A stretch of DNA of 64,000 bases from Flavobacterium sp. RSP15 (lineage in GTDB: Bacteria > Bacteroidota > Bacteroidia > Flavobacteriales > Flavobacteriaceae). The stretch covers positions 62,001-126,000 of the forward strand of contig NZ_RYDL01000001.1 in assembly GCF_003968755.1 (NCBI RefSeq), read 5' to 3'. A program made the translations under genes and the position numbers. The notes under the pieces were generated by a model, which had not been told where the DNA came from, ran no database searches, and was given only the letters and a program-made list of their open reading frames with translations. Of this stretch, positions 1 through 64,000 are shown one piece after another; position 1 is the stretch's first letter, and each line of letters opens with the position of its first letter.

Positions 1-2
1 TC

Positions 3-50
3 ACGCTTTACATTATTCCTATCTTTTATTCCCTTATCGCAAAAAATTAA
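3..50 (+). CDS. RND efflux permease, C-terminal end (partial)
   Basis: The window opens inside a coding frame that ends with a stop at 48-50. The 15 visible residues (TLYIIPIFYSLIAKN) resemble the end of the last transmembrane helix and short basic tail of RND inner-membrane permeases (AcrB/MexB type), which often end in a TLFVIPxxYxL-like stretch. The gene directly downstream encodes the periplasmic adaptor, only 5 bases away, and is followed by an outer-membrane channel, which fits a permease-adaptor-channel operon. The call rests on a short tail and context; the rest of the gene lies outside the window. Confidence 0.55.
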   Translation, partial: TLYIIPIFYSLIAKN

Positions 51-55
51 AAATC

Positions 56-1138
56 ATGAAATCACTATTAAATATAAAACAAGGAATCTTTCTGTTACTA
101 GTTGGATTATTATTTTCAGCTTGCAAAAATGAAAATCAAGTCAAAAATAATTTGGATAAAAAAGTAGATAACTTTCAAAAGGTTGCGGTAGAGTTGCCTC
201 AGAACAGATCATTTACAGCTGAGGTTTTAATCACAGGAATAGCAAAACCCAATCAAATGGTCACAATTTATGCTATGGAAAGTGGGGTCTTGTCCCGTAT
301 TTCAAAAGATATTGGGGACAAAGTTTCAAAAGGAGAAACGATTGCCGTGTTGAAAAATCCAGTATTAATACAAGAACAAATAAAGTTAAGAGCCAAATTT
401 CAGGCAAAAAAAATAACTTATAATCGCTTAAAAACTGTTTTTGAGAAAACTCCGGCCTTAACACCAATCCAGCTCGTGGAAAGTGCCGAGGCTGACTTTT
501 TAGTTTCAAAAGCAAGTTTAATTGCCATCGAAAGCAGGATTTCATTTCTAACGATAAAAGCACCTTTTTCCGGAATCATCAGCAAGCGTTTTGTGGATAA
601 TGGCGCAATGTTGCAAAACGGATTAGAGGAAGTGAACCCCAAAGCCATTGTTGAAATTCAGGAAGTAAATCCTGTTCGGCTCACCCTTACTGTGCCAGAA
701 TCAGATGCTGTTGCCATAAAAACCGGTGTAGGGGTGCAGGTTACTTTTCCAGAATTATCAGGTGAAACCTATACGGCAACCATTAGTAGAACTTCGGGAG
801 TACTTGATAGTAGCTCCGGGACGATGCAAGTCGAAATCGACATAGAAAACAGCAAAGAGAAAATAATAACAGGAATGTATGCCAAAGTCTTGCTACGTAT
901 TCAAAGTAGGGCCTGTATTTTATCATTGCCTATTATTACCAAAGTAAATACTAACAATGAAGTATTTGTATTAGTAGTAGAAAACAATGTGGTAAAACGT
1001 TTGCCTGTTAAAATAGGATTGTCAGACAAGGATTATTTTGAGGTAATCAATGCCGAAATCACTCCAAAAACACAGGTTATCACAAATGGAAAAGGATTGG
1101 TAAATGAAGGACAAATTGTCACACCTATTTTAAAATAA
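56..1138 (+). CDS. RND efflux periplasmic adaptor lipoprotein (HlyD/MFP family)
   Basis: Membrane fusion protein that links an inner-membrane RND pump to an outer-membrane TolC-like channel. The first 23 residues form a lipoprotein signal with a lipobox ending in FSAC (Cys23), so it is probably anchored as a lipoprotein. Residues ~45-105 form a biotinyl-lipoyl-like half motif (GVLSRISKDIGDKVSKGETIA), a short helical hairpin follows (~110-160), then the second lipoyl half (APFSGIISKRFVDNGAML) and beta-barrel domains. At 360 aa it has the usual length. The frame is open further upstream, but the lipoprotein signal fixes the start. It lies between a permease tail and a TolC-like gene, so one tripartite pump is likely; the substrate cannot be told. 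Confidence 0.9.
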   Translation: MKSLLNIKQGIFLLLVGLLFSACKNENQVKNNLDKKVDNFQKVAVELPQNRSFTAEVLITGIAKPNQMVTIYAMESGVLSRISKDIGDKVSKGETIAVLKNPVLIQEQIKLRAKFQAKKITYNRLKTVFEKTPALTPIQLVESAEADFLVSKASLIAIESRISFLTIKAPFSGIISKRFVDNGAMLQNGLEEVNPKAIVEIQEVNPVRLTLTVPESDAVAIKTGVGVQVTFPELSGETYTATISRTSGVLDSSSGTMQVEIDIENSKEKIITGMYAKVLLRIQSRACILSLPIITKVNTNNEVFVLVVENNVVKRLPVKIGLSDKDYFEVINAEITPKTQVITNGKGLVNEGQIVTPILK

Positions 1139-1143
1139 AAAAA

Positions 1144-2454
1144 ATGAAAATATCGAAATTAAACTTTATGAAACCAATGCGACAGCTCGTAGGAGTAGTG
1201 TTCATGGTTGTATTTTTATCCACGACACATGCGCAAGAAAAATTTCCGATAAATTTGGAAACAGTCATGCAATTATCAGGAGCAAACAGTCTTACTGTTC
1301 AGGAATATCAATTAAAATACCAATTGGCAGTTGCCGAACAAGCTAAAGCCAAAGAATGGTGGTTGCCCAATCTGTATGCCGGATTTACTACCCATTATTT
1401 AAGTGGTGCCGCAATGAATGCCGATGGCAGAATATTTACTGATGTAGAGCAAAACAATCTTTGGGCTGGATTGGGAATCAGTGCTGAAATAGATTTTAGC
1501 AAAGGCATCTACCAGACATTGGCTGCCAAACAAAAAGTACAGGCCGCCGATTATTTTAGTACTGCCGAAAAAAATAAAGCAATACTTCGGACTATTGAAG
1601 TGTATTTTGATATGCAAAACAAGCAATTAAAATATGTTTTCTTGCAGCGATTTGTCCATCAAGCCGATACTTTGTCCCAACAGTTAAAAATTCAGGTTGA
1701 TGCCGGATTGCGGTATCAATCGGAATATTTATTGGCTAGCAGCAACTTCAATCACTTAAAAATTGAAATGTTTCAGGCAAAAATAGGATGGCAAAAAAAA
1801 TCCGCAGTGCTGTCTAATCTTTTAAATTTGGAACAACAAACCCAGCTGATCAGTACCGAAACAAACTTACTTCCCTTGGCGTTAACTCCGATATTAACAG
1901 AAGAAAACACACTTGAAAGGCATCCTCAATATTTAGGATTACAATCAGAATTAGAAGCATTGAAAACCGAAAATAAAACAGTAAATCAAGGATTGTTGTT
2001 GCCAAAACTGCGAATTGGTGCTGACAACGGTACATTTGGGAGGTACTCGGATAATTTGTACACAACCTATCAGGTCAACGCGTCCTTGCTTTGGGATATT
2101 CCTTTTGGGCGATTTTCATACCAAGGCGATAGTAAAAAAGGAAAAGCAAGAGTTGATTTGCAGCACAATAAAGTTGCCCAATTTAAGAATCAGTATCAGC
2201 AGGAAATTACCTTGGCAACTACTGAAATTCAAATGGCAGCAGCGCAAATTCCAGTTGTAAAACAAGCATTGGCCTTTGCAACCGAAGCCGTAAATCAAAG
2301 CATTGAACGTCAAAAAATAGGAACGGCAGAACCTTTTGAAGTTTATCAGGCGCAGCAATTTAACTTACAGGCACAACTTGATTATTTAAAAATCATTTCT
2401 GATTTTAATAAAGCACAATTCGCTTTGAAAGTGGCAAAAGGAGATAATTTATAG
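1144..2454 (+). CDS. TolC-family outer-membrane efflux channel
   Basis: Outer-membrane channel of a tripartite efflux pump. It has an N-terminal signal peptide with probable cleavage after THA around residue 30, followed by two copies of the long alpha-helical and short beta segments typical of outer membrane factor proteins (436 aa, usual length). Helices rich in A, Q, E and K (for example ~115-210 and ~345-425) match the coiled-coil tunnel. It starts five bases after the adaptor stop, so the two are probably co-translated. Two hairpin terminators follow, which closes the operon. Confidence 0.88.
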   Translation: MKISKLNFMKPMRQLVGVVFMVVFLSTTHAQEKFPINLETVMQLSGANSLTVQEYQLKYQLAVAEQAKAKEWWLPNLYAGFTTHYLSGAAMNADGRIFTDVEQNNLWAGLGISAEIDFSKGIYQTLAAKQKVQAADYFSTAEKNKAILRTIEVYFDMQNKQLKYVFLQRFVHQADTLSQQLKIQVDAGLRYQSEYLLASSNFNHLKIEMFQAKIGWQKKSAVLSNLLNLEQQTQLISTETNLLPLALTPILTEENTLERHPQYLGLQSELEALKTENKTVNQGLLLPKLRIGADNGTFGRYSDNLYTTYQVNASLLWDIPFGRFSYQGDSKKGKARVDLQHNKVAQFKNQYQQEITLATTEIQMAAAQIPVVKQALAFATEAVNQSIERQKIGTAEPFEVYQAQQFNLQAQLDYLKIISDFNKAQFALKVAKGDNL

Positions 2455-2458
2455 GCCT

Positions 2459-2490
2459 AAAAAAAGTGCGATTAAGAAATCGTACTTTTC
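2459..2490 (+). terminator. Rho-independent terminator of the efflux operon
   Basis: Stem AAAGTGCGATT / AATCGTACTTT with an AAGA loop, beginning five bases after the TolC-family stop and followed by a short T run. One G-T pair interrupts an otherwise perfect 11-12 bp stem. Confidence 0.6.
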
Positions 2491-2584
2491 ATGAATTAAT
2501 AAGAAATCAAGCTAAAACTATTTGGATAATTTTTTTAAAAATCCTTTATCGAAAAGACAAAATAAAACACATTAGATAGAGACT

Positions 2585-2622
2585 AAAAAAAGGGAATTAA
2601 TTTAAATTAATTCCCTTTTTTA
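2585..2622. terminator. Bidirectional terminator between convergent genes
   Basis: Near-perfect dyad GGGAATTAATTT / AAATTAATTCCC flanked by an A tract on the left and a T tract on the right. It lies between the plus-strand efflux operon and the minus-strand HAD gene, so it can stop transcription in both directions. Confidence 0.75.
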
Positions 2623-2639
2623 TTGGCTTTCGTAAATCG

Positions 2640-3326
2640 TTATTTGTATTCTTCGATTAGAACCAGCGCCATTTCATAAATATCTTTGGCTTGAAAGGTA
2701 GGATTATCCGAAAGGGAATACAACGATTGGCCTTCACGTGCTACGAAACCAGTTTGCAATCCGGCATTTATTGCGCCGGCTAAATCCCATCCGTGTGCTG
2801 CAATCATGATTATATTTTGCGGTTCTTGACCTAATTTAGTTGCTGCCCATTCATAGGTTTGTGGGTCTGGTTTGTATTTTTTAATGGTATCAATACTTAA
2901 CGCAAGCTCAAATACATCTGTCAGATTTGAATTAATTAACTGTTCTTTCAGGGCATTTTCAGGCGAATTTGTCAAAGTGGCTAATCTAAAACCATTTTCT
3001 TTCAACAGCTGTAAGCCTTTTAAAACATCGGGATATGCTTTCAAATTCCGAATTACTGAGAGTGTTTTTTTAGTTTCATCTTCGGTTATCGTTTTATTCA
3101 AAGAAGTCGCTGTCATTTTGAGCATCGACGCCGCTATAGTGCTAAAATCATGGTATTGATTCGTGCAATTATCCACAAGCGAATGATGCAATACCATTCC
3201 GAACCAAATTTTGAACGCCAGCGGTTCTTCCAGTAAAGTGTTGATCGCATTCTTCAGCGGCGTCATGTCTAACAAGGTTTCATTTACATCAAAGAGGAGT
3301 ACGGGTTTTGTATTTTTTAAGTTCAT
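2640..3326 (-). CDS. Haloacid dehalogenase, type II-like (HAD superfamily)
   Basis: Predicted cytoplasmic HAD hydrolase of the L-2-haloacid dehalogenase group. Motif I has the form DVNETL (Asp13 nucleophile), where phosphatases usually have DxDxT/V; the Asn two residues on and the ETL ending fit the dehalogenase branch. Motif II is TNS at 119-121, motif III Lys152 in YKPDP, and motif IV includes Asp181 in HGWDLAGA. It is 228 aa, the family length. Substrate is uncertain: many type II-like HADs in soil and water bacteria have no proven dehalogenase activity. It is a single gene, closed by the bidirectional terminator. Confidence 0.8.
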   Translation of the reverse strand: MNLKNTKPVLLFDVNETLLDMTPLKNAINTLLEEPLAFKIWFGMVLHHSLVDNCTNQYHDFSTIAASMLKMTATSLNKTITEDETKKTLSVIRNLKAYPDVLKGLQLLKENGFRLATLTNSPENALKEQLINSNLTDVFELALSIDTIKKYKPDPQTYEWAATKLGQEPQNIIMIAAHGWDLAGAINAGLQTGFVAREGQSLYSLSDNPTFQAKDIYEMALVLIEEYK

Positions 3327-3400
3327 AGTTGGGATTTTTATATCTTTTTAAAAATTGTTGGTACTGAATTTTCTACTAGTGATTTTAAAATTATTCTGTT

Positions 3401-4087
3401 TTAAGAATTTGAAATTGTTGGTGTTTTTCTTGGTTTATTTCTTTTGATAAGAAGTTTTGCAATTTGAATTCCTGCCAAAACCAAAAACAATAAAGCAAAA
3501 ATAACATTTAGATACTGATTTATTTCAATTTTATTTTCAATTAGTACCTGTTTTCCAAAATGAGCAAATAACAGCATGCCTATTGATGTACCTGCCATGG
3601 CTCCGATAATAAAAATACTGTTGTCCTTGCAACGGGGATCTAATTTTTTAGTTCCAAAGAGGTAGATGTAAATTCCCGACCAATACGGCCATTGAATAAA
3701 ATTAAAACTATTCAAAAGTAACCCTAAAATAAAAGGAAACTGTGCCAAGCGAAGTTGCGCCAAGGTAAAATTTTTATCAGAGCCAATGTTTACCAAAAAA
3801 TAAAAGGCTATTCCTGTAAAGAAAATAATCGTAAAGACTTCAATAAACAGCAATAATTGTTTTTGTTTTACGAGCCATTTTGCACCAAGACTAACTGCTT
3901 TTAAAACAAAAAACTCAATAAATACAATTCCTGAAATAAAGGAAATAACTGCTGAGCTTCCTTGTTCCAATAAAATTTGTAGACTTATGACATTGATGTA
4001 ACCCAATGGCAAAGCACCCATCAAACTGATGCCAAATCCTAACAAAAAAGGATTGTTTTTAGGAATGTATTTGTCTAATAGCTTCAT
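3401..4087 (-). CDS. LysE-type transporter family protein
   Basis: Inner-membrane protein of 228 aa with about six hydrophobic helices. The first helix holds the GxxxxMGALPLGYINVISLQ segment, like the P-x-N/G motif of LysE/RhtB exporters (amino acid export). The middle is less typical than in well-known LysE proteins (FIQWPYWSGIYIYLFGTKKL) and the C-terminus is basic (LIKRNKPRKTPT). The substrate is unknown. It lies ~75 bases upstream of the HAD gene on the same strand but a shared function is not evident. Confidence 0.6.
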   Translation of the reverse strand: MKLLDKYIPKNNPFLLGFGISLMGALPLGYINVISLQILLEQGSSAVISFISGIVFIEFFVLKAVSLGAKWLVKQKQLLLFIEVFTIIFFTGIAFYFLVNIGSDKNFTLAQLRLAQFPFILGLLLNSFNFIQWPYWSGIYIYLFGTKKLDPRCKDNSIFIIGAMAGTSIGMLLFAHFGKQVLIENKIEINQYLNVIFALLFLVLAGIQIAKLLIKRNKPRKTPTISNS

Positions 4088-4362
4088 TTGGACTTTCTTT
4101 TTTTTATTTCTAAGAAAAGGGTTTGTTAATTGTTTTTTCTTTGGCTAAGCTATATTAATCGTTGTCTAAATAAAGAGACAGAAGTTTTTTTGTTTCCTGA
4201 CAGAAATGAAAGTTTTTTGTTTCACAATCTCTATATTTATTCAAATTTAAATTTAATGACTTTATAACATTAGATCGATATTCTTAACGCAAAATACAAA
4301 TTGGGTAATGCAACTGAACATACTTTTAGAGGTGTTTTTTATAAACGAAATTTTCCCTTTTC

Positions 4363-4605
4363 ATGATGTCGGTATTGTTTCCGCCAATGACAAAGTATTG
4401 GTTTTACAATAGGATTAAAGCTTTGTTAGTGGCTTTGAATTGCTACATTATTGGTTATCAGACGGCTCGAAAATGGCTCAAAGACCGCAAGGAAAGAAAG
4501 CTGGAGTTTGACGATATTGCTCATTATCAAAAAATTATCGTTGCCTTAACTGAAACGGATCAATTGATGACAGCGATTTATAAAATAGGGATCGAGTACG
4601 TTTAA
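4363..4605 (+). pseudogene. Remnant of a type ISP restriction-modification C-terminal domain
   Basis: An 80-residue open frame whose second half (residues ~29-75: YIIGYQTARKWLKDRK, then FDDIAHYQKIIVALTETD) closely resembles the conserved C-terminal end of type ISP restriction-methyltransferase enzymes, where a GYQ..KWLKDRKGR..FDDI.HYQ segment is the landmark. Those enzymes exceed 900 aa; no methylase or helicase part is present upstream and the first ~28 residues do not fit the family well. It is therefore most likely a decayed 3' end left after loss of a restriction gene. Recognition is from memory of the motif and no alignment was run. It could also be a small expressed protein. Confidence 0.5.
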
Positions 4606-4766
4606 AAAAGCAACCGCATTAAAACCGCTTGAGCTAAAGCAAGTTCATCCGACATTAGAGCAAAATTAGAGACAAAACCTCCATTGACTGCTACTATTAT
4701 GAAAGTCATATAACTTGGTACTAGTAATGCCGTTATGATAGAAAGTTTTAAATCTGCGGTTTTCAT
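4602..4766 (-). pseudogene. Truncated DUF2798-like membrane protein
   Basis: A 54-residue frame starting with MKTADLKLSIITALL, one membrane helix, then VAVNGGFVSNF. The pattern helix-N-x-GF-x-x-x-F recalls the N-terminal half of DUF2798 proteins, which normally continue with a WL-x-x-W motif and a second helix. Here the frame becomes unrelated after NF and ends on the last bases of the convergent restriction remnant. It overlaps that gene's stop by four bases, so both appear cut at the same point. Family assignment is tentative. Confidence 0.35.
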
Positions 4767-4790
4767 AGTTATTTTGAAATATGATTATTT

Positions 4791-4831
4791 AAAAAAAACC
4801 AATGCAGTATTGAAACGGCATTGGTTTTTTT
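4791..4831 (-). terminator. Terminator of the AhpD-like gene
   Basis: Stem AAAAACCAATGC / GCATTGGTTTTT with a 12-base loop and A/T tracts on both sides. It lies just 3' of the minus-strand gene ending at 4847. Confidence 0.75.
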
Positions 4832-4846
4832 GAAAGGAGAATATTT

Positions 4847-5398
4847 TTATTTTTTCCATACTCTTCCTGCAAAAGCATCATCTAGTACTGGATTTGTGTT
4901 GTGGTTGGAATAGTTGCTGATTGTTTTTACCGCTATTCCGGCAATAATCCCTAAAACATGCGCTTCGGTATACCCTACAGCTAAAAATTCATCAACTTCA
5001 TCTTGTTCAACATTTCCGCGGTTTACGGTAAGCGAACGCGTAAGTTTTGACAAAGCGGCTAGTTTTAGATCTGGAACTTGTTTTCCGTCACGGATGGCAT
5101 TGGTTACGTCGGTCGGAACTTTTGACATTTTATCTGCAATAAAACTGTGTGCTGCGGTGCAATATTCACAATTATTTTCATAAGCCACCGAAAGAAAAAC
5201 AACTTCTTGTTCGACAGAATTAAAACCGGAATTAGCTCTAAAACTATTGTAACCGTAAATATAGGTATCTAAGAGCGCTGGATTTTGTCCCATGCTTTTG
5301 TACATATTAGGGACAAAACCTAGTGTTTTTTGAGTGTTGTCAAAAATTGCTTGAGATATTGGAGAAACTGGATTATTTTCTAATTTTAAATGTGCCAT
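4847..5398 (-). CDS. AhpD-like carboxymuconolactone decarboxylase family peroxidase
   Basis: Small (183 aa) all-helical protein of the AhpD/CMD family. The redox motif is complete: Cys77, Cys80 and His84 in CEYCTAAHS, the CxxC-xxx-H arrangement used by AhpD-like disulfide peroxidases. It begins LENNPVSPISQAIF..LGFVPNMYK, as in family members annotated as peroxidase-related enzymes. Its role is likely detoxification of peroxides or a related thiol-disulfide reaction in the cytoplasm. An AraC-type regulator lies 88 bases upstream on the same strand and may control it. A clear terminator follows. Confidence 0.82.
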   Translation of the reverse strand: MAHLKLENNPVSPISQAIFDNTQKTLGFVPNMYKSMGQNPALLDTYIYGYNSFRANSGFNSVEQEVVFLSVAYENNCEYCTAAHSFIADKMSKVPTDVTNAIRDGKQVPDLKLAALSKLTRSLTVNRGNVEQDEVDEFLAVGYTEAHVLGIIAGIAVKTISNYSNHNTNPVLDDAFAGRVWKK

Positions 5399-5486
5399 AA
5401 TTTTTGTTTTTATATTAATTAGGATTTGTTATTTATAGGACAAAGGTGTAACTAAAACTGAACTTTAACTTTTGTAATTCGGTCAA

Positions 5487-6341
5487 CTATTTGGCTATTT
5501 GGTTCAATCGGAAATTCGATGGTGTTTGACGGTATTTTTCATGGAAAAGTGTCGAAAAATTGGCTAAATTGTTGAAACCACAATCAAAAGCAATGTTTGT
5601 AATGCGTTCATCTGAAATCGATAAAAGTTCGGCCGCTTTTTCTAATTTTTTATTTCGAATATAATTCGCCGGACTATCAGTGTAATTTTTTTTGAATTCT
5701 CGTTTAAAGGAGGAAAGACTTAAATTCGTCAATTGCGCCAGTTCATCAATGGTTATGTGTTGATAAAAATAGCTTTCTACAACTTGTTTGAATGTAAAAC
5801 TGGTAGGCGAAAAAAGTTGAGATAAAATTTGTTGAATAACAGGCGCATTTTTGGTTTGGCACAATAACAAAATGATTTCTTTTAATTTGAGGACTAATAA
5901 GTCTTCATTGATAAGTATGGGATTGTCAAAGTAAAACAGCAGACCTTCAATGTATTTTTGAATTAGAAAATCAGTATTGATATGGGTTACATCAATAGTT
6001 TGATTGATCAATTTTGGTTGCTGAAAAATCTTAGGCAAATCGGTTTCGTAAATTTTTTTGAGTATTTCGGGATGAAAATGAACAAATACGATCTGACTAT
6101 TTTTAGAAAGCGTATTGCCTTTCATTTGACTGAAATAAGTACCACATTTGAGTAAAACAGCTTCATTTTCGGGTACGGAGATACTTTTCTGTTGTGTTTT
6201 GTAGTCTATTTGCCCTTCGAGCATGTATAGAAAACAAGCCTCATTAGGCACTGGATTTGGAATTTTGAAAGGTGCTTCGATTGTCACTTTTTCGAAAATT
6301 ATATTTCCGAATAGTTGGTATTGTTTTCTTTCTGTAATCAT
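5487..6341 (-). CDS. AraC-family transcriptional regulator
   Basis: The last ~100 residues hold two helix-turn-helix units of the AraC/XylS fold (ITIDELAQLTNLSLSSFKREF and ITNIAFDCGFNNLANFSTLF), ending with the family signature RQTPSNFR. The N-terminal ~180 residues look like a cupin-type sensing domain (PNEACFLYMLEGQIDY, NEAVLLKCGTYF). The frame opens 12 codons earlier at 6377, but the Met at 6341 (MITERKQYQLF) begins the conserved-looking part and is preferred. It stands directly upstream of the AhpD-like gene, a frequent regulator-target layout. Its inducer is unknown. Confidence 0.85.
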   Translation of the reverse strand: MITERKQYQLFGNIIFEKVTIEAPFKIPNPVPNEACFLYMLEGQIDYKTQQKSISVPENEAVLLKCGTYFSQMKGNTLSKNSQIVFVHFHPEILKKIYETDLPKIFQQPKLINQTIDVTHINTDFLIQKYIEGLLFYFDNPILINEDLLVLKLKEIILLLCQTKNAPVIQQILSQLFSPTSFTFKQVVESYFYQHITIDELAQLTNLSLSSFKREFKKNYTDSPANYIRNKKLEKAAELLSISDERITNIAFDCGFNNLANFSTLFHEKYRQTPSNFRLNQIAK

Positions 6342-6747
6342 TGTAATGGTGTTAAAAGTAAAAAATGACAGTTTCATTATTTTGTTCTTGACAAAAAAAG
6401 TAACATTGTGATACGTTAAAGTAGCATTTTTAATTTATCTGTTTCGCAGTTTAAACTTTTTCAGGATTTTGATTTGCTGTTTTTTGGCTTTTGAGACTCT
6501 TTTGGTGAGGTAAAACAATATAAAATTTAGATTTTAATTTTAAATGGTCTCCTCTTATAGGATTACTATCTTTCTTTGATCGCATTGAAACGGCCGCTAC
6601 GAAACAAATTATGGGGTTCAGCGCTTCATATTTTTGGTATAAAGCTAGGAGTCAATTTTTTAAGATTTTCTTTTGGATTATAGGTTCTGTTTTAAACTAA
6701 AGTACCCATGAATCAGCCCTTTAATTCCTGAGAAGAAAACTGAAAAA
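6342..6747. other. Intergenic stretch without a recognised gene
   Basis: About 400 bases between the AraC gene and the anti-sigma gene. No open frame with coding character, tRNA or strong hairpin with a T tract was found. It probably holds the AraC promoter on the right and the 3' end of the long minus-strand run on the left. Confidence 0.4.
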
Positions 6748-7014
6748 CTAAGCTTCTTTTATTGCTTCAATAATTTTAGCTTTTTTATCTTCTGGCAATT
6801 TTACGGTTATTATCGCGCTTCCAGTAAACCATTTACAAATGATACTGTCAATTATTTTTGATTGGTTTTCGTATGCACTACAGGTTTTACACATGGTTTT
6901 GTGCACTTGTAATTGCATTTTTTCTTTGACAGATAATGCTGTTAACAGTTGCTTGTCCATTAGCTCTGTTGTTTTCTTACAAGAGTTTACAATCAGATTC
7001 ATTACTTTTTGCAT
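6748..7014 (-). CDS. Putative zinc-finger anti-sigma factor
   Basis: An 88-aa protein immediately 3' of an ECF sigma factor gene (28 bases apart). It has the His-x3-Cys-x2-Cys signature of zinc-binding anti-sigma domains (His38, Cys42, Cys45 in HKTMCKTC), preceded by a helix of the kind that packs on the sigma factor. There is no transmembrane segment, so it would act in the cytoplasm as a soluble anti-sigma factor, possibly redox-sensing. The C-terminus is short and lysine-rich. Assignment rests on the motif and the neighbouring sigma gene. Confidence 0.7.
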   Translation of the reverse strand: MQKVMNLIVNSCKKTTELMDKQLLTALSVKEKMQLQVHKTMCKTCSAYENQSKIIDSIICKWFTGSAIITVKLPEDKKAKIIEAIKEA

Positions 7015-7042
7015 CAGTGTTTTATTATAATTATTGTACTAT

Positions 7043-7627
7043 TTAGCGCATCCATTTCAGTTCTAAACATTTTTTTAATAATAGTTTAGCCCTATGAACT
7101 ATCTGCCAATAATTAGACACGGTTATTTCTAATTCCTGACAAATTTCTTCGGCATTTTTATCTGTTAAGTATTTGGAAGTTAGAGCATATTTCCATTTTT
7201 GAGGCAATTCGTCCATACAGTTCTGCATAACTTTATTGAACTCAGGATTGTCTAGTAACTCTTCTTCCTGATCCCAAATAGGGTTTATTTCGTTGCTCTT
7301 CCAATTTTCGGTTTCGTTGAATAATCCATCGGAAAGTTCATAGCCGCTATTTTCGGTTAAATGGAACGTTTGTTTTGTAGTTTGTGCACTCAATCGATAA
7401 TAATCGATCACTTTATGGTTTAGAATAGCAAACAACCAGGTTTTAGGATGGCTTCTCCCTTGAAAAGTTTCCAGTTTATGAAATGCGGACAAAAAAGTTT
7501 CCTGTACCAAATCTTCGGCAGTTTGCTTTGAAGAGGTTTTGTATAATGCCCATGAAAAAAGTTCGTCTCCGAATTGATTGACCCATTTTTCGAGAACGGT
7601 TTTAGAATTTTCTTTGATAATTTCCAT
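7043..7627 (-). CDS. ECF-type sigma-70 family RNA polymerase sigma factor
   Basis: A 194-aa sigma factor. Region 2 is visible at ~17-78 (LFSWALYKTSSKQTAEDLVQ, then FQGRSHPKTWLFAILNHKVIDYYR). Region 4 with its helix-turn-helix is at ~135-190 (LPQKWKYALTSKYLTDKNAEE, then QIVHRAKLLLKKCLE). The linker is longer than in minimal ECF factors and acidic. It is followed by an anti-sigma gene and preceded by the glycosyltransferase genes with a gap of only 20 bases, so it may be made from the same transcript and may regulate this locus. Its target promoter is unknown. Confidence 0.88.
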   Translation of the reverse strand: MEIIKENSKTVLEKWVNQFGDELFSWALYKTSSKQTAEDLVQETFLSAFHKLETFQGRSHPKTWLFAILNHKVIDYYRLSAQTTKQTFHLTENSGYELSDGLFNETENWKSNEINPIWDQEEELLDNPEFNKVMQNCMDELPQKWKYALTSKYLTDKNAEEICQELEITVSNYWQIVHRAKLLLKKCLELKWMR

Positions 7628-7647
7628 AAATAATTGTTACCGTTGTT

Positions 7648-8994
7648 TTAGAATTTCAAAGATACTGTTTTTTTAGAGCCCAAAAAGATACTGTTTTCAA
7701 ATTGCAAGAAGAGAAATACAGCAGCATATTCAAAACCGATTAACAAAAAGTTCTCTTTGAAAACTGGGTTGGTGTAGGCACTATAACTTAAAATGACGGT
7801 TAAACTCCAAACCAATGGAAAATTGAATTTGGTAAAAATACCCATTAAAACTAAATTAATAATATACCATGGGTGAACAGTTGTGGAAGTAAAAAAATAG
7901 AGAGACAGAACGAGTAAAAAACTTTGGAAAAGATTCAACGTGCTACCGTTTTTACCATAAAACGATGTGTACAGTATAAACAAAATCATCAGGAACGGAA
8001 TGATCTTTCCTGTTATTTGTATGGTATTGTACCCGGTAATCCAAAAACCAATTTCACGGATAAGATAATAAATACTGGCATTGAATTCAAAATTAGTAAA
8101 CCAAAGACCAATTGTTTTGGAATAATTTCCAATAAGTTCAGGAGATACGAACGGCAAGAATAACAATGCGTTTACTCCAATAACAATGCTGTAAAAACCG
8201 ACACTTTTTTTCCAACCCAGTTTATGAAAAAATAAAGGCAACAGCAGTAGCGGCAATAACTTGATTGAAATTGATGTGGCTAATAACAATGCTGCTACTT
8301 TCCACTTGTTTTGATGCAATAAGTACATGCTCCAAACAAAAAAGAAACCCATTACACCTTCAAAATGCAAGTTTCCCGTGAGTTCAATAATGACTAATGG
8401 ATTTAAGAGGTACCAAAAAACCCGGTGTTTTTCTAATCCTAATGTAGTCAATAATTTACTTCCAAAATAAAATGTTCCAAAATCAGCAGCGATGATTAGC
8501 GTTCGAAGAACAACAGCTGCGCCAATAATAGAGTTGGTACTCAAAAAGCCTGCGATCATAAAAATTAATTGATTGATTGGCGGATAATTGGAGTAGTGGG
8601 AAGCACTTAAAGTCCCCATGCCGTTCTTTAATTCTTGTGCTTGAGAAAGTACAAAATCAGGGTTTGCGATCAAATCTTTTGGCAAATGTATGTACGGATT
8701 TAACCCTTGTAAAATCAATCTTCCGTCCCAAATAAAGCGGAAATAATCTTGAGATAAATTGGGCAAAGCCAAAATAAAAGTCAATCGAAGTAACAATGCA
8801 GCTCCAATTAGAAAAGGCAAATTATCCTTTTGAAAACGAATAATTTGGTACGCCAAAAGAAACAAAAAACAGTATGAAACAACCAAAGAAACAAACTCGG
8901 TTCGCTGCAGTCCATAACCAATATAGCCATAAACCAGACTGCTTACAATTAGAAAGAAGTATGATTTTATAGTATTTGAAAGAGTGAAACTCAT
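7648..8994 (-). CDS. Multi-pass membrane glycosyltransferase (mannosyltransferase/GT87-like)
   Basis: A 448-aa integral membrane protein with about 10-12 helices. The loop after the second or third helix contains [23 protein letters not shown], which matches the conserved D-x-x-R-Y/F-x-W-D-G-x-L-x-x-G-x-NPY signature of GT-C fold polyprenyl-phosphate sugar transferases in Bacteroidota. The Asp in this loop is the expected catalytic base. It probably uses a lipid-linked sugar on the periplasmic side. It overlaps the upstream glycosyltransferase by four bases. The next gene but one is a dolichol-phosphate-mannose-synthase-like protein, which could make its donor. Confidence 0.7.
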
Positions 8995-10463
8995 TTGGTA
9001 TCAGCAATAGATTTAAGGAATACAAAGCCGAAACCACAAAACAGCATGAGATGTAATAGCAACAAACTATAATCGTTGAGCGTAAAACTACTATAAATCC
9101 CGAAAAGAAAATAGGCAGACAAAATTCCTTCGGCGAGTACTTTTTTGGAGATTTTTTTCGAAATATAGGTATTTTTCTGCCAATGGTCTTTTTGATCTTC
9201 GATATTTAATTTTGGAGTTCTGATAAATTCACTTTTTTTACCCCATAAACCTTCTAAAACGGCTATTGTATTGTTAAATGAAAAGCCTAGGGCAATGACA
9301 TAAAAAGTTAAAAATGATTGGATAAATTTAAAAAAATTATTTCCTTGCGTGTTTTTGAACGCTATCCAGTAATAGAAGAAAAAGATTATCGTTGTAATGA
9401 TAAAAAACAACATGGCATCAAAAAAGGTTTGAAGAGCTGCGTAGTTTGATTTGATGTATAAAACGGGAACGCTCAATAAAGCCATGACAAAAATAGCAAG
9501 AAATAGTGAACTATTCATAAGATGTAAAATACCGTGAATTTTATTTTTTGTAGTCATTGTTTTGGCTGTTATGATTCTAAAAAACATTTTTCTGAGATTT
9601 TCTGCGCCTCCTTTATTCCATCGAAATTGTTGTGAACGCGCGGCACTAATTATTGCCGGTAGTTCAGCAGGGGTTACAATATGTTCTAAGTACTTGAATT
9701 TCCATTTTTTTAATTGAGCACGATAACTTAAATCCAGATCTTCTGTCAGGGTATCACTTTCCCAATTTCCGGCATCAAGAATACATTCTTTTCGCCAAAC
9801 TCCGGCCGTTCCATTGAAATTTATAAAATGGGTTTGTGAACTGCGTCCGACTTGCTCCAAGGTAAAATGAGCGTCAAGTGCAAATGCTTGTATTTTTGTT
9901 AAAACAGAATAATCACGGTTCAGATGTCCCCAACGGGTTTGTACTACACCAATCCTTTGATCCTTAAAATAAGGAATGGTTTGCAGAAGCCAGTCTTTTT
10001 GAGGTACAAAATCGGCGTCAAAAATCGCAACAAATGCCCCTTTGGCAGAGATTAAGCCTTCTTTTAAGGCACCAGCTTTGAAGCCCGTTCGATTGGTTCT
10101 ACAGAGGTACTTGATATTTAATCCATTTTGAGACAGCTCTGCAACTACCTGTTTTGTGATTAGAATACTGTCATCATCGCTGTCGTCTAGGACTTGAATT
10201 TCTAGTTTTTCCTGAGGATATTCAAGTTTTGCAATGGTGCGTAGTAATCGTTCCACTACATATTTTTCATTAAATAGAGGTAGTTGAATGGTTACAAACG
10301 GAATTTCAGAAGGATTTGTAAAATCAAATTTTTCAGAATGGTCAATTTGTTTTTTACTTTTTAAATAATTGATAAGTAAGTTTAATTGTGCTAGGCCGTA
10401 GACAAAAATGATCACAATAGCGAAACTGAATACGAAAAGGATTAGGTAAGAAAGTAGCAACAT
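8991..10463 (-). CDS. Cellulose-synthase-like family 2 glycosyltransferase
   Basis: Processive-type membrane GT2 of 490 aa. A leading transmembrane segment (~1-28) is followed by a cytosolic GT-A domain with all expected motifs: DDS (93-95), FDADF (Asp149, Asp151), TED (240-242) and QxxRW (278-282, QQFRW). Four hydrophobic segments follow, as in CesA/BcsA and CslA-type enzymes. No PilZ domain is present, so it is probably not c-di-GMP regulated. It likely makes a beta-linked polysaccharide or glycolipid. It overlaps the downstream GT-C gene and starts one base after the upstream GT2 gene, so translation is coupled. Confidence 0.85.
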
Positions 10464-10464
10464 T

Positions 10465-11154
10465 TTATTTAAAAGTATATTTAAAAATCCAACTTATTAT
10501 TTTTATCCCAGCCAACACGGTTCCTTTGATTGTTCCAGAAACTTTAGAAACGCCAATTCTATTTTTATAACGAACGGGAATTTCGATATAGGTAAAATTC
10601 TGTTTTAGAATTTTCAATTGCATTTCAACTGTCCATCCATAAGTTTTATCTTCCATTTGCAAAACTAAAAGCGTTTCGTATTTTATGGCTCTAAAAGGAC
10701 CTAAATCAGTAAATTTTGAACTAAAAAGTAATTTCATCAAGAAGCAGGCTAGCCAATTTCCAAAAACTTGTTGTGGAGTCATAGATCCTCTTTCTCGCAG
10801 AGTAGCGCCTCTGGAACCAATAACAAAATCAATATTTTTATCGATAATAGGAGCGACTAATTGCGTTAATTCTTCAGGGAAATCAGAAAAATCGCCATCA
10901 AGAAAAACCACTATGTCAGGCTTTATTTCCTGATTTGAAAGGTATTCCAGTCCTTTCAAACAGGCATAACCATATCCCATTTTCTTTTCGGCAAGAACTG
11001 TTGCTCCGGCATTTTTGGCAACATTACTAGTATTATCTGTAGAATTGTTGCTGATAACAATTATTTCAGAGACATCCTTGGGAATGGCAGCAATCACCTT
11101 TGCAATAGCTTTTTCTTCGTTATAAGCGGGAATGATTACTTTAATAATTGCCAT
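10465..11154 (-). CDS. GT2 glycosyltransferase, polyprenyl-phosphate sugar synthase-like
   Basis: A 229-aa GT-A enzyme similar to dolichyl/polyprenyl-phosphate mannose or glucose synthases. It starts IKVIIPAYNEE, has the metal-binding FLDGDFSD (Asp86, Asp88), GSRG, and the RYKNRIGVSKVSGT end typical of the DPM1/UgtP group. It lacks the long membrane tail of some family members. It probably transfers a sugar from an NDP donor to a lipid phosphate, giving a donor for the GT-C enzyme two genes downstream. It lies three bases after the Fe-S gene and one base before the cellulose-synthase-like gene. Confidence 0.82.
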   Translation of the reverse strand: MAIIKVIIPAYNEEKAIAKVIAAIPKDVSEIIVISNNSTDNTSNVAKNAGATVLAEKKMGYGYACLKGLEYLSNQEIKPDIVVFLDGDFSDFPEELTQLVAPIIDKNIDFVIGSRGATLRERGSMTPQQVFGNWLACFLMKLLFSSKFTDLGPFRAIKYETLLVLQMEDKTYGWTVEMQLKILKQNFTYIEIPVRYKNRIGVSKVSGTIKGTVLAGIKIISWIFKYTFK

Positions 11155-11157
11155 TTA

Positions 11158-12749
11158 CTATTTATTATTTAGTAATTCCATCAAATTCACATCGTTCCCC
11201 AATAAAATTTCATTGGTGTTTATTCTTCCGGCAGGAGAGTCATTTTCTAGTTTTAAAACACCACGAGGACAAACGGCAGAACAAATTCCACAACCCACAC
11301 ATGAAGAACGAACTATATTTTCGCCTTTTTGAGCATAGCTACGAACGTCAATTCCCATTTCGCAATGTATAGTGCAATTCCCACAGGAAATACATTGACC
11401 GCCATTAGTTGTAATTCGGAATTTAGAGAACAAACGTTGTTGCAATCCTAGAATTGCTGCCATTGGACAACCAAAACGACACCAAACCCGATTTCCCAAT
11501 AATGGATAAAAACCCACACCAATAACGCCACTAAAAGCGGCACCAATAGCAAAACCATACCATTCACGAAGCGAATTACTGTCGATAAAAAGGATATTTT
11601 GATTTCCTGAAAAGAAATTTACCAAGATAGAAATAATGATTATTGCAACCAAGGAAAGCATCGTAAATTTAGCATCAGCATCTAAATCATTGCGTTTGAA
11701 AATATATAAAATTCCTGTAAAAACTATCAAAAAAGCCACAATACCGTAGATAAATTGGTCTTTAGTAATAAAACTCATTTCTGGATTATTGGATAAAAAT
11801 GTAAATAGTACGGCTATGGTCATCACAAATGAAAACACTAAAACCAAATGGATCATCCAGCGTTCTAATTTCCAAACTTTTTGTGTCGAATTTGACAAAT
11901 GACGGAAACTATCGCCAGCGGTTTCAGCCAATCCACCACATCCGCAAACCCAAGAGCAATACCAGCGTTTACCATAGAAATAGGTCAAAATTGGAGAAAT
12001 TATGAATATCATAGCAATTCCAAAAATTAACATAAACATTCCCAAATTGCCACCATTCAGTAATGCTTTTAAATGCCAATCATTAAAAAAATAATAGTTC
12101 AGAGGCCACATGTTTTTAATGTCTTTGGCAAAATAAGCCTTCTCCGGATTTAGTTTTTCGAGAATTTCAGGTATCAAAAAAGCGAAACCCAATTGAAAAA
12201 ACATGACCGATATGGTTCGTACCAACTGGTATTTATTATGACGGTATTTCAAAATGAATTTGTATCCCAAGCCCACTATGGCCATGGTGTAGAATGTTCC
12301 GTACACAAACCACTGGCTGGCTGGTTTTCCGTTCAAAAGCAAACTAAAAGGATCAAAAAAACCAATAATTCCATTGTTTACAGTTCCATTTTCTCCCAGA
12401 CCTAAATATTTTGGAAACCAATAAAGAACAACATAAAAGAGAGTCAACACAATGCCAATACACCAAGCAAATGTTCCTCTGTTAGTCAACGATTGATGAA
12501 AAAGTCCATTGTTACTGATGCCTTTTGGTCGTTTTAGATAAGTTGCGTTGGCGTAAAAACAATACCACCCAATATGGCTACTATTGAAATAGTCAACCAA
12601 AGTGTTTTATTGGGAAATGAAACATTAAATAAAGCTAATGCCAAAATAAAAAGCCCAATAAAACCAGCTGCTAAACCTAGCTTTTGAACGCTGTTTAATT
12701 CATTATTCTGATGTGAAGCTAGTGAACTATTTTTTATTGATTTGCTCAT
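11158..12749 (-). pseudogene. NapH/CcoG-like membrane ferredoxin, frame broken by a T-run shift
   Basis: A polytopic membrane protein with bacterial ferredoxin-type Fe-S centres. The large frame (11158-12600) has CSWVCGCGG and WCRFGCP loops as in NapH/NosR-type quinol-linked proteins, and two C-terminal [4Fe-4S] motifs, CISCGNCTIHC and CVGCGICSAVCP. The N-terminal helix lies in another frame starting at ATG 12749 (MSKSIKNSS) and reading to ...GGIVF. One extra base in the five-T run (12555-12559 as A on the plus strand) would join it to YANATYLKRPKG, giving about 530 aa. The real start overlaps the upstream oxidoreductase stop by four bases, which supports 12749. This is a true mutation, a sequencing error or a slippage site. 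Function inferred: electron transfer. Confidence 0.72.
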
Positions 12750-14047
12750 TGTTGTATTTTTTGGATCCCTTCGAATTGGGTTCTAAATTGTTTTTTGATT
12801 TCTTTTTCGTGAGCCGTAAAAAATTCTGGATCGAAATTGGCTTTCGCCAAATGATGAATTACATAATCTACGGTTTGATTATCGGTAAGAATTTTGTCAA
12901 AAAACTCATGTCGCATTCGAATTCCAAAAGTATTAATACCTAAAAATACCCTTGTTTCTTTGTGAAACGAAATGCGAATGGCTTTTTTGCCATCAGTATG
13001 TTCCCAATAAAATTGCTTTTCGTAATCTTTAGGTTTTGCCCAGACCCATCCGTAGGTTTGGTATTCAATGTCTAAAAATTTTGCGGAGTTGAACCAATGT
13101 CCAGGATTATATTGTATTGGATTTCCGGTCAATGTTTGTGCGAGCGCTTCGGCCATCATTCTACCAGTGTACCACACCGCTTCAATGGGGCGCCGCAAGC
13201 CAATGGCTGCGTGTTGTTCGGCACAATCTCCAATGGCAAAAATGTCTTTAATGTTGGTTTCTAAAAAACGATTTACTTTTACACCATGACCTAATTCAAT
13301 TCCAGAATTTTTAAGAAAATCAATATTTGGAGAAACGCCTGCGGTTAAACCCACAATTTGACATTCTATTGTCTCGTTTTTATCGGTTACGATGGCTCTA
13401 GCGTGGCCTTTTTCATCGGATAAGATTTTGACTAAATTGGTTTCTAAACGTAAATCAATTTCATGCTCGATAATGTGTCGATTGATGATTTGGCTTTCGC
13501 CGAAAGGTAAAATACCATCCCAAAAACTTTTTTCACGAACCAGAAAAGTAACAGGAATATCTCGGGAACGGAGCATTTCGGCGAGTTCAATTCCAATTAA
13601 ACCGCCGCCAACAATTACCGCTCGTTTCGTAGTAGGTGCCCATTTTTCCAAATGGTCTAAATCTTGTTTGCTATACAAACCTGTTACTCCGCTAAAGTTT
13701 TGACCAGGCCAGCCAAATTTATTTGGTTTTGAACCAGTTGCAAGGACCAATTTGTCAAACCTAATGGTTGAATTGTCGGACAACAATAGTGCTTTTTCTT
13801 TTGGAAAAACTTCATCCACACTCTTGTGAATTAAGTCGATATTGTTTTTCTTCCAAAAGTCATTTTCATAAGGTTGAGTATGTTCAAATTTCAAATGGCC
13901 CATAAACACATACATCAAAGCAGTTCTCGAGAAGAAAAATTCAGTCTCTGAAGAAATAATGGTGATTTTTGAATTCGATTTTGTCCGAATGTGACGCGCG
14001 AGTGTAGCACCTGAAATTCCGTTACCAATGATGACTATGTCTTCCAT
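12746..14047 (-). CDS. NAD(P)/FAD-dependent oxidoreductase
   Basis: A 433-aa pyridine nucleotide-disulfide oxidoreductase-fold flavoprotein. The FAD-binding GxGxxG is at 8-13 (GNGISG), the NAD(P) motif is VGGGLIGIELAE near 148-160, and the FAD C-terminal motif is FAIGDCAE near 274. No redox-active CxxxxC is seen, so it resembles ferredoxin/rubredoxin reductases or NADH-dependent nitrite-reductase-like proteins. The C-terminal ~110 residues are an extra domain. Its stop overlaps the start of the membrane Fe-S gene (ATGA), so the two likely form an electron transfer pair. Confidence 0.8.
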   Translation of the reverse strand: MEDIVIIGNGISGATLARHIRTKSNSKITIISSETEFFFSRTALMYVFMGHLKFEHTQPYENDFWKKNNIDLIHKSVDEVFPKEKALLLSDNSTIRFDKLVLATGSKPNKFGWPGQNFSGVTGLYSKQDLDHLEKWAPTTKRAVIVGGGLIGIELAEMLRSRDIPVTFLVREKSFWDGILPFGESQIINRHIIEHEIDLRLETNLVKILSDEKGHARAIVTDKNETIECQIVGLTAGVSPNIDFLKNSGIELGHGVKVNRFLETNIKDIFAIGDCAEQHAAIGLRRPIEAVWYTGRMMAEALAQTLTGNPIQYNPGHWFNSAKFLDIEYQTYGWVWAKPKDYEKQFYWEHTDGKKAIRISFHKETRVFLGINTFGIRMRHEFFDKILTDNQTVDYVIHHLAKANFDPEFFTAHEKEIKKQFRTQFEGIQKIQQ

Positions 14048-14135
14048 ATTAATCTAATTTGGTGCTAGTGTAGTCGAAAAAAAAAGAAAATCTGACTATT
14101 GAGTTAAAATAATAAGTGATCACGACAAAATATTT

Positions 14136-14891
14136 CTATTTCGTTTTAAAATTAGCTCCCGGCCTAAAAGTGTCTTTGTCAACTGAAACGAATTGGATAT
14201 CAGATAATGTTGCTTTTCCAATTTCTTTCGTAAGACCTTCTTCTTTTTTCCATTCCCAAAACAACCATTTTGTCGCAATTGGAACACCATCTACCTCTTC
14301 ATACTCTAAATATTGGATGGCATGAGGGTTTTTTTCGGCTTCTTCTTTATTTCCTTTTACTGTTACAATATAAGCTGCTTTTTCAATTAAATTATCAGAT
14401 TTTTTCGCATAAACAACATACCAATCATCTGGTGCGTCCCCAGTTCCGGATTCGAAAGTTAATTTTTGAGTCAAATAATCATTATGATCAATTTCTTTAT
14501 TTTCATAAGGATTCCATTTGGTACCGCGATCGCTTAGTTTAAAAGGGAAAAGAAAAAAGTACTCCCATGTAAAGGCATCAAAGCGAACGGATTCCTCGTT
14601 AGGAATAGCAGCTGAATAGAAAACTTTATCTTGGTCAAATATGATTTTCGATTTATTTTTAAACTCTAATACGCCTTTGCTTGAATTCGTGAGTACAATC
14701 ATTTTAGCATTTAGCCTTTCTTTCCCCCCAAATTCTAATTTGATATTGAATTGAATGGCTTCTTTTGAAAGGAATTGCTGCTTATGATGCGCAAATTCGA
14801 TTTTGTCTGTAAAATCTTGTTTTTCAGTTGTTGATTTACAGCCCATAAAAGCAAGTGTGGACAGTATGGCAGTAGCGAGTAATTTTTTCAT
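14136..14891 (-). CDS. Lipoprotein of unknown function (DUF6503-like)
   Basis: A 251-aa exported protein with a lipobox ending LAFMGC (Cys18). The rest is rich in beta strands and aromatic residues (FDAFTWEYFFLFPFKL, WYVVYAKK, IATKWLFWEW), with alternating charge typical of LolA-like or half-barrel lipid-binding folds. I associate it with DUF6503 from memory only. It lies in the minus-strand run between the TIGR04283-type glycosyltransferase and the FAD oxidoreductase, with 88-113 base gaps, so it may start or end a transcript here. A role in carrying a lipid-like product of the locus is speculation. Confidence 0.5.
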   Translation of the reverse strand: MKKLLATAILSTLAFMGCKSTTEKQDFTDKIEFAHHKQQFLSKEAIQFNIKLEFGGKERLNAKMIVLTNSSKGVLEFKNKSKIIFDQDKVFYSAAIPNEESVRFDAFTWEYFFLFPFKLSDRGTKWNPYENKEIDHNDYLTQKLTFESGTGDAPDDWYVVYAKKSDNLIEKAAYIVTVKGNKEEAEKNPHAIQYLEYEEVDGVPIATKWLFWEWKKEEGLTKEIGKATLSDIQFVSVDKDTFRPGANFKTK

Positions 14892-15004
14892 TGTTTTCTC
14901 TTTAGTATTTAGTTCTATTTGTGTTCAATTCTATGAAAATTTATATTCAAAATTGAAGTATTATAAAAGCAAAGCAGCTATTGTAATGCAAAGAATCAGA
15001 TCGT

Positions 15005-15697
15005 TTATTTTATGTTTTTTTTATAATACCGCAGCAAGCCTTCTGCAGAATGTCCCAATCTCCGCTTGAGATGAATAATTGTAAAATGGTATTGCAAGCG
15101 ATAAACCCCATTTTTTTGATATTTTCTGGCCGAGGTGATTACGTATTTTGGAATTACAGTAAAATGTTTTTTATCATATAGTTTTTTTATGATCTCATTG
15201 TCTTCATAAATAGTAAATTGTTCATCATATCCGTCAATTTCTGTAAAGAGCTTTTTGGTCACGAATAAAGATTGGTCACCACCGCGGCATGAACTGAAAT
15301 TGAAACGGGTAAACCATTGCGAAACTAATAATACTGGGTGGGCAAAGTCAAATTTCATACGGAAGCAACCTGCTTTATTTTCTTTTCGAATTTGTGCTAT
15401 TATATCTAAATCGAAATTTTCAGGAGGAAAACTATCACAATGTAAAAAATAAAAGAGGCTTCCCGTGGCTATTTTTGCACCTGCATTCAATTGTTTTGCC
15501 CGACCTTTTTCGGTATTAAATAAAACGATATTCGGGTATTTTTTAACCTTATTTTGAGAACCATCCGTACTACCGCCGTCAACGATAATGATTTCATAGG
15601 GTATTGTTTTGGAAATGCTGGTGTAAAGATGTTCTAAAAATCGATCTATAGCATTGACTTCATTGAAAATGGGTATTATGATCGAAATCTTATTCAT
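15005..15697 (-). CDS. TIGR04283-type glycosyltransferase (arsenosugar-locus family)
   Basis: A 230-aa GT2 enzyme: MNKISIIIPIFNE at the start, DGGSTDGS (Asp at ~40), GRAKQLNAGA (residues ~67-76), FLHCDSFPP (the DxD-like acid) and CRGGDQSLFV. This set, especially GRA.Q.NAGA and L.aD..pP, is characteristic of the family annotated as selenodomain-associated transferase 2 or TIGR04283, which occurs with ArsM/ArsS in arsenosugar loci. The partner family TIGR04282 lies three genes upstream on the same strand. Its stop is 113 bases from the lipoprotein and its start overlaps the DUF547 gene by 8 bases. The biochemical activity is not established. Confidence 0.8.
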   Translation of the reverse strand: MNKISIIIPIFNEVNAIDRFLEHLYTSISKTIPYEIIIVDGGSTDGSQNKVKKYPNIVLFNTEKGRAKQLNAGAKIATGSLFYFLHCDSFPPENFDLDIIAQIRKENKAGCFRMKFDFAHPVLLVSQWFTRFNFSSCRGGDQSLFVTKKLFTEIDGYDEQFTIYEDNEIIKKLYDKKHFTVIPKYVITSARKYQKNGVYRLQYHFTIIHLKRRLGHSAEGLLRYYKKNIK

Positions 15698-16493
15698 TCA
15701 GGGTCCAATTGTATTCTTTGAAACTAATTTTTGCTTTCGGGTGTATCTTAACAGTACTGTACTGACTAATAAAATCAATTATGGACCCTTTTTTCTTGAA
15801 ATCTCCTGAAAACCAATCGAATATTTTAGAAATTACAAGTTTGTCTTTTGTTATCGTATTTTTGGTATTATCTGCCATAAAATTTCTTGCGGCATCAGTT
15901 AATTGCTTGTCTAATGTGGCCGATTTATAAGCTTCATTTGATAAATTAGGACATGAAAACGATGCACAATTGATGGCAAAGTGAATACGCGGCTCATTCA
16001 TTTTACGTAAAATTTCGTGTTCAATTTCTTCCAGACTGTATTTTTTTGCTCCTAATGTAATAAACTTTTTACTCCAAGGATTGTTGATGTCTTTGATACT
16101 TATTAGCGGATAATTATCTAAAATTAATTTTACTGTAAAGGCGTTGTACGCATTAATCCAATATGCGAAGACAGCATTTTTTGGCCAGGATTTTGTAGGG
16201 ACATTTTTACCTAATTGATCTAAATACGATTCTAATTCGACAGCATCTTTTTGGAAACCTTTATAGTCGACACTTCCTTTATTAGAAACATGTTTTTGTA
16301 ATAGAGCATTCCATTTAGCATGATTTATTATTGTTTGAACGGTTGCTTCAGTATTGTTACCATAAGCTAAATCTGGGATTTCTTTGGTCGATTTGGCACA
16401 AGAAATCAAAGGAAGTATTAAAAGTATTAAAAGGCATTTTTTAGTCCTATTTAGTATCGCTTTTTGTTTATTTTCGTGAATCTTCGATTTCAT
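15690..16493 (-). CDS. DUF547 domain lipoprotein
   Basis: A 267-aa protein with a hydrophobic N-terminus ending LPLISC (Cys32), a lipoprotein signal after a basic, unusually long n-region. The body matches DUF547: WNALLQKHVSNKGSVDYKGF, then YWINAYNAFTVKLILDNYP and IHFAINCASFSCPNLSNEAY. The conserved Cys and His in these segments recall transglutaminase-like papain folds, though activity is unproven. DUF547 genes are frequent companions of TIGR04282/TIGR04283 genes. It overlaps the TIGR04283 gene by eight bases. Confidence 0.82.
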   Translation of the reverse strand: MKSKIHENKQKAILNRTKKCLLILLILPLISCAKSTKEIPDLAYGNNTEATVQTIINHAKWNALLQKHVSNKGSVDYKGFQKDAVELESYLDQLGKNVPTKSWPKNAVFAYWINAYNAFTVKLILDNYPLISIKDINNPWSKKFITLGAKKYSLEEIEHEILRKMNEPRIHFAINCASFSCPNLSNEAYKSATLDKQLTDAARNFMADNTKNTITKDKLVISKIFDWFSGDFKKKGSIIDFISQYSTVKIHPKAKISFKEYNWTLNE

Positions 16494-16552
16494 TTTATAC
16501 TAATTTAAAATTGTTTACCAAATAGTCGGAGTTTATGACTAAACCTGACAAG

Positions 16553-17425
16553 TTATTTTTTAAAAGGATACAATTCTTGTTGCAGGAATGAAGCCGGAAA
16601 TTGGTTTTCATCGTTAAAACCAAGTTCAATATCTCTGCCATCCGCAGGAATATAATTAGTTTTGAAAAGATAATCCCAAAGGCTTAATGAAATTCCGAAA
16701 TTTACTCCGTATTTGTTTGGCATTTTTTTACTGTGATGCCAAATGTGCATTTTTGGATTGTTGAAAATATATTTTAAGTAACCGTAATCCCAACCCAAAT
16801 TAGCATGGTTCAAATGTCCAATCGCAATAGAGACAAAATGAACTATGAACACATCCTTAAGATTAAAACCACCAATTAAAATAATTGGGATGTAAAGAAT
16901 CGTTTTATAAATGATGGGTTCTATCCAGTTGTACCGAAAATGTGCCGCAAACCCCATCTCCTTTACAGAATGATGTGTTTTATGTATTTTCCATAAAAAA
17001 GGGACAATGTGCAATAAACGGTGTGTATTCCATTGAATAAAATCAGCAATCAAAAAGAATAGTACTAAGGAGATTGGTTTTGGTAATTCTGAAATGGAAT
17101 ACAGCTTGATCGATGTTAGTTGTAAACCAAAAATAGCTGCAAAATCATTTAAAGCCTGCTCCGTTATATTAGATAAAGCAATAAGAAGAACCAGATTTAG
17201 CAGAATAAAATTGAAGTACAAATAGAATAAATCCAACCAGAAATCCTTTCTAAAAATGGGTTGCTTTTTTCGCCAAGGAAAAACAATTTCTAAAAGCCAA
17301 ACGACCAAAGAAATGACTAATAATCCGTAAAAATAATTATTCCAATTGGGAAAAATAATTTCATTTTTTAAGTAATTGAAATAACCTCTGTAAGAATTTA
17401 AAATAATATCGATATACTTATCCAT
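16553..17425 (-). CDS. Sterol desaturase / fatty acid hydroxylase family protein
   Basis: A 290-aa membrane-bound di-iron enzyme with three of the hallmark histidine clusters: HRLLH, HKTHH and HIWHH, spaced across two hydrophobic hairpins. The end of the protein carries LGWDYGYLKYIFNNPKMHIW, as in bacterial desaturase-like proteins. It probably hydroxylates or desaturates a lipid or a lipid-linked product at the inner membrane. It starts eight bases inside the TIGR04282 gene's end, so the two are coupled. A lipid-modifying enzyme inside a glycosyltransferase locus hints at a glycolipid product. Confidence 0.82.
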   Translation of the reverse strand: MDKYIDIILNSYRGYFNYLKNEIIFPNWNNYFYGLLVISLVVWLLEIVFPWRKKQPIFRKDFWLDLFYLYFNFILLNLVLLIALSNITEQALNDFAAIFGLQLTSIKLYSISELPKPISLVLFFLIADFIQWNTHRLLHIVPFLWKIHKTHHSVKEMGFAAHFRYNWIEPIIYKTILYIPIILIGGFNLKDVFIVHFVSIAIGHLNHANLGWDYGYLKYIFNNPKMHIWHHSKKMPNKYGVNFGISLSLWDYLFKTNYIPADGRDIELGFNDENQFPASFLQQELYPFKK

Positions 17426-18035
17426 TATTTAAGTTGCTTTTTAAGGTTTTATAATAACTGCTTTTTTCTAAATCTTCAAAGGTATCACTATCATTTAACG
17501 TTTCTGTAAATTCCATTTTGTAATTTTCTAAATCTTTCATAGTATCCGATAAAACTGCAGCTGTTCCCCAGTTTTTGTTTTTAAAAAGAGAAGGAATCAC
17601 TTTTTTTAACCCTAAAAGGTAATAACCACCATCTTCTGCAGGACCAATCACATCAACATTATACTTTAATTTAGAGAAAGCTTCGTTGATGTGAGAGTCT
17701 TGTAAATCGAACAGGTCACTCCCAATTATGATGCAATTCTGGTATCCCAATTCAAATAATTGCTGAAAAGCATCTTGCATGCGAACTCCCACATCAGCTC
17801 CGGATTGAAGTCTTTCTTTATATGAAAAACCAGCCCATAAGTCATTATAATCAATTGTTTTATCGTAAAAAACAAATTTATCGTAATCTAAACTTTGGGT
17901 GACTTTCATCGTGTGAAGGAGTAGATCCTTATATGTTTTTAATGCTTTTTCATCACCAATAGTTTTGGCTAATCGAGTTTTTACTTTTCCTAATTCCAGA
18001 TTCCGGGTAAAAATCAGTAATGCGTTATTTTTCAT
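17418..18035 (-). CDS. TIGR04282-type glycosyltransferase (arsenosugar-locus family)
   Basis: A 205-aa GT-A fold protein of the family annotated TIGR04282 or selenodomain-associated transferase 1. Key segments: LLIFTRNLELGKVKTRLAKTIG at the start (the P/LGKVKTRLA box), GADVGVRMQDAF, IIGSDLFDL (the metal-binding Asp) and PAEDGGYYLLGL near 135-146. These enzymes resemble nucleotidyltransferases such as CofC. It overlaps the rhodanese gene by 11 bases upstream and the desaturase by eight bases downstream. Confidence 0.85.
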   Translation of the reverse strand: MKNNALLIFTRNLELGKVKTRLAKTIGDEKALKTYKDLLLHTMKVTQSLDYDKFVFYDKTIDYNDLWAGFSYKERLQSGADVGVRMQDAFQQLFELGYQNCIIIGSDLFDLQDSHINEAFSKLKYNVDVIGPAEDGGYYLLGLKKVIPSLFKNKNWGTAAVLSDTMKDLENYKMEFTETLNDSDTFEDLEKSSYYKTLKSNLNNG

Positions 18036-18534
18036 ATACTTTTATCCCTTTTTTTAGATAGATGCTCCATTCTTTATTGTAAGTATGGACTTCGTTTGTT
18101 TCTGTTTTTTTGTTATCTACTATTTTTTTATCGTAGTTTTTCCATTCAACGATACCACCATATAAATTGAAAACATTCTTGTATCCTAATTTTAATAATT
18201 TGTCTCCAATGATTTCACTTCGCACACCAATAGAGCAGTAGACTACTATAAGTGCATTTTTATCTTTTATAATTGTTGTCACTTTTTTACCGTCAAACTG
18301 ATTAAAACCAACCGCTATGGAATTTTCAATATGACTCACGTTGAATTCTTTTGGTTCTCGGGCATCAAGAAAAACAATATTGGTTTTTGATTTTATTTCC
18401 GTCACTTTGATATAAGGAACGGATCCTTTGTTCCATTGTTTCAGTACTTGTGGAATCGAGTTTTGCGCAAACACGAATGTTGAAAAAAAGAAACAGCTTA
18501 GGTATACAAAGATTTTCAGTATCATTTTATGCAA
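18025..18534 (-). CDS. Exported rhodanese-like protein
   Basis: A 169-aa protein with a signal peptide (ILKIFVYLSCFFFSTFVFAQ, cut after FAQ or VFA near residue 23) and one rhodanese domain. The active-site cysteine lies in VVYCSIGVRS, followed by LLKLGYKNVFNLYGGI, the usual C-terminal half. It would act in the periplasm on sulfur or thiol substrates; the donor and acceptor are unknown. It is the first gene of the long minus-strand run, overlapping TIGR04282 by 11 bases. A second start Met lies at codon 4. Confidence 0.82.
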   Translation of the reverse strand: MHKMILKIFVYLSCFFFSTFVFAQNSIPQVLKQWNKGSVPYIKVTEIKSKTNIVFLDAREPKEFNVSHIENSIAVGFNQFDGKKVTTIIKDKNALIVVYCSIGVRSEIIGDKLLKLGYKNVFNLYGGIVEWKNYDKKIVDNKKTETNEVHTYNKEWSIYLKKGIKVYEK

Positions 18535-18581
18535 TTATCCGTATTAGACGCAACATAGTTTTTTCCTGACACGCAGATTGA

Positions 18582-18612
18582 CAAATATATAATTAAACAT
18601 ATTGGGAAACGG
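18582..18612 (-). promoter_or_regulatory. Possible promoter of the rhodanese-led run
   Basis: A minus-strand TATATTTG at 18589-18582 matches the Bacteroidota -7 consensus TAnnTTTG. The expected -33 TTTG is only partly present (GTTTC near 18607-18610). It lies about 50 bases before the rhodanese start. Confidence 0.3.
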
Positions 18613-18672
18613 GAGACCGTTTTATTGTCCGTGATGATTTGTAATAATTATTTTGTTAAGGACGAAGCGGTC

Positions 18673-18845
18673 TTTATGGAGTACAGATTTTAAGTAAATA
18701 TATTCTGTTTTTAAGAGGATTAAGATTTTAAGTAAAATTGACCTATTTTAAAGTATATTAGATTTTTAGTAAAACAATCCTCTTTTATGGAGTAAAAATT
18801 TCAGTTAAAAATTCCCTGTTTTTAAACAGTAAAATATATATTTAC
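18673..18845. repeat. Degenerate ~37-bp tandem repeat, four units
   Basis: Units begin near 18685 (AGATTTTAAGTAAA), 18723 (AGATTTTAAGTAAA), 18760 (AGATTTTTAGTAAA) and about 18795 (AAATTTCAGTTAAA), with steps of 38, 37 and ~35 bases. A larger element, TTTATGGAGTA, occurs at 18673 and again at 18784, 111 bases apart, which equals three units. The sequence is very A/T-rich and encodes no protein. Confidence 0.6.
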
Positions 18846-18908
18846 AAAAGGGGGTAAGAATGGGGGTAATAAAAATGATAAAAGATGATAAAAGATTAAA
18901 GGTATAAA

Positions 18909-18940
18909 AAAGAAAAAACCCCTATTTTACAGGGGTTTAA
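18909..18940 (-). terminator. Terminator after tRNA-Arg
   Basis: Stem AACCCCT / AGGGGTT around ATTTTAC. On the minus strand the hairpin is followed by a TTTTTTCTTTTTT-like tail, and it lies 34 bases beyond the 3' end of the tRNA. Confidence 0.75.
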
Positions 18941-18973
18941 GTATCTTCGAAAGCTGGCTACTTTCATATTTCG

Positions 18974-19047
18974 TGACCTTGACTGGATTCAAACCAGTAA
19001 CCTCTTGAGCCGTAATCAAGTGCGCTATTCAGTTGCGCCACAAGGCC
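18974..19047 (-). tRNA. tRNA-Arg (anticodon ACG)
   Basis: A 74-base cloverleaf on the minus strand. Acceptor stem GGCCTTG pairs with CAAGGTC (one G-U pair), followed by discriminator A. D arm GCGC-AACTGAATA-GCGC, anticodon stem CTTGA / TCAAG with loop TTACGGC, so the anticodon is ACG (Arg, CGN codons). T arm ACTGG-TTTGAAT-CCAGT. No CCA is encoded, so it must be added after transcription. A promoter and terminator frame it as a single-gene unit. Confidence 0.92.
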
Positions 19048-19082
19048 ATTTGCAAACCGTTATAATAACTTCATTGCGGGTG

Positions 19083-19113
19083 CAAATATAAGTATAAATG
19101 TGTAATTTGCAAG
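19083..19113 (-). promoter_or_regulatory. Promoter of tRNA-Arg
   Basis: On the minus strand: -33 box CTTG at 19113-19110 (one mismatch to TTTG), 19 bases, then a perfect -7 box TATATTTG at 19090-19083. Transcription would start near 19076, about 30 bases before the mature tRNA. Confidence 0.55.
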
Positions 19114-19140
19114 TCTATAATTATAAAAAAACAAAAAAAC

Positions 19141-19653
19141 ATGCCATTAAAAAATTATATACGTGATATTCAGGGATTTCCTAAAGAAGGAATTTTGTTT
19201 AAAGACATAACTCCACTGTTAATCGATCCCGAAGCGAGGAATAAATGCCTTGAAATACTGGTTTTGTCCTTGAAAGGCAAAAAAATTGATAAGGTAATAG
19301 GAGTGGAAAGTCGTGGATTTCTCTTTGGAATGTTGATCGCACAGGAATTAAATGTAGGTTTTATTCCGGTTCGAAAGCCAAACAAGTTGCCTTACGAAAC
19401 TATTTCAGCAACATATGATTTAGAATATGGAACCGATACTTTAGAAATCCATATTGATGCGATTAAAAAAGGAGACCGAATCCTAATTCACGATGATGTA
19501 TTAGCCACCGGAGGAACAGCCAAAGCAGTTTGCGAATTAGTGGAGCAATTGGGCGGTGAAATTGTACAATGCAATTTCTTGATGGAATTAGCTTTCTTGA
19601 ATGGAAGGACAAAAATCAAAGGAAATGAAATTTTTGCCGCAATTACGTATTAA
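19141..19653 (+). CDS. apt: Adenine phosphoribosyltransferase
   Basis: Purine salvage enzyme that makes AMP from adenine and PRPP in the cytoplasm. It has the type I phosphoribosyltransferase PRPP loop ILIHDDVLATGGTAKA near 120-135 and the N-terminal APRT motifs IRDIQGFPKEGILFKDITPLL and VIGVESRGFLFG. It has 170 aa, the usual length. It starts with ATG after an A-rich leader. It is a single gene; its last four bases overlap the convergent 46-aa gene. Confidence 0.95.
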   Translation: MPLKNYIRDIQGFPKEGILFKDITPLLIDPEARNKCLEILVLSLKGKKIDKVIGVESRGFLFGMLIAQELNVGFIPVRKPNKLPYETISATYDLEYGTDTLEIHIDAIKKGDRILIHDDVLATGGTAKAVCELVEQLGGEIVQCNFLMELAFLNGRTKIKGNEIFAAITY

Positions 19654-19790
19654 TCCAATGCACGTGTGGTTACGTAATATCTAAAACCAATAATAGCCAT
19701 TTGCCATTTCTTGGCTTTAGCCAAATCCAATCGCTGTTTGGTGAAACTAGGTAAAATAACTTTGTTAATTTGGGCTAGGATTTTATACAT
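19650..19790 (-). CDS. Small basic conserved-looking protein, 46 aa
   Basis: A short frame with convincing codon use: it starts MYKILAQINKVILPSFTK, is basic in the first half (KQRLDLAKAKKWQ) and ends in a hydrophobic and basic stretch (MAIIGFRYYVTTRALD). It converges with apt, overlapping four bases at the ends. I believe similar 45-aa proteins occur beside apt in flavobacteria, but this is from memory. One amphipathic or membrane-edge helix is likely. The function is unknown. A strong terminator-like hairpin lies just upstream of its start. Confidence 0.55.
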   Translation of the reverse strand: MYKILAQINKVILPSFTKQRLDLAKAKKWQMAIIGFRYYVTTRALD

Positions 19791-19816
19791 ATCATTTTGT
19801 TTGGTGTAAAGATATA

Positions 19817-19848
19817 AAAAAAGACGATCTTGATCTGGACCGTCTTTC
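19817..19848 (-). terminator. Hairpin between the M56 gene and the 46-aa gene
   Basis: Stem AAAGACG / CGTCTTT with a 14-base loop and an A tract that reads as a T tract on the minus strand. It is positioned to end the blaI-M56 transcript. Confidence 0.65.
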
Positions 19849-19869
19849 TGGGTTTTTAAATGTTTAATT

Positions 19870-21543
19870 CTATTTTGATTTTTTATTGGAGGATTTTAAT
19901 AAATCTACATTTCCTTTAGTGATAATTTCAATTGCACCATTTCCCCCACCATTACCATATTTCTCTTCAGCATTTATCTTTTTTAAAACAGTCATACTTT
20001 CAATTAAATTTTGATCTGTTTTGTTTAAATCATCCAGAGTGGTATTTGTTCTTTTACCATTGATGAATATAATTGGGTTTTTCAATTCTCTTTTCAAGTT
20101 TTTGGTTGTTATCTCAATAGCTCCATTTTTTCCTTCATCTCCATATTTTTCTTCGGCAGCTGATCCTTTTAAAACAGTCATAGTTTTAATTGAATTTTGA
20201 TCCATTTTGTTTATAACTTCCATTACGAGGTTTGTTTTTTTGCCATTGATAAAAATAATTGGTTTTTCAGGACTATCATTTTTCAATATTTCTTTTGTTT
20301 TTATAGTCAGTATAGACGCTCTTCTTTTACCTGTGTCAGTAACTACATCTATTTTTTTAGCTTTTTTCTTTAGATCAGCATTGAAAAAACCAATATTGAC
20401 ATTATTCAATTTATCTTTCTTATAAAAAAATACAAATCGATTAATAGGAGTGTTTCCTTCCTGTGTATATTCTTCTTTATTCCCTTTGTGATCATCATAA
20501 GAAGCACTAATATTTACAATTTCTCCTAACGAATTCCTTTTGATATTTGAGAATATTAAAGTAACATTATGTGTTTTTTGAACAATTTCACAATTTTCTC
20601 TAATTTCAATATCTGTAGTTGATTTGTCAGTATTAAATTTTGACATTTCGATAATTTCATCTATCTTAATTTTTTTTTCCTGAGCTATCACATTTACTTG
20701 GAAAAGCATCACAAATGCAACTAAAGCAGGAATAACGACTGCGTACTTCCAGGAATTCGATTTTTTTGATTGATTTTTGTTTAACATAACGATTCGTTTT
20801 TTGATTAATGATTGATAAAAATGATTAGTAATGGCAACACAATTCTCCTGTGTTGTTATTTTTAAAAGTGTGAACTGATACGCTTTTTTGTCGGATATCT
20901 TTTTCGTGGCTTCGCTGTCAGCAATGAATTCCAAGTTTTGGATAATTGCTTTTTTATAAAACCAAATGAATGGATTAAACCAAAACACAATACAAAACAA
21001 TCTTGAAATTAATACATCAACAGTATGATTTTGCTCACTATGAACTTTTTCGTGTTCCAAAATATTTTCTAATTCGGAACTGCTGTACAAAGACGAATTG
21101 TAAACGATAGTATTAAAATAAGAGAAAGGAGCGAGGTTGTCTTTTAAGTCTATAAATTTAAAATTCGCTTGACGTTTTATGGTTTTTCCTTTTACTATTT
21201 TTTGTAAACTGTAAAATTCAAAACCAAATTTAGTGAAAAGGCATAATGTGCCAATGCAGTACAGCACTGCTAATGCCAGAAAAATATATTCTTGCGTGTG
21301 GTCTTCATCAATAATTGTACTTTTGGGCAATGATGACCAATCATAATTTATAGGAGTAGGTTCTACCCATATTGTTTTAGTAAAAACAACTAACGGCAAA
21401 AGAATGGAAGTGAATAATCCCAATAACAAAAACCAACGATTGCTTGTGAAAAAAGTTTCTTTTCGCAACATAAAATGATACGCCAAATAAAACAAGGCAA
21501 TTAATCCGCTGGATTTGATGAGATAAATATAAAATACTTCCAT
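19870..21543 (-). CDS. M56 (BlaR1/MecR1-type) membrane metallopeptidase with duplicated plug-like repeats
   Basis: A 557-aa membrane sensor protease. Helices lie at ~1-25, 35-57 and 85-107, then a cytoplasmic zinc protease with HEKVH at 164-168, and a fourth helix at ~268-290. In BlaR1-like systems the protease cleaves the BlaI-type repressor. The outer part is not a beta-lactam domain but carries two 55-residue repeats (about 427-481 and 489-543), each with PIIFINGK, then MTVLK, EEKYG and NGAIEI. This resembles the TonB-receptor plug segment (carboxypeptidase-like and plug domains). It follows its BlaI gene by 23 bases. The ligand is unknown; cell-envelope stress is a guess. Confidence 0.88.
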   Translation of the reverse strand: MEVFYIYLIKSSGLIALFYLAYHFMLRKETFFTSNRWFLLLGLFTSILLPLVVFTKTIWVEPTPINYDWSSLPKSTIIDEDHTQEYIFLALAVLYCIGTLCLFTKFGFEFYSLQKIVKGKTIKRQANFKFIDLKDNLAPFSYFNTIVYNSSLYSSSELENILEHEKVHSEQNHTVDVLISRLFCIVFWFNPFIWFYKKAIIQNLEFIADSEATKKISDKKAYQFTLLKITTQENCVAITNHFYQSLIKKRIVMLNKNQSKKSNSWKYAVVIPALVAFVMLFQVNVIAQEKKIKIDEIIEMSKFNTDKSTTDIEIRENCEIVQKTHNVTLIFSNIKRNSLGEIVNISASYDDHKGNKEEYTQEGNTPINRFVFFYKKDKLNNVNIGFFNADLKKKAKKIDVVTDTGKRRASILTIKTKEILKNDSPEKPIIFINGKKTNLVMEVINKMDQNSIKTMTVLKGSAAEEKYGDEGKNGAIEITTKNLKRELKNPIIFINGKRTNTTLDDLNKTDQNLIESMTVLKKINAEEKYGNGGGNGAIEIITKGNVDLLKSSNKKSK

Positions 21544-21566
21544 AATTGATATTGTTAATCTAAAGT

Positions 21567-21935
21567 TTATATTTCCTCTTTATGACTTTCAATCATAGCC
21601 AAAATTTCCCGTAATTCAGCTGCAGATATTTTCTCTTCTTTGGCAAAATGCGATACCATATTTTTATATGAGCTGTTGAAATAATTATCAATAGCAGTAT
21701 TCATGAATCGTTTTCTATAATCTTCTAAACTTATAATAGGAAAGTATTGGTGTGTGTTTCCAAAGGCATTGTGCGACACAAATCCTTTTTCTTCCAGATT
21801 GCGCACAATGGTTGAAAGTGTGTTATAATGGGGTTGATCTTCTGTGATTTCTGCAAGGACTTCTTTTACGAATGCTTTTTTGAGCTTCCATAAAATGTGC
21901 ATGATTTCCTCTTCTTTGTTGGTTAACTTTTGCAT
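21567..21935 (-). CDS. BlaI/MecI/CopY-family transcriptional repressor
   Basis: A 122-aa winged-helix repressor: N-terminal helix-turn-helix (EEEIMHILWKLKKAFVKEVL) and the typical TLSTIVRNLEEKGFV recognition part at ~40-55, then a dimerisation tail. Family proteins bind TACAnnTGTA-type operators as dimers and are cleaved by the partner M56 protease, which is the next gene. An operator-like dyad with an exact TACAAATGTA core stands just upstream, so the gene is probably autoregulated. Confidence 0.92.
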   Translation of the reverse strand: MQKLTNKEEEIMHILWKLKKAFVKEVLAEITEDQPHYNTLSTIVRNLEEKGFVSHNAFGNTHQYFPIISLEDYRKRFMNTAIDNYFNSSYKNMVSHFAKEEKISAAELREILAMIESHKEEI

Positions 21936-21951
21936 AATTTTTTATTTAAAC

Positions 21952-21982
21952 CAAATTTACAACTATTTTTTTAGTTATCAAA
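21952..21982 (-). promoter_or_regulatory. Promoter of the blaI-M56 operon
   Basis: On the minus strand: -33 box TTTG at 21982-21979, 19 bases, and -7 box TAAATTTG at 21959-21952, both exact matches to the Bacteroidota consensus TTTG-N19-TAnnTTTG. Transcription would start near 21945, ten bases before the blaI ATG. The first operator-like dyad lies between the two boxes. Confidence 0.7.
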
Positions 21983-22016
21983 CTACAAATGTAGTTTTTT
22001 AACTATTTTTATAGTT
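21961..22016. promoter_or_regulatory. Three BlaI-type operator dyads at 20-bp steps
   Basis: Three 16-base inverted repeats of form AACTA-N6-TAGTT: 21961-21976 (AACTATTTTTTTAGTT), 21981-21996 (AACTACAAATGTAGTT) and 22001-22016 (AACTATTTTTATAGTT). The middle one contains TACAAATGTA, the known BlaI/MecI core. Their start-to-start spacing is exactly 20 bases, two helical turns. The first sits between the -33 and -7 boxes and the second overlaps -33, so bound repressor would block RNA polymerase. Confidence 0.75.
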
Positions 22017-22059
22017 TTGACGTGTTTTTGCAGTTTTTTGGAAATTAATTATCCTTTTA

Positions 22060-22146
22060 ATCAAAAATGTTATCACCACAAGGAGACTGCGTGAGGGGTA
22101 GAAGCTAGCTACCGAAGTAGCGCGTATAACCCGACGCTATAAAGAA
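22060..22146 (+). ncRNA. Candidate structured RNA
   Basis: A region between the BlaI operators and a strong terminator, with nested stems. The outer stem pairs GCGT (22089-22092) with ACGC (22134-22137). The next stem pairs GGGT (22096-22099) with ACCC (22129-22132). An inner hairpin GCTAC-CGAA-GTAGC lies at 22108-22121. I recall GTGAGGG.TAGAAGC...CCCGACGC-like elements in flavobacterial intergenic regions, which may be an Rfam family such as Flavo-1, but this is not verified. It could instead be a 3' element of the convergent MFS gene. Confidence 0.4.
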
Positions 22147-22189
22147 AAGGGGCTAATAACGATTTTGTTGATAAGCCCCTTTTTTTTAT
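22147..22189 (+). terminator. Strong terminator after the candidate RNA
   Basis: Stem AAGGGGCTAATAAC / GTTGATAAGCCCCTT with an eight-T tail on the plus strand; the minus strand also gives a T-rich tail, so it can serve the MFS gene as well. Confidence 0.75.
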
Positions 22190-22218
22190 AGGGTCACGCC
22201 CAAAGAATGATAATGGAA

Positions 22219-23436
22219 TTAATTGTGTTCTTTTTGAACGAGTTTTTGCAGCCAGATACAACCTACCACAGCTAAAATACCTAAACTTCCCATGACAAAC
22301 CAGTTAGCTTGGTAGCCAAAAGCGGCTATGATTTCCAGTCCAGTTTTAGAACTCGCAATGTGTGCTAAGCTGAAGCTCATGGTAAACAAAGCCATGTAGC
22401 GGCCTTCATGCCCTTTTGGAGCCCGGCTCAACGCAAATGAATTGGAGAAAGGGAAGATGAACATTTCGCCAAAAGTGATAAAAAGAATACTAACAATTAG
22501 TATTCCAGCCCACATATTGATGAGTAAAACATAAAAACTCAATGACATTAGCAATGCGCCCCAAAGAATAATTTTGAGTATACTGATGCCTTTTCTTTGA
22601 GTGAAACTTACAATTGGCATTTCCAGAAAGAAAATTAACAGTCCGTTTAAAGACAATAAAAGTCCACTTTGAAACTCGGTTAATCCAAATTTTTCATTAT
22701 GATATAAGGGTAAAGTGGTGAAAAGTTGAAAGAAAAGCATGGCTGTTATGAAACAAACAAAAAGGAAGATCCAGAATATTCTGTCTTTGAAAACAGAGGC
22801 TGGCATCTCAGTTTCACTATTGGCGGAGGCTAAATCGGCAGGTTTTTTGCGTTCTTTCACTAATAAAGTAAAAATTAATATAGATACGATACATGAACTT
22901 CCATCCACCCAGAATAATCCGCTGTACCCTAAATTCATAATAATTAAACCTCCTAAAGCCGGTCCTGCAGTGAAGCCTAAATTTACCGCTAATCGTACTA
23001 AAGTCAGTGCTCTGGTGCGATTCTCAGGTTTAGCATAAGTCGCCAAGGAGACAAACATGGCGGGACGAAACATATCAGCAACGGTCATTATGACAAACAT
23101 TCCAATGCACAATCCCCAGAAGGTCCGAATGTATTGTACAAAAAACAAAAGGATTCCGCTGGTGAATAAACTGAAAACCATGATTTTATAAAAGCCTATT
23201 TTATCGGATAATTTGCCACCAAGCCAAGATCCCAGCATAGAACCAAAACCAAAAGCAACCATAATCCATCCCACTTGTGCGTAGGATAAATTCAAATCTT
23301 CTTTTAAATACTTAGATAAAAAAGGCAAAACCATCGTACCGGCGCGATTTATAAAAGTGACGAGCGTTAGAATCCAAATTTCTCTGGTAAAGCCTTTGAA
23401 ATTATTAATGTAGCGTTGAAAAGCAGTTTGAAACAT
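22219..23436 (-). CDS. Major facilitator superfamily transporter
   Basis: A multi-drug/sugar-type MFS protein of 405 aa with twelve helices. The first half has GSMLGSWLGGKLSDKIGF, the loop 2-3 motif A (G-x-L-a-D-r-x-G-r), and the helix 4-5 region has RFRPAMF-like spacing (DMFRPAMFVS). The second half is FGLTEFQSGLLLSLNGLLI, then a hydrophobic run. The open frame begins at 23532, but the extra 32 residues are basic and unlike a start; Met at 23436 (MFQTAFQRYI) is preferred. The substrate is unknown; similar proteins are annotated as multidrug efflux. Confidence 0.85.
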   Translation of the reverse strand: MFQTAFQRYINNFKGFTREIWILTLVTFINRAGTMVLPFLSKYLKEDLNLSYAQVGWIMVAFGFGSMLGSWLGGKLSDKIGFYKIMVFSLFTSGILLFFVQYIRTFWGLCIGMFVIMTVADMFRPAMFVSLATYAKPENRTRALTLVRLAVNLGFTAGPALGGLIIMNLGYSGLFWVDGSSCIVSILIFTLLVKERKKPADLASANSETEMPASVFKDRIFWIFLFVCFITAMLFFQLFTTLPLYHNEKFGLTEFQSGLLLSLNGLLIFFLEMPIVSFTQRKGISILKIILWGALLMSLSFYVLLINMWAGILIVSILFITFGEMFIFPFSNSFALSRAPKGHEGRYMALFTMSFSLAHIASSKTGLEIIAAFGYQANWFVMGSLGILAVVGCIWLQKLVQKEHN

Positions 23437-23483
23437 GTATTTGTTATATTTTGCAAAGGTAGAAAACTTTGTACCGATGCGTC

Positions 23484-23515
23484 TTTGTGTCCTAGTAACT
23501 TTTAAACTATTTTTG
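23484..23515 (+). promoter_or_regulatory. Promoter of the DUF1684 gene run
   Basis: -33 box TTTG at 23484-23487, 20 bases, -7 box TATTTTTG at 23508-23515 (exact TAnnTTTG). Transcription would start near 23521, about ten bases before ATG 23531. This supports 23531 as the start of the DUF1684 gene. Confidence 0.65.
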
Positions 23516-23530
23516 CATAAAAATAAGAAC

Positions 23531-24133
23531 ATGAGAACGCTATTTACTTTATTTCTTTTGATTCAATTGAATTTAGGCTTTGGCCAATATAAATTTGACG
23601 TTTCGGCTGTAGCCAAATTTCAAAAGGAATTAAATTCAGAATATGCCGATGCAAAGACAAGTCCGTTGACTCCGAAAGATTTAGCGGAATTCAAAACACT
23701 TGATTTTTATCCTGCAAACGAAACTTTTTATGTGGTCGCTAAGTTAGTAAGAACAAAAAAAGAGAAGCCTTTTGAAATGAAAACGTCAACGGACAGGAAA
23801 CCATTGTATGTAAAATATGGGGAACTTTCTTTTACAATTGACGGTCGGGATTTGAAACTGAATGTGTACAAGAATATGGAGCTCTCAAAAAAAGAGGAAT
23901 ATAAAGACTATTTATTTTTACCGTTTTCAGATCTGACTGCAGGAAACGAAAGTTACATTGGCGGGAAATACATTGATTTGAAAATCCCAAAAGGAGATGC
24001 TATTGTGATTGACTTTAACACGTCATACAATCCGTATTGCGCGTATAATTTTACATATTCCTGTCCAATAGTACCATTGGAAAATGATTTGAATATCGAG
24101 ATAAAAGCGGGAGTTAAAAAATTTCACAACTAA
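23531..24133 (+). CDS. Exported DUF1684 protein
   Basis: A 200-aa protein with a signal peptide (MRTLFTLFLLIQLNLGFG, cleaved near GFGQ). The body is a DUF1684 domain: VAKFQKELNSEYADAKTSPL at its start, LDFYPANETFYVVAKLVRT, and a conserved end DFNTSYNPYCAYNFTYSCP with two cysteines. DUF1684 proteins are widespread in Bacteroidota and lack a proven function. It starts at 23531, not at the earlier in-frame ATG 23435, because the promoter lies between them and the signal peptide starts here. Its stop shares bases with the TatD start (TAATG). Confidence 0.85.
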   Translation: MRTLFTLFLLIQLNLGFGQYKFDVSAVAKFQKELNSEYADAKTSPLTPKDLAEFKTLDFYPANETFYVVAKLVRTKKEKPFEMKTSTDRKPLYVKYGELSFTIDGRDLKLNVYKNMELSKKEEYKDYLFLPFSDLTAGNESYIGGKYIDLKIPKGDAIVIDFNTSYNPYCAYNFTYSCPIVPLENDLNIEIKAGVKKFHN

Positions 24134-24798
24134 TGGATTTCTTTAATCTGCATACACATAAAGATACGAATCAACCCAATGTGTTGGAATTAGTGAATCA
24201 ATATCCACAGGAATTTGATGCAACAATTCCGTATTATTCCATCGGGATTCATCCGTGGTTTATCATTGAAGAACGAATAGAAGCTGATTTGGCGATAATC
24301 GAAAGTAAATTACAAGAGGGGAATTGTCTCGCTGTAGGTGAATGTGGACTGGACAAACGCATCGAAGTTTCAATGGAATTGCAACAGTTGGTTTTCGAAA
24401 AGCAATTGCTTTTGGCGCAGCACTATCAAAAACCAGTGGTAATACACTGTGTCGGTGCTTTTCAGGAAGTGATTGCAATTACGAAAAAATTGAATATTTC
24501 AGTTCCAATGCTGATTCATGGGTTTTCCAAAAATGCCCAAGTCGCTAAACAATTAGTGAACAATGGATTTTATATTTCGTTTGGGAAATATTTATTGCTA
24601 AATCAGGACCTAGAAGCTGTTTTTAAAAGCGTTCCTGATAATCGATTTTTTTTGGAAACAGATACGGTGGATGAAGGGATTGAAGCAGTTTATGAATTGG
24701 CAGCAAAATACAGAGGAATTTCGCTGGAAGAAATACAGGAACTTGTGAATAGTAATTATAATGAAGTTTTTGATTTCAGAATTTTTCAAAAACATTAA
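24133..24798 (+). CDS. TatD-family metal-dependent hydrolase
   Basis: A 221-aa TIM-barrel hydrolase, a DNase-like enzyme of the TatD group. The metal site begins with HTH (His7, His9), then GIHPWF, GECGLDKR (Glu near 75) and VIHCVGAFQEV (His), then LIHGFSKN and ETDTVDEGI (Asp near 177). It is slightly shorter than E. coli TatD (about 260 aa), typical of Bacteroidota. It directly overlaps the DUF1684 stop and is followed by tcdA 17 bases later. Likely DNA repair or RNA processing in the cytoplasm. Confidence 0.85.
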   Translation: MDFFNLHTHKDTNQPNVLELVNQYPQEFDATIPYYSIGIHPWFIIEERIEADLAIIESKLQEGNCLAVGECGLDKRIEVSMELQQLVFEKQLLLAQHYQKPVVIHCVGAFQEVIAITKKLNISVPMLIHGFSKNAQVAKQLVNNGFYISFGKYLLLNQDLEAVFKSVPDNRFFLETDTVDEGIEAVYELAAKYRGISLEEIQELVNSNYNEVFDFRIFQKH

Positions 24799-24815
24799 AC
24801 TTTAAACAAAAAACA

Positions 24816-25529
24816 ATGGCAGAATGGACAGAGAGAGCCGAACTTTTATTCAAAAAAGAAGGTTTAGATAATTTAAAAAAGGCAAATATATTGGTTGTAG
24901 GATTGGGTGGTGTTGGTTCTTTTGCGGCCGAATTTTTGGTAAGAGCAGGAGTGGGAACGATGACTATTGTTGATGGTGACGTAGTTGATATTACCAATAT
25001 AAACCGACAATTGCCTGCTTTACATTCAACTGTAGGACAACCAAAAATTACTGTTGTCGGGGATCGATTGATGGACATTAATCCAGAATTAAAATTGACG
25101 CGTGTACAGGAATTTCTTTCGCCAGAGCGTGCTTTCGAAATTGTATCGGAGGAATTTGATTATGTTTTGGATTGCATTGACAGTGTGACTCCAAAGCTGA
25201 ATTTGATTATTGGAGCCAAACGAAAAAGAGTAAAAATCATCAGTAGTATGGGCGCAGGTGGGAAAATGGAAGCTTCAAAAGTGAAAGTGACTGATATTAC
25301 CAATACCGTGAATTGTTATTTTGCCAAAACCATTCGAAGACGATTGAAAGAATTTAAAATTGATAAACTGAAAGTGGTTTTTTCTTCGGAAATTCAAGAT
25401 GAAACGAGTTTAAAAATGACAGATGGATCTAATTTCAAAAAATCATTTTATGGAACCAATAGTTACATGCCTGGATTATTTGGTTTGTATGCTGCAGAAA
25501 CCGTGATTCGTTATTTACTTAAGAAATAA
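24816..25529 (+). CDS. tcdA: tRNA threonylcarbamoyladenosine dehydratase
   Basis: An E1-like ThiF-fold protein of 237 aa that converts t6A37 in tRNA to the cyclic form ct6A using ATP. The ATP-binding VVGLGGVGSFAAEFLVRAG is at 26-44, then IDITNINRQLPA-like strand (VDITNINRQLPALHSTVG), and DCIDSVTPK near 120. The late SSMGAGGKME segment also fits. The nomenclature tcdA (CsdL) fits Bacteroidota homologues of this size. It may instead be another E1-like protein, but the whole pattern fits TcdA. Confidence 0.85.
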   Translation: MAEWTERAELLFKKEGLDNLKKANILVVGLGGVGSFAAEFLVRAGVGTMTIVDGDVVDITNINRQLPALHSTVGQPKITVVGDRLMDINPELKLTRVQEFLSPERAFEIVSEEFDYVLDCIDSVTPKLNLIIGAKRKRVKIISSMGAGGKMEASKVKVTDITNTVNCYFAKTIRRRLKEFKIDKLKVVFSSEIQDETSLKMTDGSNFKKSFYGTNSYMPGLFGLYAAETVIRYLLKK

Positions 25530-25611
25530 TGGTTAGAATTCAGTTTCTTAATGTTCCGTTCTAAAAAGTTAAGAAGTCTTAAAATCTATAAAGTCTAATA
25601 ATTTAACAAAA

Positions 25612-26286
25612 ATGATACAAACCGTAATTTTTGACATGGATGGTGTAATTGTCGATACTGAACCAGTACACCGTTATGCTTATTTCAAACAATTCGCTGA
25701 ACTAAATATTCCTGTTACGGAAGATATGTACACTTCATTTACAGGAAATTCTACTCGGAATATATTTCAGAAATTGAAAGAGATTTTTGAAATTGAACAT
25801 GAAGTAGAAGATTTGATTCAAAGAAAACGAACTATTTTTAATGATGCGTTTGATAGTAAAGCAGATCTAGAATTACTACAAGGCGTCGAACATCTTATTA
25901 AAGAATTACACCAAAACGGAATACAATTGATTTTGGCTTCTTCGGCATCCAAAGTGACTATTGAACGCGTGTTTAGCCGGTTTAAGTTACATGATTATTT
26001 TACACATGTGGTAAGTGGTGAAGATTTCCCTAAATCAAAACCACATCCTGCTATTTTTGAATATGCGGCAAGTTTATCAGTTGCACCAAAAGCAAATTGT
26101 ATCGTTATTGAGGACAGTACAAATGGAATAAAAGCGGCTAAAGCTGCTGGGATTTTTTGTGTGGGCTACAACAGTATTCATTCTGAAGCACAAGATTTAT
26201 CGGAAGCAGATGTAATGATTAATCATTTTAACGAATTGGATTTTGAGGCAGTTAGAAATATTCAATCTAAATTAAGGAATAATTAA
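25612..26286 (+). CDS. HAD hydrolase, beta-phosphoglucomutase-like
   Basis: A 224-aa phosphatase/phosphomutase of HAD subfamily I. Motif I FDMDGVIVDTEP (Asp8, Asp10), cap domain residues ~20-90, motif II LASSASK near 107, motif III Lys in PKSKPHPAIF near 140, motif IV EDSTNGIKAAKAAG near 166. The pattern matches beta-phosphoglucomutase-like and sugar-phosphate phosphatases; the substrate is unknown. It stands 82 bases after tcdA in a plus-strand run. Confidence 0.88.
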   Translation: MIQTVIFDMDGVIVDTEPVHRYAYFKQFAELNIPVTEDMYTSFTGNSTRNIFQKLKEIFEIEHEVEDLIQRKRTIFNDAFDSKADLELLQGVEHLIKELHQNGIQLILASSASKVTIERVFSRFKLHDYFTHVVSGEDFPKSKPHPAIFEYAASLSVAPKANCIVIEDSTNGIKAAKAAGIFCVGYNSIHSEAQDLSEADVMINHFNELDFEAVRNIQSKLRNN

Positions 26287-26338
26287 CAGTACAAAGGCAT
26301 TGAATTTGTAAATTTGGAAAACATTTAAAAATTACAAT

Positions 26339-27184
26339 ATGAAAAAAATAATCATTGCACTGGCTTTATTCATGGCCGGTTTCAGCGCTGAGGCTCAGTT
26401 AAAAACACCTCAATCAAGTCCGAAAATGACGTTTATGCAAACAGTTGGTTTGACTGATGTAGAAGTTAACTATTCAAGACCAAGTGCCAGAGGAAGATCC
26501 GTTTTTGGAAATTTAATTCCTTTTGGAAAAGTATGGAGAACTGGAGCTAATGAAAATACAACTGTTTCCTTTAGCGATGATGTGATTATTGATGGTAAAA
26601 CATTGAAAAAAGGAAAATATTCATTGTATACTATTCCGAAAATAGAAAGCTGGGAGATACTATTTTATAAAACTACTGATAACTGGGGTAATCCAGAAGA
26701 GTGGAAAGAAGAAAATGTAGCGCTTAGAGCTACTGTTACCCCTGAGACAGTGAATAAAAGTGTGGAAACATTTACTATTGGAATTAGTGGTTTAGACAAT
26801 AATTTTGCTTTTTTAGAAATCTATTGGGAGAACTCCTATGCTGCTTTAAAATTTGAAGTGCCAACACAACAAAAAACAACGGCTAACATCGAGAAAGCAT
26901 TAGCTGGACCAGCTAGTGCAGATTATTTTTCTGCTGCCCAATTTTTATTCCAATCGAATGGCGACAATGCAAAAGCATTGATTTATGTAAACAAAGCGTT
27001 AGATATGTCTAAAGACAAACCGTTCTGGTACAACAGATTGAAGTCATTAATTCAAGGTAAACTGGGAGACAAAAAAGGAGCAATTGAAACGGCTAAAGCA
27101 TCACTTGCAGCAGCAGAAATTGCTAAAAACCAAGATTACGTGAAAATGAATAAAGACAGTATTACAGAGTGGAGTAAAAACTAA
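26339..27184 (+). CDS. Exported DUF2911 protein
   Basis: A 281-aa protein with a signal peptide (LALFMAGFSAEAQ). The DUF2911 domain is seen at ~25-165: VEVNYSRPSARGRSVFG, VWRTGANENTT and DGKTLKKGKYSLYTIP, the last being a family signature. The C-terminal ~100 residues are alpha-helical and TPR-like (FWYNRLKSLIQGKLGDKKGA), as in Bacteroidota members. Function is unknown. A -7-like TAAATTTG box (26309-26316) lies just upstream, so it may have its own promoter. A terminator follows. Confidence 0.88.
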   Translation: MKKIIIALALFMAGFSAEAQLKTPQSSPKMTFMQTVGLTDVEVNYSRPSARGRSVFGNLIPFGKVWRTGANENTTVSFSDDVIIDGKTLKKGKYSLYTIPKIESWEILFYKTTDNWGNPEEWKEENVALRATVTPETVNKSVETFTIGISGLDNNFAFLEIYWENSYAALKFEVPTQQKTTANIEKALAGPASADYFSAAQFLFQSNGDNAKALIYVNKALDMSKDKPFWYNRLKSLIQGKLGDKKGAIETAKASLAAAEIAKNQDYVKMNKDSITEWSKN

Positions 27185-27208
27185 TTACTCTAACGTTTTT
27201 ATATAAGA

Positions 27209-27246
27209 AGATCTCGTCTCCATTTAGAGACGGGATTTTTTTTTGA
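27209..27246 (+). terminator. Terminator of the DUF2911 gene
   Basis: Stem CTCGTCTC / GAGACGGG around CATTTA, followed by a nine-T tail. Confidence 0.8.
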
Positions 27247-27389
27247 AATTTTGGACTGTGTAATTTATTGGACTGAATAATTTATTAGATGTTTGCGTAT
27301 ATAGTATCCATGGGATTATTATTACTTCGCCAGTTCGCTCTTGCTCGTTTCTGCGGAAGAAGAGATTTTTATATAAGAACTTCTGAAGT

Positions 27390-27456
27390 AAAAAAAATAA
27401 CCGCAGATTCACAGATTTTTATATTGATAATCCGTGAATCTGCGGTTATTTTTTTA
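27390..27456. terminator. Long-stem hairpin at the end of the symporter gene
   Basis: A 19-base stem (AATAACCGCAGATTCAC and its complement) with a 21-base loop, with A/T tails on each side. It is placed directly after the symporter stop on the minus strand. The CCGCAGATTCACAG sequence is a common type of dispersed flavobacterial intergenic hairpin (recollection, not searched). Confidence 0.7.
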
Positions 27457-27457
27457 T

Positions 27458-29182
27458 TTAGGCTGTTATCGCTCTCTGTTTTCTAAAAATGGTCCATTGC
27501 AACAATAATGAAATTACAATTGTAAGCATTGCACCAATGAAATTCAGCCACAAATAACCCAGTTTTTCTTCTCCGCTCGGGAAAATATAAATGGCGTAAT
27601 AGTAGATGATAAAAATAGTAATCTGACTTACTACAGCGCTATAAAAAATGGCTTTAGATTGTACTTTATGGATGTAAAAACCAACTAAGAAAATTCCAAG
27701 GACTGTTCCATAAAATATGGATCCAATGATGTTTACCAGTTGAATTAAATTTTCAAAAAGCGTTCCAATACAAGCAAATAGGATGGCTATAACTCCCCAC
27801 AGTAAGGTAAAGAATTTTGTAGCATACAGGTAGTGCCGTTCTGATTTTTCTTCTTTTAGATTGCGTTTGTAAATATCAATTGCGGTGGTAGAGGCCAGTG
27901 CATTCAATCCCGAAGCGGTAGAGGACATAGCAGCCGAAATAATTACGGCCAGTAACAAACCAATAAGCCCTTTGGGTAAATAGTTGAGAATAAAGTGAAA
28001 AAACACATAATCTTTATCATTGGTCTCGCTATTACTATCAGCTTTGAGAATTATTTCTTTGGCTCGATCTCTTAAATCTTTTTCTTTATTGGATAAAGTC
28101 ACTAATTCTTTCCTAAGGGTTGGATTGTCATAATCCTGATTGAGCTGGTCGATGTACAAAAGATTAATTACTTTTTTGTCTTCGGATAAATCGTCTAATT
28201 TTTTCTCCAAAGCATTGTATTCGCTTTTGTAAGCTGATTTTTCAATCATGGCTTTATTATTTGGATTAAAATTTAACGGAACAGGATTGAATTGGAAAAA
28301 GACAAAAACCATAACTCCGGTCAGTAAAATAAAGAACTGCATAGGTACTTTTAAAAGCCCGTTCATGATTAGTCCCATCTGGCTTTCTCGAACGGATCGT
28401 CCGGATAAATAACGTCCTACCTGCGATTGATCGGTACCAAAATAGGCTAATGCCAAGAAAAAACCTCCTGTTATTCCGCTCCAAAAGGTATATTTTTCCT
28501 CTGGATCTAAAGAGAAATTAACAATATCCATTTTATCATTTGCCCCAGCAATATGCAACGCACTGGAGAAAGTCATATCATTAGGTAAATAATGCAAAAT
28601 CAGAAAAAAAGTGATTAGCATTCCGGACATAATCACAAACATTTGCTGTTTTTGAGTTACATTCACTGCTTTGGTTCCACCCGAAAAAGTATAAATGATA
28701 ACTAATACACCAATAATAATATTCATGTAGGTAAGATTCCAACCCAATAAAGCGGACAAAATAATTGCCGGAGCGTATATGGTCAATCCGGTTCCTAAAC
28801 CTCTTTGGAACAAGAAAAGGATGGCAGCTAGGGAACGGGTCTTCAAATCAAATCTTTTTTCAAGGTATTCATAAGCTGTATACACTTTGTATTTGTGGTA
28901 TAAAGGGATAAAGGTCACACAGATTACCACCATTGCAATTGGCAGTCCAAAATAGAATTGCACAAAACCCATACCGTCATGATAGGCTTGCCCGGGAGTA
29001 GAAAGAAACGTAATTGCACTGGCTTGTGTGGCCATAACAGAAAGTCCTACAACATGCCAAGGTGTTTCATTACTCCCTAAAATAAAGTCTTCTACATTTT
29101 TACTGCCCTTGGTTTTCCAAGCCCCATAAATTACAATAAACAATAAAGTTACTATCAGTATAATCCAATCAAATAATTGCAT
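27458..29182 (-). CDS. Sodium:solute symporter family protein
   Basis: A 574-aa transporter with about 13-14 helices of the SSS (LeuT-like) fold. Typical parts are GGRSxx-like GSNETPWHVVGLSVMATQASA near residue 38-58, and GTDQSQVGRYLS near residue 248-259. Between helices, residues ~290-375 form a hydrophilic insert rich in K, D, E, L (KLDDLSEDKKV, LRKELVTLSNKEKDLRDRA) that looks like a coiled coil. The solute cannot be told; the neighbouring PIG-L deacetylase suggests a sugar or amide product. It is transcribed after a 35-aa peptide gene, three bases before its start. Confidence 0.88.
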   Translation of the reverse strand: MQLFDWIILIVTLLFIVIYGAWKTKGSKNVEDFILGSNETPWHVVGLSVMATQASAITFLSTPGQAYHDGMGFVQFYFGLPIAMVVICVTFIPLYHKYKVYTAYEYLEKRFDLKTRSLAAILFLFQRGLGTGLTIYAPAIILSALLGWNLTYMNIIIGVLVIIYTFSGGTKAVNVTQKQQMFVIMSGMLITFFLILHYLPNDMTFSSALHIAGANDKMDIVNFSLDPEEKYTFWSGITGGFFLALAYFGTDQSQVGRYLSGRSVRESQMGLIMNGLLKVPMQFFILLTGVMVFVFFQFNPVPLNFNPNNKAMIEKSAYKSEYNALEKKLDDLSEDKKVINLLYIDQLNQDYDNPTLRKELVTLSNKEKDLRDRAKEIILKADSNSETNDKDYVFFHFILNYLPKGLIGLLLAVIISAAMSSTASGLNALASTTAIDIYKRNLKEEKSERHYLYATKFFTLLWGVIAILFACIGTLFENLIQLVNIIGSIFYGTVLGIFLVGFYIHKVQSKAIFYSAVVSQITIFIIYYYAIYIFPSGEEKLGYLWLNFIGAMLTIVISLLLQWTIFRKQRAITA

Positions 29183-29185
29183 AAT

Positions 29186-29293
29186 TTAAGCGTATAATTT
29201 CATGATGAGACAAAAGATCAGGATGTATATTGCATTGGCTACAAGTACCCAAGTATAATTTTTCTTCCAGGTTTTTATTTTTTTTGTTTCCAT
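29186..29293 (-). CDS. Small membrane peptide next to the symporter (35 aa)
   Basis: An ATG frame between the symporter and PIG-L genes: METKKIKTWKKNYTWVLV, then one membrane helix (ANAIYILIFCLIMKLY). The N-terminus is strongly basic, as expected for a cytoplasmic end. Gaps are three bases to the symporter start and 11 bases after PIG-L, so it is co-transcribed. A few solute symporters (for example acetate or proline types) have a small companion subunit, so an accessory role is plausible but inferred. It is too short for typical gene finders. Confidence 0.6.
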   Translation of the reverse strand: METKKIKTWKKNYTWVLVANAIYILIFCLIMKLYA

Positions 29294-29304
29294 TTTAAAG
29301 TGGG

Positions 29305-31836
29305 TTAGTTCTTGATTTTTTGAACAGGAATTTTTTCAGATGATTGTAGCGAAATGATATTAGAAATTAATTTATAGGCACCAGTAACGCCTTCAGGTAA
29401 TTCTCTGAAAAAACTTAAGCCGGTATAAATATAGTGTCCTTTTCCGTAAGGAGCAATAAGTAATGCACCATTTTTAGGGCTTTCCCCTTTGTCATTTGAA
29501 GATAGGATAGGAGTAAAGGCTTTGTCGTACTCATTGGGGTAATACAAACCTTGTTCTTGTTTCCAGCCTTCAAAGTCTGTAGCTGTAATTTGGTTTGGAA
29601 AATTCAAAACAGGATGGTGTGGCGCTAAGAATCGGACTTCGGCATCTTCTTCGGTCACTCGGTCACGGGAGAGTTTCAAGGGATAAGGTGCAATAGTATT
29701 AGTAACAAGATCTCCTGCAGTATTGTACTGAACGATCATTGTTTTTCCGGATTTTACAAAATCAAAAAGTATATTTTGTTTGTTTGCCAGTGCAGGCAAG
29801 ATATTATAGGCACGAACACCTGTGATGACTACGTCGTACAATTCTAATTTTTCAGGAGTAATTTCTTCAGGTTTAAGTAGTGTTACGGCATATCCTAATT
29901 GCGTCAGGCTACTGGGAACTTCATCTCCGGCACCCATAATATATCCTATTTTTTCACCATTCGTTTTTAAATCTGTTTTGATGCATTTGGCTTCAGCCAA
30001 TGTTAAAACTTGCTGTTTTGTGATGTGGTCATACTTAATGATAATTTGTTCTTTGTCAAATTGTTTATTGTCAATTATCGCCACGCTTTTGGCTACAGCT
30101 TCTTCGGATTTATTTGGTGCAGTTACCTCAAAATAAACAATTTGTTCCGTTCCCTTTTTTTCAATGTTAAAAGGAATCGATTTAGGAAAAACACCCCAGT
30201 TTTCAGGTAATTCAAGTTGTAAAATTCCTTTTACGGAGTCTTTTCCAGTTTTGATTTTTACGGCTACAGCTTTCTTTTTTGTGTCTTTAAAAAGCAATAC
30301 TTTGTCTATAATTGAAGTAGTAACTTCGGGAACAATGTCCAGATAATTATATACTTCCCCTTTTACATCATCGTTGTATTTATACACTACGGTTCGTTCA
30401 AATGGAATTTCAATCTCATTGATTTTAATATTAAAAATCACTTTAACTTCCCGAATAATATCTGGAATCCCTATGTTTTGTTGTTGCTTTACTGCGTACA
30501 TCCCAACTGTTCCTTTTTCTTTTAACCAATATGGTTGTGTGTAGTTAATTGATTCGGGTAATTTTAAATCTAAATTAATGGTGTTTAGTATGTTGTTTTT
30601 TAAATCCCGATTTTGAGGTGTAATATTTTGATTAGGTATAGCGGTCACACTCATTAATTGTATGGGTACGGAGCTTCTATTAATGGCTTCGAGTTTCAAT
30701 TTAATAGTGCTTCCGGGAGTCGCTTCCTGATTTTGGGCAACGGCTTCAAGATACAAACCAGAACAGGCCGATATAATTTCTTTTATGGCTTCTGATTTCA
30801 GTGGCGACCACTGATTTTCGTCCAAAGCTTTCATCATAGCATAGGCTTTCGCCAAATCTGGAATGCTTGCCGAAGGATTATTATGGTCGAATTCAGCGGC
30901 AATAGTTGTCAATAATTCTCCGATTGATTTTCCCTCTTTTATTCGGTTCCAAGAAGTATCGATTCCTTCAAAAAGTGATTTCTTATCTTTTAAAGCATCT
31001 CCATTTATAAACTCTAAATATTCTGTTTCCTCCCCACGGGCTCCAGTGCTACCAAACCCTTGGGATTGATGGCGGCTCCGACTTAATGCGGCTATTTCCT
31101 GATTTGATTTTCCTAATCCAGCGTAATAAACTCCTGTTTGCAACGCAATTAAATTCGTTTTAGGGGCAGCATTAAATTTTTCGATACTTCCATAAAACCA
31201 CCAAGACGTATTAAAAAACTGTCGTTTGGTTTGCCAAGGTGTTACAAATTGCAATTGCTCGGGAAAAATTGATGGGTTATTCGCTAAGTCAAAACTTTCT
31301 ACGCTTAACATTGCTGATGCCGTGTGGTGTCCGTGAGTGGTTCCGGGCGAACGATGATCAAATCGATTAATAATCACATCGGGTTGAAATTTCCTGATGG
31401 CCCAAATAACGTCAGCTAGTACTTGTTTTTTATCCCAAATTTCTAATGTTTCTGTTGGATTTTTAGAAAAACCAAAATCATTAGCACGGGAAAAAAATTG
31501 TTCTCCTCCATCAATTTTTCGGGCTTCAATAAGTTCTTGGGTTCGTATTACTCCTAATAATTCCCGTAATTGCGTGCCGATTAAGTTTTGTCCACCATCC
31601 CCGCGTGTCAAAGACAAATAGCCGGTTCTGGCCTTTTGTTCATTGGATAAATAAGAGATCAATTGGGTGTTTTCATCATCAGGATGTGCGGCTATATAAA
31701 GTACGGAACCAAGAAAATTGAGCTTTTGAATTTGATTATAAATTTCGACAGCATTTAATTTTTTAGGATCTTGAGCAATTGATATTTGAAAACAAAGAAG
31801 GAATGCTGCAATAGCTAGAATATTTTTTTTTTGCAT
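29305..31836 (-). CDS. PIG-L family deacetylase with C-terminal GAT-like domain
   Basis: An 843-aa exported protein. The start at 31836 (MQKKNILAIAAFLLCFQISIA) gives a proper signal peptide; an earlier in-frame ATG (31866) adds ten residues. The metal-dependent deacetylase domain follows: AAHPDDE at 50-55, NRFDHRSPGTTHGHH near 170, with the expected His-x-x-His metal site. Residues ~380-640 are beta-rich. Residues ~640-830 (YDVVITGVRAYNILPALAN, HYIYTGLSFFRELPEGVTGAY) look like a ThuA/GATase-like fold. Likely acts on a GlcNAc-like substrate outside the inner membrane. It is the first gene of a unit with the mini-protein and symporter. Confidence 0.85.
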   Translation of the reverse strand: MQKKNILAIAAFLLCFQISIAQDPKKLNAVEIYNQIQKLNFLGSVLYIAAHPDDENTQLISYLSNEQKARTGYLSLTRGDGGQNLIGTQLRELLGVIRTQELIEARKIDGGEQFFSRANDFGFSKNPTETLEIWDKKQVLADVIWAIRKFQPDVIINRFDHRSPGTTHGHHTASAMLSVESFDLANNPSIFPEQLQFVTPWQTKRQFFNTSWWFYGSIEKFNAAPKTNLIALQTGVYYAGLGKSNQEIAALSRSRHQSQGFGSTGARGEETEYLEFINGDALKDKKSLFEGIDTSWNRIKEGKSIGELLTTIAAEFDHNNPSASIPDLAKAYAMMKALDENQWSPLKSEAIKEIISACSGLYLEAVAQNQEATPGSTIKLKLEAINRSSVPIQLMSVTAIPNQNITPQNRDLKNNILNTINLDLKLPESINYTQPYWLKEKGTVGMYAVKQQQNIGIPDIIREVKVIFNIKINEIEIPFERTVVYKYNDDVKGEVYNYLDIVPEVTTSIIDKVLLFKDTKKKAVAVKIKTGKDSVKGILQLELPENWGVFPKSIPFNIEKKGTEQIVYFEVTAPNKSEEAVAKSVAIIDNKQFDKEQIIIKYDHITKQQVLTLAEAKCIKTDLKTNGEKIGYIMGAGDEVPSSLTQLGYAVTLLKPEEITPEKLELYDVVITGVRAYNILPALANKQNILFDFVKSGKTMIVQYNTAGDLVTNTIAPYPLKLSRDRVTEEDAEVRFLAPHHPVLNFPNQITATDFEGWKQEQGLYYPNEYDKAFTPILSSNDKGESPKNGALLIAPYGKGHYIYTGLSFFRELPEGVTGAYKLISNIISLQSSEKIPVQKIKN

Positions 31837-31930
31837 TTTTTTAAATTTAATTTGCAATAGCTTCAAATGTAAGAATTAAATATTTTTATGTGAAATGTTT
31901 TTAGTTTTCTTTAAAAACAAAAATAATCTA

Positions 31931-31980
31931 AAAAAGAGGGAGAAAACCAATTTTGATTTTATCCCTCTTTACTATTCTTT
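31931..31980 (-). terminator. Terminator of the first secreted paralogue
   Basis: Stem AAAGAGGGA / TCCCTCTTT with a long loop; the A tract reads as a T tract on the minus strand. It lies between the PIG-L start and the end of the 32000 gene. Confidence 0.65.
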
Positions 31981-31999
31981 TCAAGGATTGAACTACTAA

Positions 32000-32539
32000 T
32001 TAGTCTCTTCCTTTACCGCGTCCACGATCATTCCCGCGTCTATCATTTCGATCGTCGTGTTTTTTGTATTCTTTTCGATTGTCGTATTTTCTGGGAGCGG
32101 AATATTTTCTTCGGTTATCATTATTTCTATGGTCAACATATACTCTGCGATTGTTAGCATGGTGTCGTATATTTCTTTGTTCTCTTCCGTGATATCCTTT
32201 GTAATATTTCCTTTTATGACTATTAAAATTATTGTAAGGTCTTGATCCATGATAATCAGTTAGCACAACTTTATAGCCACGGTTCAAATTATAATTTTGA
32301 TAATGTCTAGGTAAATTTCTGGATCGGTTCCATCTTCCTCCACCAAAATATATGAATTGCGTTGCTCTTACGTCATAATATGCTTCTATATCCGGCAGAT
32401 AGTAATATTCTGCATTGGCGTATCCAGCAGGACCCCAAGATGGAGCAGTACCTATATTTAGATTTATGGAAACTTGTGCTTGTATTGAACTGGATGCCAA
32501 AAAGATAATTCCTACAGCGATTAATTTTAATGTTCTCAT
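32000..32539 (-). CDS. Secreted protein with basic repeat tail, paralogue A
   Basis: A 179-aa protein with a signal peptide (IAVGIIFLASSSIQAQ). The mature part shares a core with the neighbour at 32717: VSINLNIG, YYYLPDIEAYYD, ATQFIYFGGG, NYNLNRGYKVVLTDYHGSRPY and KYYKGYHG. The core is rich in Tyr, Gly and Asn. The tail is strongly basic (NRRVYVDHRN, DRRGNDRGRGKGRD) and looks like a disordered nucleic-acid or surface-binding tail. The function is unknown; small YGG-rich exported proteins of this type are common in flavobacteria. A different-frame shadow on the same strand is ignored. Confidence 0.7.
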   Translation of the reverse strand: MRTLKLIAVGIIFLASSSIQAQVSINLNIGTAPSWGPAGYANAEYYYLPDIEAYYDVRATQFIYFGGGRWNRSRNLPRHYQNYNLNRGYKVVLTDYHGSRPYNNFNSHKRKYYKGYHGREQRNIRHHANNRRVYVDHRNNDNRRKYSAPRKYDNRKEYKKHDDRNDRRGNDRGRGKGRD

Positions 32540-32661
32540 TCTGTCAAATATTTAATTAGTAATAAATTTTTATAATAACTTGTTATTGCAATACTTCTTC
32601 TAAAATTCCAACAACTGTGCCAAAACAAAAAAATTAACGTTTAATTAAGGATTCATGTGCT

Positions 32662-32695
32662 AAAAAAAAGAGTCTCAGCAATGAGACTCTTTTTA
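32662..32695 (-). terminator. Terminator between the two secreted paralogues
   Basis: Perfect stem AAAGAGTCTC / GAGACTCTTT with an AGCAAT loop and an A/T flank. It ends the 32717 gene's transcript on the minus strand. Confidence 0.8.
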
Positions 32696-32716
32696 TAAAT
32701 TATTATGAAATCAGTA

Positions 32717-33208
32717 TTAATGTTTTCCATTTCCATTATTTCCTTTTCCACCTTTATTGCCATTTCCTTTATTGCCATGTACGTTATTCCCATTACTTTT
32801 GTACACTTTATTGTTATTACTGCGGTTAGAACCTATTGATTTTTGTGGTTTACCTTTGTATCCTTTGTAGTATTTTACTTTGTGTGTTTTAAAGTTACTG
32901 TATGGTCTTGAACCATGGTAATCGTTCAAGACTACTTTATAACCATTGTATAGATTATAATTTCTGTATTGATTAGGTAGATTTCTTGAACGAATCCAAT
33001 TTCCTCCACCAAAATAAATAAATTGTGTGGCTCGTATATCATAATAAGCTTGAACATCCGGTAAATAATAATAATCTACAGCTGAATAACCAACTGGCCC
33101 CCATGCTGGTGGACTACCTATATTTACATTTACTGAAACCTGCGCTTGCATCGTATTTGCGGATGCAAATAGTATAATTCCTGCAATGATTAATTTTAAT
33201 GTTTTCAT
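32717..33208 (-). CDS. Secreted protein with Gly/Asn/Lys-rich tail, paralogue B
   Basis: A 163-aa exported protein with the same core as the gene at 32000: VSVNVNIG, YYYLPDVQAYYD, ATQFIYFGGG, NYNLYNGYKVVLNDYHGSRPY and KVKYYKGYKG. By eye about two thirds of the core positions are identical. The tail differs: it is Gly/Asn/Lys-rich (NGNNVHGNKGNGNKGGKG) with no RGG repeats. Both genes have their own terminators and similar upstream sequences, which indicates a tandem duplication of the whole unit. Function is unknown. Confidence 0.7.
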   Translation of the reverse strand: MKTLKLIIAGIILFASANTMQAQVSVNVNIGSPPAWGPVGYSAVDYYYLPDVQAYYDIRATQFIYFGGGNWIRSRNLPNQYRNYNLYNGYKVVLNDYHGSRPYSNFKTHKVKYYKGYKGKPQKSIGSNRSNNNKVYKSNGNNVHGNKGNGNKGGKGNNGNGKH

Positions 33209-33333
33209 TTTTCGAAATTTTAATTAGTAATTATTAGATAGTAATTTTAGTTACTATTTTATCTCGTTTTGAAGTAAAGCCAACAATTATGCCAATATCA
33301 AATAATTAACATTTACTTTGTTATTTTACTTCA

Positions 33334-33367
33334 TAAAAAAAGGAAACGATTATTCGTTTCCTTTTTC
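33334..33367 (-). terminator. Terminator of the small membrane protein gene
   Basis: Stem AAAGGAAACGA / TCGTTTCCTTT around a TTAT loop with A/T tails. It lies 18 bases 3' of the 33385 gene. Confidence 0.8.
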
Positions 33368-33384
33368 TACAGTTATAAATTTAT

Positions 33385-33702
33385 TTACAATAAAAGTATC
33401 AATAAAAGAATAATGATGATAATTGCACCTACAGATAAGTATACACCATTTCCTGTAGATTTTAATTCTGCTTTGATAGTACGTACTTCTTTACGTAATT
33501 CTTTTTTTTCAACTGAAGTCAAAGACGATCTATCCATCGCTTTTATTTCATCAAGTCTATTAAGCAAAACTTTTACTTCTGCAGGCACTTCTTTAGGAGT
33601 ATTTAAAATTACATTTGGATTTTTTTCAGCCGCTAACATTTGTGTTGGAAGAACACTAATTGATAATACCATTATCATCAAATAAAAGGTAACTTTTTTC
33701 AT
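33385..33702 (-). CDS. Small exported protein with C-terminal membrane anchor
   Basis: A 105-aa protein with a signal peptide (MIMVLSISVLPTQMLAAE), a charged helical middle (VKVLLNRLDEIKAMDRSSL, then KKELRKEVRTIKAELKS), and a hydrophobic C-terminus (VGAIIIIILLLILLL) likely to be a membrane anchor. The middle looks like a coiled coil. Similar small proteins are common in Flavobacterium genomes, but no function is known to me. It is a single gene with its own terminator, upstream of the paralogues on the same strand. Confidence 0.65.
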   Translation of the reverse strand: MKKVTFYLMIMVLSISVLPTQMLAAEKNPNVILNTPKEVPAEVKVLLNRLDEIKAMDRSSLTSVEKKELRKEVRTIKAELKSTGNGVYLSVGAIIIIILLLILLL

Positions 33703-34079
33703 TTTGTTTGGTTTTTAGTTAAAATTTTAACACAATAAAAGTAAACAATAAAATATAATTTTTTCTTATAAAATTAAGGTTTTAAATTATATAATTCACA
33801 CCCTTCATTGTGCACTACAAACAGAGTGATTTTAAAGCCAGTACGCGATTTATTTTGTCAAAATATCCAATATGGATATGGGTTGTGTAAACCCCCGTTT
33901 TGTTCTCTTTTTAAATCACTTCAATAGCAGGATCAGCATTCAACAGTATTGTGATTTTCTAAAAAAAAGTGTCCTGTAGATCGTGTCTTCAATATAATCC
34001 CCTATCAATTGAACTGTTTTTAAACGATATTAGTATTATGTGAATATTTTTTTGGAATAATTTATATTTATAAAACGTA
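33703..34079. other. Intergenic stretch without a recognised gene
   Basis: About 375 A/T-rich bases. A short dyad ATATCC-AATAT-GGATAT lies at 33863-33879. No tRNA or convincing coding frame was found. It contains the upstream region of the small membrane protein gene and the 3' end of the outer-membrane protein gene. Confidence 0.4.
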
Positions 34080-35900
34080 TTATTTGTAAAGCACGGTACG
34101 GGGTTTTGCCAGTTCGAAATCTTGAAAACCAAAATCAGTTGTTTCAATTGCATTTGTTTTGAAAATATTTTCGCCATTTCCAGGAATGGAAGGATAGTAC
34201 GAAAGCGAAATTTGAAAAGCACTAAAAACCAGAAAATCATTGTTTATGATGCATCCAATTCCAATTTTTGAATAGGCTTTACTTTGAGTCAATCCCTTAT
34301 TAGGATTCCCTAGTACGGCAATGGAATAATTAAAATAAGGATTGACTCTAAATCCCCAAAGATCCCACGGCGCATAGGCTTGCGTTTGTATGGTTAAGAG
34401 TGCTTTTTGGGTTCCATATTGAGCACTATTAAAGCCCCTAAGTCCATAGTTTTCATTGATATTTAGCTGATCGCCAATAATGTTGACACGGTTTGTACCA
34501 ATAATTACCTGAGGTTTGATGAACTGTCTCCATTTCCATTTTCCCATACTCATCAAGTTTGTGAAATAATTTGCCTGAAAAGAAAAAGCAGTTTGCTGCG
34601 TGATTGATTTTTCAAAAAAGGTACCTATCTCTACATTGGCACTTAAAAAGCCCCATTTATAATAATTTCCAAAAGCCGCTCGGGCAGCTAGGTACAAACG
34701 CCCCATATTGTTTTTATATTGAAAGCCAGAAGTGATGCTGTATATTTTGCCAATAGGGACATCTTCTATAATTCCATTTTTGAAAATATAGTTGTCCTGC
34801 ACGAATTTACGTGAACTAATACCAATCCCGAAAAGAGCAAGTTTTTCACTAGAGTAGAAATCAGTGGCGTCATAGAGGATAGTTGGGCTTTCCAGATATT
34901 TTATATTTAAAAAACGTCCTGCCAGAATCAGATTAGTGGTCCGCTGACTTTCTGTTTTTCCTTTAAAAATAGAAAAGGCACGTCCAAGCCATAAATCTTG
35001 TGAATTGTATTTGAAATTTTGATAGGCAAATACGGAATTGATATCAGCAAGGGTATCTTTTCTAAATTGCTGGTCTATGTATATTCCCCCTGCCCATTTT
35101 GTAAAAGCAGAGTAAAAGGGACGGTCTATATTGAGGCTTTTGCTGTAGTAATTGTCTAAATCTATCCGGTAATTCAGAGTTGTCTGAATGAAGGTATTCT
35201 GGATGTTAGGAACGCTATAGGACAATCCATACGCACTTTTTCCGTCGCTGAATCTGTTTTTGAATTCATTTTTGAATTCATGGCCAGTGCCCAGAAAATT
35301 ACGATCATTGAGTTCAAAATTAGTTCTTGAACTGGAAATGGATCCCTTGGGAATAATACTCCATGTATCTAAAACCCGAAAGGAGACATCTACTGAATCC
35401 GGGCTGTTCTGAATTAATTGTGGGGTTACGTCAACGCGACTGATGTATCTTTGAGTTCTAATCAATCGTTCTGATTCTTTTACTAATAGTGAGTCGAAAG
35501 GAGTATGTTTTCTTATTAACAGTATATTCTTAATAGCGAGCTTTTTTGTTTTGATATGAATCCGGTTTCCAGTTCGTTCGGCCCAGTTTTTGGGGACTCT
35601 TGAGGTATCTATATCAGAATAACCAAAAGGGTCTAAAGTAATAATAGTAATGTTTCTGATTATTTTTCCTTCAAAAGTTTCGTACTTTTTGGGAATTACT
35701 TTTTTCTTTGTTTTTTTTATAGTTACAGGTCTGAAAACTAATTTATGAACAAGTGTTGTAAACTTATTTTTTTTAGAATAGGATTGAATTTTTTTGTAAA
35801 CGGCAGCGGAATCTTTTTCCTTCTGGTTTACTTGTGAAAAAGAAATCAGGTGGCAACAGACGATCAAAAAGAATAAAATCAGCTTTTGCTTTTTAGTCAT
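34080..35900 (-). CDS. Outer-membrane beta-barrel protein with POTRA-like N-terminus
   Basis: A 606-aa protein with a signal peptide (LILFFLIVCCHLISFSQ). Residues ~75-170 resemble a POTRA domain (IRNITIITLDPFGY and VDVTPQLIQNSPDSVDVSFRVLD). Residues ~175-606 are an alternating beta barrel (ELNDRNFLGTGHEFKNEF, GGIYIDQQF, GLRGFNSAQYG), the last a motif close to the Omp85/BamA L6 loop. So it is probably an Omp85-like assembly or surface-transport protein. It ends FELAKPRTVLYK. The function in Flavobacterium is not defined. It lies alone, downstream of the AI-2E permease on the minus strand. Confidence 0.72.
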   Translation of the reverse strand: MTKKQKLILFFLIVCCHLISFSQVNQKEKDSAAVYKKIQSYSKKNKFTTLVHKLVFRPVTIKKTKKKVIPKKYETFEGKIIRNITIITLDPFGYSDIDTSRVPKNWAERTGNRIHIKTKKLAIKNILLIRKHTPFDSLLVKESERLIRTQRYISRVDVTPQLIQNSPDSVDVSFRVLDTWSIIPKGSISSSRTNFELNDRNFLGTGHEFKNEFKNRFSDGKSAYGLSYSVPNIQNTFIQTTLNYRIDLDNYYSKSLNIDRPFYSAFTKWAGGIYIDQQFRKDTLADINSVFAYQNFKYNSQDLWLGRAFSIFKGKTESQRTTNLILAGRFLNIKYLESPTILYDATDFYSSEKLALFGIGISSRKFVQDNYIFKNGIIEDVPIGKIYSITSGFQYKNNMGRLYLAARAAFGNYYKWGFLSANVEIGTFFEKSITQQTAFSFQANYFTNLMSMGKWKWRQFIKPQVIIGTNRVNIIGDQLNINENYGLRGFNSAQYGTQKALLTIQTQAYAPWDLWGFRVNPYFNYSIAVLGNPNKGLTQSKAYSKIGIGCIINNDFLVFSAFQISLSYYPSIPGNGENIFKTNAIETTDFGFQDFELAKPRTVLYK

Positions 35901-35963
35901 TATACAAAATTAATTTAAAAATTGAGAAAGAAAAAACCAGCAAAACATTGATAAACAATTGGT

Positions 35964-37193
35964 TTAAATAAACTCACTTGTTTTATTAAGGTCAGTTTTT
36001 GGTTTATTCTCTGTATTGTTTTCCGTTGTTGTCTCAGTAAAAATAGGAACTATAAGATCCGTTTTAATTATGGTTTTTTTAGAGGATGCATCTGAATCGA
36101 ATAACGGTAATTTGATACTATGCCAAGTATAGGTTTTGGGCAAATGATCTCCCATTAAATACCCCCAAGGTTCTAATGACTCAATTCGGTCAAAAATTAC
36201 CTTAAGAACCGCAATTATGGGTAATGCTAAAAACATTCCGGCGATTCCCGCAATGGCTCCTCCAATAATGATTCCTATAATGGATATAAAAGCATTTATT
36301 TCTACTTTTGAACTTACTATTATTGGGACAAGGATATTATTATCTATTAATTGAACAAAGATGGTAACCACAATTACACCAATAATTATGGACAAATCTG
36401 GAGAACCAGTCAGTGAGGCAATTATGCTTAAAATTCCGGCAAAAAGGATTCCTATATAGGGAATTAGATTTAGAATTCCGGTTACAACACCCAGCAAAAC
36501 AGCATATTTCACACCAATAAGTATAAATCCTATAGTAGTCATTACCGATACTAAAATCGTCTCGATAATTAAACCCACAATATAACTGTTTATAGCAACT
36601 CTAATGTTTGTTAAAATATTTTTTAATTGTTCATGATTCTCTTTTTTGAATAGTTTAGACAAAAACAATAAAAAATGAGTCCTGTATAAAAGAATCAAAA
36701 AAGTATAAATAGGGATTAAGGTCAAATTTAGTAGCGTATCTGTAAATGACATTAGCGTGGTGCCAATGATTTCTTTCCCTTTTTTCATAGAATCTTCAGT
36801 GGCAGTATCCAGATATTGTTTTTGTTCCCAAGAACTCAAATTGAAATGTTCCCTGAGAAACCGTTGAATATTACTAATATGAATAGTTATGTTTTTTTCA
36901 ATTTTATCAAAATCATCTGCAAAATCACTGATTTGAAAGGATAGAAATACAAAAAGGCCTAAAAAAAGCAATACAAAAAGCAGTACCGCCAGCATAACGG
37001 CTAACACATGGGGAAAGTAGAGTTTAGATTTTAAAAACTGAACGATGGGATACAACAATATCGCAAATAAAAAAGACATCATTATGGGAACCAATATATT
37101 TTGACCAATATAAAATATAAAAATAATAGCAATTAAGCTCAATAAAACGAGCGTAAGTTTTGCGTAAAATGGAAATTTTAAAAGGTCATTCAT
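35964..37193 (-). CDS. AI-2E family transporter (putative permease)
   Basis: A 409-aa inner-membrane protein of the PF01594 group with about eight helices. The first two long helices, the hydrophilic central region (LREHFNLSSWEQKQYLDTA) and the conserved C-terminal module (GIIIGGAIAGIAGMFLALPIIA) match. Members transport quorum-sensing molecules, sodium or other small solutes; the substrate here is unknown. The C-terminal ~50 residues are hydrophilic. It starts 64 bases upstream of the outer-membrane gene. Confidence 0.85.
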   Translation of the reverse strand: MNDLLKFPFYAKLTLVLLSLIAIIFIFYIGQNILVPIMMSFLFAILLYPIVQFLKSKLYFPHVLAVMLAVLLFVLLFLGLFVFLSFQISDFADDFDKIEKNITIHISNIQRFLREHFNLSSWEQKQYLDTATEDSMKKGKEIIGTTLMSFTDTLLNLTLIPIYTFLILLYRTHFLLFLSKLFKKENHEQLKNILTNIRVAINSYIVGLIIETILVSVMTTIGFILIGVKYAVLLGVVTGILNLIPYIGILFAGILSIIASLTGSPDLSIIIGVIVVTIFVQLIDNNILVPIIVSSKVEINAFISIIGIIIGGAIAGIAGMFLALPIIAVLKVIFDRIESLEPWGYLMGDHLPKTYTWHSIKLPLFDSDASSKKTIIKTDLIVPIFTETTTENNTENKPKTDLNKTSEFI

Positions 37194-37373
37194 ATCTTTT
37201 TATTTTTTTTAAAGACAAAAACAATTCAATAGTAAATTATTTATTTCTAATTGACAAATATCCAGCATTTAAAAAAGTAAAACATTATATATTTTTCAGC
37301 AATAGTTATATAATTTCCACTTCAATAGAATGTTTTGCAGGATGATGATTGACCATTCTCAGCAAAAGTAAAC

Positions 37374-37910
37374 TCAATCCGTAAATTCTTTTTGATCGGC
37401 ATAATTGTTTAGTATCGAAATTCCTTTTTGCAAAAGCAAGTTGTTCGGATAGATAATTTTTTCTCCATCTGTAGTTTTTAAATATACATGAAAAGCCCCA
37501 ATATCTTCAATTTGCGCTTCAATCGGAAAATCTTTATCATGAATTTTTATCGTATCTCCAATTTTAAACGGAAAAGAAAAAAACAAAATAACTCCAGATG
37601 TGATATTGCTCAATATAGACCATTGAGCAAACATAGCAACACCTACAACGGTGGTAATAGAGGAAAGTGCAATACTAATATCCTTTGTCTGGACGCCCCA
37701 AATTAGTATGACTGCTATAGTTGCAAGAATATTTATAAATAAATGAATGTATTTGATGACTAAATTGGTTCTATGCTCCAGTTTTTGGTCTGATTTAGCA
37801 TAGTTGCGAACTAATTTTGCAGCAATAATTCTCAAAAAAATCAACAGTAATCCCAAAATTCCTGTGGCCACCAGTTCCCTGGAATACTCGTGAAATATAA
37901 ATGTATCCAT
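37374..37910 (-). CDS. Small mechanosensitive ion channel (MscS family)
   Basis: A 178-aa MscS-type protein with three helices and the beta domain: WSILSNITSGVILFFSFPFKIGDTIKIHDKDFPIEAQI (TM3 and the beta domain) and IEDIGAFHVYLKTTDGEKIIYPN. It lacks the long C-terminal basket of MscS, so it is a short member. It likely releases osmolytes under hypo-osmotic shock. It lies seven bases after maf on the minus strand, in a housekeeping run. Confidence 0.85.
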   Translation of the reverse strand: MDTFIFHEYSRELVATGILGLLLIFLRIIAAKLVRNYAKSDQKLEHRTNLVIKYIHLFINILATIAVILIWGVQTKDISIALSSITTVVGVAMFAQWSILSNITSGVILFFSFPFKIGDTIKIHDKDFPIEAQIEDIGAFHVYLKTTDGEKIIYPNNLLLQKGISILNNYADQKEFTD

Positions 37911-37917
37911 AATGCAA

Positions 37918-38502
37918 TCAGTCTAATTTAGTTAAGTAGTCATATACCTTATCCGTGGGCATTCCCATCACATTAGCATAAGAACCTTCAATTTTTGAAA
38001 CACCAATAAAACCGATCCATTCCTGAATACCATAAGCACCCGCTTTGTCATAAGGCTTATAATTTTCTAAATAGTAGCGAATGGATTCCTCACTCAACGT
38101 GTTAAAAGTGACTTTTGTTATTTCATGAAGCAGGACTACTTTTTCATTTGTCTTAAAGCAAACAGAAGTAATTACTTCGTGAGTAGCATTCGATAATGAT
38201 TTCAAGATTTCAAAAGCATCCTGTTCGTCTTTTGGTTTGCCTAGCGCTTTGTTGTTGTACCAAACAATGGTATCACTGGTGATTAGGATTTCATTGGACT
38301 GTAATTCACCGTCAAAAGCACTGGCTTTTAATTCAGCCAAATAGTTCGTGATTTCGTACGCTTTTAACTCAGGAGGATAAATTTCTTCGATTTCTTTCAA
38401 TCGAATTTCAAAATCTAAGTCCAAATCTTTGAAAAACTGCTGCCGTCTTGGCGATCCTGAAGCCAGAATAAGGGCGTATTTTTTTAATTTATTTTTAAGC
38501 AT
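37918..38502 (-). CDS. maf: Maf-like nucleotide pyrophosphatase
   Basis: A 194-aa Maf family protein: LASGSPRRQQF near residue 14-24, SDTIVWYNNKALGKPKDEQDA near 76-96 and DKAGAYGIQEW near 158-168. Maf/YhdE proteins hydrolyse non-canonical nucleoside triphosphates and affect septum formation. Its C-terminal VMGMPTDKVYDYL also fits. It overlaps the prenyltransferase gene by eight bases upstream. Confidence 0.92.
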   Translation of the reverse strand: MLKNKLKKYALILASGSPRRQQFFKDLDLDFEIRLKEIEEIYPPELKAYEITNYLAELKASAFDGELQSNEILITSDTIVWYNNKALGKPKDEQDAFEILKSLSNATHEVITSVCFKTNEKVVLLHEITKVTFNTLSEESIRYYLENYKPYDKAGAYGIQEWIGFIGVSKIEGSYANVMGMPTDKVYDYLTKLD

Positions 38503-39448
38503 TATATTTTATATTTAAACGAATAACAATAACGGATAAAATTCCTAAAAGAAGGATGAATTTTAACAATACACTCAAGATGTGGCACTCTCTTTTTGAT
38601 TTTGCAGACCAAATTTTTAAAGTGAAATAAAACAACGGACCTACAACAAATAACAACATATATAATGTTGCAAACACCAATTCTAACAAGTACTGATGAA
38701 TATAACATACGATAAAAAATAGCGGAATCAAACTTAAACCGAAAACTATTTTTGCCGTTCTGGATTTCCCAATTACAATAGGTAAGGTACTCATTCCTTG
38801 ATTATAATCGCCATCTGTATCTTCTATGTCTTTGACAATTTCCCGAAGTAGATTAATCATAAAAGCAAAAATAGCATAATCTATCAGGATAGAAAAAAAC
38901 AAGCCCATTTGTTGCTGATTATTTATTGTTGTTGCAGGAAATAAATCGAAAACTCCAATGATAATCACACTAAAAGAAAGTAGTGATGCCACAATGATAT
39001 TACCAATAAGCATCATTTGTTTCAGACTGGTTGCATACAAATAAAGTGTTGCGGCAACCAAAATAAAAATAGAGGCAAAACCTGGTTTCCGTATGACATT
39101 CGACAAATAAAAACCAATCATTACCCCACTTGACGTAAGCCAAATATACAGATTATAGGCTTGAATTTCTGAAATGGTTTTGCCCACATTCGCAGCATTT
39201 GGTTTATTGACGGAATCTGTTTTTTGGTCATAGATATCATTGATCACATAGCCGCCTGCAGCGATCAAAGCAGTTGATAAAATTAATAATCCATACTGCC
39301 AATCCGATAACGCCAAAGAAATATTCTGAACTTGTAAAAAACCATACCTGAAAACAAATTGCATAAAAGCAAGCATTAACAAGTTCTGGTATCTAATTAG
39401 TTTAAAAAAAGGAATCACAGATGTTATTTTAAATTTATAATTTAACAT
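38495..39448 (-). CDS. UbiA-family prenyltransferase (geranylgeranylglycerol-phosphate geranylgeranyltransferase-like)
   Basis: A 317-aa membrane enzyme with about nine helices. The first aspartate motif is NDIYDQKTDSVNKP near 70, the second is DIEDTDGDYNQG near 205-216, as in UbiA prenyltransferases. The name follows the annotation usual for Bacteroidota homologues in the same context; the acceptor could be a quinone precursor or a lipid. It is next to maf and a KdsC-like phosphatase, in a well-known flavobacterial gene order. Confidence 0.82.
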   Translation of the reverse strand: MLNYKFKITSVIPFFKLIRYQNLLMLAFMQFVFRYGFLQVQNISLALSDWQYGLLILSTALIAAGGYVINDIYDQKTDSVNKPNAANVGKTISEIQAYNLYIWLTSSGVMIGFYLSNVIRKPGFASIFILVAATLYLYATSLKQMMLIGNIIVASLLSFSVIIIGVFDLFPATTINNQQQMGLFFSILIDYAIFAFMINLLREIVKDIEDTDGDYNQGMSTLPIVIGKSRTAKIVFGLSLIPLFFIVCYIHQYLLELVFATLYMLLFVVGPLFYFTLKIWSAKSKRECHILSVLLKFILLLGILSVIVIRLNIKYNA

Positions 39449-39459
39449 TTAAAAAAGTA

Positions 39460-39987
39460 CTAGTCATGCTTCCCGTCAAAATGTGCCATCCATTTCCCTT
39501 GTGCTTTCATAACTTGTTCAATGACATCTCTGGCCGCTCCTTTTCCTCCGTTTTTATGCGAAATATAGCGGGAAATAGCTTTGATTTCCGGGCTAGCATC
39601 TTGGGGACAAGTTGGTAATGAGACTAACTGCATCACATGATAATCAGGAATATCATCGCCCATGTATAACACGTTTTCAGGTTTAATGTTGTAGAGTTCC
39701 ACATATTCTTTAAAAGTTTCTACTTTGTCCGGCGTACCTAAATAGATGTCTGTAAGTCCCAAATTTCGTAGCCTTACTCGAACCCCTTCATTGCTTCCGC
39801 CGGAAATAATACATACATTAAACCCACTTTCTATAGCAGCTTTCATAGCATATCCATCTCTAATATTCATGGTTCGCAATATTTCTCCTTCATTAGTTAC
39901 AAAAACAGAGCTGTCAGTTAGTACCCCATCGACATCAAAAATAAAAGTAGTGATCTCGTTCATTATTTCTTTATAACTTTTTGCCAT
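39460..39987 (-). CDS. KdsC-like HAD phosphatase (Kdo-8-phosphate phosphatase family)
   Basis: A 175-aa HAD-IIIA enzyme that should dephosphorylate Kdo-8-P in LPS core synthesis. The DxD is Asp18/Asp20 in FIFDVDGVLTDSS. Further motifs are CIISGGSNEGVRVR near 55-68, and YMGDDIPDYHVM near 109-120. It ends with AHFDGKHD, so the KdsC-type tail is present. It overlaps the DUF2520 gene by 17 bases if the first ATG is used; an internal Met9 would remove the overlap. Confidence 0.88.
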   Translation of the reverse strand: MAKSYKEIMNEITTFIFDVDGVLTDSSVFVTNEGEILRTMNIRDGYAMKAAIESGFNVCIISGGSNEGVRVRLRNLGLTDIYLGTPDKVETFKEYVELYNIKPENVLYMGDDIPDYHVMQLVSLPTCPQDASPEIKAISRYISHKNGGKGAARDVIEQVMKAQGKWMAHFDGKHD

Positions 39988-40744
39988 TCTCTTGTATTGA
40001 TTGTGTTAGTGTTTTATAAATAGTCAGATGATTTTCATTTGATAAAAAAGCTTCGTGGGCTTCAATCGTTGAAGTGTCATTGCGTTTTGCAGGACCCGTT
40101 TGTGCATCTTGCGGCGAAAGTACCATTATTTTTTGAACTGTTTCTGCAATTAAAGGTCTTAAGATTTCAAATGGAACCTGATGTTCCTGGCAGATTTCCT
40201 GACCTATTTGGTACAAATGATTGGTAAAATTGTTCACAAATACGGCCACCACATGCAAGGCTTTTCGTTGTTCAGAGTTGATTGCATAAACGGTTCTTGA
40301 AATTGATTTGGCCACTTTATCTATTAAGTGGTAATCAATCCCATTTTCGCTTTCTAAACAAATAGGAATGATATTGAAATCGACAGCTTTGTTTTTGGTA
40401 AACGTTTGCAAAGGATAAAAAACGCCTCTTCGATTATTTTCGTCTAATGCATGCAAAGAAACACTCCCGGAAGTATGCACCACTAAGCGATTCTTGAAAG
40501 TAAGATTAGAGGAAACTTCAGCAATAGCATCATCAGAAACTGAAATGATATACATGTCGGCTTCAACTAAAGTATTGAAATTGTCAGTGATTTTTCCCAA
40601 GTCTATTAGATGGGAAACACTTTTTATTTGTCTCGAATATACCTGAACCAATTCTATTTCTGTCCCTGGTTTATGGGGATTTTGAAATGCCGCAATTAAA
40701 TGCTGTGCTACATTTCCGGAGCCAATTATAACTACTTTGATCAT
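39971..40744 (-). CDS. Rossmann-fold DUF2520 protein
   Basis: A 257-aa dehydrogenase-like protein. The NAD-binding IGSGNVAQHL is at the N-terminus (residues 7-16), then the DUF2520 region: GVFYPLQTFTKNK near 109, and HVVAVFVNNFTNHLYQIG near 167-184. Proteins of this type resemble pyrroline-5-carboxylate reductases, but the substrate is unknown. It is the first gene of the minus-strand run that ends with MscS and is divergent from ccsBA. Confidence 0.85.
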   Translation of the reverse strand: MIKVVIIGSGNVAQHLIAAFQNPHKPGTEIELVQVYSRQIKSVSHLIDLGKITDNFNTLVEADMYIISVSDDAIAEVSSNLTFKNRLVVHTSGSVSLHALDENNRRGVFYPLQTFTKNKAVDFNIIPICLESENGIDYHLIDKVAKSISRTVYAINSEQRKALHVVAVFVNNFTNHLYQIGQEICQEHQVPFEILRPLIAETVQKIMVLSPQDAQTGPAKRNDTSTIEAHEAFLSNENHLTIYKTLTQSIQENGKKL

Positions 40745-40902
40745 GGAGTAAAATTAGCAAAAAAATATGAAGTGTTTTATTCAATTTTCAGAAAGGTTTC
40801 AAATAGAAAACAGCCAAAAAAAAGCTCTTAAGCCTTCATGAAAAAGACTTATTTTTAGTTTAAATTAACAAATGTGCGAATATAGAAGTCAGTATTTTTA
40901 AG

Positions 40903-40910
40903 TACTTTTG
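40903..40910 (+). promoter_or_regulatory. Probable -7 box of the ccsBA promoter
   Basis: TACTTTTG matches TAnnTTTG exactly and lies 31 bases before the ATG. No clear TTTG stands 19-23 bases upstream, so the -33 box is weak. Confidence 0.4.
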
Positions 40911-40941
40911 TGCCACTTTTACAAAACATAATCCCATAAAA

Positions 40942-43900
40942 ATGGATAAAAAAATATTTTCTTTTTTGTTTTCTACACGATTAATGGCCTTTCTGTTTAT
41001 TTTATATGCCGTTGCCATGGCCACAGGAACTTTTATCGAAAGTAAATACAATACGGATACGGCAAAAATTTTAATTTATAATGCGTGGTGGTTTGAGGCT
41101 ATTCATGTCTTTTTTGTGATTAATTTCATCGGGAATATCAAGCGATATCAACTCTTGAAGAAAGAAAAATGGGCTACTTTATTGTTGCATTTGTCTTTTA
41201 TTCTTATCATTCTTGGTGCTTTTGTAACGCGATACATCAGTTATGAAGGAATGATGCCAATTCGTGAAGGGGCTGCTGAAAATCAGATATTTTCTGATAA
41301 AACCTACCTGACACTTTTTGTGGATGGTGAATTTAAAGGAGAAATGAAGCGCCGGGTTTTTGAAAAAAAAGTACTGCTTTCTCCAGCCACGAATAATAAT
41401 TTTAGTATTTCTGGAACGTTTGCTGATACCCCATTTGAGGTGGAATATGAAAATTTTATAATGGGAGCAAAAGAATATGTCAAACCTGATCCAAAAGGAA
41501 TTTTGTATTTAAAATTAGTTGAAGCAGGAGATGGTGGTCGTCATGAACATTTCTTGAAAGAGGGCGAAGTACAAAATATTCATAATGTTTTATTTTCGCT
41601 AAATAAATTTACGGATGGTGCCATAAATATCAATACTACAGGAAACGCGTATACAATTCAAACTCCTTTTGAAGGTGATTTTATGCGTATGGCAGATAAA
41701 CTACAAGGAAAAGTGACTAAGGATAACGCGCAACCATTGATGATGCGTTCGTTATACACAATAGGTGAAATGCGATTTGTGCTCCCGGATCCTGCTGTAA
41801 AAGGAGTTATCGATTATGAATCGAATAATGATTTTAAAGCTAAAAATCATGAAGATGCACTAACAGTAAAAATAACGGCTGACGGACAAGAAAAAACAGT
41901 AACCGTTTTAGGCTCCAAAGGTAAATTAGGAGATGTAAATTCAGTGAAAATTGGGAATATAGAGTACTCGATTTTTTATGGAAGTAAGGCGTATGTTTTG
42001 CCTTTTAAAATTAAATTGAATGACTTTATTGCACAAAAATATCCAGGAACAGAGAAAAGTTATTCTTCATTTGAAAGTCAGGTTACTGTTGAGGATAAAG
42101 AACCCTTTGATGCAAGAATATATATGAACAATGTTTTGGATTATAAAGGATATCGCTTTTTTCAATCCGGTTTTGATCCCGATGAAAAAGGAACTATATT
42201 GTCTGTAAATCACGATTTCTGGGGAACAGCAATCACTTATGGTGGATATTTCATGCTGTATTTTGCCATGATGGCCATTATGTTCACTAAGTATTCTCGT
42301 TTTGCAGATATTAAGAGAAAATTAGAAGAGGTGAAAATTAAGAAAGCCAAATTACTGACTATTTTAATTCTGCTATTTAGTTTCAGCAGTTTTGCACAAG
42401 AACACGACCATGCAGATCACGAGGGACATGACCACGAACAAACCCAAACCGCATCAAAGACCCAGACCGCGCCAGAGACCCATGCAAATCATACTAAGAA
42501 GGTGTTCAGTCAGGATGAATTACAGGCACTAATTACAAAATTTAAAGTGCCAGAAACGCATGCCTCAAAATTTGGACGATTAGTCATTCAAGATGCTGGT
42601 GGACGAATGAAACCTATCAATACTTTTTCTTCAGAATTGTTGCGAAAAGTAAGTCATGATGATACTTATAAGGGAATGAATTCAGATCAGGTATTTTTGT
42701 CTATGACACAATATGCGAGTTACTGGATTGAAATTCCTATTATTTATATTAAAAGTGGGAATGACAGTATTCGTAAAATTATAGGAATTGATAAGAAAGC
42801 TAAATTTGCTCCTTTCGTATCTTTCTTTGATGCAAAAGGAAATTACAAGCTTTCAAAATATTTAGAAGAAGCTTTTAAAGTTGCAAATCCTAACCAGTTT
42901 GAAAAAGATTTTATCGAAACGGATAAGAAAGTAAATCTGATGGAATCAGCTTTGAGCGGACGAATTTTAAAAATTTTCCCAATACCGGAGGATAAAAACA
43001 ACAAATGGGTTTCTTATTTAGAGCTCAATGAAGCCGGTTTCAAAGGAATGGAAGCGACGTACACTAAAAACGTATTGCCTTTATATTTTGGATCTTTGGC
43101 AAGCGCTGCAGCATCCAATAATTATGCTACATCCGATGAATTACTGGGGAGTATTAATGGTTTCCAAAAACGTTTTGGCAGCAAAGTGATGCCAAGCGAT
43201 GAAAAGATTACGTCGGAAGTGTTGTATAATAAATATGATGTATTCAAAAAACTTCCGTATTGGTATATTTTTGCGGCTATTTTAATGTTGTTCTTCACGA
43301 TTTTACAAATCTTCAAAGAAAGAAAAGTATTAAATTATTTAGTCAATTTTATGCACATCGTCGTGATTGGATTATTTGCATTACACACCTTTGGTCTAAT
43401 AGCCAGATGGTATATTTCAGGTCATGCACCATGGAGTAATGCGTATGAATCTATTATTTATGTAGCCTGGGCAACCATGTTTTTTGGTTTGGCTTTCGAT
43501 AGAAAATCAAAGCTTACTGTGGCATCATCCGCTTTTGTAACCGCTATGATTTTAGCGGCAGCGTATATGAACTGGATTGATCCGGAAATTGCAAATTTAC
43601 AGCCGGTACTGAACTCGTATTGGTTAATGATTCATGTGGCGGTAATTGTGGCCAGCTATGGACCGTTTGCGCTAGGAATGATATTGGGTGCGGTTTCATT
43701 ATTACTGATTTTGTTTACCAATGAAAAAAACAAAGCCAAAATGGATTTGAATATTCAAGAGATCACTTACATCAATGAATTAGCCTTAACGATAGGTTTG
43801 ATAATGTTAACTATTGGAAACTTCCTTGGAGGACAATGGGCCAATGAAAGCTGGGGACGATACTGGGGCTGGGATCCAAAAGAAACTTGGGCATTAATCA

Positions 43901-44160
43901 GTATTATGGTCTATGCTTTTGTAATTCATGCCAGATTTGTTCCATCACTACGCGGGAAATGGGTATTCAATTTAATGAGTATGTTTGCTTTTATATCGAT
44001 ATTATTCACGTATTACGGTGTGAATTTTCATCTGGTAGGATTGCATTCCTATGCGAGTGGCGAAGCCCATTCCTTAAATTGGATTTGGTATTCACTGGCA
44101 GTAATAACATTATTTGGTGCTGTCTCCTATCCAAAATATAAGAAGTATTATAAGAAATAA
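40942..44160 (+). CDS. ccsBA: Cytochrome c synthase, CcsB-CcsA fusion
   Basis: A 1,072-aa fusion of ResB/CcsB (about 1-470) and ResC/CcsA (about 770-1072) with a linker. The heme-handling WWD motif is QWANESWGRYWGWDPKETWALI near 975-996, with histidines in flanking helices (HAPWSNAYE, HSYASGEAHSLNW). In system II cytochrome c maturation it exports heme and attaches it to apocytochrome CxxCH motifs. After the ResB part a hydrophobic LLTILILLFSFSSFAQ stretch is followed by a His-rich segment (QEHDHADHEGHDHEQ, ~485-500). The fusion is usual in Bacteroidota and epsilonproteobacteria. Confidence 0.92.
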   Translation: MDKKIFSFLFSTRLMAFLFILYAVAMATGTFIESKYNTDTAKILIYNAWWFEAIHVFFVINFIGNIKRYQLLKKEKWATLLLHLSFILIILGAFVTRYISYEGMMPIREGAAENQIFSDKTYLTLFVDGEFKGEMKRRVFEKKVLLSPATNNNFSISGTFADTPFEVEYENFIMGAKEYVKPDPKGILYLKLVEAGDGGRHEHFLKEGEVQNIHNVLFSLNKFTDGAININTTGNAYTIQTPFEGDFMRMADKLQGKVTKDNAQPLMMRSLYTIGEMRFVLPDPAVKGVIDYESNNDFKAKNHEDALTVKITADGQEKTVTVLGSKGKLGDVNSVKIGNIEYSIFYGSKAYVLPFKIKLNDFIAQKYPGTEKSYSSFESQVTVEDKEPFDARIYMNNVLDYKGYRFFQSGFDPDEKGTILSVNHDFWGTAITYGGYFMLYFAMMAIMFTKYSRFADIKRKLEEVKIKKAKLLTILILLFSFSSFAQEHDHADHEGHDHEQTQTASKTQTAPETHANHTKKVFSQDELQALITKFKVPETHASKFGRLVIQDAGGRMKPINTFSSELLRKVSHDDTYKGMNSDQVFLSMTQYASYWIEIPIIYIKSGNDSIRKIIGIDKKAKFAPFVSFFDAKGNYKLSKYLEEAFKVANPNQFEKDFIETDKKVNLMESALSGRILKIFPIPEDKNNKWVSYLELNEAGFKGMEATYTKNVLPLYFGSLASAAASNNYATSDELLGSINGFQKRFGSKVMPSDEKITSEVLYNKYDVFKKLPYWYIFAAILMLFFTILQIFKERKVLNYLVNFMHIVVIGLFALHTFGLIARWYISGHAPWSNAYESIIYVAWATMFFGLAFDRKSKLTVASSAFVTAMILAAAYMNWIDPEIANLQPVLNSYWLMIHVAVIVASYGPFALGMILGAVSLLLILFTNEKNKAKMDLNIQEITYINELALTIGLIMLTIGNFLGGQWANESWGRYWGWDPKETWALISIMVYAFVIHARFVPSLRGKWVFNLMSMFAFISILFTYYGVNFHLVGLHSYASGEAHSLNWIWYSLAVITLFGAVSYPKYKKYYKK

Positions 44161-44185
44161 GTTGGATTATTTTCCAATAACAAAT

Positions 44186-44222
44186 AGACTGTCTCAATAT
44201 AAAAATGAGCCAGTCTCTTTTG
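44186..44222 (+). terminator. Terminator of ccsBA
   Basis: Imperfect stem AGACTGtCTCA / TGAGcCAGTCT with an ATATAAAAA loop and a T-rich tail, 25 bases after the ccsBA stop. Confidence 0.7.
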
Positions 44223-44709
44223 ATTGTATTTCTAAAAGAGAAAACCTACTAGTTCCTAAAATCGATTTCACTCTCGAGAAGATGAAGTTGTAAAAAAAGT
44301 AAAAAGCAGCTCATGGAGTTGCTTTTTTGCATAAACAACCAAAACGGCTTGCATACAGGGCAAAATGTATGGATATAATGGTTGTGTCTGTCGTGTTGGA
44401 AGGGATGGTGTCGTGAATAAAGTATTTGATTGGAAGTAGAAATGTATGCAGTATAAGCCACTTTGAGTTAGTCATTTAGCATCTGATTTTCCTTCTTATG
44501 CATAAAATCAGCATCGGTAGGTTGGTATGGAATAGGAATTTATTTCTCCCGGAATAAATTTTGTTCTTCGTATTCTATGGTTTGATAGTAGTTTGATGAG
44601 ATGCCTTAAAAGTGGTGTTTTTAGACCGCTATGTAATTATATTAATACAACCTAAAAACATGTAAATCTTTTAAATAAAAAAAGTCCATTTGTCATTTTT
44701 TTATATAAA
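44223..44709. other. Intergenic stretch without a convincing gene
   Basis: About 490 bases. A terminator-like hairpin (AAAGCAGCTC / GAGTTGCTTT) lies at 44297-44328. A 70-residue minus-strand frame at 44249-44461, rich in His and Cys, crosses it and is not convincing. It may be decayed sequence; nothing else stands out. Confidence 0.4.
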
Positions 44710-44742
44710 AAAGAGGCTGTCTTTTTGAGACAGCCTCTATAA
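44710..44742 (-). terminator. Terminator of the OmpA-family lipoprotein gene
   Basis: Perfect 11-base stem AGAGGCTGTCT / AGACAGCCTCT around TTTTG, with a T tail on the minus strand (A tract to its left). It lies 20 bases 3' of the 44762 gene. Confidence 0.85.
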
Positions 44743-44761
44743 TTTCAATTTAAATATGAAA

Positions 44762-45595
44762 TTATGGTCTTTGTTTTTTCATTTCTTTTTCAATCATTTC
44801 GTAGAATTGATCAATTTTTGGTAAAACAACAATACGAGTTCTTCTGTTACGAGATCTGTTTTCAGCCGAATCATTTGCAACTAAAGGAATATATGAACTT
44901 CTTCCTGCCGCTATTAATTGCTCTGGTTTAACACCCAATTGATTCGTTAAAACACGAATAATAGAAGTAGAACGTTTCACACTTAAATCCCAGTTGTCAA
45001 GTATCACACCGGAACCATTGTAAGGAACATTATCAGTATGACCTTCAACCATACATTCAAAATCGGGTTTGTCATTGACTACTTTGGCAACTTTAGCCAA
45101 AACTACTTTAGCTCTGTCAGTTACTTCATAACTTCCACTTTTGAACAATAGTTTGTCAGCTATAGAGATAAATACAACTCCTTTTTCTACATTTATTTCG
45201 ATATCCGGATCAGAGATACCTACTGAACTTTTTAAACTAGTAACTAACGCAAGTGTTACACTGTCTTTTTTAGTTAAAGCATCTTGCATTCTACTAATTT
45301 TTAAATCTTTCTCTTTGATAGATTCTAACGCTTTTTCGATATTTTCAGCTCCTTTAGTAGACAGAATGGTCATATCTCTAGAAGTACTGATTAAACCTTG
45401 ATTTTGGTCTTTCAAACCACTCACAGTAGCGATAAGACCCGCTTTTTCTTCTAAGCAAGAATTTAATTTTACAGTTGCTGTATTTAATAAATCCTGAGTT
45501 TCTTTGTTTCTAGCTTCTAAATCAGTGTATTTCTTTTTAGACACACATGAGGATAGTACAGCTAAAACGGATAAGGCAATTACTATTTTTTTCAT
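44762..45595 (-). CDS. OmpA-family lipoprotein (peptidoglycan-binding)
   Basis: A 277-aa lipoprotein with a lipobox LAVLSSC (Cys17), a coiled-coil region (~25-120: LEARNKETQDLLNTATVKL) and a C-terminal OmpA domain. Domain landmarks are GHTDNVPYNG near 182, LSVKRSTSIIRVL and NRRTRIVVLP near 252-261, which bind the diaminopimelate of peptidoglycan. It anchors the outer membrane to the cell wall. It has its own promoter and terminator, so it is a single gene. Confidence 0.9.
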   Translation of the reverse strand: MKKIVIALSVLAVLSSCVSKKKYTDLEARNKETQDLLNTATVKLNSCLEEKAGLIATVSGLKDQNQGLISTSRDMTILSTKGAENIEKALESIKEKDLKISRMQDALTKKDSVTLALVTSLKSSVGISDPDIEINVEKGVVFISIADKLLFKSGSYEVTDRAKVVLAKVAKVVNDKPDFECMVEGHTDNVPYNGSGVILDNWDLSVKRSTSIIRVLTNQLGVKPEQLIAAGRSSYIPLVANDSAENRSRNRRTRIVVLPKIDQFYEMIEKEMKKQRP

Positions 45596-45627
45596 AAATT
45601 GTTTAGTTTTAGTTTTAATGTTAATTA

Positions 45628-45662
45628 CAAATTTAACTTTTTTATATTTATTTTATTCCAAA
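45628..45662 (-). promoter_or_regulatory. Promoter of the OmpA-family gene
   Basis: On the minus strand: -33 box TTTG at 45662-45659, 23 bases, then -7 box TAAATTTG at 45635-45628. Spacing is at the long end of the flavobacterial range (17-23). The -33 lies inside the end of the upstream glycosyltransferase gene. Confidence 0.5.
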
Positions 45663-46649
45663 TAAATCGTTAAAAACAACGATATTCCTGATAAAATAAA
45701 TGTAAACGATACTTTTTGTAGTATAGTATTTTTGTTTTTGAAATTTTGCTCTTTTTTTGCATTGTGATGAAAACAGGCTGTAAAAGGACCCATGGGCTTT
45801 TAGTATTGCGAAAAAATGTTTGAACTTTCCTTTGAAAATAAATTGTAAACCTGCAATTCCGTCTAACACCATTCGGATTAAAAGTATCCAAAATAATTGA
45901 TTTTTTGGAATATTTTTGGTTAGCATTAACAATGAATTTCTAAAGTTCAAAAAAGTTTTTTTGGAATTCCCTTGTTGCAAAGTAGCCCCGCCAACATGGT
46001 AAACAACGGACTCATAATTGTATTTTATTTTATACCCTTTGTTGAAAGCACGCCAACATAAATCAATCTCTTCTTGATGTGCAAAAAAATCGCCGTCAAA
46101 GCCATTTAATTCCTTATAAACAGAACTTCGGATAAAAAAACAAGCTCCGGAAGCCCAAAATATTTCTCGGTTGTCATCATACTGACCACAGTCTTTTTCT
46201 ACGGTGTCGAAAATTCGTCCTCGACAATACGGATATCCAAATTTATCAATGAATCCACCGGCAGCACCAGCGTATTCAAAATATTCTTTGCGTTTGAAAT
46301 CTAATATTTTAGGCTGAATAATGGCAGTTTCAGGTTCTTTTCTAAAAGTTTTAAGTATCGGTTGCAACCAATTTTCAGTCACTTCAATGTCAGAATTCAC
46401 CAAGGCAAATAGTGTAGCATCTATGTGTTTTAAGGCTTCATTGTAGCCACTGGCAAAACCCAGATTGCTTTCGTTTTTAACAATTTTAACCAAAGGAAAA
46501 AAAGCTTTTATATAAGAAATCGAATCATCTGTAGAGGCATTGTCAGCCACATAAATGGTAGCTTCCGGTGAATATTTAACCACAGACGGCAAAAATTTTT
46601 CTAATAATAAAATTCCATTCCAATTCAGGATGACGACAGCTACTTTCAT
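45648..46649 (-). CDS. GT2 glycosyltransferase (rhamnosyltransferase-like)
   Basis: A 333-aa GT2 enzyme: VVILNWNGILLLEKFLPSV at the start, VADNASTDDSI near 34-44, NLGFASGYNEAL near 61-72, LVNSDIEV with the metal-binding Asp near 86, and the acceptor segment HQEEIDLCWRAFNKGY near 190-205. This is the rhamnosyltransferase/WbbL type common in cell surface polysaccharide genes. A C-terminal hydrophobic helix suggests membrane association. The sugar donor is unknown. Confidence 0.85.
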   Translation of the reverse strand: MKVAVVILNWNGILLLEKFLPSVVKYSPEATIYVADNASTDDSISYIKAFFPLVKIVKNESNLGFASGYNEALKHIDATLFALVNSDIEVTENWLQPILKTFRKEPETAIIQPKILDFKRKEYFEYAGAAGGFIDKFGYPYCRGRIFDTVEKDCGQYDDNREIFWASGACFFIRSSVYKELNGFDGDFFAHQEEIDLCWRAFNKGYKIKYNYESVVYHVGGATLQQGNSKKTFLNFRNSLLMLTKNIPKNQLFWILLIRMVLDGIAGLQFIFKGKFKHFFAILKAHGSFYSLFSSQCKKRAKFQKQKYYTTKSIVYIYFIRNIVVFNDLFGIK

Positions 46650-46714
46650 TCAGATTTTTAGATTTTCAGATTTTTCGACATTTTAGACCATTACAATCTA
46701 AGAAGTTTAATATT

Positions 46715-47161
46715 CTAACTATTATAATTTGGTAGATTCTCTAGAAAAGCATATCTCTCGTTTTCAAAATCCATTTCGCAAAAGTAATGATTCAATCCAT
46801 TGGTCACCATTAAAAATTCAGACTTTAGTGTCATATTATATCTTGCAATTTGGTCGAAAGTCGCTTGGGTAATTTTTACTTCCGGCGCTTTGCATTCGAT
46901 TAAAATAAAAATAGAACCATCCTTATTAAAAACAACAACATCGTATCTTTTGCGCAAGCCATTGACTTTAAGTACTTTTTCGACATTAATCAATGATTTT
47001 GGGTACTTTTTTTCTTCCAATAAAAATTGAATTACATGCTGGCGAACCCATTCTTCGGAAGTAAGAATGATGAATTTTTTCCTGATTGCATCAAAAATAG
47101 AAACTTTATTTTCGCTATTTTTGAACCGAAAAGTATAGGAAGAAAAATTTAATTGCTGCAT
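46715..47161 (-). CDS. HsdR N-terminal-like (PD-(D/E)XK) nuclease domain protein
   Basis: A stand-alone 148-aa domain resembling the N-terminal nuclease part of type I restriction subunit R. The likely catalytic core is Asp in RYDVVVF and E-x-K in ILIECKAPEVKI (PD..ExK form). The upstream part (EEWVRQHVIQFLLEEKKYPKSL) is the usual helix. The open frame starts at 47221, but Met at 47161 (MQQLNFSSYTF) fits the conserved part better. No HsdM/HsdS or helicase is adjacent, so it is not a full R-M system. Homologues occur widely in Bacteroidota; the role is unknown, perhaps DNA repair. Confidence 0.75.
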   Translation of the reverse strand: MQQLNFSSYTFRFKNSENKVSIFDAIRKKFIILTSEEWVRQHVIQFLLEEKKYPKSLINVEKVLKVNGLRKRYDVVVFNKDGSIFILIECKAPEVKITQATFDQIARYNMTLKSEFLMVTNGLNHYFCEMDFENERYAFLENLPNYNS

Positions 47162-47254
47162 GAAGCAAAAATAGTTATTTTGTTTAAAATTTAAGGTGTA
47201 AAGTTTCATACGATTCAACAAACTTTAAACTTTAAACTTCAAACAAAAAAGAAA

Positions 47255-48259
47255 ATGGATGAAGTATTAAAAATTGTAAATGATATAAAAAACGGAACCA
47301 TCAGGCCCCTATATTTTTTGATGGGAGAAGAGCCATATTATATTGATAAATTAGCGACTTATATTGAGGAAAAAATATTAACAGAAGAAGAAAAAGGATT
47401 CAATCAGACCGTTTTATATGGGAGAGATGTTACGATAGAAGATATTATCTCGACCGCAAAACGCTATCCAATGATGGCGGAACGACAGGTGGTAATTGTC
47501 AAAGAAGCACAGGATTTGATTCGCACGATAGACAAACTGGAGAGCTACGCTGAGAATCCAATGGCAACAACCGTTTTAGTTTTTTGTTACAAATACAAAA
47601 CGCTAGACAAACGTAAAAAACTATCCAAGTTATTGACTAAAAACGGAGTGGTTTATGAAAGTAAAAAACTGTATGAAAACCAAGTTGGGGACTGGATTAA
47701 ACGTGTTTTAGCAGGTAAAAAGTATGCTATAGAGCCTAAAGCTAGTGCCATGCTAGTGGAATTTCTAGGAACGGATCTAAGTAAAATAAACAATGAACTC
47801 GAAAAATTACAAATTATTTTGTCAGCGGGAAGTACCATAACTCCTAAACATATTGAGGAAAACATAGGGTTTAGCAAAGATTTTAATGTGTTTGAATTGC
47901 GAAAAGCAATTGGCGAACGCAACCAATTAAAGGCGTATACGATTGCTGAAAACTTTGCCCAAAACCCAAAAGATAATCCAATGATGGTGACTACCAGTTT
48001 GGTTTTTGGCTTTTTTATCCAATTACTAAAATACCACGGTTTGAAAGATAGAAATCCTAAAAATGTAGCTGCTGTACTAAGCGTGAATCCATTTTTCTTG
48101 AAAGAATATGATGTTGCTTTGAAAAACTATCCCATGAAAAAAGTGAGTCAGATTGTTGGTGCTTTAAGAGATATTGATGTCAAAAGCAAGGGTGTTGGCG
48201 CCAATGCAATGTCGCATTCTGATTTGTTACGAGAAATGCTTTATAAAATATTTAATTAA
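47255..48259 (+). CDS. holA: DNA polymerase III subunit delta
   Basis: A 334-aa clamp-loader subunit that opens the beta clamp. The N-terminal domain YFLMGEEPYYIDKLATYIEE near 20-40 and the RYPMMAERQVVIVKEAQDL motif near 69-87 are typical of HolA. The helical domains include LEKLQIILSAGSTITPKHI, and the C-terminus ends with DLLREMLYKIF. Divergently arranged with the HsdR-N gene, it starts after an AAACTTTAAAC-like A/T leader. Confidence 0.92.
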   Translation: MDEVLKIVNDIKNGTIRPLYFLMGEEPYYIDKLATYIEEKILTEEEKGFNQTVLYGRDVTIEDIISTAKRYPMMAERQVVIVKEAQDLIRTIDKLESYAENPMATTVLVFCYKYKTLDKRKKLSKLLTKNGVVYESKKLYENQVGDWIKRVLAGKKYAIEPKASAMLVEFLGTDLSKINNELEKLQIILSAGSTITPKHIEENIGFSKDFNVFELRKAIGERNQLKAYTIAENFAQNPKDNPMMVTTSLVFGFFIQLLKYHGLKDRNPKNVAAVLSVNPFFLKEYDVALKNYPMKKVSQIVGALRDIDVKSKGVGANAMSHSDLLREMLYKIFN

Positions 48260-48324
48260 AGGGCAAAAAATTCCGATATTTGCACTCCCGATACTTCGGG
48301 TTATTAAAAATAAATACCACAATT

Positions 48325-48507
48325 ATGGCAATGAATAAAAATACTATTTTAGGTTGGGCTACTTTGATAATGATTGTAATGGGTTTATTGCTTATCGCAT
48401 TAGGTGCTTTTAGATATGATGACGTAGCAGGCTGGGGATTTGCAGCTGTAGGTGTTGGCTTTTTGGCTAATGCTTGGGTGTTTAGCTCACTTAAAGGCAG
48501 ACTTTAG
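48325..48507 (+). CDS. CAL67264-family small membrane protein
   Basis: A 60-aa protein with two helices (LGWATLIMIVMGLLLIALGA and WGFAAVGVGFLANAWVFSSL), joined by FRYDDVAG, and a basic end KGRL. It closely fits the family named CAL67264, known only from Bacteroidota and without a function. ATG at 48325 (MAMNKNTILGW) or 48331 is the start; the upstream in-frame ATG at 48280 runs through a CCCGA-TACT-TCGGG hairpin (48287-48300) and is unlikely. It sits between holA and ettA. Confidence 0.8.
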   Translation: MAMNKNTILGWATLIMIVMGLLLIALGAFRYDDVAGWGFAAVGVGFLANAWVFSSLKGRL

Positions 48508-48578
48508 TAGTTATTTTTAATGTAGATATGAGACTTAAGAGCAAATAGATAATATAATTTAAAATTAAAAAAATAGAG

Positions 48579-50273
48579 ATGGCAGACGATAAAAAAGTAA
48601 TATTCTCAATGTCAAAATTGAGTAAAACCTATCAAGGAGCAGATAAACCAGTACTTAAAAACATCTATTTGAGTTTCTTTTATGGAGCTAAGATTGGTAT
48701 TTTGGGTTTAAATGGTTCCGGAAAATCTTCTTTATTAAAAATTATTGCTGGTGTTGATAAAAACTACCAAGGCGATGTAGTGTTTGCACCGGGTTATACG
48801 GTAGGGTATTTAGAACAAGAACCTATTTTAGATGATACTAAAACGGTTATTGAAATTGTAAGAGAAGGAGTTGCTGAAACAATGGCAGTTTTAGAGGAAT
48901 TCAATAAAATCAATGATAGTTTTGGTTTGCCGGAAGTCTATGAAAATGCCGATAAAATGGAGCAATTGATGGATCGTCAAGCACTTTTACAAGATAAAAT
49001 TGATGCATTGGGAGCGTGGGAAATCGATACTAAACTGGAAATCGCCATGGATGCTTTGCGCACTCCGGAAGGCGACACGCCAATTAAGAATTTATCTGGT
49101 GGTGAGCGTCGTCGTGTCGCTTTATGTCGCTTGTTGTTGCAACAACCTGATGTATTACTTTTGGATGAGCCTACAAATCACTTGGATGCCGAAAGTGTAC
49201 TTTGGTTAGAACAACATTTAGCACAATATGCCGGAACTGTAATTGCAGTAACGCACGATAGATACTTCTTGGATAATGTGGCCGGTTGGATTCTGGAATT
49301 GGACAGAGGGGAAGGAATTCCTTGGAAAGGGAACTATTCTTCTTGGTTAGACCAAAAATCAAGCCGTATGGCATTAGAAGAAAAAGTAGCTTCAAAACGC
49401 AGAAAAAACTTAGAACGCGAGTTGGATTGGGTTCGTCAAGGTGCCAAAGGGCGTCAAACAAAACAAAAAGCGCGTTTGCAGAACTATGATAAATTACTAA
49501 ATGAAGACCAAAAACAATTAGATGAAAATCTGGAAATTTATATTCCAAATGGTCCACGTCTAGGAACGAATGTAATTGAAGCCAAAAATGTTGCTAAAGC
49601 ATTTGGAGATAAATTATTGTACGATAATTTAAATTTCACGTTACCACAAGCAGGAATTGTTGGGATTATCGGACCCAATGGGGCTGGTAAATCAACAATT
49701 TTTAAGATGATAATGGGTGAGGAAAAACCAGATTCAGGAGAATTCTCAATAGGAGATACTGTAAAAATTGCTTACGTAGATCAAGCACACTCTAACATAG
49801 ATCCTAATAAATCGATTTGGGAAAACTTCGCAGATGGTCAGGAATTGATTATGATGGGCGGAAAACAAGTAAATTCAAGAGCATATTTGTCACGATTTAA
49901 TTTTGGTGGTGGAGAACAAAATAAAAAAGTTTCTATGCTTTCCGGTGGAGAACGTAACCGTTTGCATCTAGCAATGACTTTGAAAGAAGAAGGAAACGTA
50001 CTTTTGCTAGATGAGCCTACGAATGATTTGGATATCAATACACTTCGCGCATTAGAAGAAGGTTTGGAGAGTTTTGCCGGTTGTGCGGTTGTTATTTCTC
50101 ACGACAGATGGTTCTTAGATAGGATTTGTACACACATTCTAGCTTTTGAAGGAAACTCTGAAGTGTATTGTTTTGAAGGTGGCTTCTCAGAATATGAAGA
50201 AAATAAAAAGAAACGTTTGGGTGGTGATTTAACACCAAAACGATTGAAATACAGAAAATTAATAAGAAGTTAG
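48579..50273 (+). CDS. ettA: Energy-dependent translational throttle protein EttA (ABC-F)
   Basis: A 564-aa ABC-F ATPase with two nucleotide-binding domains: Walker A GLNGSGKSS near 46 and GPNGAGKST near 363, signature motifs LSGGERRR near 173 and LSGGERNR near 458, and Walker B DEPTNHLD and DEPTNDLD. The linker between domains (P-site tRNA interaction motif) includes KASRRKNLERELDWVRQGAKGRQTKQKARL-type sequence at about 265-305. It senses ATP/ADP levels at the ribosomal E site. A clear terminator follows. Confidence 0.95.
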   Translation: MADDKKVIFSMSKLSKTYQGADKPVLKNIYLSFFYGAKIGILGLNGSGKSSLLKIIAGVDKNYQGDVVFAPGYTVGYLEQEPILDDTKTVIEIVREGVAETMAVLEEFNKINDSFGLPEVYENADKMEQLMDRQALLQDKIDALGAWEIDTKLEIAMDALRTPEGDTPIKNLSGGERRRVALCRLLLQQPDVLLLDEPTNHLDAESVLWLEQHLAQYAGTVIAVTHDRYFLDNVAGWILELDRGEGIPWKGNYSSWLDQKSSRMALEEKVASKRRKNLERELDWVRQGAKGRQTKQKARLQNYDKLLNEDQKQLDENLEIYIPNGPRLGTNVIEAKNVAKAFGDKLLYDNLNFTLPQAGIVGIIGPNGAGKSTIFKMIMGEEKPDSGEFSIGDTVKIAYVDQAHSNIDPNKSIWENFADGQELIMMGGKQVNSRAYLSRFNFGGGEQNKKVSMLSGGERNRLHLAMTLKEEGNVLLLDEPTNDLDINTLRALEEGLESFAGCAVVISHDRWFLDRICTHILAFEGNSEVYCFEGGFSEYEENKKKRLGGDLTPKRLKYRKLIRS

Positions 50274-50298
50274 TCTTTCTGAAATAAGTTAATAACAG

Positions 50299-50331
50299 CA
50301 AGAGGATGACTAACAGACATCCTCTTTTTTT
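50299..50331 (+). terminator. Terminator of ettA
   Basis: Stem AGAGGATG / CATCCTCT around an 8-base loop, then a run of seven T. Confidence 0.8.
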
Positions 50332-50526
50332 GTTCTGTCAGAATTCATCATAATGAAAACTGCTAAAAAATTTCTACGTTGACTAAACCAAATTTGACAA
50401 CCATTATAAAAGTTCCTTTGTCCCAAGAAAAAAAGCGCAGTGTCTTTTATGATCCATTTATTTTAAGTTGGTCTAATTTAGACTTCCCATAAAATAAAAG
50501 GCATGATAATTATTATAATTAGTCTT

Positions 50527-50943
50527 TTAGTCTAAAAACTTAGCTTTTAACTCCTTTGTGGGAATCATACAATTTTCCTTTTTTCCAAACCATTTATATC
50601 GATTTGTGGCGATATAATCATAAAAGAAATTGTTGAACGATGTGGGGAATATCGAAAATATAGTGACGAAATAAAATAGTCCGCCTAGGTTTTTAGCTAT
50701 TTCTAAAGCAGCTTCTGATTTATAATAATAAGCAAAACCTGGCTGATATAGAATAATACTATCCGTTTTTTGCGTATCAATTCCAAGTTGTTTGATAATT
50801 TTTTGACCCAAATCAGATTGTAAGGCAACGAATCGGAAAACATCTTTAGTGTCATGTTTAATGATCATTTGTACTGCCGAATCACACAGATTGCAAACAC
50901 CGTCAAAGAGTATAATTTTTTTGTCTTTAGGAATATGGAGCAT
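50527..50943 (-). CDS. DCC-family thiol-disulfide oxidoreductase (DUF393)
   Basis: A 138-aa protein with the DxxCxxC motif: ILFDGVCNLCDSAVQMII at ~11-28, giving Asp14, Cys17 and Cys20. The rest has the thioredoxin-like pattern of DUF393. Its role in redox reactions is inferred from the family. It lies downstream of mutS2 on the minus strand with about 90 bases between, and ends near the convergent ettA terminator. Confidence 0.85.
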   Translation of the reverse strand: MLHIPKDKKIILFDGVCNLCDSAVQMIIKHDTKDVFRFVALQSDLGQKIIKQLGIDTQKTDSIILYQPGFAYYYKSEAALEIAKNLGGLFYFVTIFSIFPTSFNNFFYDYIATNRYKWFGKKENCMIPTKELKAKFLD

Positions 50944-50970
50944 AATTTAAAATTTAAAATTCAACCGTAT

Positions 50971-50997
50971 TGAGATTTCTCCTTCGTCGAAATGACA
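50971..50997. repeat. Fragment of a dispersed flavobacterial intergenic repeat
   Basis: TGAGATTTCTCCTTCGTCGA followed by AATGACA. I recall this TTTCTCC.TCGTCGAAATGACA arm as a recurrent element in flavobacterial spacers, usually with an inverted partner. Only one arm is seen here, so it may be a decayed copy. Confidence 0.4.
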
Positions 50998-51036
50998 AAA
51001 AATGAGATGAGACTGAAAACTGCAAACTGAATACTT

Positions 51037-53202
51037 TCATTTTTTCCCGGCTTCCACAAATTCCAATGCTTCCAGACTCACTTTTGAAGTGAATACACCA
51101 TAGTTTACGGTTGCTTTATTTTTTTCAATAGAATCTATAGTTCCCACCGCTTTTCCATCAAACATTCGCACGCGATCACCAACTTTTAGGATTGGTTTTG
51201 GTTTTTCAACCACGACTTTTAATTTCTTGTCTTTCTTTTCTTTTCTTATTTCCTCCACCTGAACCGTAACTTCTTCAATGATTTCTTTTTTCTTTTCAAT
51301 CAGCGCTTTCGACTCTTTGGTTGTGGCTTTCTTACGCTTTGAATTTTCAATTTCAATGATTTTCAAAAATTCGCCGAGCAGTTCTTTCTTATTTTTATTA
51401 TTGAAATATTTCTCTGAAATATCTTCGATTTTTTGCCCAATGTATATCGTTTTCTGATTGCTGTCGTATAATTCCTGATAGCTTTCTAGTTTTTGCTTGA
51501 TCTTTACATTGATAGTCTCCATTTTCTTGCCTTCTTCACGTGCTTTTATTTCCTCTTCTTTCAGTGTTTGCGATGTTTTTTCCATCTTAGAGCGCTCTTT
51601 CTGAAGGGTAGCAATTGTTTTATCGAAACGTACTTTTCCAACTTCAATTTTCTTTTTGGCTCGATTGATTAAGCTGAAAGGAATTCCGTTTTTCAGAGCG
51701 ACTTCAAAGGTAAATGAACTTCCGGCTTGTCCCAAAGCCAATTTGTACATGGGTTCCAATGATTTTTCATCAAAAAGCATATTAGCATTAGTGGCAAAAG
51801 GCAATTCATTAGCAAGAATTTTTAGATTTGAATAATGCGTTGTAATAATCCCGAAAGCTTCCCGATGGTAGAACTCTTCAAGAAAAATTTCGGCTAAAGC
51901 ACCTCCTAATTCAGGATCTGAACCCGTACCAAATTCATCAATAAGAAACATAGTTTTTCTATTACATTTCTTCAGAAAATAGTTCATGTTCTTTAATCGG
52001 TAACTATACGTACTCAAATGATTTTCAATAGATTGATTGTCTCCTATATCTGTTAAAATCCGATCAAATAAAAACGTTTCACTGCGTTCGTGTACTGGAA
52101 TTAGCATTCCGGATTGCAGCATTAATTGCAGTAATCCAACGGTTTTTAAGGAAATGGTTTTTCCTCCGGCATTTGGTCCGGAAATTACAATAATTCTGTT
52201 TTCTTGGTCTAATTCAATAGTTTGCGGATGCGTGCTTGCGTTTTTCTGTTTGTTGTTCAAATATAAAATAGGGTGATAGGCTTCTCTAAAATAAAGACGG
52301 CGGTTTTCTGTAATGGTTGGTAAAATTCCATTGATTTTATTCGCATATTTTGCCTTTCCAGCAATGACATCAATATCACTCAGAAAATCCTGATATTTGA
52401 TTAACAGCGGTAAATAGGGACGTATATAATTGGATAATTGTTTTAATATTCTGGTGATTTCTTCTTTCTCTTCGTATTCTAAATTACTCAATTCACGAGA
52501 ATATTGTAAGGTAGCTTCCGGTTCAATATAAGCGATACTTCCAGTTTTTGAACTGCCCATAATAGAACCTTTAACTTTACGACGGTACATGGCTAAAACG
52601 GCCAAAACACGTCTGTTTTGAACAAAACTTTCTTTTATATCGTCTAAATATCCTAATGAGTTGTATTGTGTCAATGCTGTTCCAAAACTTTGATTCACTT
52701 TCCCGCGAACCGCATTCATATTCCTCCGGATGTTTAATAAATCCGGTGATGCATTGTCTTTTATTTCACCATATTTATCGACTACTTCATCGACCATCGT
52801 AATAATTTCTTTGGTCAGTTCAACTTGGTTTGCTCTCGCGTTTAAATTTGGATAATAATCCTCGAATTTTCTCAAAAAACTCAACAGGAAATTTACCGTT
52901 GATGAAATGGTGGCAATTTTTCTAAAACTCCCCACTTCCAGAAAACTGTCTTCAATAGCCAGAAATTTAATTTCATGCGTTATAGCGTCAAAACCATGAT
53001 TGGGAATGGCATTGTTATTTTGGAAAGACGAAACATATTCTGAGGTTTGCATTAATGCTTGCATCAACGTTTCCTTGTCTTTAAATGGAGTGATTTCTAA
53101 TGCTTTTTGTTTTCCAATGTCAGTATTACAAATAGTCGAAATTGTTTCGAGAACAGTTGGAAATTGTAAATCTTGTAATGTTTTTTCAGTGATGGATATC
53201 AT
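51037..53202 (-). CDS. mutS2: MutS2-family protein without Smr domain
   Basis: A 721-aa MutS2-type ATPase. The N-terminal helical domain (LSYL-type: LQFPTVLETISTICNTDIGK) and clamp are followed by the ATPase: Walker A SGPNAGGKT near 345, FLIDEFGTGSDPELGGALAEI (Walker B, D-loop) near 430, and ITTHYSNLKIL near 458. A coiled coil (LQKERSKMEKTSQTLKEEE) follows. The C-terminus ends with a KOW-like beta segment (GDRVRMFDGKAVGTIDSI) and no Smr nuclease domain, which bacterial MutS2 often has. It acts on recombination intermediates or collided ribosomes. Confidence 0.88.
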   Translation of the reverse strand: MISITEKTLQDLQFPTVLETISTICNTDIGKQKALEITPFKDKETLMQALMQTSEYVSSFQNNNAIPNHGFDAITHEIKFLAIEDSFLEVGSFRKIATISSTVNFLLSFLRKFEDYYPNLNARANQVELTKEIITMVDEVVDKYGEIKDNASPDLLNIRRNMNAVRGKVNQSFGTALTQYNSLGYLDDIKESFVQNRRVLAVLAMYRRKVKGSIMGSSKTGSIAYIEPEATLQYSRELSNLEYEEKEEITRILKQLSNYIRPYLPLLIKYQDFLSDIDVIAGKAKYANKINGILPTITENRRLYFREAYHPILYLNNKQKNASTHPQTIELDQENRIIVISGPNAGGKTISLKTVGLLQLMLQSGMLIPVHERSETFLFDRILTDIGDNQSIENHLSTYSYRLKNMNYFLKKCNRKTMFLIDEFGTGSDPELGGALAEIFLEEFYHREAFGIITTHYSNLKILANELPFATNANMLFDEKSLEPMYKLALGQAGSSFTFEVALKNGIPFSLINRAKKKIEVGKVRFDKTIATLQKERSKMEKTSQTLKEEEIKAREEGKKMETINVKIKQKLESYQELYDSNQKTIYIGQKIEDISEKYFNNKNKKELLGEFLKIIEIENSKRKKATTKESKALIEKKKEIIEEVTVQVEEIRKEKKDKKLKVVVEKPKPILKVGDRVRMFDGKAVGTIDSIEKNKATVNYGVFTSKVSLEALEFVEAGKK

Positions 53203-53323
53203 TTATGGTTTGGTTGTTTTCTAGACAAAAATAGCTAATAGTTAAGACTATTTAACAGACTTTCACAAAGAATTAATGAATGTTTATTGTACTTTGCATG
53301 ATTCAAAAAGAATATTCTCTCAG

Positions 53324-53331
53324 TATCTTTG
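53324..53331 (+). promoter_or_regulatory. Probable -7 box of ung
   Basis: TATCTTTG is the most frequent Bacteroidota -7 form and lies 18 bases before ATG 53350. A TTTG at 53293-53296 is 27 bases upstream, too far for a regular -33. Confidence 0.4.
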
Positions 53332-53349
53332 CTTTGTAAATACTTAACT

Positions 53350-54018
53350 ATGCAAATCAATCTGAATCCCGTTTGGCAATTCATTTTATCTGATGAAATC
53401 AATAAACCCTATTTTCAAGAACTAATGGAAATTGTTGATGAGGAATATAAAAATTATACTTGTTACCCCCCGAAAGAATTGATTTTTGCTGCATTTAATT
53501 ATTGCAGTTTCAAAGATGTAAAAGTGGTTATTATTGGTCAGGATCCCTATCACGGCAGAGGCGAAGCGAATGGCTTGTGCTTTTCTGTGAATGATGGTGT
53601 CCGAATTCCGCCTTCGTTACGCAATATTTTTCGAGAAATAAGCGATGATTTAGGAACTGTTTTAATGCCTGTATCCGGTAATTTAGGAGCTTGGGCTAAA
53701 CAGAGTGTTTTATTGTTGAATGCCTCACTGACCGTTAGAGAAGACAGTGCCAACAGCCATAAACATTTGAAATGGAATATTTTTACCGATGCAGTTATCC
53801 AAAAAATTTCGGAACAAAAAGAACAGGTAGTTTTCTTGCTTTGGGGAAATTTTGCCCATAAAAAAGGACTTAAAATCGACCGAAATAAACATTTGGTCTT
53901 AGAATCTGGACATCCTTCGCCTATGAGTGCAAATCAGGGAAAATGGTTCGGGAATAAACATTTCAGTAAAACAAATTCTTATTTGAAAAGAAATAGTTTA
54001 GAGCCAATAGAATGGTAG
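53350..54018 (+). CDS. ung: Uracil-DNA glycosylase
   Basis: A 222-aa family 1 UDG that removes uracil from DNA. The water-activating loop GQDPYHGRGEANGLCFS is at ~62-78, with catalytic Asp64, and the Leu intercalation loop ESGHPSPMSANQG is near 191-203. The earlier in-frame ATG at 53329 would give seven more residues but overlaps the -7 box; 53350 (MQINLNPVWQ) is preferred. It is divergent from mutS2, with both DNA repair genes sharing the ~150-base spacer. Confidence 0.95.
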   Translation: MQINLNPVWQFILSDEINKPYFQELMEIVDEEYKNYTCYPPKELIFAAFNYCSFKDVKVVIIGQDPYHGRGEANGLCFSVNDGVRIPPSLRNIFREISDDLGTVLMPVSGNLGAWAKQSVLLLNASLTVREDSANSHKHLKWNIFTDAVIQKISEQKEQVVFLLWGNFAHKKGLKIDRNKHLVLESGHPSPMSANQGKWFGNKHFSKTNSYLKRNSLEPIEW

Positions 54019-54165
54019 TGTTCTTTTAAACTATTCTTAAATTATATTTTTCTAAACCAGTAAGAAATTACGGATTTTAAACTTAATTTTCTAAATTTTT
54101 TAATGGTTTAAAAGATTTTAATAGTACTGGTTTTAGAATTTGTTTTTGTTTGTATAAAAGAGTAA

Positions 54166-54540
54166 TTATTTTTTAGTAATATCCTCCAGAACGGCTCTAT
54201 CAGCATAATTAATGACTTTCAAAGTAACCTCCTGGTTTTTGATTGTTTTTCCTTCTATGATGTAGAGTTTTCCTTTTTTAAGGTCAATATTACTTTGGTC
54301 AAAATCAACGTCTCCAAATTGCAATGTATTTTTTATATCGGCAGTATCAATCCATTTTTCAGCTAAAATAAGTGAAGCTTTATCGGAATAATAAAAGGGT
54401 TTGTTTCTTAAATCATTTAGTACTCTTGCGTTTGGAAAATAATTGCAGCGGGTGTCTTTGCCGCTGAAAACTAACGCAACAAAAAACAACCCTATTACTA
54501 AACCTACTAAATAATAGGCAAAACGATGTATAAACTTCAT
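54166..54540 (-). CDS. DUF4258 protein, membrane-anchored
   Basis: A 124-aa protein with one N-terminal helix (FAYYLVGLVIGLFFVALVF), then DTRCNYFPNARVLNDLRNKPF and the DUF4258 region (FGDVDFDQSNIDLKKGKLYIIEGKT). This type is common after alanine dehydrogenase genes in flavobacteria. It starts 36 bases after ald on the minus strand. The function is unknown. Confidence 0.78.
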   Translation of the reverse strand: MKFIHRFAYYLVGLVIGLFFVALVFSGKDTRCNYFPNARVLNDLRNKPFYYSDKASLILAEKWIDTADIKNTLQFGDVDFDQSNIDLKKGKLYIIEGKTIKNQEVTLKVINYADRAVLEDITKK

Positions 54541-54576
54541 GAATTATATTTTTGGCAAAGGTAGCAGAAAGTTTTC

Positions 54577-55776
54577 TTAAAAAACAATTAAATTAATGTC
54601 GTTATTGGGTAAGTCAAACCAGTCACTAATAGCATTGTTTGTGAGGATTCCGTGGTACATATAGACGCCATTTTTCAGCCCTTTATCGCAACGGATAGCA
54701 CTCTCAATACCACCATCCTCAGCAATTTTCATTAGGTAAGGCGATATTATATTACTTATGGAAAGCGAAGCGGTTTTAGAATAGCGGGACGGAATATTAG
54801 GCACACAATAATGCAAGACATTGTTCTTGATAAACGTTGGTTTTTCATGGGATGTCACTTCAGAAGTCTCAAAACATCCTCCAGTATCAATACTTACATC
54901 TACGATTACGGCGCCAATTTTCATGTGTTCTACCATGGTCTCCGTAACTATCACGGGACAACGATCTTTTCCTCGCATGGCACCAATGGCTACATCGCAC
55001 CGTCTGAGCGCTTTTAGCAAAGCTTTTGGTTGTATGGTGGAAGTAAAGATTCGTTGATTTAAATTATTCTGTAAGCGGCGTAGTTTGGTGATAGAATTAT
55101 CAAAAACTTTGACATTGGCTCCTAATCCTATAGCGGTTTTGGCAGCAAATTCCCCTACTGTTCCTGCGCCCAGAATGACCACATCAGTAGGAGGGACGCC
55201 GGTAATATTACCGAATAATAGTCCTTTTCCAAATTCATTGGTAATCATCAATTCGGCAGCAATTAGAATAGAAGCCGTTCCAGCTATCTCGCTCAGGGAT
55301 TTAACTGCAGGATAGGTTCCGTCTTCGTCTTTGATGTATTCAAAAGCTAATGCGGTAATTTTTTTTTTGGTTAAAGCCTCAAAATAGTTTTTTTTACGCG
55401 TTTTTAATTGGATGGCTGACAGTAGAATGGTTTGCGAATTCATCATTTCAATTTCGGCAAGTGTGGCAGGTTCCACTTTCAAAATCATAGGACAACTGAA
55501 TACTTTTTTGGTGTCATTTGTGATTTCGGCACCGGCATCACTATATTCTTTATCGGTATAACTCGAACTCAATCCCGCACCCGCTTCAATCATTACGCGA
55601 TGTCCGTGATACGTAATTGAAGTAACAGCATCTGGTGTAAGACAAATCCGGCGTTCCTGATAACTCGTTTCCTTGGGAATACCAATAAAAAGTTCACTTT
55701 TTTGTCTTGCAATTTCCAGTTTTTCCTCCTGAGGTAAAAGCTGTTGTTTTGTGAATGGTGTTATAGTTATTGACAT
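54577..55776 (-). CDS. ald: Alanine dehydrogenase
   Basis: A 399-aa NAD-dependent enzyme of the Ala dehydrogenase / PNT group that interconverts alanine and pyruvate + ammonia. N-terminal IGIPKETSYQERRICLTPDAV, catalytic Lys/His region (KVEPATLAEIEMM), NAD-binding ILGAGTVGEFAAKTAIGLGANV near 202-223, and the Asp region VDVSIDTGGCFETSEVTSH near 297-315 all match. It is a Bacteroidota-type Ald, longer than the B. subtilis enzyme at its N-terminus. Confidence 0.88.
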   Translation of the reverse strand: MSITITPFTKQQLLPQEEKLEIARQKSELFIGIPKETSYQERRICLTPDAVTSITYHGHRVMIEAGAGLSSSYTDKEYSDAGAEITNDTKKVFSCPMILKVEPATLAEIEMMNSQTILLSAIQLKTRKKNYFEALTKKKITALAFEYIKDEDGTYPAVKSLSEIAGTASILIAAELMITNEFGKGLLFGNITGVPPTDVVILGAGTVGEFAAKTAIGLGANVKVFDNSITKLRRLQNNLNQRIFTSTIQPKALLKALRRCDVAIGAMRGKDRCPVIVTETMVEHMKIGAVIVDVSIDTGGCFETSEVTSHEKPTFIKNNVLHYCVPNIPSRYSKTASLSISNIISPYLMKIAEDGGIESAIRCDKGLKNGVYMYHGILTNNAISDWFDLPNNDINLIVF

Positions 55777-55870
55777 TGATGTTGTTAAATTAAGGGTACA
55801 ATTTACGTAAAAAGTTTTATAAACGATACGAATTCAATCTTGATAAATTCGTTTATAAGACAACTAAATC

Positions 55871-56344
55871 TCAGTGAATGATTCTTTCCATTTTTATATC
55901 GGCTCGCTCATAAACGCCATCTTCTAACGGTACTTCTGCGAAACCGAATTTTTCATACAAATGAATAGCCGATAGTAATTTCCTGTTCGAATATAAAATT
56001 AGTTTCTCTATTCCTTTTGATTCGGCAACAGCAAAGCAATGCAACATTAATTTTTTGCCAATTCCCAGTCCTTGCGCGTTATCAGTAACAGCCATTTTAC
56101 TCAGTTCAAAAGTGGCATTATCGATTTTTATTAAGGAAACTGTTCCTACTATGGTATTCTTGTATTTTGCATAAAAAATCATTCCGCCTTTGTCAATTAT
56201 CTGACCTTGCGGATCTGAAAGTATTTTTTCATCTTTGGGTTCAACCCTAAAATATTTTTGTAACCATTCCAGATTTAATGTTTTTATCGCGTCTTTGAAA
56301 GCAGGGCAAAATGGTATTATTTCGACGGTATTGTCTACACTCAT
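55871..56344 (-). CDS. GNAT-family N-acetyltransferase
   Basis: A 157-aa acetyltransferase. The acetyl-CoA loop is AQGLGIGKKLMLHCF near 89-103 (Q-x-x-G-x-G/A), followed by LILYSNRKLLSAIHLYEKFGF, the C-terminal motif B. The acceptor is unknown. In the more usual flavobacterial order porX-tsaE-ald this gene does not appear, so it is an insertion between tsaE and ald. It lies eight bases after tsaE. Confidence 0.85.
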   Translation of the reverse strand: MSVDNTVEIIPFCPAFKDAIKTLNLEWLQKYFRVEPKDEKILSDPQGQIIDKGGMIFYAKYKNTIVGTVSLIKIDNATFELSKMAVTDNAQGLGIGKKLMLHCFAVAESKGIEKLILYSNRKLLSAIHLYEKFGFAEVPLEDGVYERADIKMERIIH

Positions 56345-56352
56345 ATTTACTT

Positions 56353-56760
56353 TTAACTTAAGGTTAAAGAACGTTTTCCGTCAGGAAGCAGTGAAATAGT
56401 TATAACGGAATGTGCTTCCGGAATCAAATTTGGGATCTTTTCAGCCCATTCTATAAAGCACCAATTACCAGAATACAAGTAATCATCAATCCCCATATCC
56501 AGCGCTTCGAATTCAGTATTTAATCTATAAAAATCAAAATGATAAACTAACTGATTGTTAGATGCTTCATATTCATTAACCAGAGAAAAGGTTGGACTGC
56601 TTGTTGCTCCGGTTACGCCAAGCGTTTTGCACAATTTCTTGATCAAAGTTGTTTTACCAACTCCCATTTCCCCATGAAAAAGAATCACTTTTTTAGGGTT
56701 TTTTGTAATGATTTTTTGCGCCACTTCCTCGAGTTCGTCGATAGAAAAAATGATATTCAT
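56353..56760 (-). CDS. tsaE: tRNA threonylcarbamoyladenosine biosynthesis ATPase TsaE
   Basis: A 135-aa P-loop ATPase needed with TsaB/TsaD for t6A37 formation. Walker A GEMGVGKTT is at 30-38, the SPTFSLVNEYEA segment near 57, the YHFDFYRL strand near 75 and a C-terminal EWAEKIPNLIP all match. With tcdA at 24.8 kb, the window therefore holds two enzymes of the same tRNA modification pathway. Confidence 0.93.
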   Translation of the reverse strand: MNIIFSIDELEEVAQKIITKNPKKVILFHGEMGVGKTTLIKKLCKTLGVTGATSSPTFSLVNEYEASNNQLVYHFDFYRLNTEFEALDMGIDDYLYSGNWCFIEWAEKIPNLIPEAHSVITISLLPDGKRSLTLS

Positions 56761-56821
56761 TCTTGTAAAATTGTTTAAAAATTAAGGTTCATGCAATACA
56801 TTTAAATCGGATACTGACTAG

Positions 56822-58375
56822 TTATTTTGGGTTAAAAACCAAAAATGGAATAATCATTTCTTCTAATGAAATACCCCCGTGCTGATACGTATTTTTGTAA
56901 TAACTCACATAATGATTGTAGTTGTTGACATAGGCCAAAAATAAATCATTTTTTGCAAAAATATACGAACTGCTCATATTTATGGTAGGCAAACCAATAT
57001 TTTTTGGTTCTTTCACGGCATAAACATCTTTGTGTTCGTATGTCAAACTGCGTCCGGTTTTATACCGCAAGTTCAAACTAGTGTTTTTGTCACCTACCAC
57101 TTTCGATGGATTTTTTACGTTTATCGTTCCGTGATCCGTGGTCAAAATTAATTTGAAACCCATTTTTTGAGCTTGTTGAATGATTTCTAAAAGTGGAGAA
57201 TTCTTAAACCAACTCAAGGTCAGCGAGCGATACGCTTTATCATCAGAGGCCAATTCTTTTACGACATCCATCTCTGTTTTGGCGTGGGAAAGCATGTCTA
57301 CAAAGTTATATACAACAGTTACTAAATCATTATTTTTTAGTGCTTTAAATCCCTCTGATAATTTTTTTCCGCTGGCAAGACTTGTTATTTTAAAATAATC
57401 TTCCTTGATATTCAAACCTAATCTTTTTAGTTGCGCCGTCAAAAATTCGGCTTCAAAAAGGTTTTTCCCCCCTTCTTCCGGGTCGTTTTTCCAGTATTTC
57501 GGAAACTGTTTTTCCATTTCCAGCGGGGTTAAACCGGAGAAAATAGCGTTTCGCGCATATTGTGTCGCCGTAGGAAGAATAGAATAGTAAGGCACTTCTT
57601 TTTCTAGTTTATAGTAATTTCCCACTACACTTTCAAAGGTTTTCCACTGGTCATAGCGCAGATTATCAATTACGACAAACAAAATAGGCTTGTCTTTTTT
57701 CTGGAGTTCAGGAAGCACTAATTCTTTGAACAAGGTGTGCGATTGAACCGGTTTATCGGCCTTTGGAGCAAACCAATCCTCATAATTACGCTCTATGAAT
57801 TTTCCGAACTGGGAATTGGCTTCTGTTTTCTGAGATTCCAAAATTTCAATCATGCTCTGATCGTCTATATTTTCCAATTCCAGTTCCCAAAAAATCAATT
57901 TCTTGTACAATTCAATCCAGTCTTCATAGGAATTCACCATCGCCATTTCCATGGTGATTTTTCTAAATTCTTTCTGATAATCCAGCGTTGTTTTTTGAGA
58001 AATCAATCGGGAATGATCCAGATTTTTCTTCAAACTCAACAAAATCTGATTTGGATTCACGGGTTTGATCAAATAATCGGCAATTTTTGACCCTATGGCT
58101 TCCTCCATAATGTATTCTTCCTCGCTTTTGGTAATCATAATCATGGGAACCGAAGATTTTTTCTCCTTCATTTCTGACAGCGTTTCCAAACCACTCATTC
58201 CTGGCATATTTTCATCTAAAAAAACAATATCAAAATTATTTTCTTCGAATATTGTAATAGCATCAAGTCCATTGTTACAGGTCGTAACCTCGTAATTTTT
58301 CTTTTCCAGAAATAATATATGTGGCTTCAAAAGGTCGATTTCATCATCTACCCAAAGTATTTTTATTTTATCCAT
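56822..58375 (-). CDS. porX: Response regulator with PglZ domain, PorX-like
   Basis: A 517-aa protein: N-terminal receiver domain (Asp10, Asp11, phosphorylation site Asp54 in VFLDENMPG, Thr/Lys region IMITKSEEEY and LIKPVNP) and a C-terminal PglZ/alkaline-phosphatase-like domain (VIDNLRYDQW near 220, LTTDHGTINVKN). This arrangement is PorX, which with the histidine kinase PorY regulates type IX secretion in Bacteroidota. The domain may act as a metal-dependent phosphodiesterase. It lies just upstream of tsaE on the minus strand. Confidence 0.92.
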   Translation of the reverse strand: MDKIKILWVDDEIDLLKPHILFLEKKNYEVTTCNNGLDAITIFEENNFDIVFLDENMPGMSGLETLSEMKEKKSSVPMIMITKSEEEYIMEEAIGSKIADYLIKPVNPNQILLSLKKNLDHSRLISQKTTLDYQKEFRKITMEMAMVNSYEDWIELYKKLIFWELELENIDDQSMIEILESQKTEANSQFGKFIERNYEDWFAPKADKPVQSHTLFKELVLPELQKKDKPILFVVIDNLRYDQWKTFESVVGNYYKLEKEVPYYSILPTATQYARNAIFSGLTPLEMEKQFPKYWKNDPEEGGKNLFEAEFLTAQLKRLGLNIKEDYFKITSLASGKKLSEGFKALKNNDLVTVVYNFVDMLSHAKTEMDVVKELASDDKAYRSLTLSWFKNSPLLEIIQQAQKMGFKLILTTDHGTINVKNPSKVVGDKNTSLNLRYKTGRSLTYEHKDVYAVKEPKNIGLPTINMSSSYIFAKNDLFLAYVNNYNHYVSYYKNTYQHGGISLEEMIIPFLVFNPK

Positions 58376-58518
58376 AAGTTGCAGTAACAGGAGTTCGAAA
58401 GAACTATATTAAGGTGCCAAATTACATTTTTTTGGAATTTCTATCTGCTAATGTTATTATAATTTTTTAACATATTTACGTTATAATTTTTAAAATTACA
58501 ATTCACTTTAATTCTGTT

Positions 58519-58752
58519 TTAAGTAATTTTTTGGAGGTGCCTCATCGTTCGTAAACTACATCCGGGTTGGGCTATACGTTGTACTTTAGATGAAATTCGG
58601 GCTATATAGTACATATTTTTGCTATGATTTTTACCTAATCTAATGGCAAATTTATCATTATAAATCAGCACACCACGTACTGCGTTATCTAACAACTCCT
58701 TCGTGACAGGCTTTTTTATCCTAGATTCGTTGTAAATAGGTTTGATATCCAT
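58519..58752 (-). CDS. Hypothetical protein, 77 aa
   Basis: An open frame with fair codon use between porX and xdhC: MDIKPIYNESRIKKPVTKEL, then ARISSKVQRIAQPGCSLR. It is basic, without signal peptide or membrane helix. No family was recognised. Its upstream region shows no clear promoter. It may be a real small gene or a chance frame in this 590-base spacer. Confidence 0.35.
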   Translation of the reverse strand: MDIKPIYNESRIKKPVTKELLDNAVRGVLIYNDKFAIRLGKNHSKNMYYIARISSKVQRIAQPGCSLRTMRHLQKIT

Positions 58753-58968
58753 AATAAATTGATTAAATTTCGAAATTGATTAGTCAATCGCAGCGGTACA
58801 TTCGGCTCGTATTGCTAAAAAATTGAAACTGATGGTTATACAATTGAATGTGAAATTCTATTGTACGATATTCCATTCATGTTGTGTATTGCTTATTTTG
58901 TTATCTCTTTTATTTTTAAGAGAAAAATATTTTAAAAACAGAATCTAAGCCGTTAAAAAAAAAGAGTA

Positions 58969-60099
58969 ATGAAAGAAGTTACAGATATTTTAAAAGCCTA
59001 TTCAGCAGCCAAAGCGAGTGGAAAAAAAACAGCATTGGCAACAGTGGTCAAAGTAGAAGGCTCTTCTTACCGTCAGCCGGGCGCACGCATGCTTGTAACA
59101 GAAGACGGTATTTTGACCGGTGCTATTAGCGGCGGATGCCTTGAAGGCGATGCCTTGCGAAAAGCACTGCTGGCCATACACCAAAAACAAAATAAGCTAA
59201 TTACCTACGATACCAGTGATGAAAGCGATTCTGATTTTGGAGTGCAATTAGGATGCAACGGAATTGTCCATATTCTTTTTGAATACATCGATGAAAGTGT
59301 AGCATATAATCCGATATACTTGCTGAAACAATCGGCAGCAGAACGCAAAGAAGCTGTGGTTTTGACCTTGTTTTCCTTGGAGCGTAATGCTGTGCAAATA
59401 GGAACTGTATTAGTGTACCGAGAAGATCTGGTGATTAGTCAAAGAACTGATTTAAAGGCATTGCATGTAGCTTTCAAGGAAGTACTTTGTAGCAAATTAT
59501 CGATTATAAAAAAAATACAGCTAGAAGATCATGAATTTGAAGCATTAATCGAATACATCCCACTCCCAGTTTCGCTAGTACTTGCCGGTGCAGGAAATGA
59601 TGCGCAGCCGTTAGTGAAAATGGCTAGTTTATTAGGTTGGGAAGTACTTGTAGGTGACGGAAGAGCAACGCATTCAACCGCAAAACGTTTTCCAGAAGCC
59701 AAGCAAATACTTGTAACCAAGCCACTGAAATTAGTAGAAAACAGCAGCATTGACTCCCGGACTTTCTTTGTACTGATGACGCATAACTACAAATATGATC
59801 TGGAAGTTTTAAAATTGCTTTTGGAAACTGATTGTATGTACATCGGAATATTAGGTCCCAAGACAAAACTGAACCGCATGTTCGATGATTTGAGCGCCGA
59901 AGGAATCGTGGTAACTAAAGCACAGCTGGATCGAATCTATGGTCCGATAGGCCTTGATATTGGTGCGGAAACATCAGAAGAAATAGCGCTTTCTGTTGTA
60001 GCAGAAATAAAAGCAGTGATGGAAGGAAAAACGACGAACTCGCTCAAACACAAAAAAAATAAAATACACCCTGCTACGAATGGGATTAAAAATACTTGA
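58969..60099 (+). CDS. xdhC: XdhC-family molybdenum-enzyme maturation protein
   Basis: A 376-aa protein of the XdhC/CoxI family, which binds molybdenum cofactor and promotes its insertion and sulfuration in xanthine dehydrogenase-like enzymes. The N-terminal domain has VVKVEGSSYRQPGARMLV and AISGGCLEGDALR. The C-terminal Rossmann domain begins near 205 (VLAGAGNDAQPLV), and GPIGLDIGAETSEEIALSVVAEI near 325-347 is a strong signature. It is the first gene of a Moco operon; its TGA overlaps the moaA start region. The cognate enzyme is not in the window. Confidence 0.9.
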   Translation: MKEVTDILKAYSAAKASGKKTALATVVKVEGSSYRQPGARMLVTEDGILTGAISGGCLEGDALRKALLAIHQKQNKLITYDTSDESDSDFGVQLGCNGIVHILFEYIDESVAYNPIYLLKQSAAERKEAVVLTLFSLERNAVQIGTVLVYREDLVISQRTDLKALHVAFKEVLCSKLSIIKKIQLEDHEFEALIEYIPLPVSLVLAGAGNDAQPLVKMASLLGWEVLVGDGRATHSTAKRFPEAKQILVTKPLKLVENSSIDSRTFFVLMTHNYKYDLEVLKLLLETDCMYIGILGPKTKLNRMFDDLSAEGIVVTKAQLDRIYGPIGLDIGAETSEEIALSVVAEIKAVMEGKTTNSLKHKKNKIHPATNGIKNT

Positions 60100-60101
60100 T
60101 T

Positions 60102-61082
60102 ATGATAAAAGACACATTCGGACGCGTTCACGACTATCTCAGGATTTCACTGACTGATAATTGCAACCTACGCTGTTTTTATTGCATGCCAGAAGAAAAT
60201 TATGCCTTTGCACCAGCCTCTAAATTAATGCAGGTTGAAGAGATCGAAACCATCGCCAAATTATTCGTGGCCAATGGCGTAAAAAAAATTCGCCTGACCG
60301 GAGGCGAACCTTTGGTACGCAAAGACGCTCCACGGATTATAGAATCTTTAGGAAAATTAGGGGTTGAACTCGCTATTACTACCAATGGCGTGCGGATAAA
60401 TGAAATGCTAGACGAACTTTTAGCGGCAAATATTAAGGCGATAAATATCAGCTTAGATACTTTGCAAGCCGATAAATTTTTGAAAATTACCCGAAGAGAT
60501 TTGTATCATCGTGTCAGAAGTAATATCGAATTGCTGTTGCAGCACGGGATTCGTGTGAAAATAAATGTGGTTGTGATGAAAGGCCTCAACGAGAACGAAA
60601 TTCTGGATTTTATAGCACTGACCCAACACAATACAATCGAAGTACGGTTTATCGAATTCATGCCTTTCAGCGGTAATAACTGGACGAGTAACCAAGTTTT
60701 TACCCTGCAAGAGATTTTGTTGAAAGTCGCTTCAAAATATGATGTCCTTCCGGTGCAGCCCGAACCCAACGATACCTCAAAAAAATATATGATTCCGGGT
60801 CATGTGGGTTCCTTTGCTGTAATTAGTACAATGAGTTCTCCTTTTTGTGAAACTTGCAACCGCATGCGACTGACGGCTGATGGAAAATTAAAAAATTGCT
60901 TATTCTCTAAAGAGGAAACCGATTTGCTCGGCGCTTTACGTGCCGGTCAAGAAATTTTGCCTTTGATAAAAGACACTATTATGGCTAAGGCCAAAGCTTT
61001 AGGAGGGCAATTTAGTGGTGTTTTTGAAGATATAGATGCCAGTAAACTTAAAAATAGAAGTATGATTACAATAGGCGGCTGA
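60102..61082 (+). CDS. moaA: GTP 3',8-cyclase MoaA
   Basis: A 326-aa radical SAM enzyme for the first step of molybdenum cofactor synthesis. The SAM cluster motif CNLRCFYCMP uses Cys21, Cys25 and Cys28; the second cluster CETCNRMRL and CLFS lie near 250-265, and the end is ITIGG, the usual GG C-terminus. The ATG at 60102 (MIKDTFGRVHDYLRISLTD) is the start; an in-frame TTG at 60096 is less likely. Its stop overlaps the mocA-like start (GATGG). Confidence 0.95.
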   Translation: MIKDTFGRVHDYLRISLTDNCNLRCFYCMPEENYAFAPASKLMQVEEIETIAKLFVANGVKKIRLTGGEPLVRKDAPRIIESLGKLGVELAITTNGVRINEMLDELLAANIKAINISLDTLQADKFLKITRRDLYHRVRSNIELLLQHGIRVKINVVVMKGLNENEILDFIALTQHNTIEVRFIEFMPFSGNNWTSNQVFTLQEILLKVASKYDVLPVQPEPNDTSKKYMIPGHVGSFAVISTMSSPFCETCNRMRLTADGKLKNCLFSKEETDLLGALRAGQEILPLIKDTIMAKAKALGGQFSGVFEDIDASKLKNRSMITIGG

Positions 61083-61669
61083 TGGAAAATAAAACAGGAA
61101 TAGTACTATTGGCAGCGGGGGGGTCCTCGCGCTTGGGTCGGCCCAAACAGTTACTTGAATTTAATGGTAAAACCTTACTTTTTCATACTGTAGAACAAAT
61201 ACTCGAAGTAAGCACTAAAGCGATTGTTATAATGGGGTCAAAGAACACCGCTATTGAAAAAGAAGTTGATTCGGTTTTAATTTGCCGAAATCCTGATTGG
61301 CAAAAAGGCATGGGGTCTTCGATAAGCAAAGGCTTGGAGGAGTTGCTGCTTGTTAATTTAGACATTGAGCACTGCATTTTGGCCGTTTGTGACCAGCCTC
61401 ATATTGATGCTGCTGTTTTCCGCAGTTTAATTGAAAAGCATAAAAAAACCGGAAAAGGTATTATCGCCTCTAGTTATGCCAATACGATGGGAACTCCCGT
61501 TTTGTTCAGCAGAAAATACTTTACTGAGCTAATGCAGCTTTCTGGTAATGCCGGAGCCCGAAAAATGATTGAAAAATACAAAAAAGATGTGGACAGCATT
61601 CCCTTTGAAAAAGGGGCTGTTGATATCGACACTATAGAAGATTACGAACAACTGATCCATCCCAAATGA
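61082..61669 (+). CDS. MocA/MobA-like nucleotidyltransferase
   Basis: A 195-aa GT-A-like NTP transferase: LLAAGGSSRLGRPKQLLEF near 8-26 (the GSSRxG-x9-K motif), CDQPHIDAAVF near 108-118 and a final VDIDTIEDYEQL. This resembles CTP:molybdenum cofactor cytidylyltransferase (MocA) more than MobA, in line with the XdhC gene in the operon, because MocA gives the MCD form used by the xanthine dehydrogenase family. Its stop overlaps the moeA start by four bases. Confidence 0.82.
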   Translation: MENKTGIVLLAAGGSSRLGRPKQLLEFNGKTLLFHTVEQILEVSTKAIVIMGSKNTAIEKEVDSVLICRNPDWQKGMGSSISKGLEELLLVNLDIEHCILAVCDQPHIDAAVFRSLIEKHKKTGKGIIASSYANTMGTPVLFSRKYFTELMQLSGNAGARKMIEKYKKDVDSIPFEKGAVDIDTIEDYEQLIHPK

Positions 61670-62844
61670 TTTCTGTAAAAGAAGCAAAACAACTAATTAT
61701 GGGCGCAGCTTTGACAAAAAAAAGTGAGCTCGTCGCACTCCAATATGCTCATGGACAAGTGACCGCAAGAGACATTCGAGCCATGATAGACATTCCAAAT
61801 TTTCATCAATCTTCCATGGATGGTTATGCTATCAAATATGAAGATAAGGACAGTCTTCTTACCATTATAGGAGAAATGGCGGCTGGTACGAGTAGACAAC
61901 TGGTACTTAATAAAGGTGAGGCTACGAGAATATTTACCGGCGCTCCTTTGCCGGAGGGAGCTGATACCGTAGTAATGCAAGAACGGATATGCCTTGAAAA
62001 CGGAAAACTACTAGTTGAAGACCAGACACTTTTCAAAGGAGCAAATGTAAGACTAAAAGGAGCAGAGGTTGAAAGCGGAGTCATTGCCATGGCGGCTGAA
62101 ACTTATCTTTCCTCGGCAGCAGTAGGCTTTCTAGCCGGAATAGGCTGTGCGGAAGTTTGGGTATATTCACCTCCAAAAGTGGCTATTATCCTTACCGGAA
62201 ATGAATTGCAAGAACCAGGTAGGCCTTTAGATTTTGGTCAGGTTTATGAAGCCAATTCCGTTCAGTTAAAAGCAGTTTTAAATAAAATTGGCGTCAAAGA
62301 TATTACAGTACAAACTGCTGAAGATCAGATTGAAGTATTACAGGACGTTTTGCAAAAAGCGCTTGACACTCATGATATTGTTCTTTTGAACGGTGGCGTT
62401 AGTGTGGGCGATTATGATTTTGTGCCTCTTGTGGCGCAGCGGTGTGGTGTCGAGCAACAATTTCACAAAATCAAGCAGAAGCCCGGGAAGCCTTTGTTTT
62501 TTGGAACAAAAAAAGACAAATTGATTTTTGGACTTCCTGGAAATCCTTCGTCTTCGCTGACTTGTTTTTACGAGTATGTGTTACCAGCACTTGAAAATCG
62601 TATGGGCTTGACTAATAGCTTGACGGAAATTACCGCTAGGGTTACACATGATTATCCTAAAGCTTCGGGATTAACACATTTTCTAAAGGCCTCGTATAGC
62701 AATGGAACAGTAACTCCCTTGCATGCACAAGAATCTTTCCGTTTGCACTCTTTTGCTCAGGCGAATTGCTTTATTGTTTTGCCGGAAGAATCAAAAGGTT
62801 GCCTAGCCGGAGAAGAAGTTGCCGTTCATCTCCTGCCTGGATAA
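61666..62844 (+). CDS. moeA: Molybdopterin molybdenumtransferase MoeA
   Basis: A 392-aa MoeA: MDGYAIKYED near 45-54, GAPLPEGADTVVMQE near 93-107, the active-site NGGVSVGDYDFV near 243-254 and FGLPGNPSSSLTCFYEYV near 287-304, with the metal/molybdate binding Asp and Pro conserved. It inserts molybdenum into molybdopterin-AMP. It is the fourth gene of the operon, overlapping the mocA-like gene. Confidence 0.95.
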   Translation: MISVKEAKQLIMGAALTKKSELVALQYAHGQVTARDIRAMIDIPNFHQSSMDGYAIKYEDKDSLLTIIGEMAAGTSRQLVLNKGEATRIFTGAPLPEGADTVVMQERICLENGKLLVEDQTLFKGANVRLKGAEVESGVIAMAAETYLSSAAVGFLAGIGCAEVWVYSPPKVAIILTGNELQEPGRPLDFGQVYEANSVQLKAVLNKIGVKDITVQTAEDQIEVLQDVLQKALDTHDIVLLNGGVSVGDYDFVPLVAQRCGVEQQFHKIKQKPGKPLFFGTKKDKLIFGLPGNPSSSLTCFYEYVLPALENRMGLTNSLTEITARVTHDYPKASGLTHFLKASYSNGTVTPLHAQESFRLHSFAQANCFIVLPEESKGCLAGEEVAVHLLPG

Positions 62845-62899
62845 TACTTGTTTCAAAAAAAACAATATTTTTACTATTTATCCCTAACTCATTAAATGA

Positions 62900-63634
62900 A
62901 TGTCTATAGAAGTATTTTACATAATTCTTTTTTTTGTTGCTTTCTTATATGCTTCGGTCGGTCATGGTGGTGCCAGTGGCTATCTGGCGCTAATGGCACT
63001 TTATGGTATTGCTCCTGAAGAAATGAAACCGACTGCTTTAGTGCTCAATCTTTTTGTTTCCGTAACTTCTTTTGCACACTATTATCGTGGAGGATTTTTC
63101 TCAAAGAAAATGTTTATTCCAATTGCAGCAGCGTCTATTCCCATGGCCTTTATTGGCGGAATGATTACCGTTGAAGAAACGGTTTACAAGCGAATTTTGG
63201 GAGTGTTATTGCTTTTTCCTATTCTTCGTTTTTTCTTTTTCAAAAATGTAGAAGATTGTCAATTGAGGCCCCGTACTGTTTCCGTAGCAATTATTAGTGG
63301 AGGAATCGTGGGCTTGCTGTCGGGAATGATTGGTATTGGAGGAGGTATTTTGCTTTCACCCCTTTTATTACTGTTGCAATGGACCAATCAAAAACAGACT
63401 GCGGCCATAAGTGCGGCATTCATATTTGTGAATTCTCTAGCGGGGCTAGGTGGTATGCTCACACGAGGTATTACATTCACGGGAGATATGGCTCTGTTTG
63501 TTGGTGTAGCTTTGGTCGGAGGATTTTTGGGTGCTTATTTAGGTTCTAAGAAATTTAATGCTACTATTCTGAAATATGTACTGGCTGTAGTTTTACTGTT
63601 GGCTTCCTATAAATTAGTGTTTTCAAAAGCTTAG
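62900..63634 (+). CDS. Sulfite exporter TauE/SafE family membrane protein
   Basis: A 244-aa integral membrane protein with about eight helices in two halves. The first half has ASVGHGGASGYLALMALYGI and the second repeats GLLSGMIGIGGGILLSPLLLLL, the duplicated GxGGGx pattern of TauE/SafE. Members export sulfite or other sulfur compounds. Its placement after moeA suggests a link to a Moco-dependent oxidase, such as sulfite oxidase, but no such gene is seen. It is 55 bases downstream of moeA on the same strand. Confidence 0.85.
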   Translation: MSIEVFYIILFFVAFLYASVGHGGASGYLALMALYGIAPEEMKPTALVLNLFVSVTSFAHYYRGGFFSKKMFIPIAAASIPMAFIGGMITVEETVYKRILGVLLLFPILRFFFFKNVEDCQLRPRTVSVAIISGGIVGLLSGMIGIGGGILLSPLLLLLQWTNQKQTAAISAAFIFVNSLAGLGGMLTRGITFTGDMALFVGVALVGGFLGAYLGSKKFNATILKYVLAVVLLLASYKLVFSKA

Positions 63635-63919
63635 TTATGTGTAAATTAGGAGTAATTATATTCTTAATAGGTTTAAGTATAGATAAAGGATTTTTAAAAT
63701 TAATTTTGCTTAAATTTAGACATTAGTATTAATGATGATTTATGGCTCATAAATGTTTGATAATTCAGAATCACAACGCATAATTAAAAAAATATTCAGA
63801 ACGTTTAGCGGAATTTTGCATTAAGATGTTTTGGATAAAGATAGATTTATTGTAATTTCCCCAAACGCCCGTATTTGAAAAAATCATAAAAAATCAGACT
63901 TAGCAAATATTATCTACAT

Positions 63920-64000
63920 ATGAAAATTAAAATTATAGCATTTGGTTCGATTACAGCGATTATGGGAAAAGAAATTTGCCTGCACGCTACTGACATCGTG
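63920..64000 (+). CDS. moaD: MoaD-like molybdopterin synthase sulfur carrier (partial)
   Basis: The final 27 codons of the window begin MKIKIIAFGSITAIMGKEI, which matches the start of MoaD/ThiS sulfur-carrier proteins (M-k-i-k-v-l-a-F-g). It belongs with the upstream xdhC-moaA-mocA-moeA genes. The spacer 63635-63919 (285 bases) holds no gene I can support. The rest of the gene, including its C-terminal GG that carries the thiocarboxylate, lies outside. Confidence 0.62.
   Translation, partial: MKIKIIAFGSITAIMGKEICLHATDIV

Follow-up and report, generated by a model that had tools for sequence, protein, structure and literature searches.

A triple dyad array with 20-bp steps at a Flavobacterium blaI promoter, and clade-specific dyad spacing in Flavobacteriaceae

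Why should a single blaI promoter carry three copies of one dyad at equal distances, and is the distance itself maintained? The question is raised by an operon in the stretch of DNA analysed here (the window, 64 kb), in which a gene for a BlaI-family repressor is followed by one for an M56 membrane protein. The features concerned are these:

19870..21543, minus strand: gene for an M56 (BlaR1-type) metallopeptidase-like membrane protein, 557 aa (PF05569, 51.9 bits)
21567..21935, minus strand: blaI-family repressor gene, 122 aa, clade A (PF03965, 109.1 bits)
21959-21952, minus strand: -7 box TAAATTTG of the blaI promoter, read from the sequence
21982-21979, minus strand: -33 box TTTG, read from the sequence, with a 19-base spacer to the -7 box
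21961..21976, no strand assigned: dyad 1 (promoter-proximal), AACTATTTTTTTAGTT, exact match, within the -33/-7 spacer
21981..21996, no strand assigned: dyad 2 (middle), AACTACAAATGTAGTT, exact match, overlapping the -33 box by two bases
22001..22016, no strand assigned: dyad 3 (distal), AACTATTTTTATAGTT, exact match, upstream of the -33 box

The sequence confirms what an earlier note on this DNA had described, namely three exact AACTA-N6-TAGTT dyads at 20-base steps (starts 21961, 21981 and 22001) around a promoter of the Bacteroidota type, and the coordinates agree with its placing of dyad 1 in the spacer, dyad 2 over the -33 box and dyad 3 upstream. Position 21952, from which the note had counted the array, holds as the edge of the -7 box, but the dyads themselves begin at 21961. 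The exact core TACAAATGTA that had been assigned to dyad 2 sits at 21984-21993; dyad 2 is also the only one with a TACA-N2-TGTA core of the BlaI/MecI operator type, dyads 1 and 3 being without it. TTTG at -33 is part of the Bacteroidota promoter consensus, and with TAAATTTG and a spacer of 19 (about 19-20 expected) the layout is that of a Bacteroidota sigma-A promoter. For F. psychrophilum, the excerpted text of PMC9723704 gives the sigma-A -7 consensus as TAnnTTTG and has this element occupy -12 to -5. If the start of the -7 box is 12 bases from the transcription start, as that species suggests, blaI transcription would begin near 21947, twelve bases ahead of the coding sequence.

The blaI product matches PF03965 over residues 4-116, the whole winged-helix and dimerisation region, far above the cut-off of 22.6 bits, and a phmmer comparison matches it to the MecI structures 1okr and 1sd6 at E about 1e-9. 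Judged by this match to MecI, the BlaI fold is clear. Its BlaI neighbours, among them that of F. xueshanense, are 95-97% identical and place the window in Flavobacterium. The protein has no cysteine and therefore lacks a Cys-X-Cys copper motif; its identity as a CopY/TcrY copper repressor was rejected for the lack of cysteine and for a score of 43.9 bits against a cut-off of 121.95. The M56 gene lies 24 bases downstream on the same strand, and its translation contains an HEKVH motif. Against blaR1_generic the M56 protein scores 33.8 bits, far under the cut-off of 400, and a Pfam search at E up to 0.001 found no penicillin-binding sensor domain, the only matches being M56 and a Plug domain below cut-off. 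The latter falls in the tail of the protein (PF07715, TonB plug, 20.9 bits), as does a SusC-signature-like match that is likewise below cut-off (TIGR04057, 41.6 bits). Two such SusC/RagA-signature/TonB-plug-like stretches, each sub-cut-off, can be seen in the tail, both with an IFINGK and a KYG..G.NGAIEI motif. No beta-lactamase or PBP2a gene adjoins the operon, the other ORFs of 15000-29000 being judged by eye only. The upstream neighbour is an MFS transporter gene in the same direction, ending about 200 bases before the array; between the two, at 22085-22138, lies an intergenic repeat of about 50 bases with three further copies in the genome (85-92% identity).

How unusual is the array? A loose form of the motif is ordinary: with up to two mismatches the window has 65 sites against 57.8 expected, which is near chance. 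What is notable is the three exact, evenly stepped copies. Exact matches to AACTANNNNNNTAGTT in the 64-kb window are the three array dyads only, and the whole 3.39-Mb genome has five, the other two being singles within other ORFs and set aside as ordinary; no promoter-borne exact site was found elsewhere in this genome. At least two exact ACTA-N6-TAGT dyads were present in 45 of 92 real blaI upstream regions and in none of 18,400 dinucleotide shuffles, and the shuffled versions of these 92 regions carried 0.0072 exact dyads per region.

The earlier note had named conservation among relatives as a check on the array. For the genus, a BlaI protein scan of genome contigs was used, and the best 78 of 561 confirmed stretches were taken as loci; all 78 are Flavobacterium or labelled close to it, and together they contain 106 blaI genes. 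A locus counted as an array locus if any exact dyad lay within 220 bases of blaI, and dyads in register were allowed at most 2 mismatches in 10. Among these best 78 of 561, 76 loci have an array (76 genes, one per locus), with three in-register dyads at 20 bp in 75 arrays and four in the remaining one. The steps between exact dyads were 20 (85 times) and 40 (4 times), with no other value. The promoter register is also kept: the start of the TAnnTTTG box lies 17 bases from the start of the proximal dyad in 73 of the 76 arrays, 37 in two and 16 in one. The counterpart of dyad 1, which served as the anchor, is in register in 76/76, the middle dyad is exact (0/8 mismatches) at -20 in 67/76, and a distal dyad within 2/8 mismatches stands at -40 in 74/76, with no more than 3/76 at each of the other offsets scanned; three of the 76 arrays have a fourth dyad at -60. 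The distal dyad has its inner half-site intact in 69 of these 76 arrays and its outer one in 27. The remaining letters vary, with 22 different linkers among 86 pairs and 33 cores among 166 exact dyads in the same best 78 of 561 loci, and the last dyad lies at varying distances from the start codon, whereas the step is constant. The core TACAAATGTA recurs in none of those 166 exact dyads and in none of 79 other clade A dyads, and it is unlikely to matter for the class.

The 30 blaI genes without an array in these best 78 of 561 loci come mostly from loci that hold a second blaI. At least two blaI hits were seen in 28 of the 78 (within L008-L085). The second copy is found some 2 kb downstream, or follows the end of another gene, and has no array itself, an arrangement that tandem duplication of blaI-M56 cassettes behind a shared operator would produce. 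Another, GC-richer insert stands between promoter and blaI start in some relatives, L032, L042 and L070 among them.

A scan of the genus that made no use of the protein, with a dyad-pair pattern of free gap (0-30 bases) and a reversed pattern as control, found pairs in 106 of 150 genomes (98/124 of those of good quality) against 0 for the control; 44 of the 150 had no pair of exact dyads. Among the matches listed, the gap was 4 bases (step 20) at every place except one, G123:C2. All 30 pattern loci that were fetched lie directly upstream of a BlaI gene, and 29 have 20-bp steps; the one that differs, L113 at the G123 place, comes from a sister clade.

This exception leads to the family, where full-length PF03965 genes were gathered regardless of operators, 79 from 45 family genomes and 13 from 40 class genomes. 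Partial matches were dropped (8/87 rows in the family genomes, 7/22 in the class genomes), and two further class rows, from the window's own genome, were counted once. Clades were set by short recognition-helix motifs (A, HYNT..ST; B, PAYNT..STI; C, PA.TT.ATL), giving 29 A, 28 B, 24 C and 11 rows in none, and were checked against a tree with few columns. Upstream of in-family clade A genes, an in-step pair at 20 bp was present in 25 and absent in 4. Among clade B genes, which have the same AACTA/TAGTT half-sites, 23 show a pair at 18 bp and 2 lack one. No AACTA/TAGTT in-step pair was found before any of 23 in-family clade C genes; clade C promoters carry TCTA-N6-TAGA instead, 22 of 24 having two or three copies (at most one mismatch), with loose steps of 20 and 27-29. 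Clade A at 20 and clade B at 18 occur together in 14 of 36 genomes. In a fourth, small BlaI group (PAYTTVATI; L310, L315) the dyads are TACTA-N6-TAGTA at 20 bp.

In the tree of 110 proteins the in-family A sequences form one group of 37 rows and the in-family B sequences one of 27, each with support 100/98; in the B group 24 rows have step 18, one has 17 and two are without array. Among B-like genes a few (L161, L309, L318) likewise have step 17. Because class-level outgroups on both sides of the tree also have step 20, this step looks ancestral and step 18 derived once, as far as can be told from a tree that is built on few columns and leaves many forks open. Seven of 52 in-family clade A genes have no in-step pair within the last 230 bp, and near-array absence is partly explained by arrays that stand 0.6-2 kb further up, ahead of the preceding gene (G157 and G182 in A, G161 and G227 in B). 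With a loose pattern the family-wide position of the -7 box relative to the in-step pair is less uniform, the main offset being found in 26 of 45. The loose pair pattern, less strict than the one used for the genus, occurs in 88 of 120 family genomes against 21 for the reversed control, and in 33 of 148 phylum genomes against 28, both control figures being hand counts; the phylum count shows nothing alone, since it is hardly above its control.

The step prediction, 20 for A and 18 for B, was noted before 42 further genera were searched. This sample comprised 42 genomes and 73 full-length genes, of which 6 fell in no clade, after 12 of 85 partial PF03965 rows had been dropped; for 8 of the 42 genomes a locus had stood in an earlier table before the prediction, and some others had appeared in an earlier pattern listing. 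All 20 clade A arrays stepped at 20 bp (3 genes had no array), and 17 of 18 clade B arrays stepped at 18 bp, the other at 17 (4 genes had none). Clade C had TCTA-N6-TAGA in 22 of 22. There was no crossover in these 42 genomes: neither an 18-bp A array nor a 20-bp B array occurred. Excluding the 8 partly seen genomes leaves 14/14 for A at 20 bp, and for B 13/14 at 18 with one at 17. A third clade B dyad, predicted 24-36 bp further on, was present in 12 of 17 new B arrays, and three exact dyads had been found in 10 of 23 earlier ones, so that a third dyad in clade B is common, not general. The refuting outcome named in the earlier note, a lack of conservation in relatives, is thus not what was seen: 20-base arrays persist in the genus and, within clade A, family-wide.

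From the sites, their promoter register, their conservation and the association of step with clade, we read the array as a cooperative operator through which BlaI would repress its own blaI-M56 sensor operon, a reading to which we give a probability of about 0.8. For the family it is established that dimeric BlaI, bound to inverted repeats, represses the operon it belongs to, and that the M56 partner leads to BlaI inactivation (excerpts of PMC3305447 and PMC8457756). By analogy, dimers of the BlaI encoded downstream would bind each 16-bp dyad, and three dimers at 20 bp centre to centre, lying over the -33 box, the spacer and the upstream DNA, would keep RNA polymerase off. The fixed spacing, about equal to the footprint of a dimer, would let neighbouring dimers touch, and the proximal and middle sites, the strongest, would help to fill the weaker distal one. 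Repression would then be steep, and readily released once the M56 protein, presumably cleaving BlaI as BlaR1 and MecR1 do, inactivates the repressor. We infer the contact between dimers indirectly, because even degenerate distal sites, away from the promoter boxes, keep the exact register, and because the linker letters are free while the length is fixed and the steps are clade-specific. The geometric argument made for the array earlier, that 20-base spacing puts all dimers on one face of the DNA, stands as an approximation at 20 bp (about 1.9 helical turns of 10.5 bp, not two) but not for the 18 bp of clade B (about 1.7 turns); since clade B uses the same half-sites, one face is not a general rule, and helical phasing alone does not explain the steps.

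Cooperativity cannot simply be assumed, because the two operators of CopY gave no significant rise in affinity according to the excerpted text of PMC7253601. This precedent favours a rather unlikely account, in which each dyad takes one dimer without contact, repression is additive, the step is set only by the need to fit two dyads to the -33/-7 spacer and the -33 box, and the distal dyad is spare. The proximal and middle dyads are indeed tied to promoter elements, and the distal dyad is the most degenerate, its outer half-site being intact in 27/76, against 69/76 for the inner, in the best 78 of 561 loci. However, that dyad lies off the promoter boxes and still holds exact register in 74 of the 76 arrays from these best 78 of 561, and clade B holds 18 bp with a different promoter register. 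A constant step could alternatively be left over from a 20-bp unit that was duplicated in tandem, selection having acted on the half-sites only; L029 has four dyads, three of them nearly identical units, the pattern expected after a recent duplication. Such an origin is quite improbable as an explanation of the spacing: most arrays contain unlike cores and linkers (22 linkers among 86 pairs), yet none of 89 exact steps departs from 20 or 40, both in the best 78 of 561 loci. Indels, which have accumulated between array and start codon, would be expected in such a remnant too.

The array is also a run of alternating half-sites, and the real unit might be the alternate palindrome TAGTT-N4-AACTA between dyads, filled by two dimers, not three. 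This would leave unpaired the weakest half-site, the outer distal one (27/76 in the best 78 of 561), and would also leave the proximal TAGTT unpaired, which is nevertheless conserved. The third dyad of clade B, when present, stands alone at 24-36 bp with both half-sites around N6, and the TCTA-N6-TAGA dyads of clade C occur at loose steps (20, 27-29), so that we regard the alternate unit as very improbable. Hardly any weight can be given to the dyads acting in RNA as attenuator or decoy hairpins or serving the neighbouring MFS gene, even though each could form a short hairpin and that gene ends only about 200 bases upstream, since their place upstream of the -7 box keeps them out of the blaI transcript, the MFS gene has the same direction and ends before the array, and Rfam gave no family at gathering score over 19500-24000.

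The two steps invite a further, more tentative idea, that the sister BlaIs A (20 bp) and B (18 bp) are told apart, at least partly, by the distance between dyads; we think it possible, though we lean against it. The dimer-dimer contact of each BlaI would then fit only its own step, and in genomes with both, two regulators would use geometry to read one set of letters. There may be other keys than spacing, because core positions 4 and 9 differ too, with A..T in 50 of 55 family B dyads against 4 of 46 family A dyads. Residues specific to A or B include position 36 of the recognition helix (His in A, Ala in B), and several more lie in the wing and the C-terminal part. The His36/Ala change was considered as the setter of core preference and rejected, as outgroups, compared by eye, break the pairing: PAYNT occurs with T..A cores (L163-L165) and PHSNT with A..T (L146). 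The outgroup BlaIs L146, L147 and L166 combine the B-like A..T core with 20-bp steps, and core and step are therefore separable.

In known systems, repeated operators are not new. The BlaI/BlaR1 (MecI/MecR1) systems of Bacillus licheniformis and Staphylococcus aureus resemble the window in having a repressor gene followed by an M56 gene, dyadic operators in the promoter and autorepression, as proposed here. The earlier view that BlaI operators in Firmicutes usually come as one or two dyads has to be qualified, since the excerpted text of PMC3305447 describes B. licheniformis BlaI as binding three operators, OP1-OP3; a triple is thus not unprecedented. In those species, however, the operators are spread over the beta-lactamase divergon, whereas in the window they stand in equal 20-bp steps at one promoter, with no adjacent beta-lactamase and an M56 protein that has no match to the penicillin-binding domain. 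BlaI_0696 and BlaI_1845 of Clostridium thermocellum, studied by DAP-seq, have half-sites GTCTAT/GACTAT, close to ACTA, and small regulons, with inverted repeats arranged in ordered pairs ahead of the operon of each; their authors call two inverted-repeat pairs a strict requirement. These are two pairs against the three of the window, and the excerpted text contains no analysis of clade-specific steps or held-out conservation (all PMC8457756). The BlaI relatives CopR/CopY of Enterococcus and Streptococcus often have two operators upstream of the operon, each a 16-base RNYKACANNTGTMRNY, at distances mostly of 24-39 bases (mode 26), looser than the step of the window (PMC7253601, as excerpted). 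Our searches of open-licence PMC papers turned up neither a triple array at strict 20-bp steps in Bacteroidota nor clade-specific BlaI operator steps, and full-text search of such papers found no study of BlaI-M56 operators in Bacteroidota.

BlaI-M56 pairs are common in Bacteroidota, and so regular an operator offers a ready motif for annotating their operons. The two clades also form a natural experiment, in which sister repressors use one half-site at two fixed spacings, often in one cell; the avoidance of cross-talk between paralogues, by base contacts or by geometry, is therefore directly testable.

Arrays are not confined to blaI genes. From the family and phylum pattern scans 58 array loci were fetched, 51 with a BlaI gene and 7 without; among the latter, two (L138, L167) look like chance hits inside ORFs and three (L148, L116, L135) precede other genes, a MacB/FtsX-type permease at L148 and an esterase at L116. 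At four more loci (L123, L125, L160, L162) the array stands before accessory genes that precede blaI in the operon. Such arrays hint at outputs of the circuit. The genome of the window itself has a second operon, of clade C, in which a lipoprotein-like gene, blaI and an M56 gene follow two TCTA-N6-TAGA dyads set 20 bp apart. This operon carries TCTACATTTGTAGA (L007 1030-1063), and in dyad 2 of the window A-type half-sites surround the clade C operator core (TACATTTGTA); by its letters, dyad 2 could possibly be recognised by the second BlaI of the genome as well.
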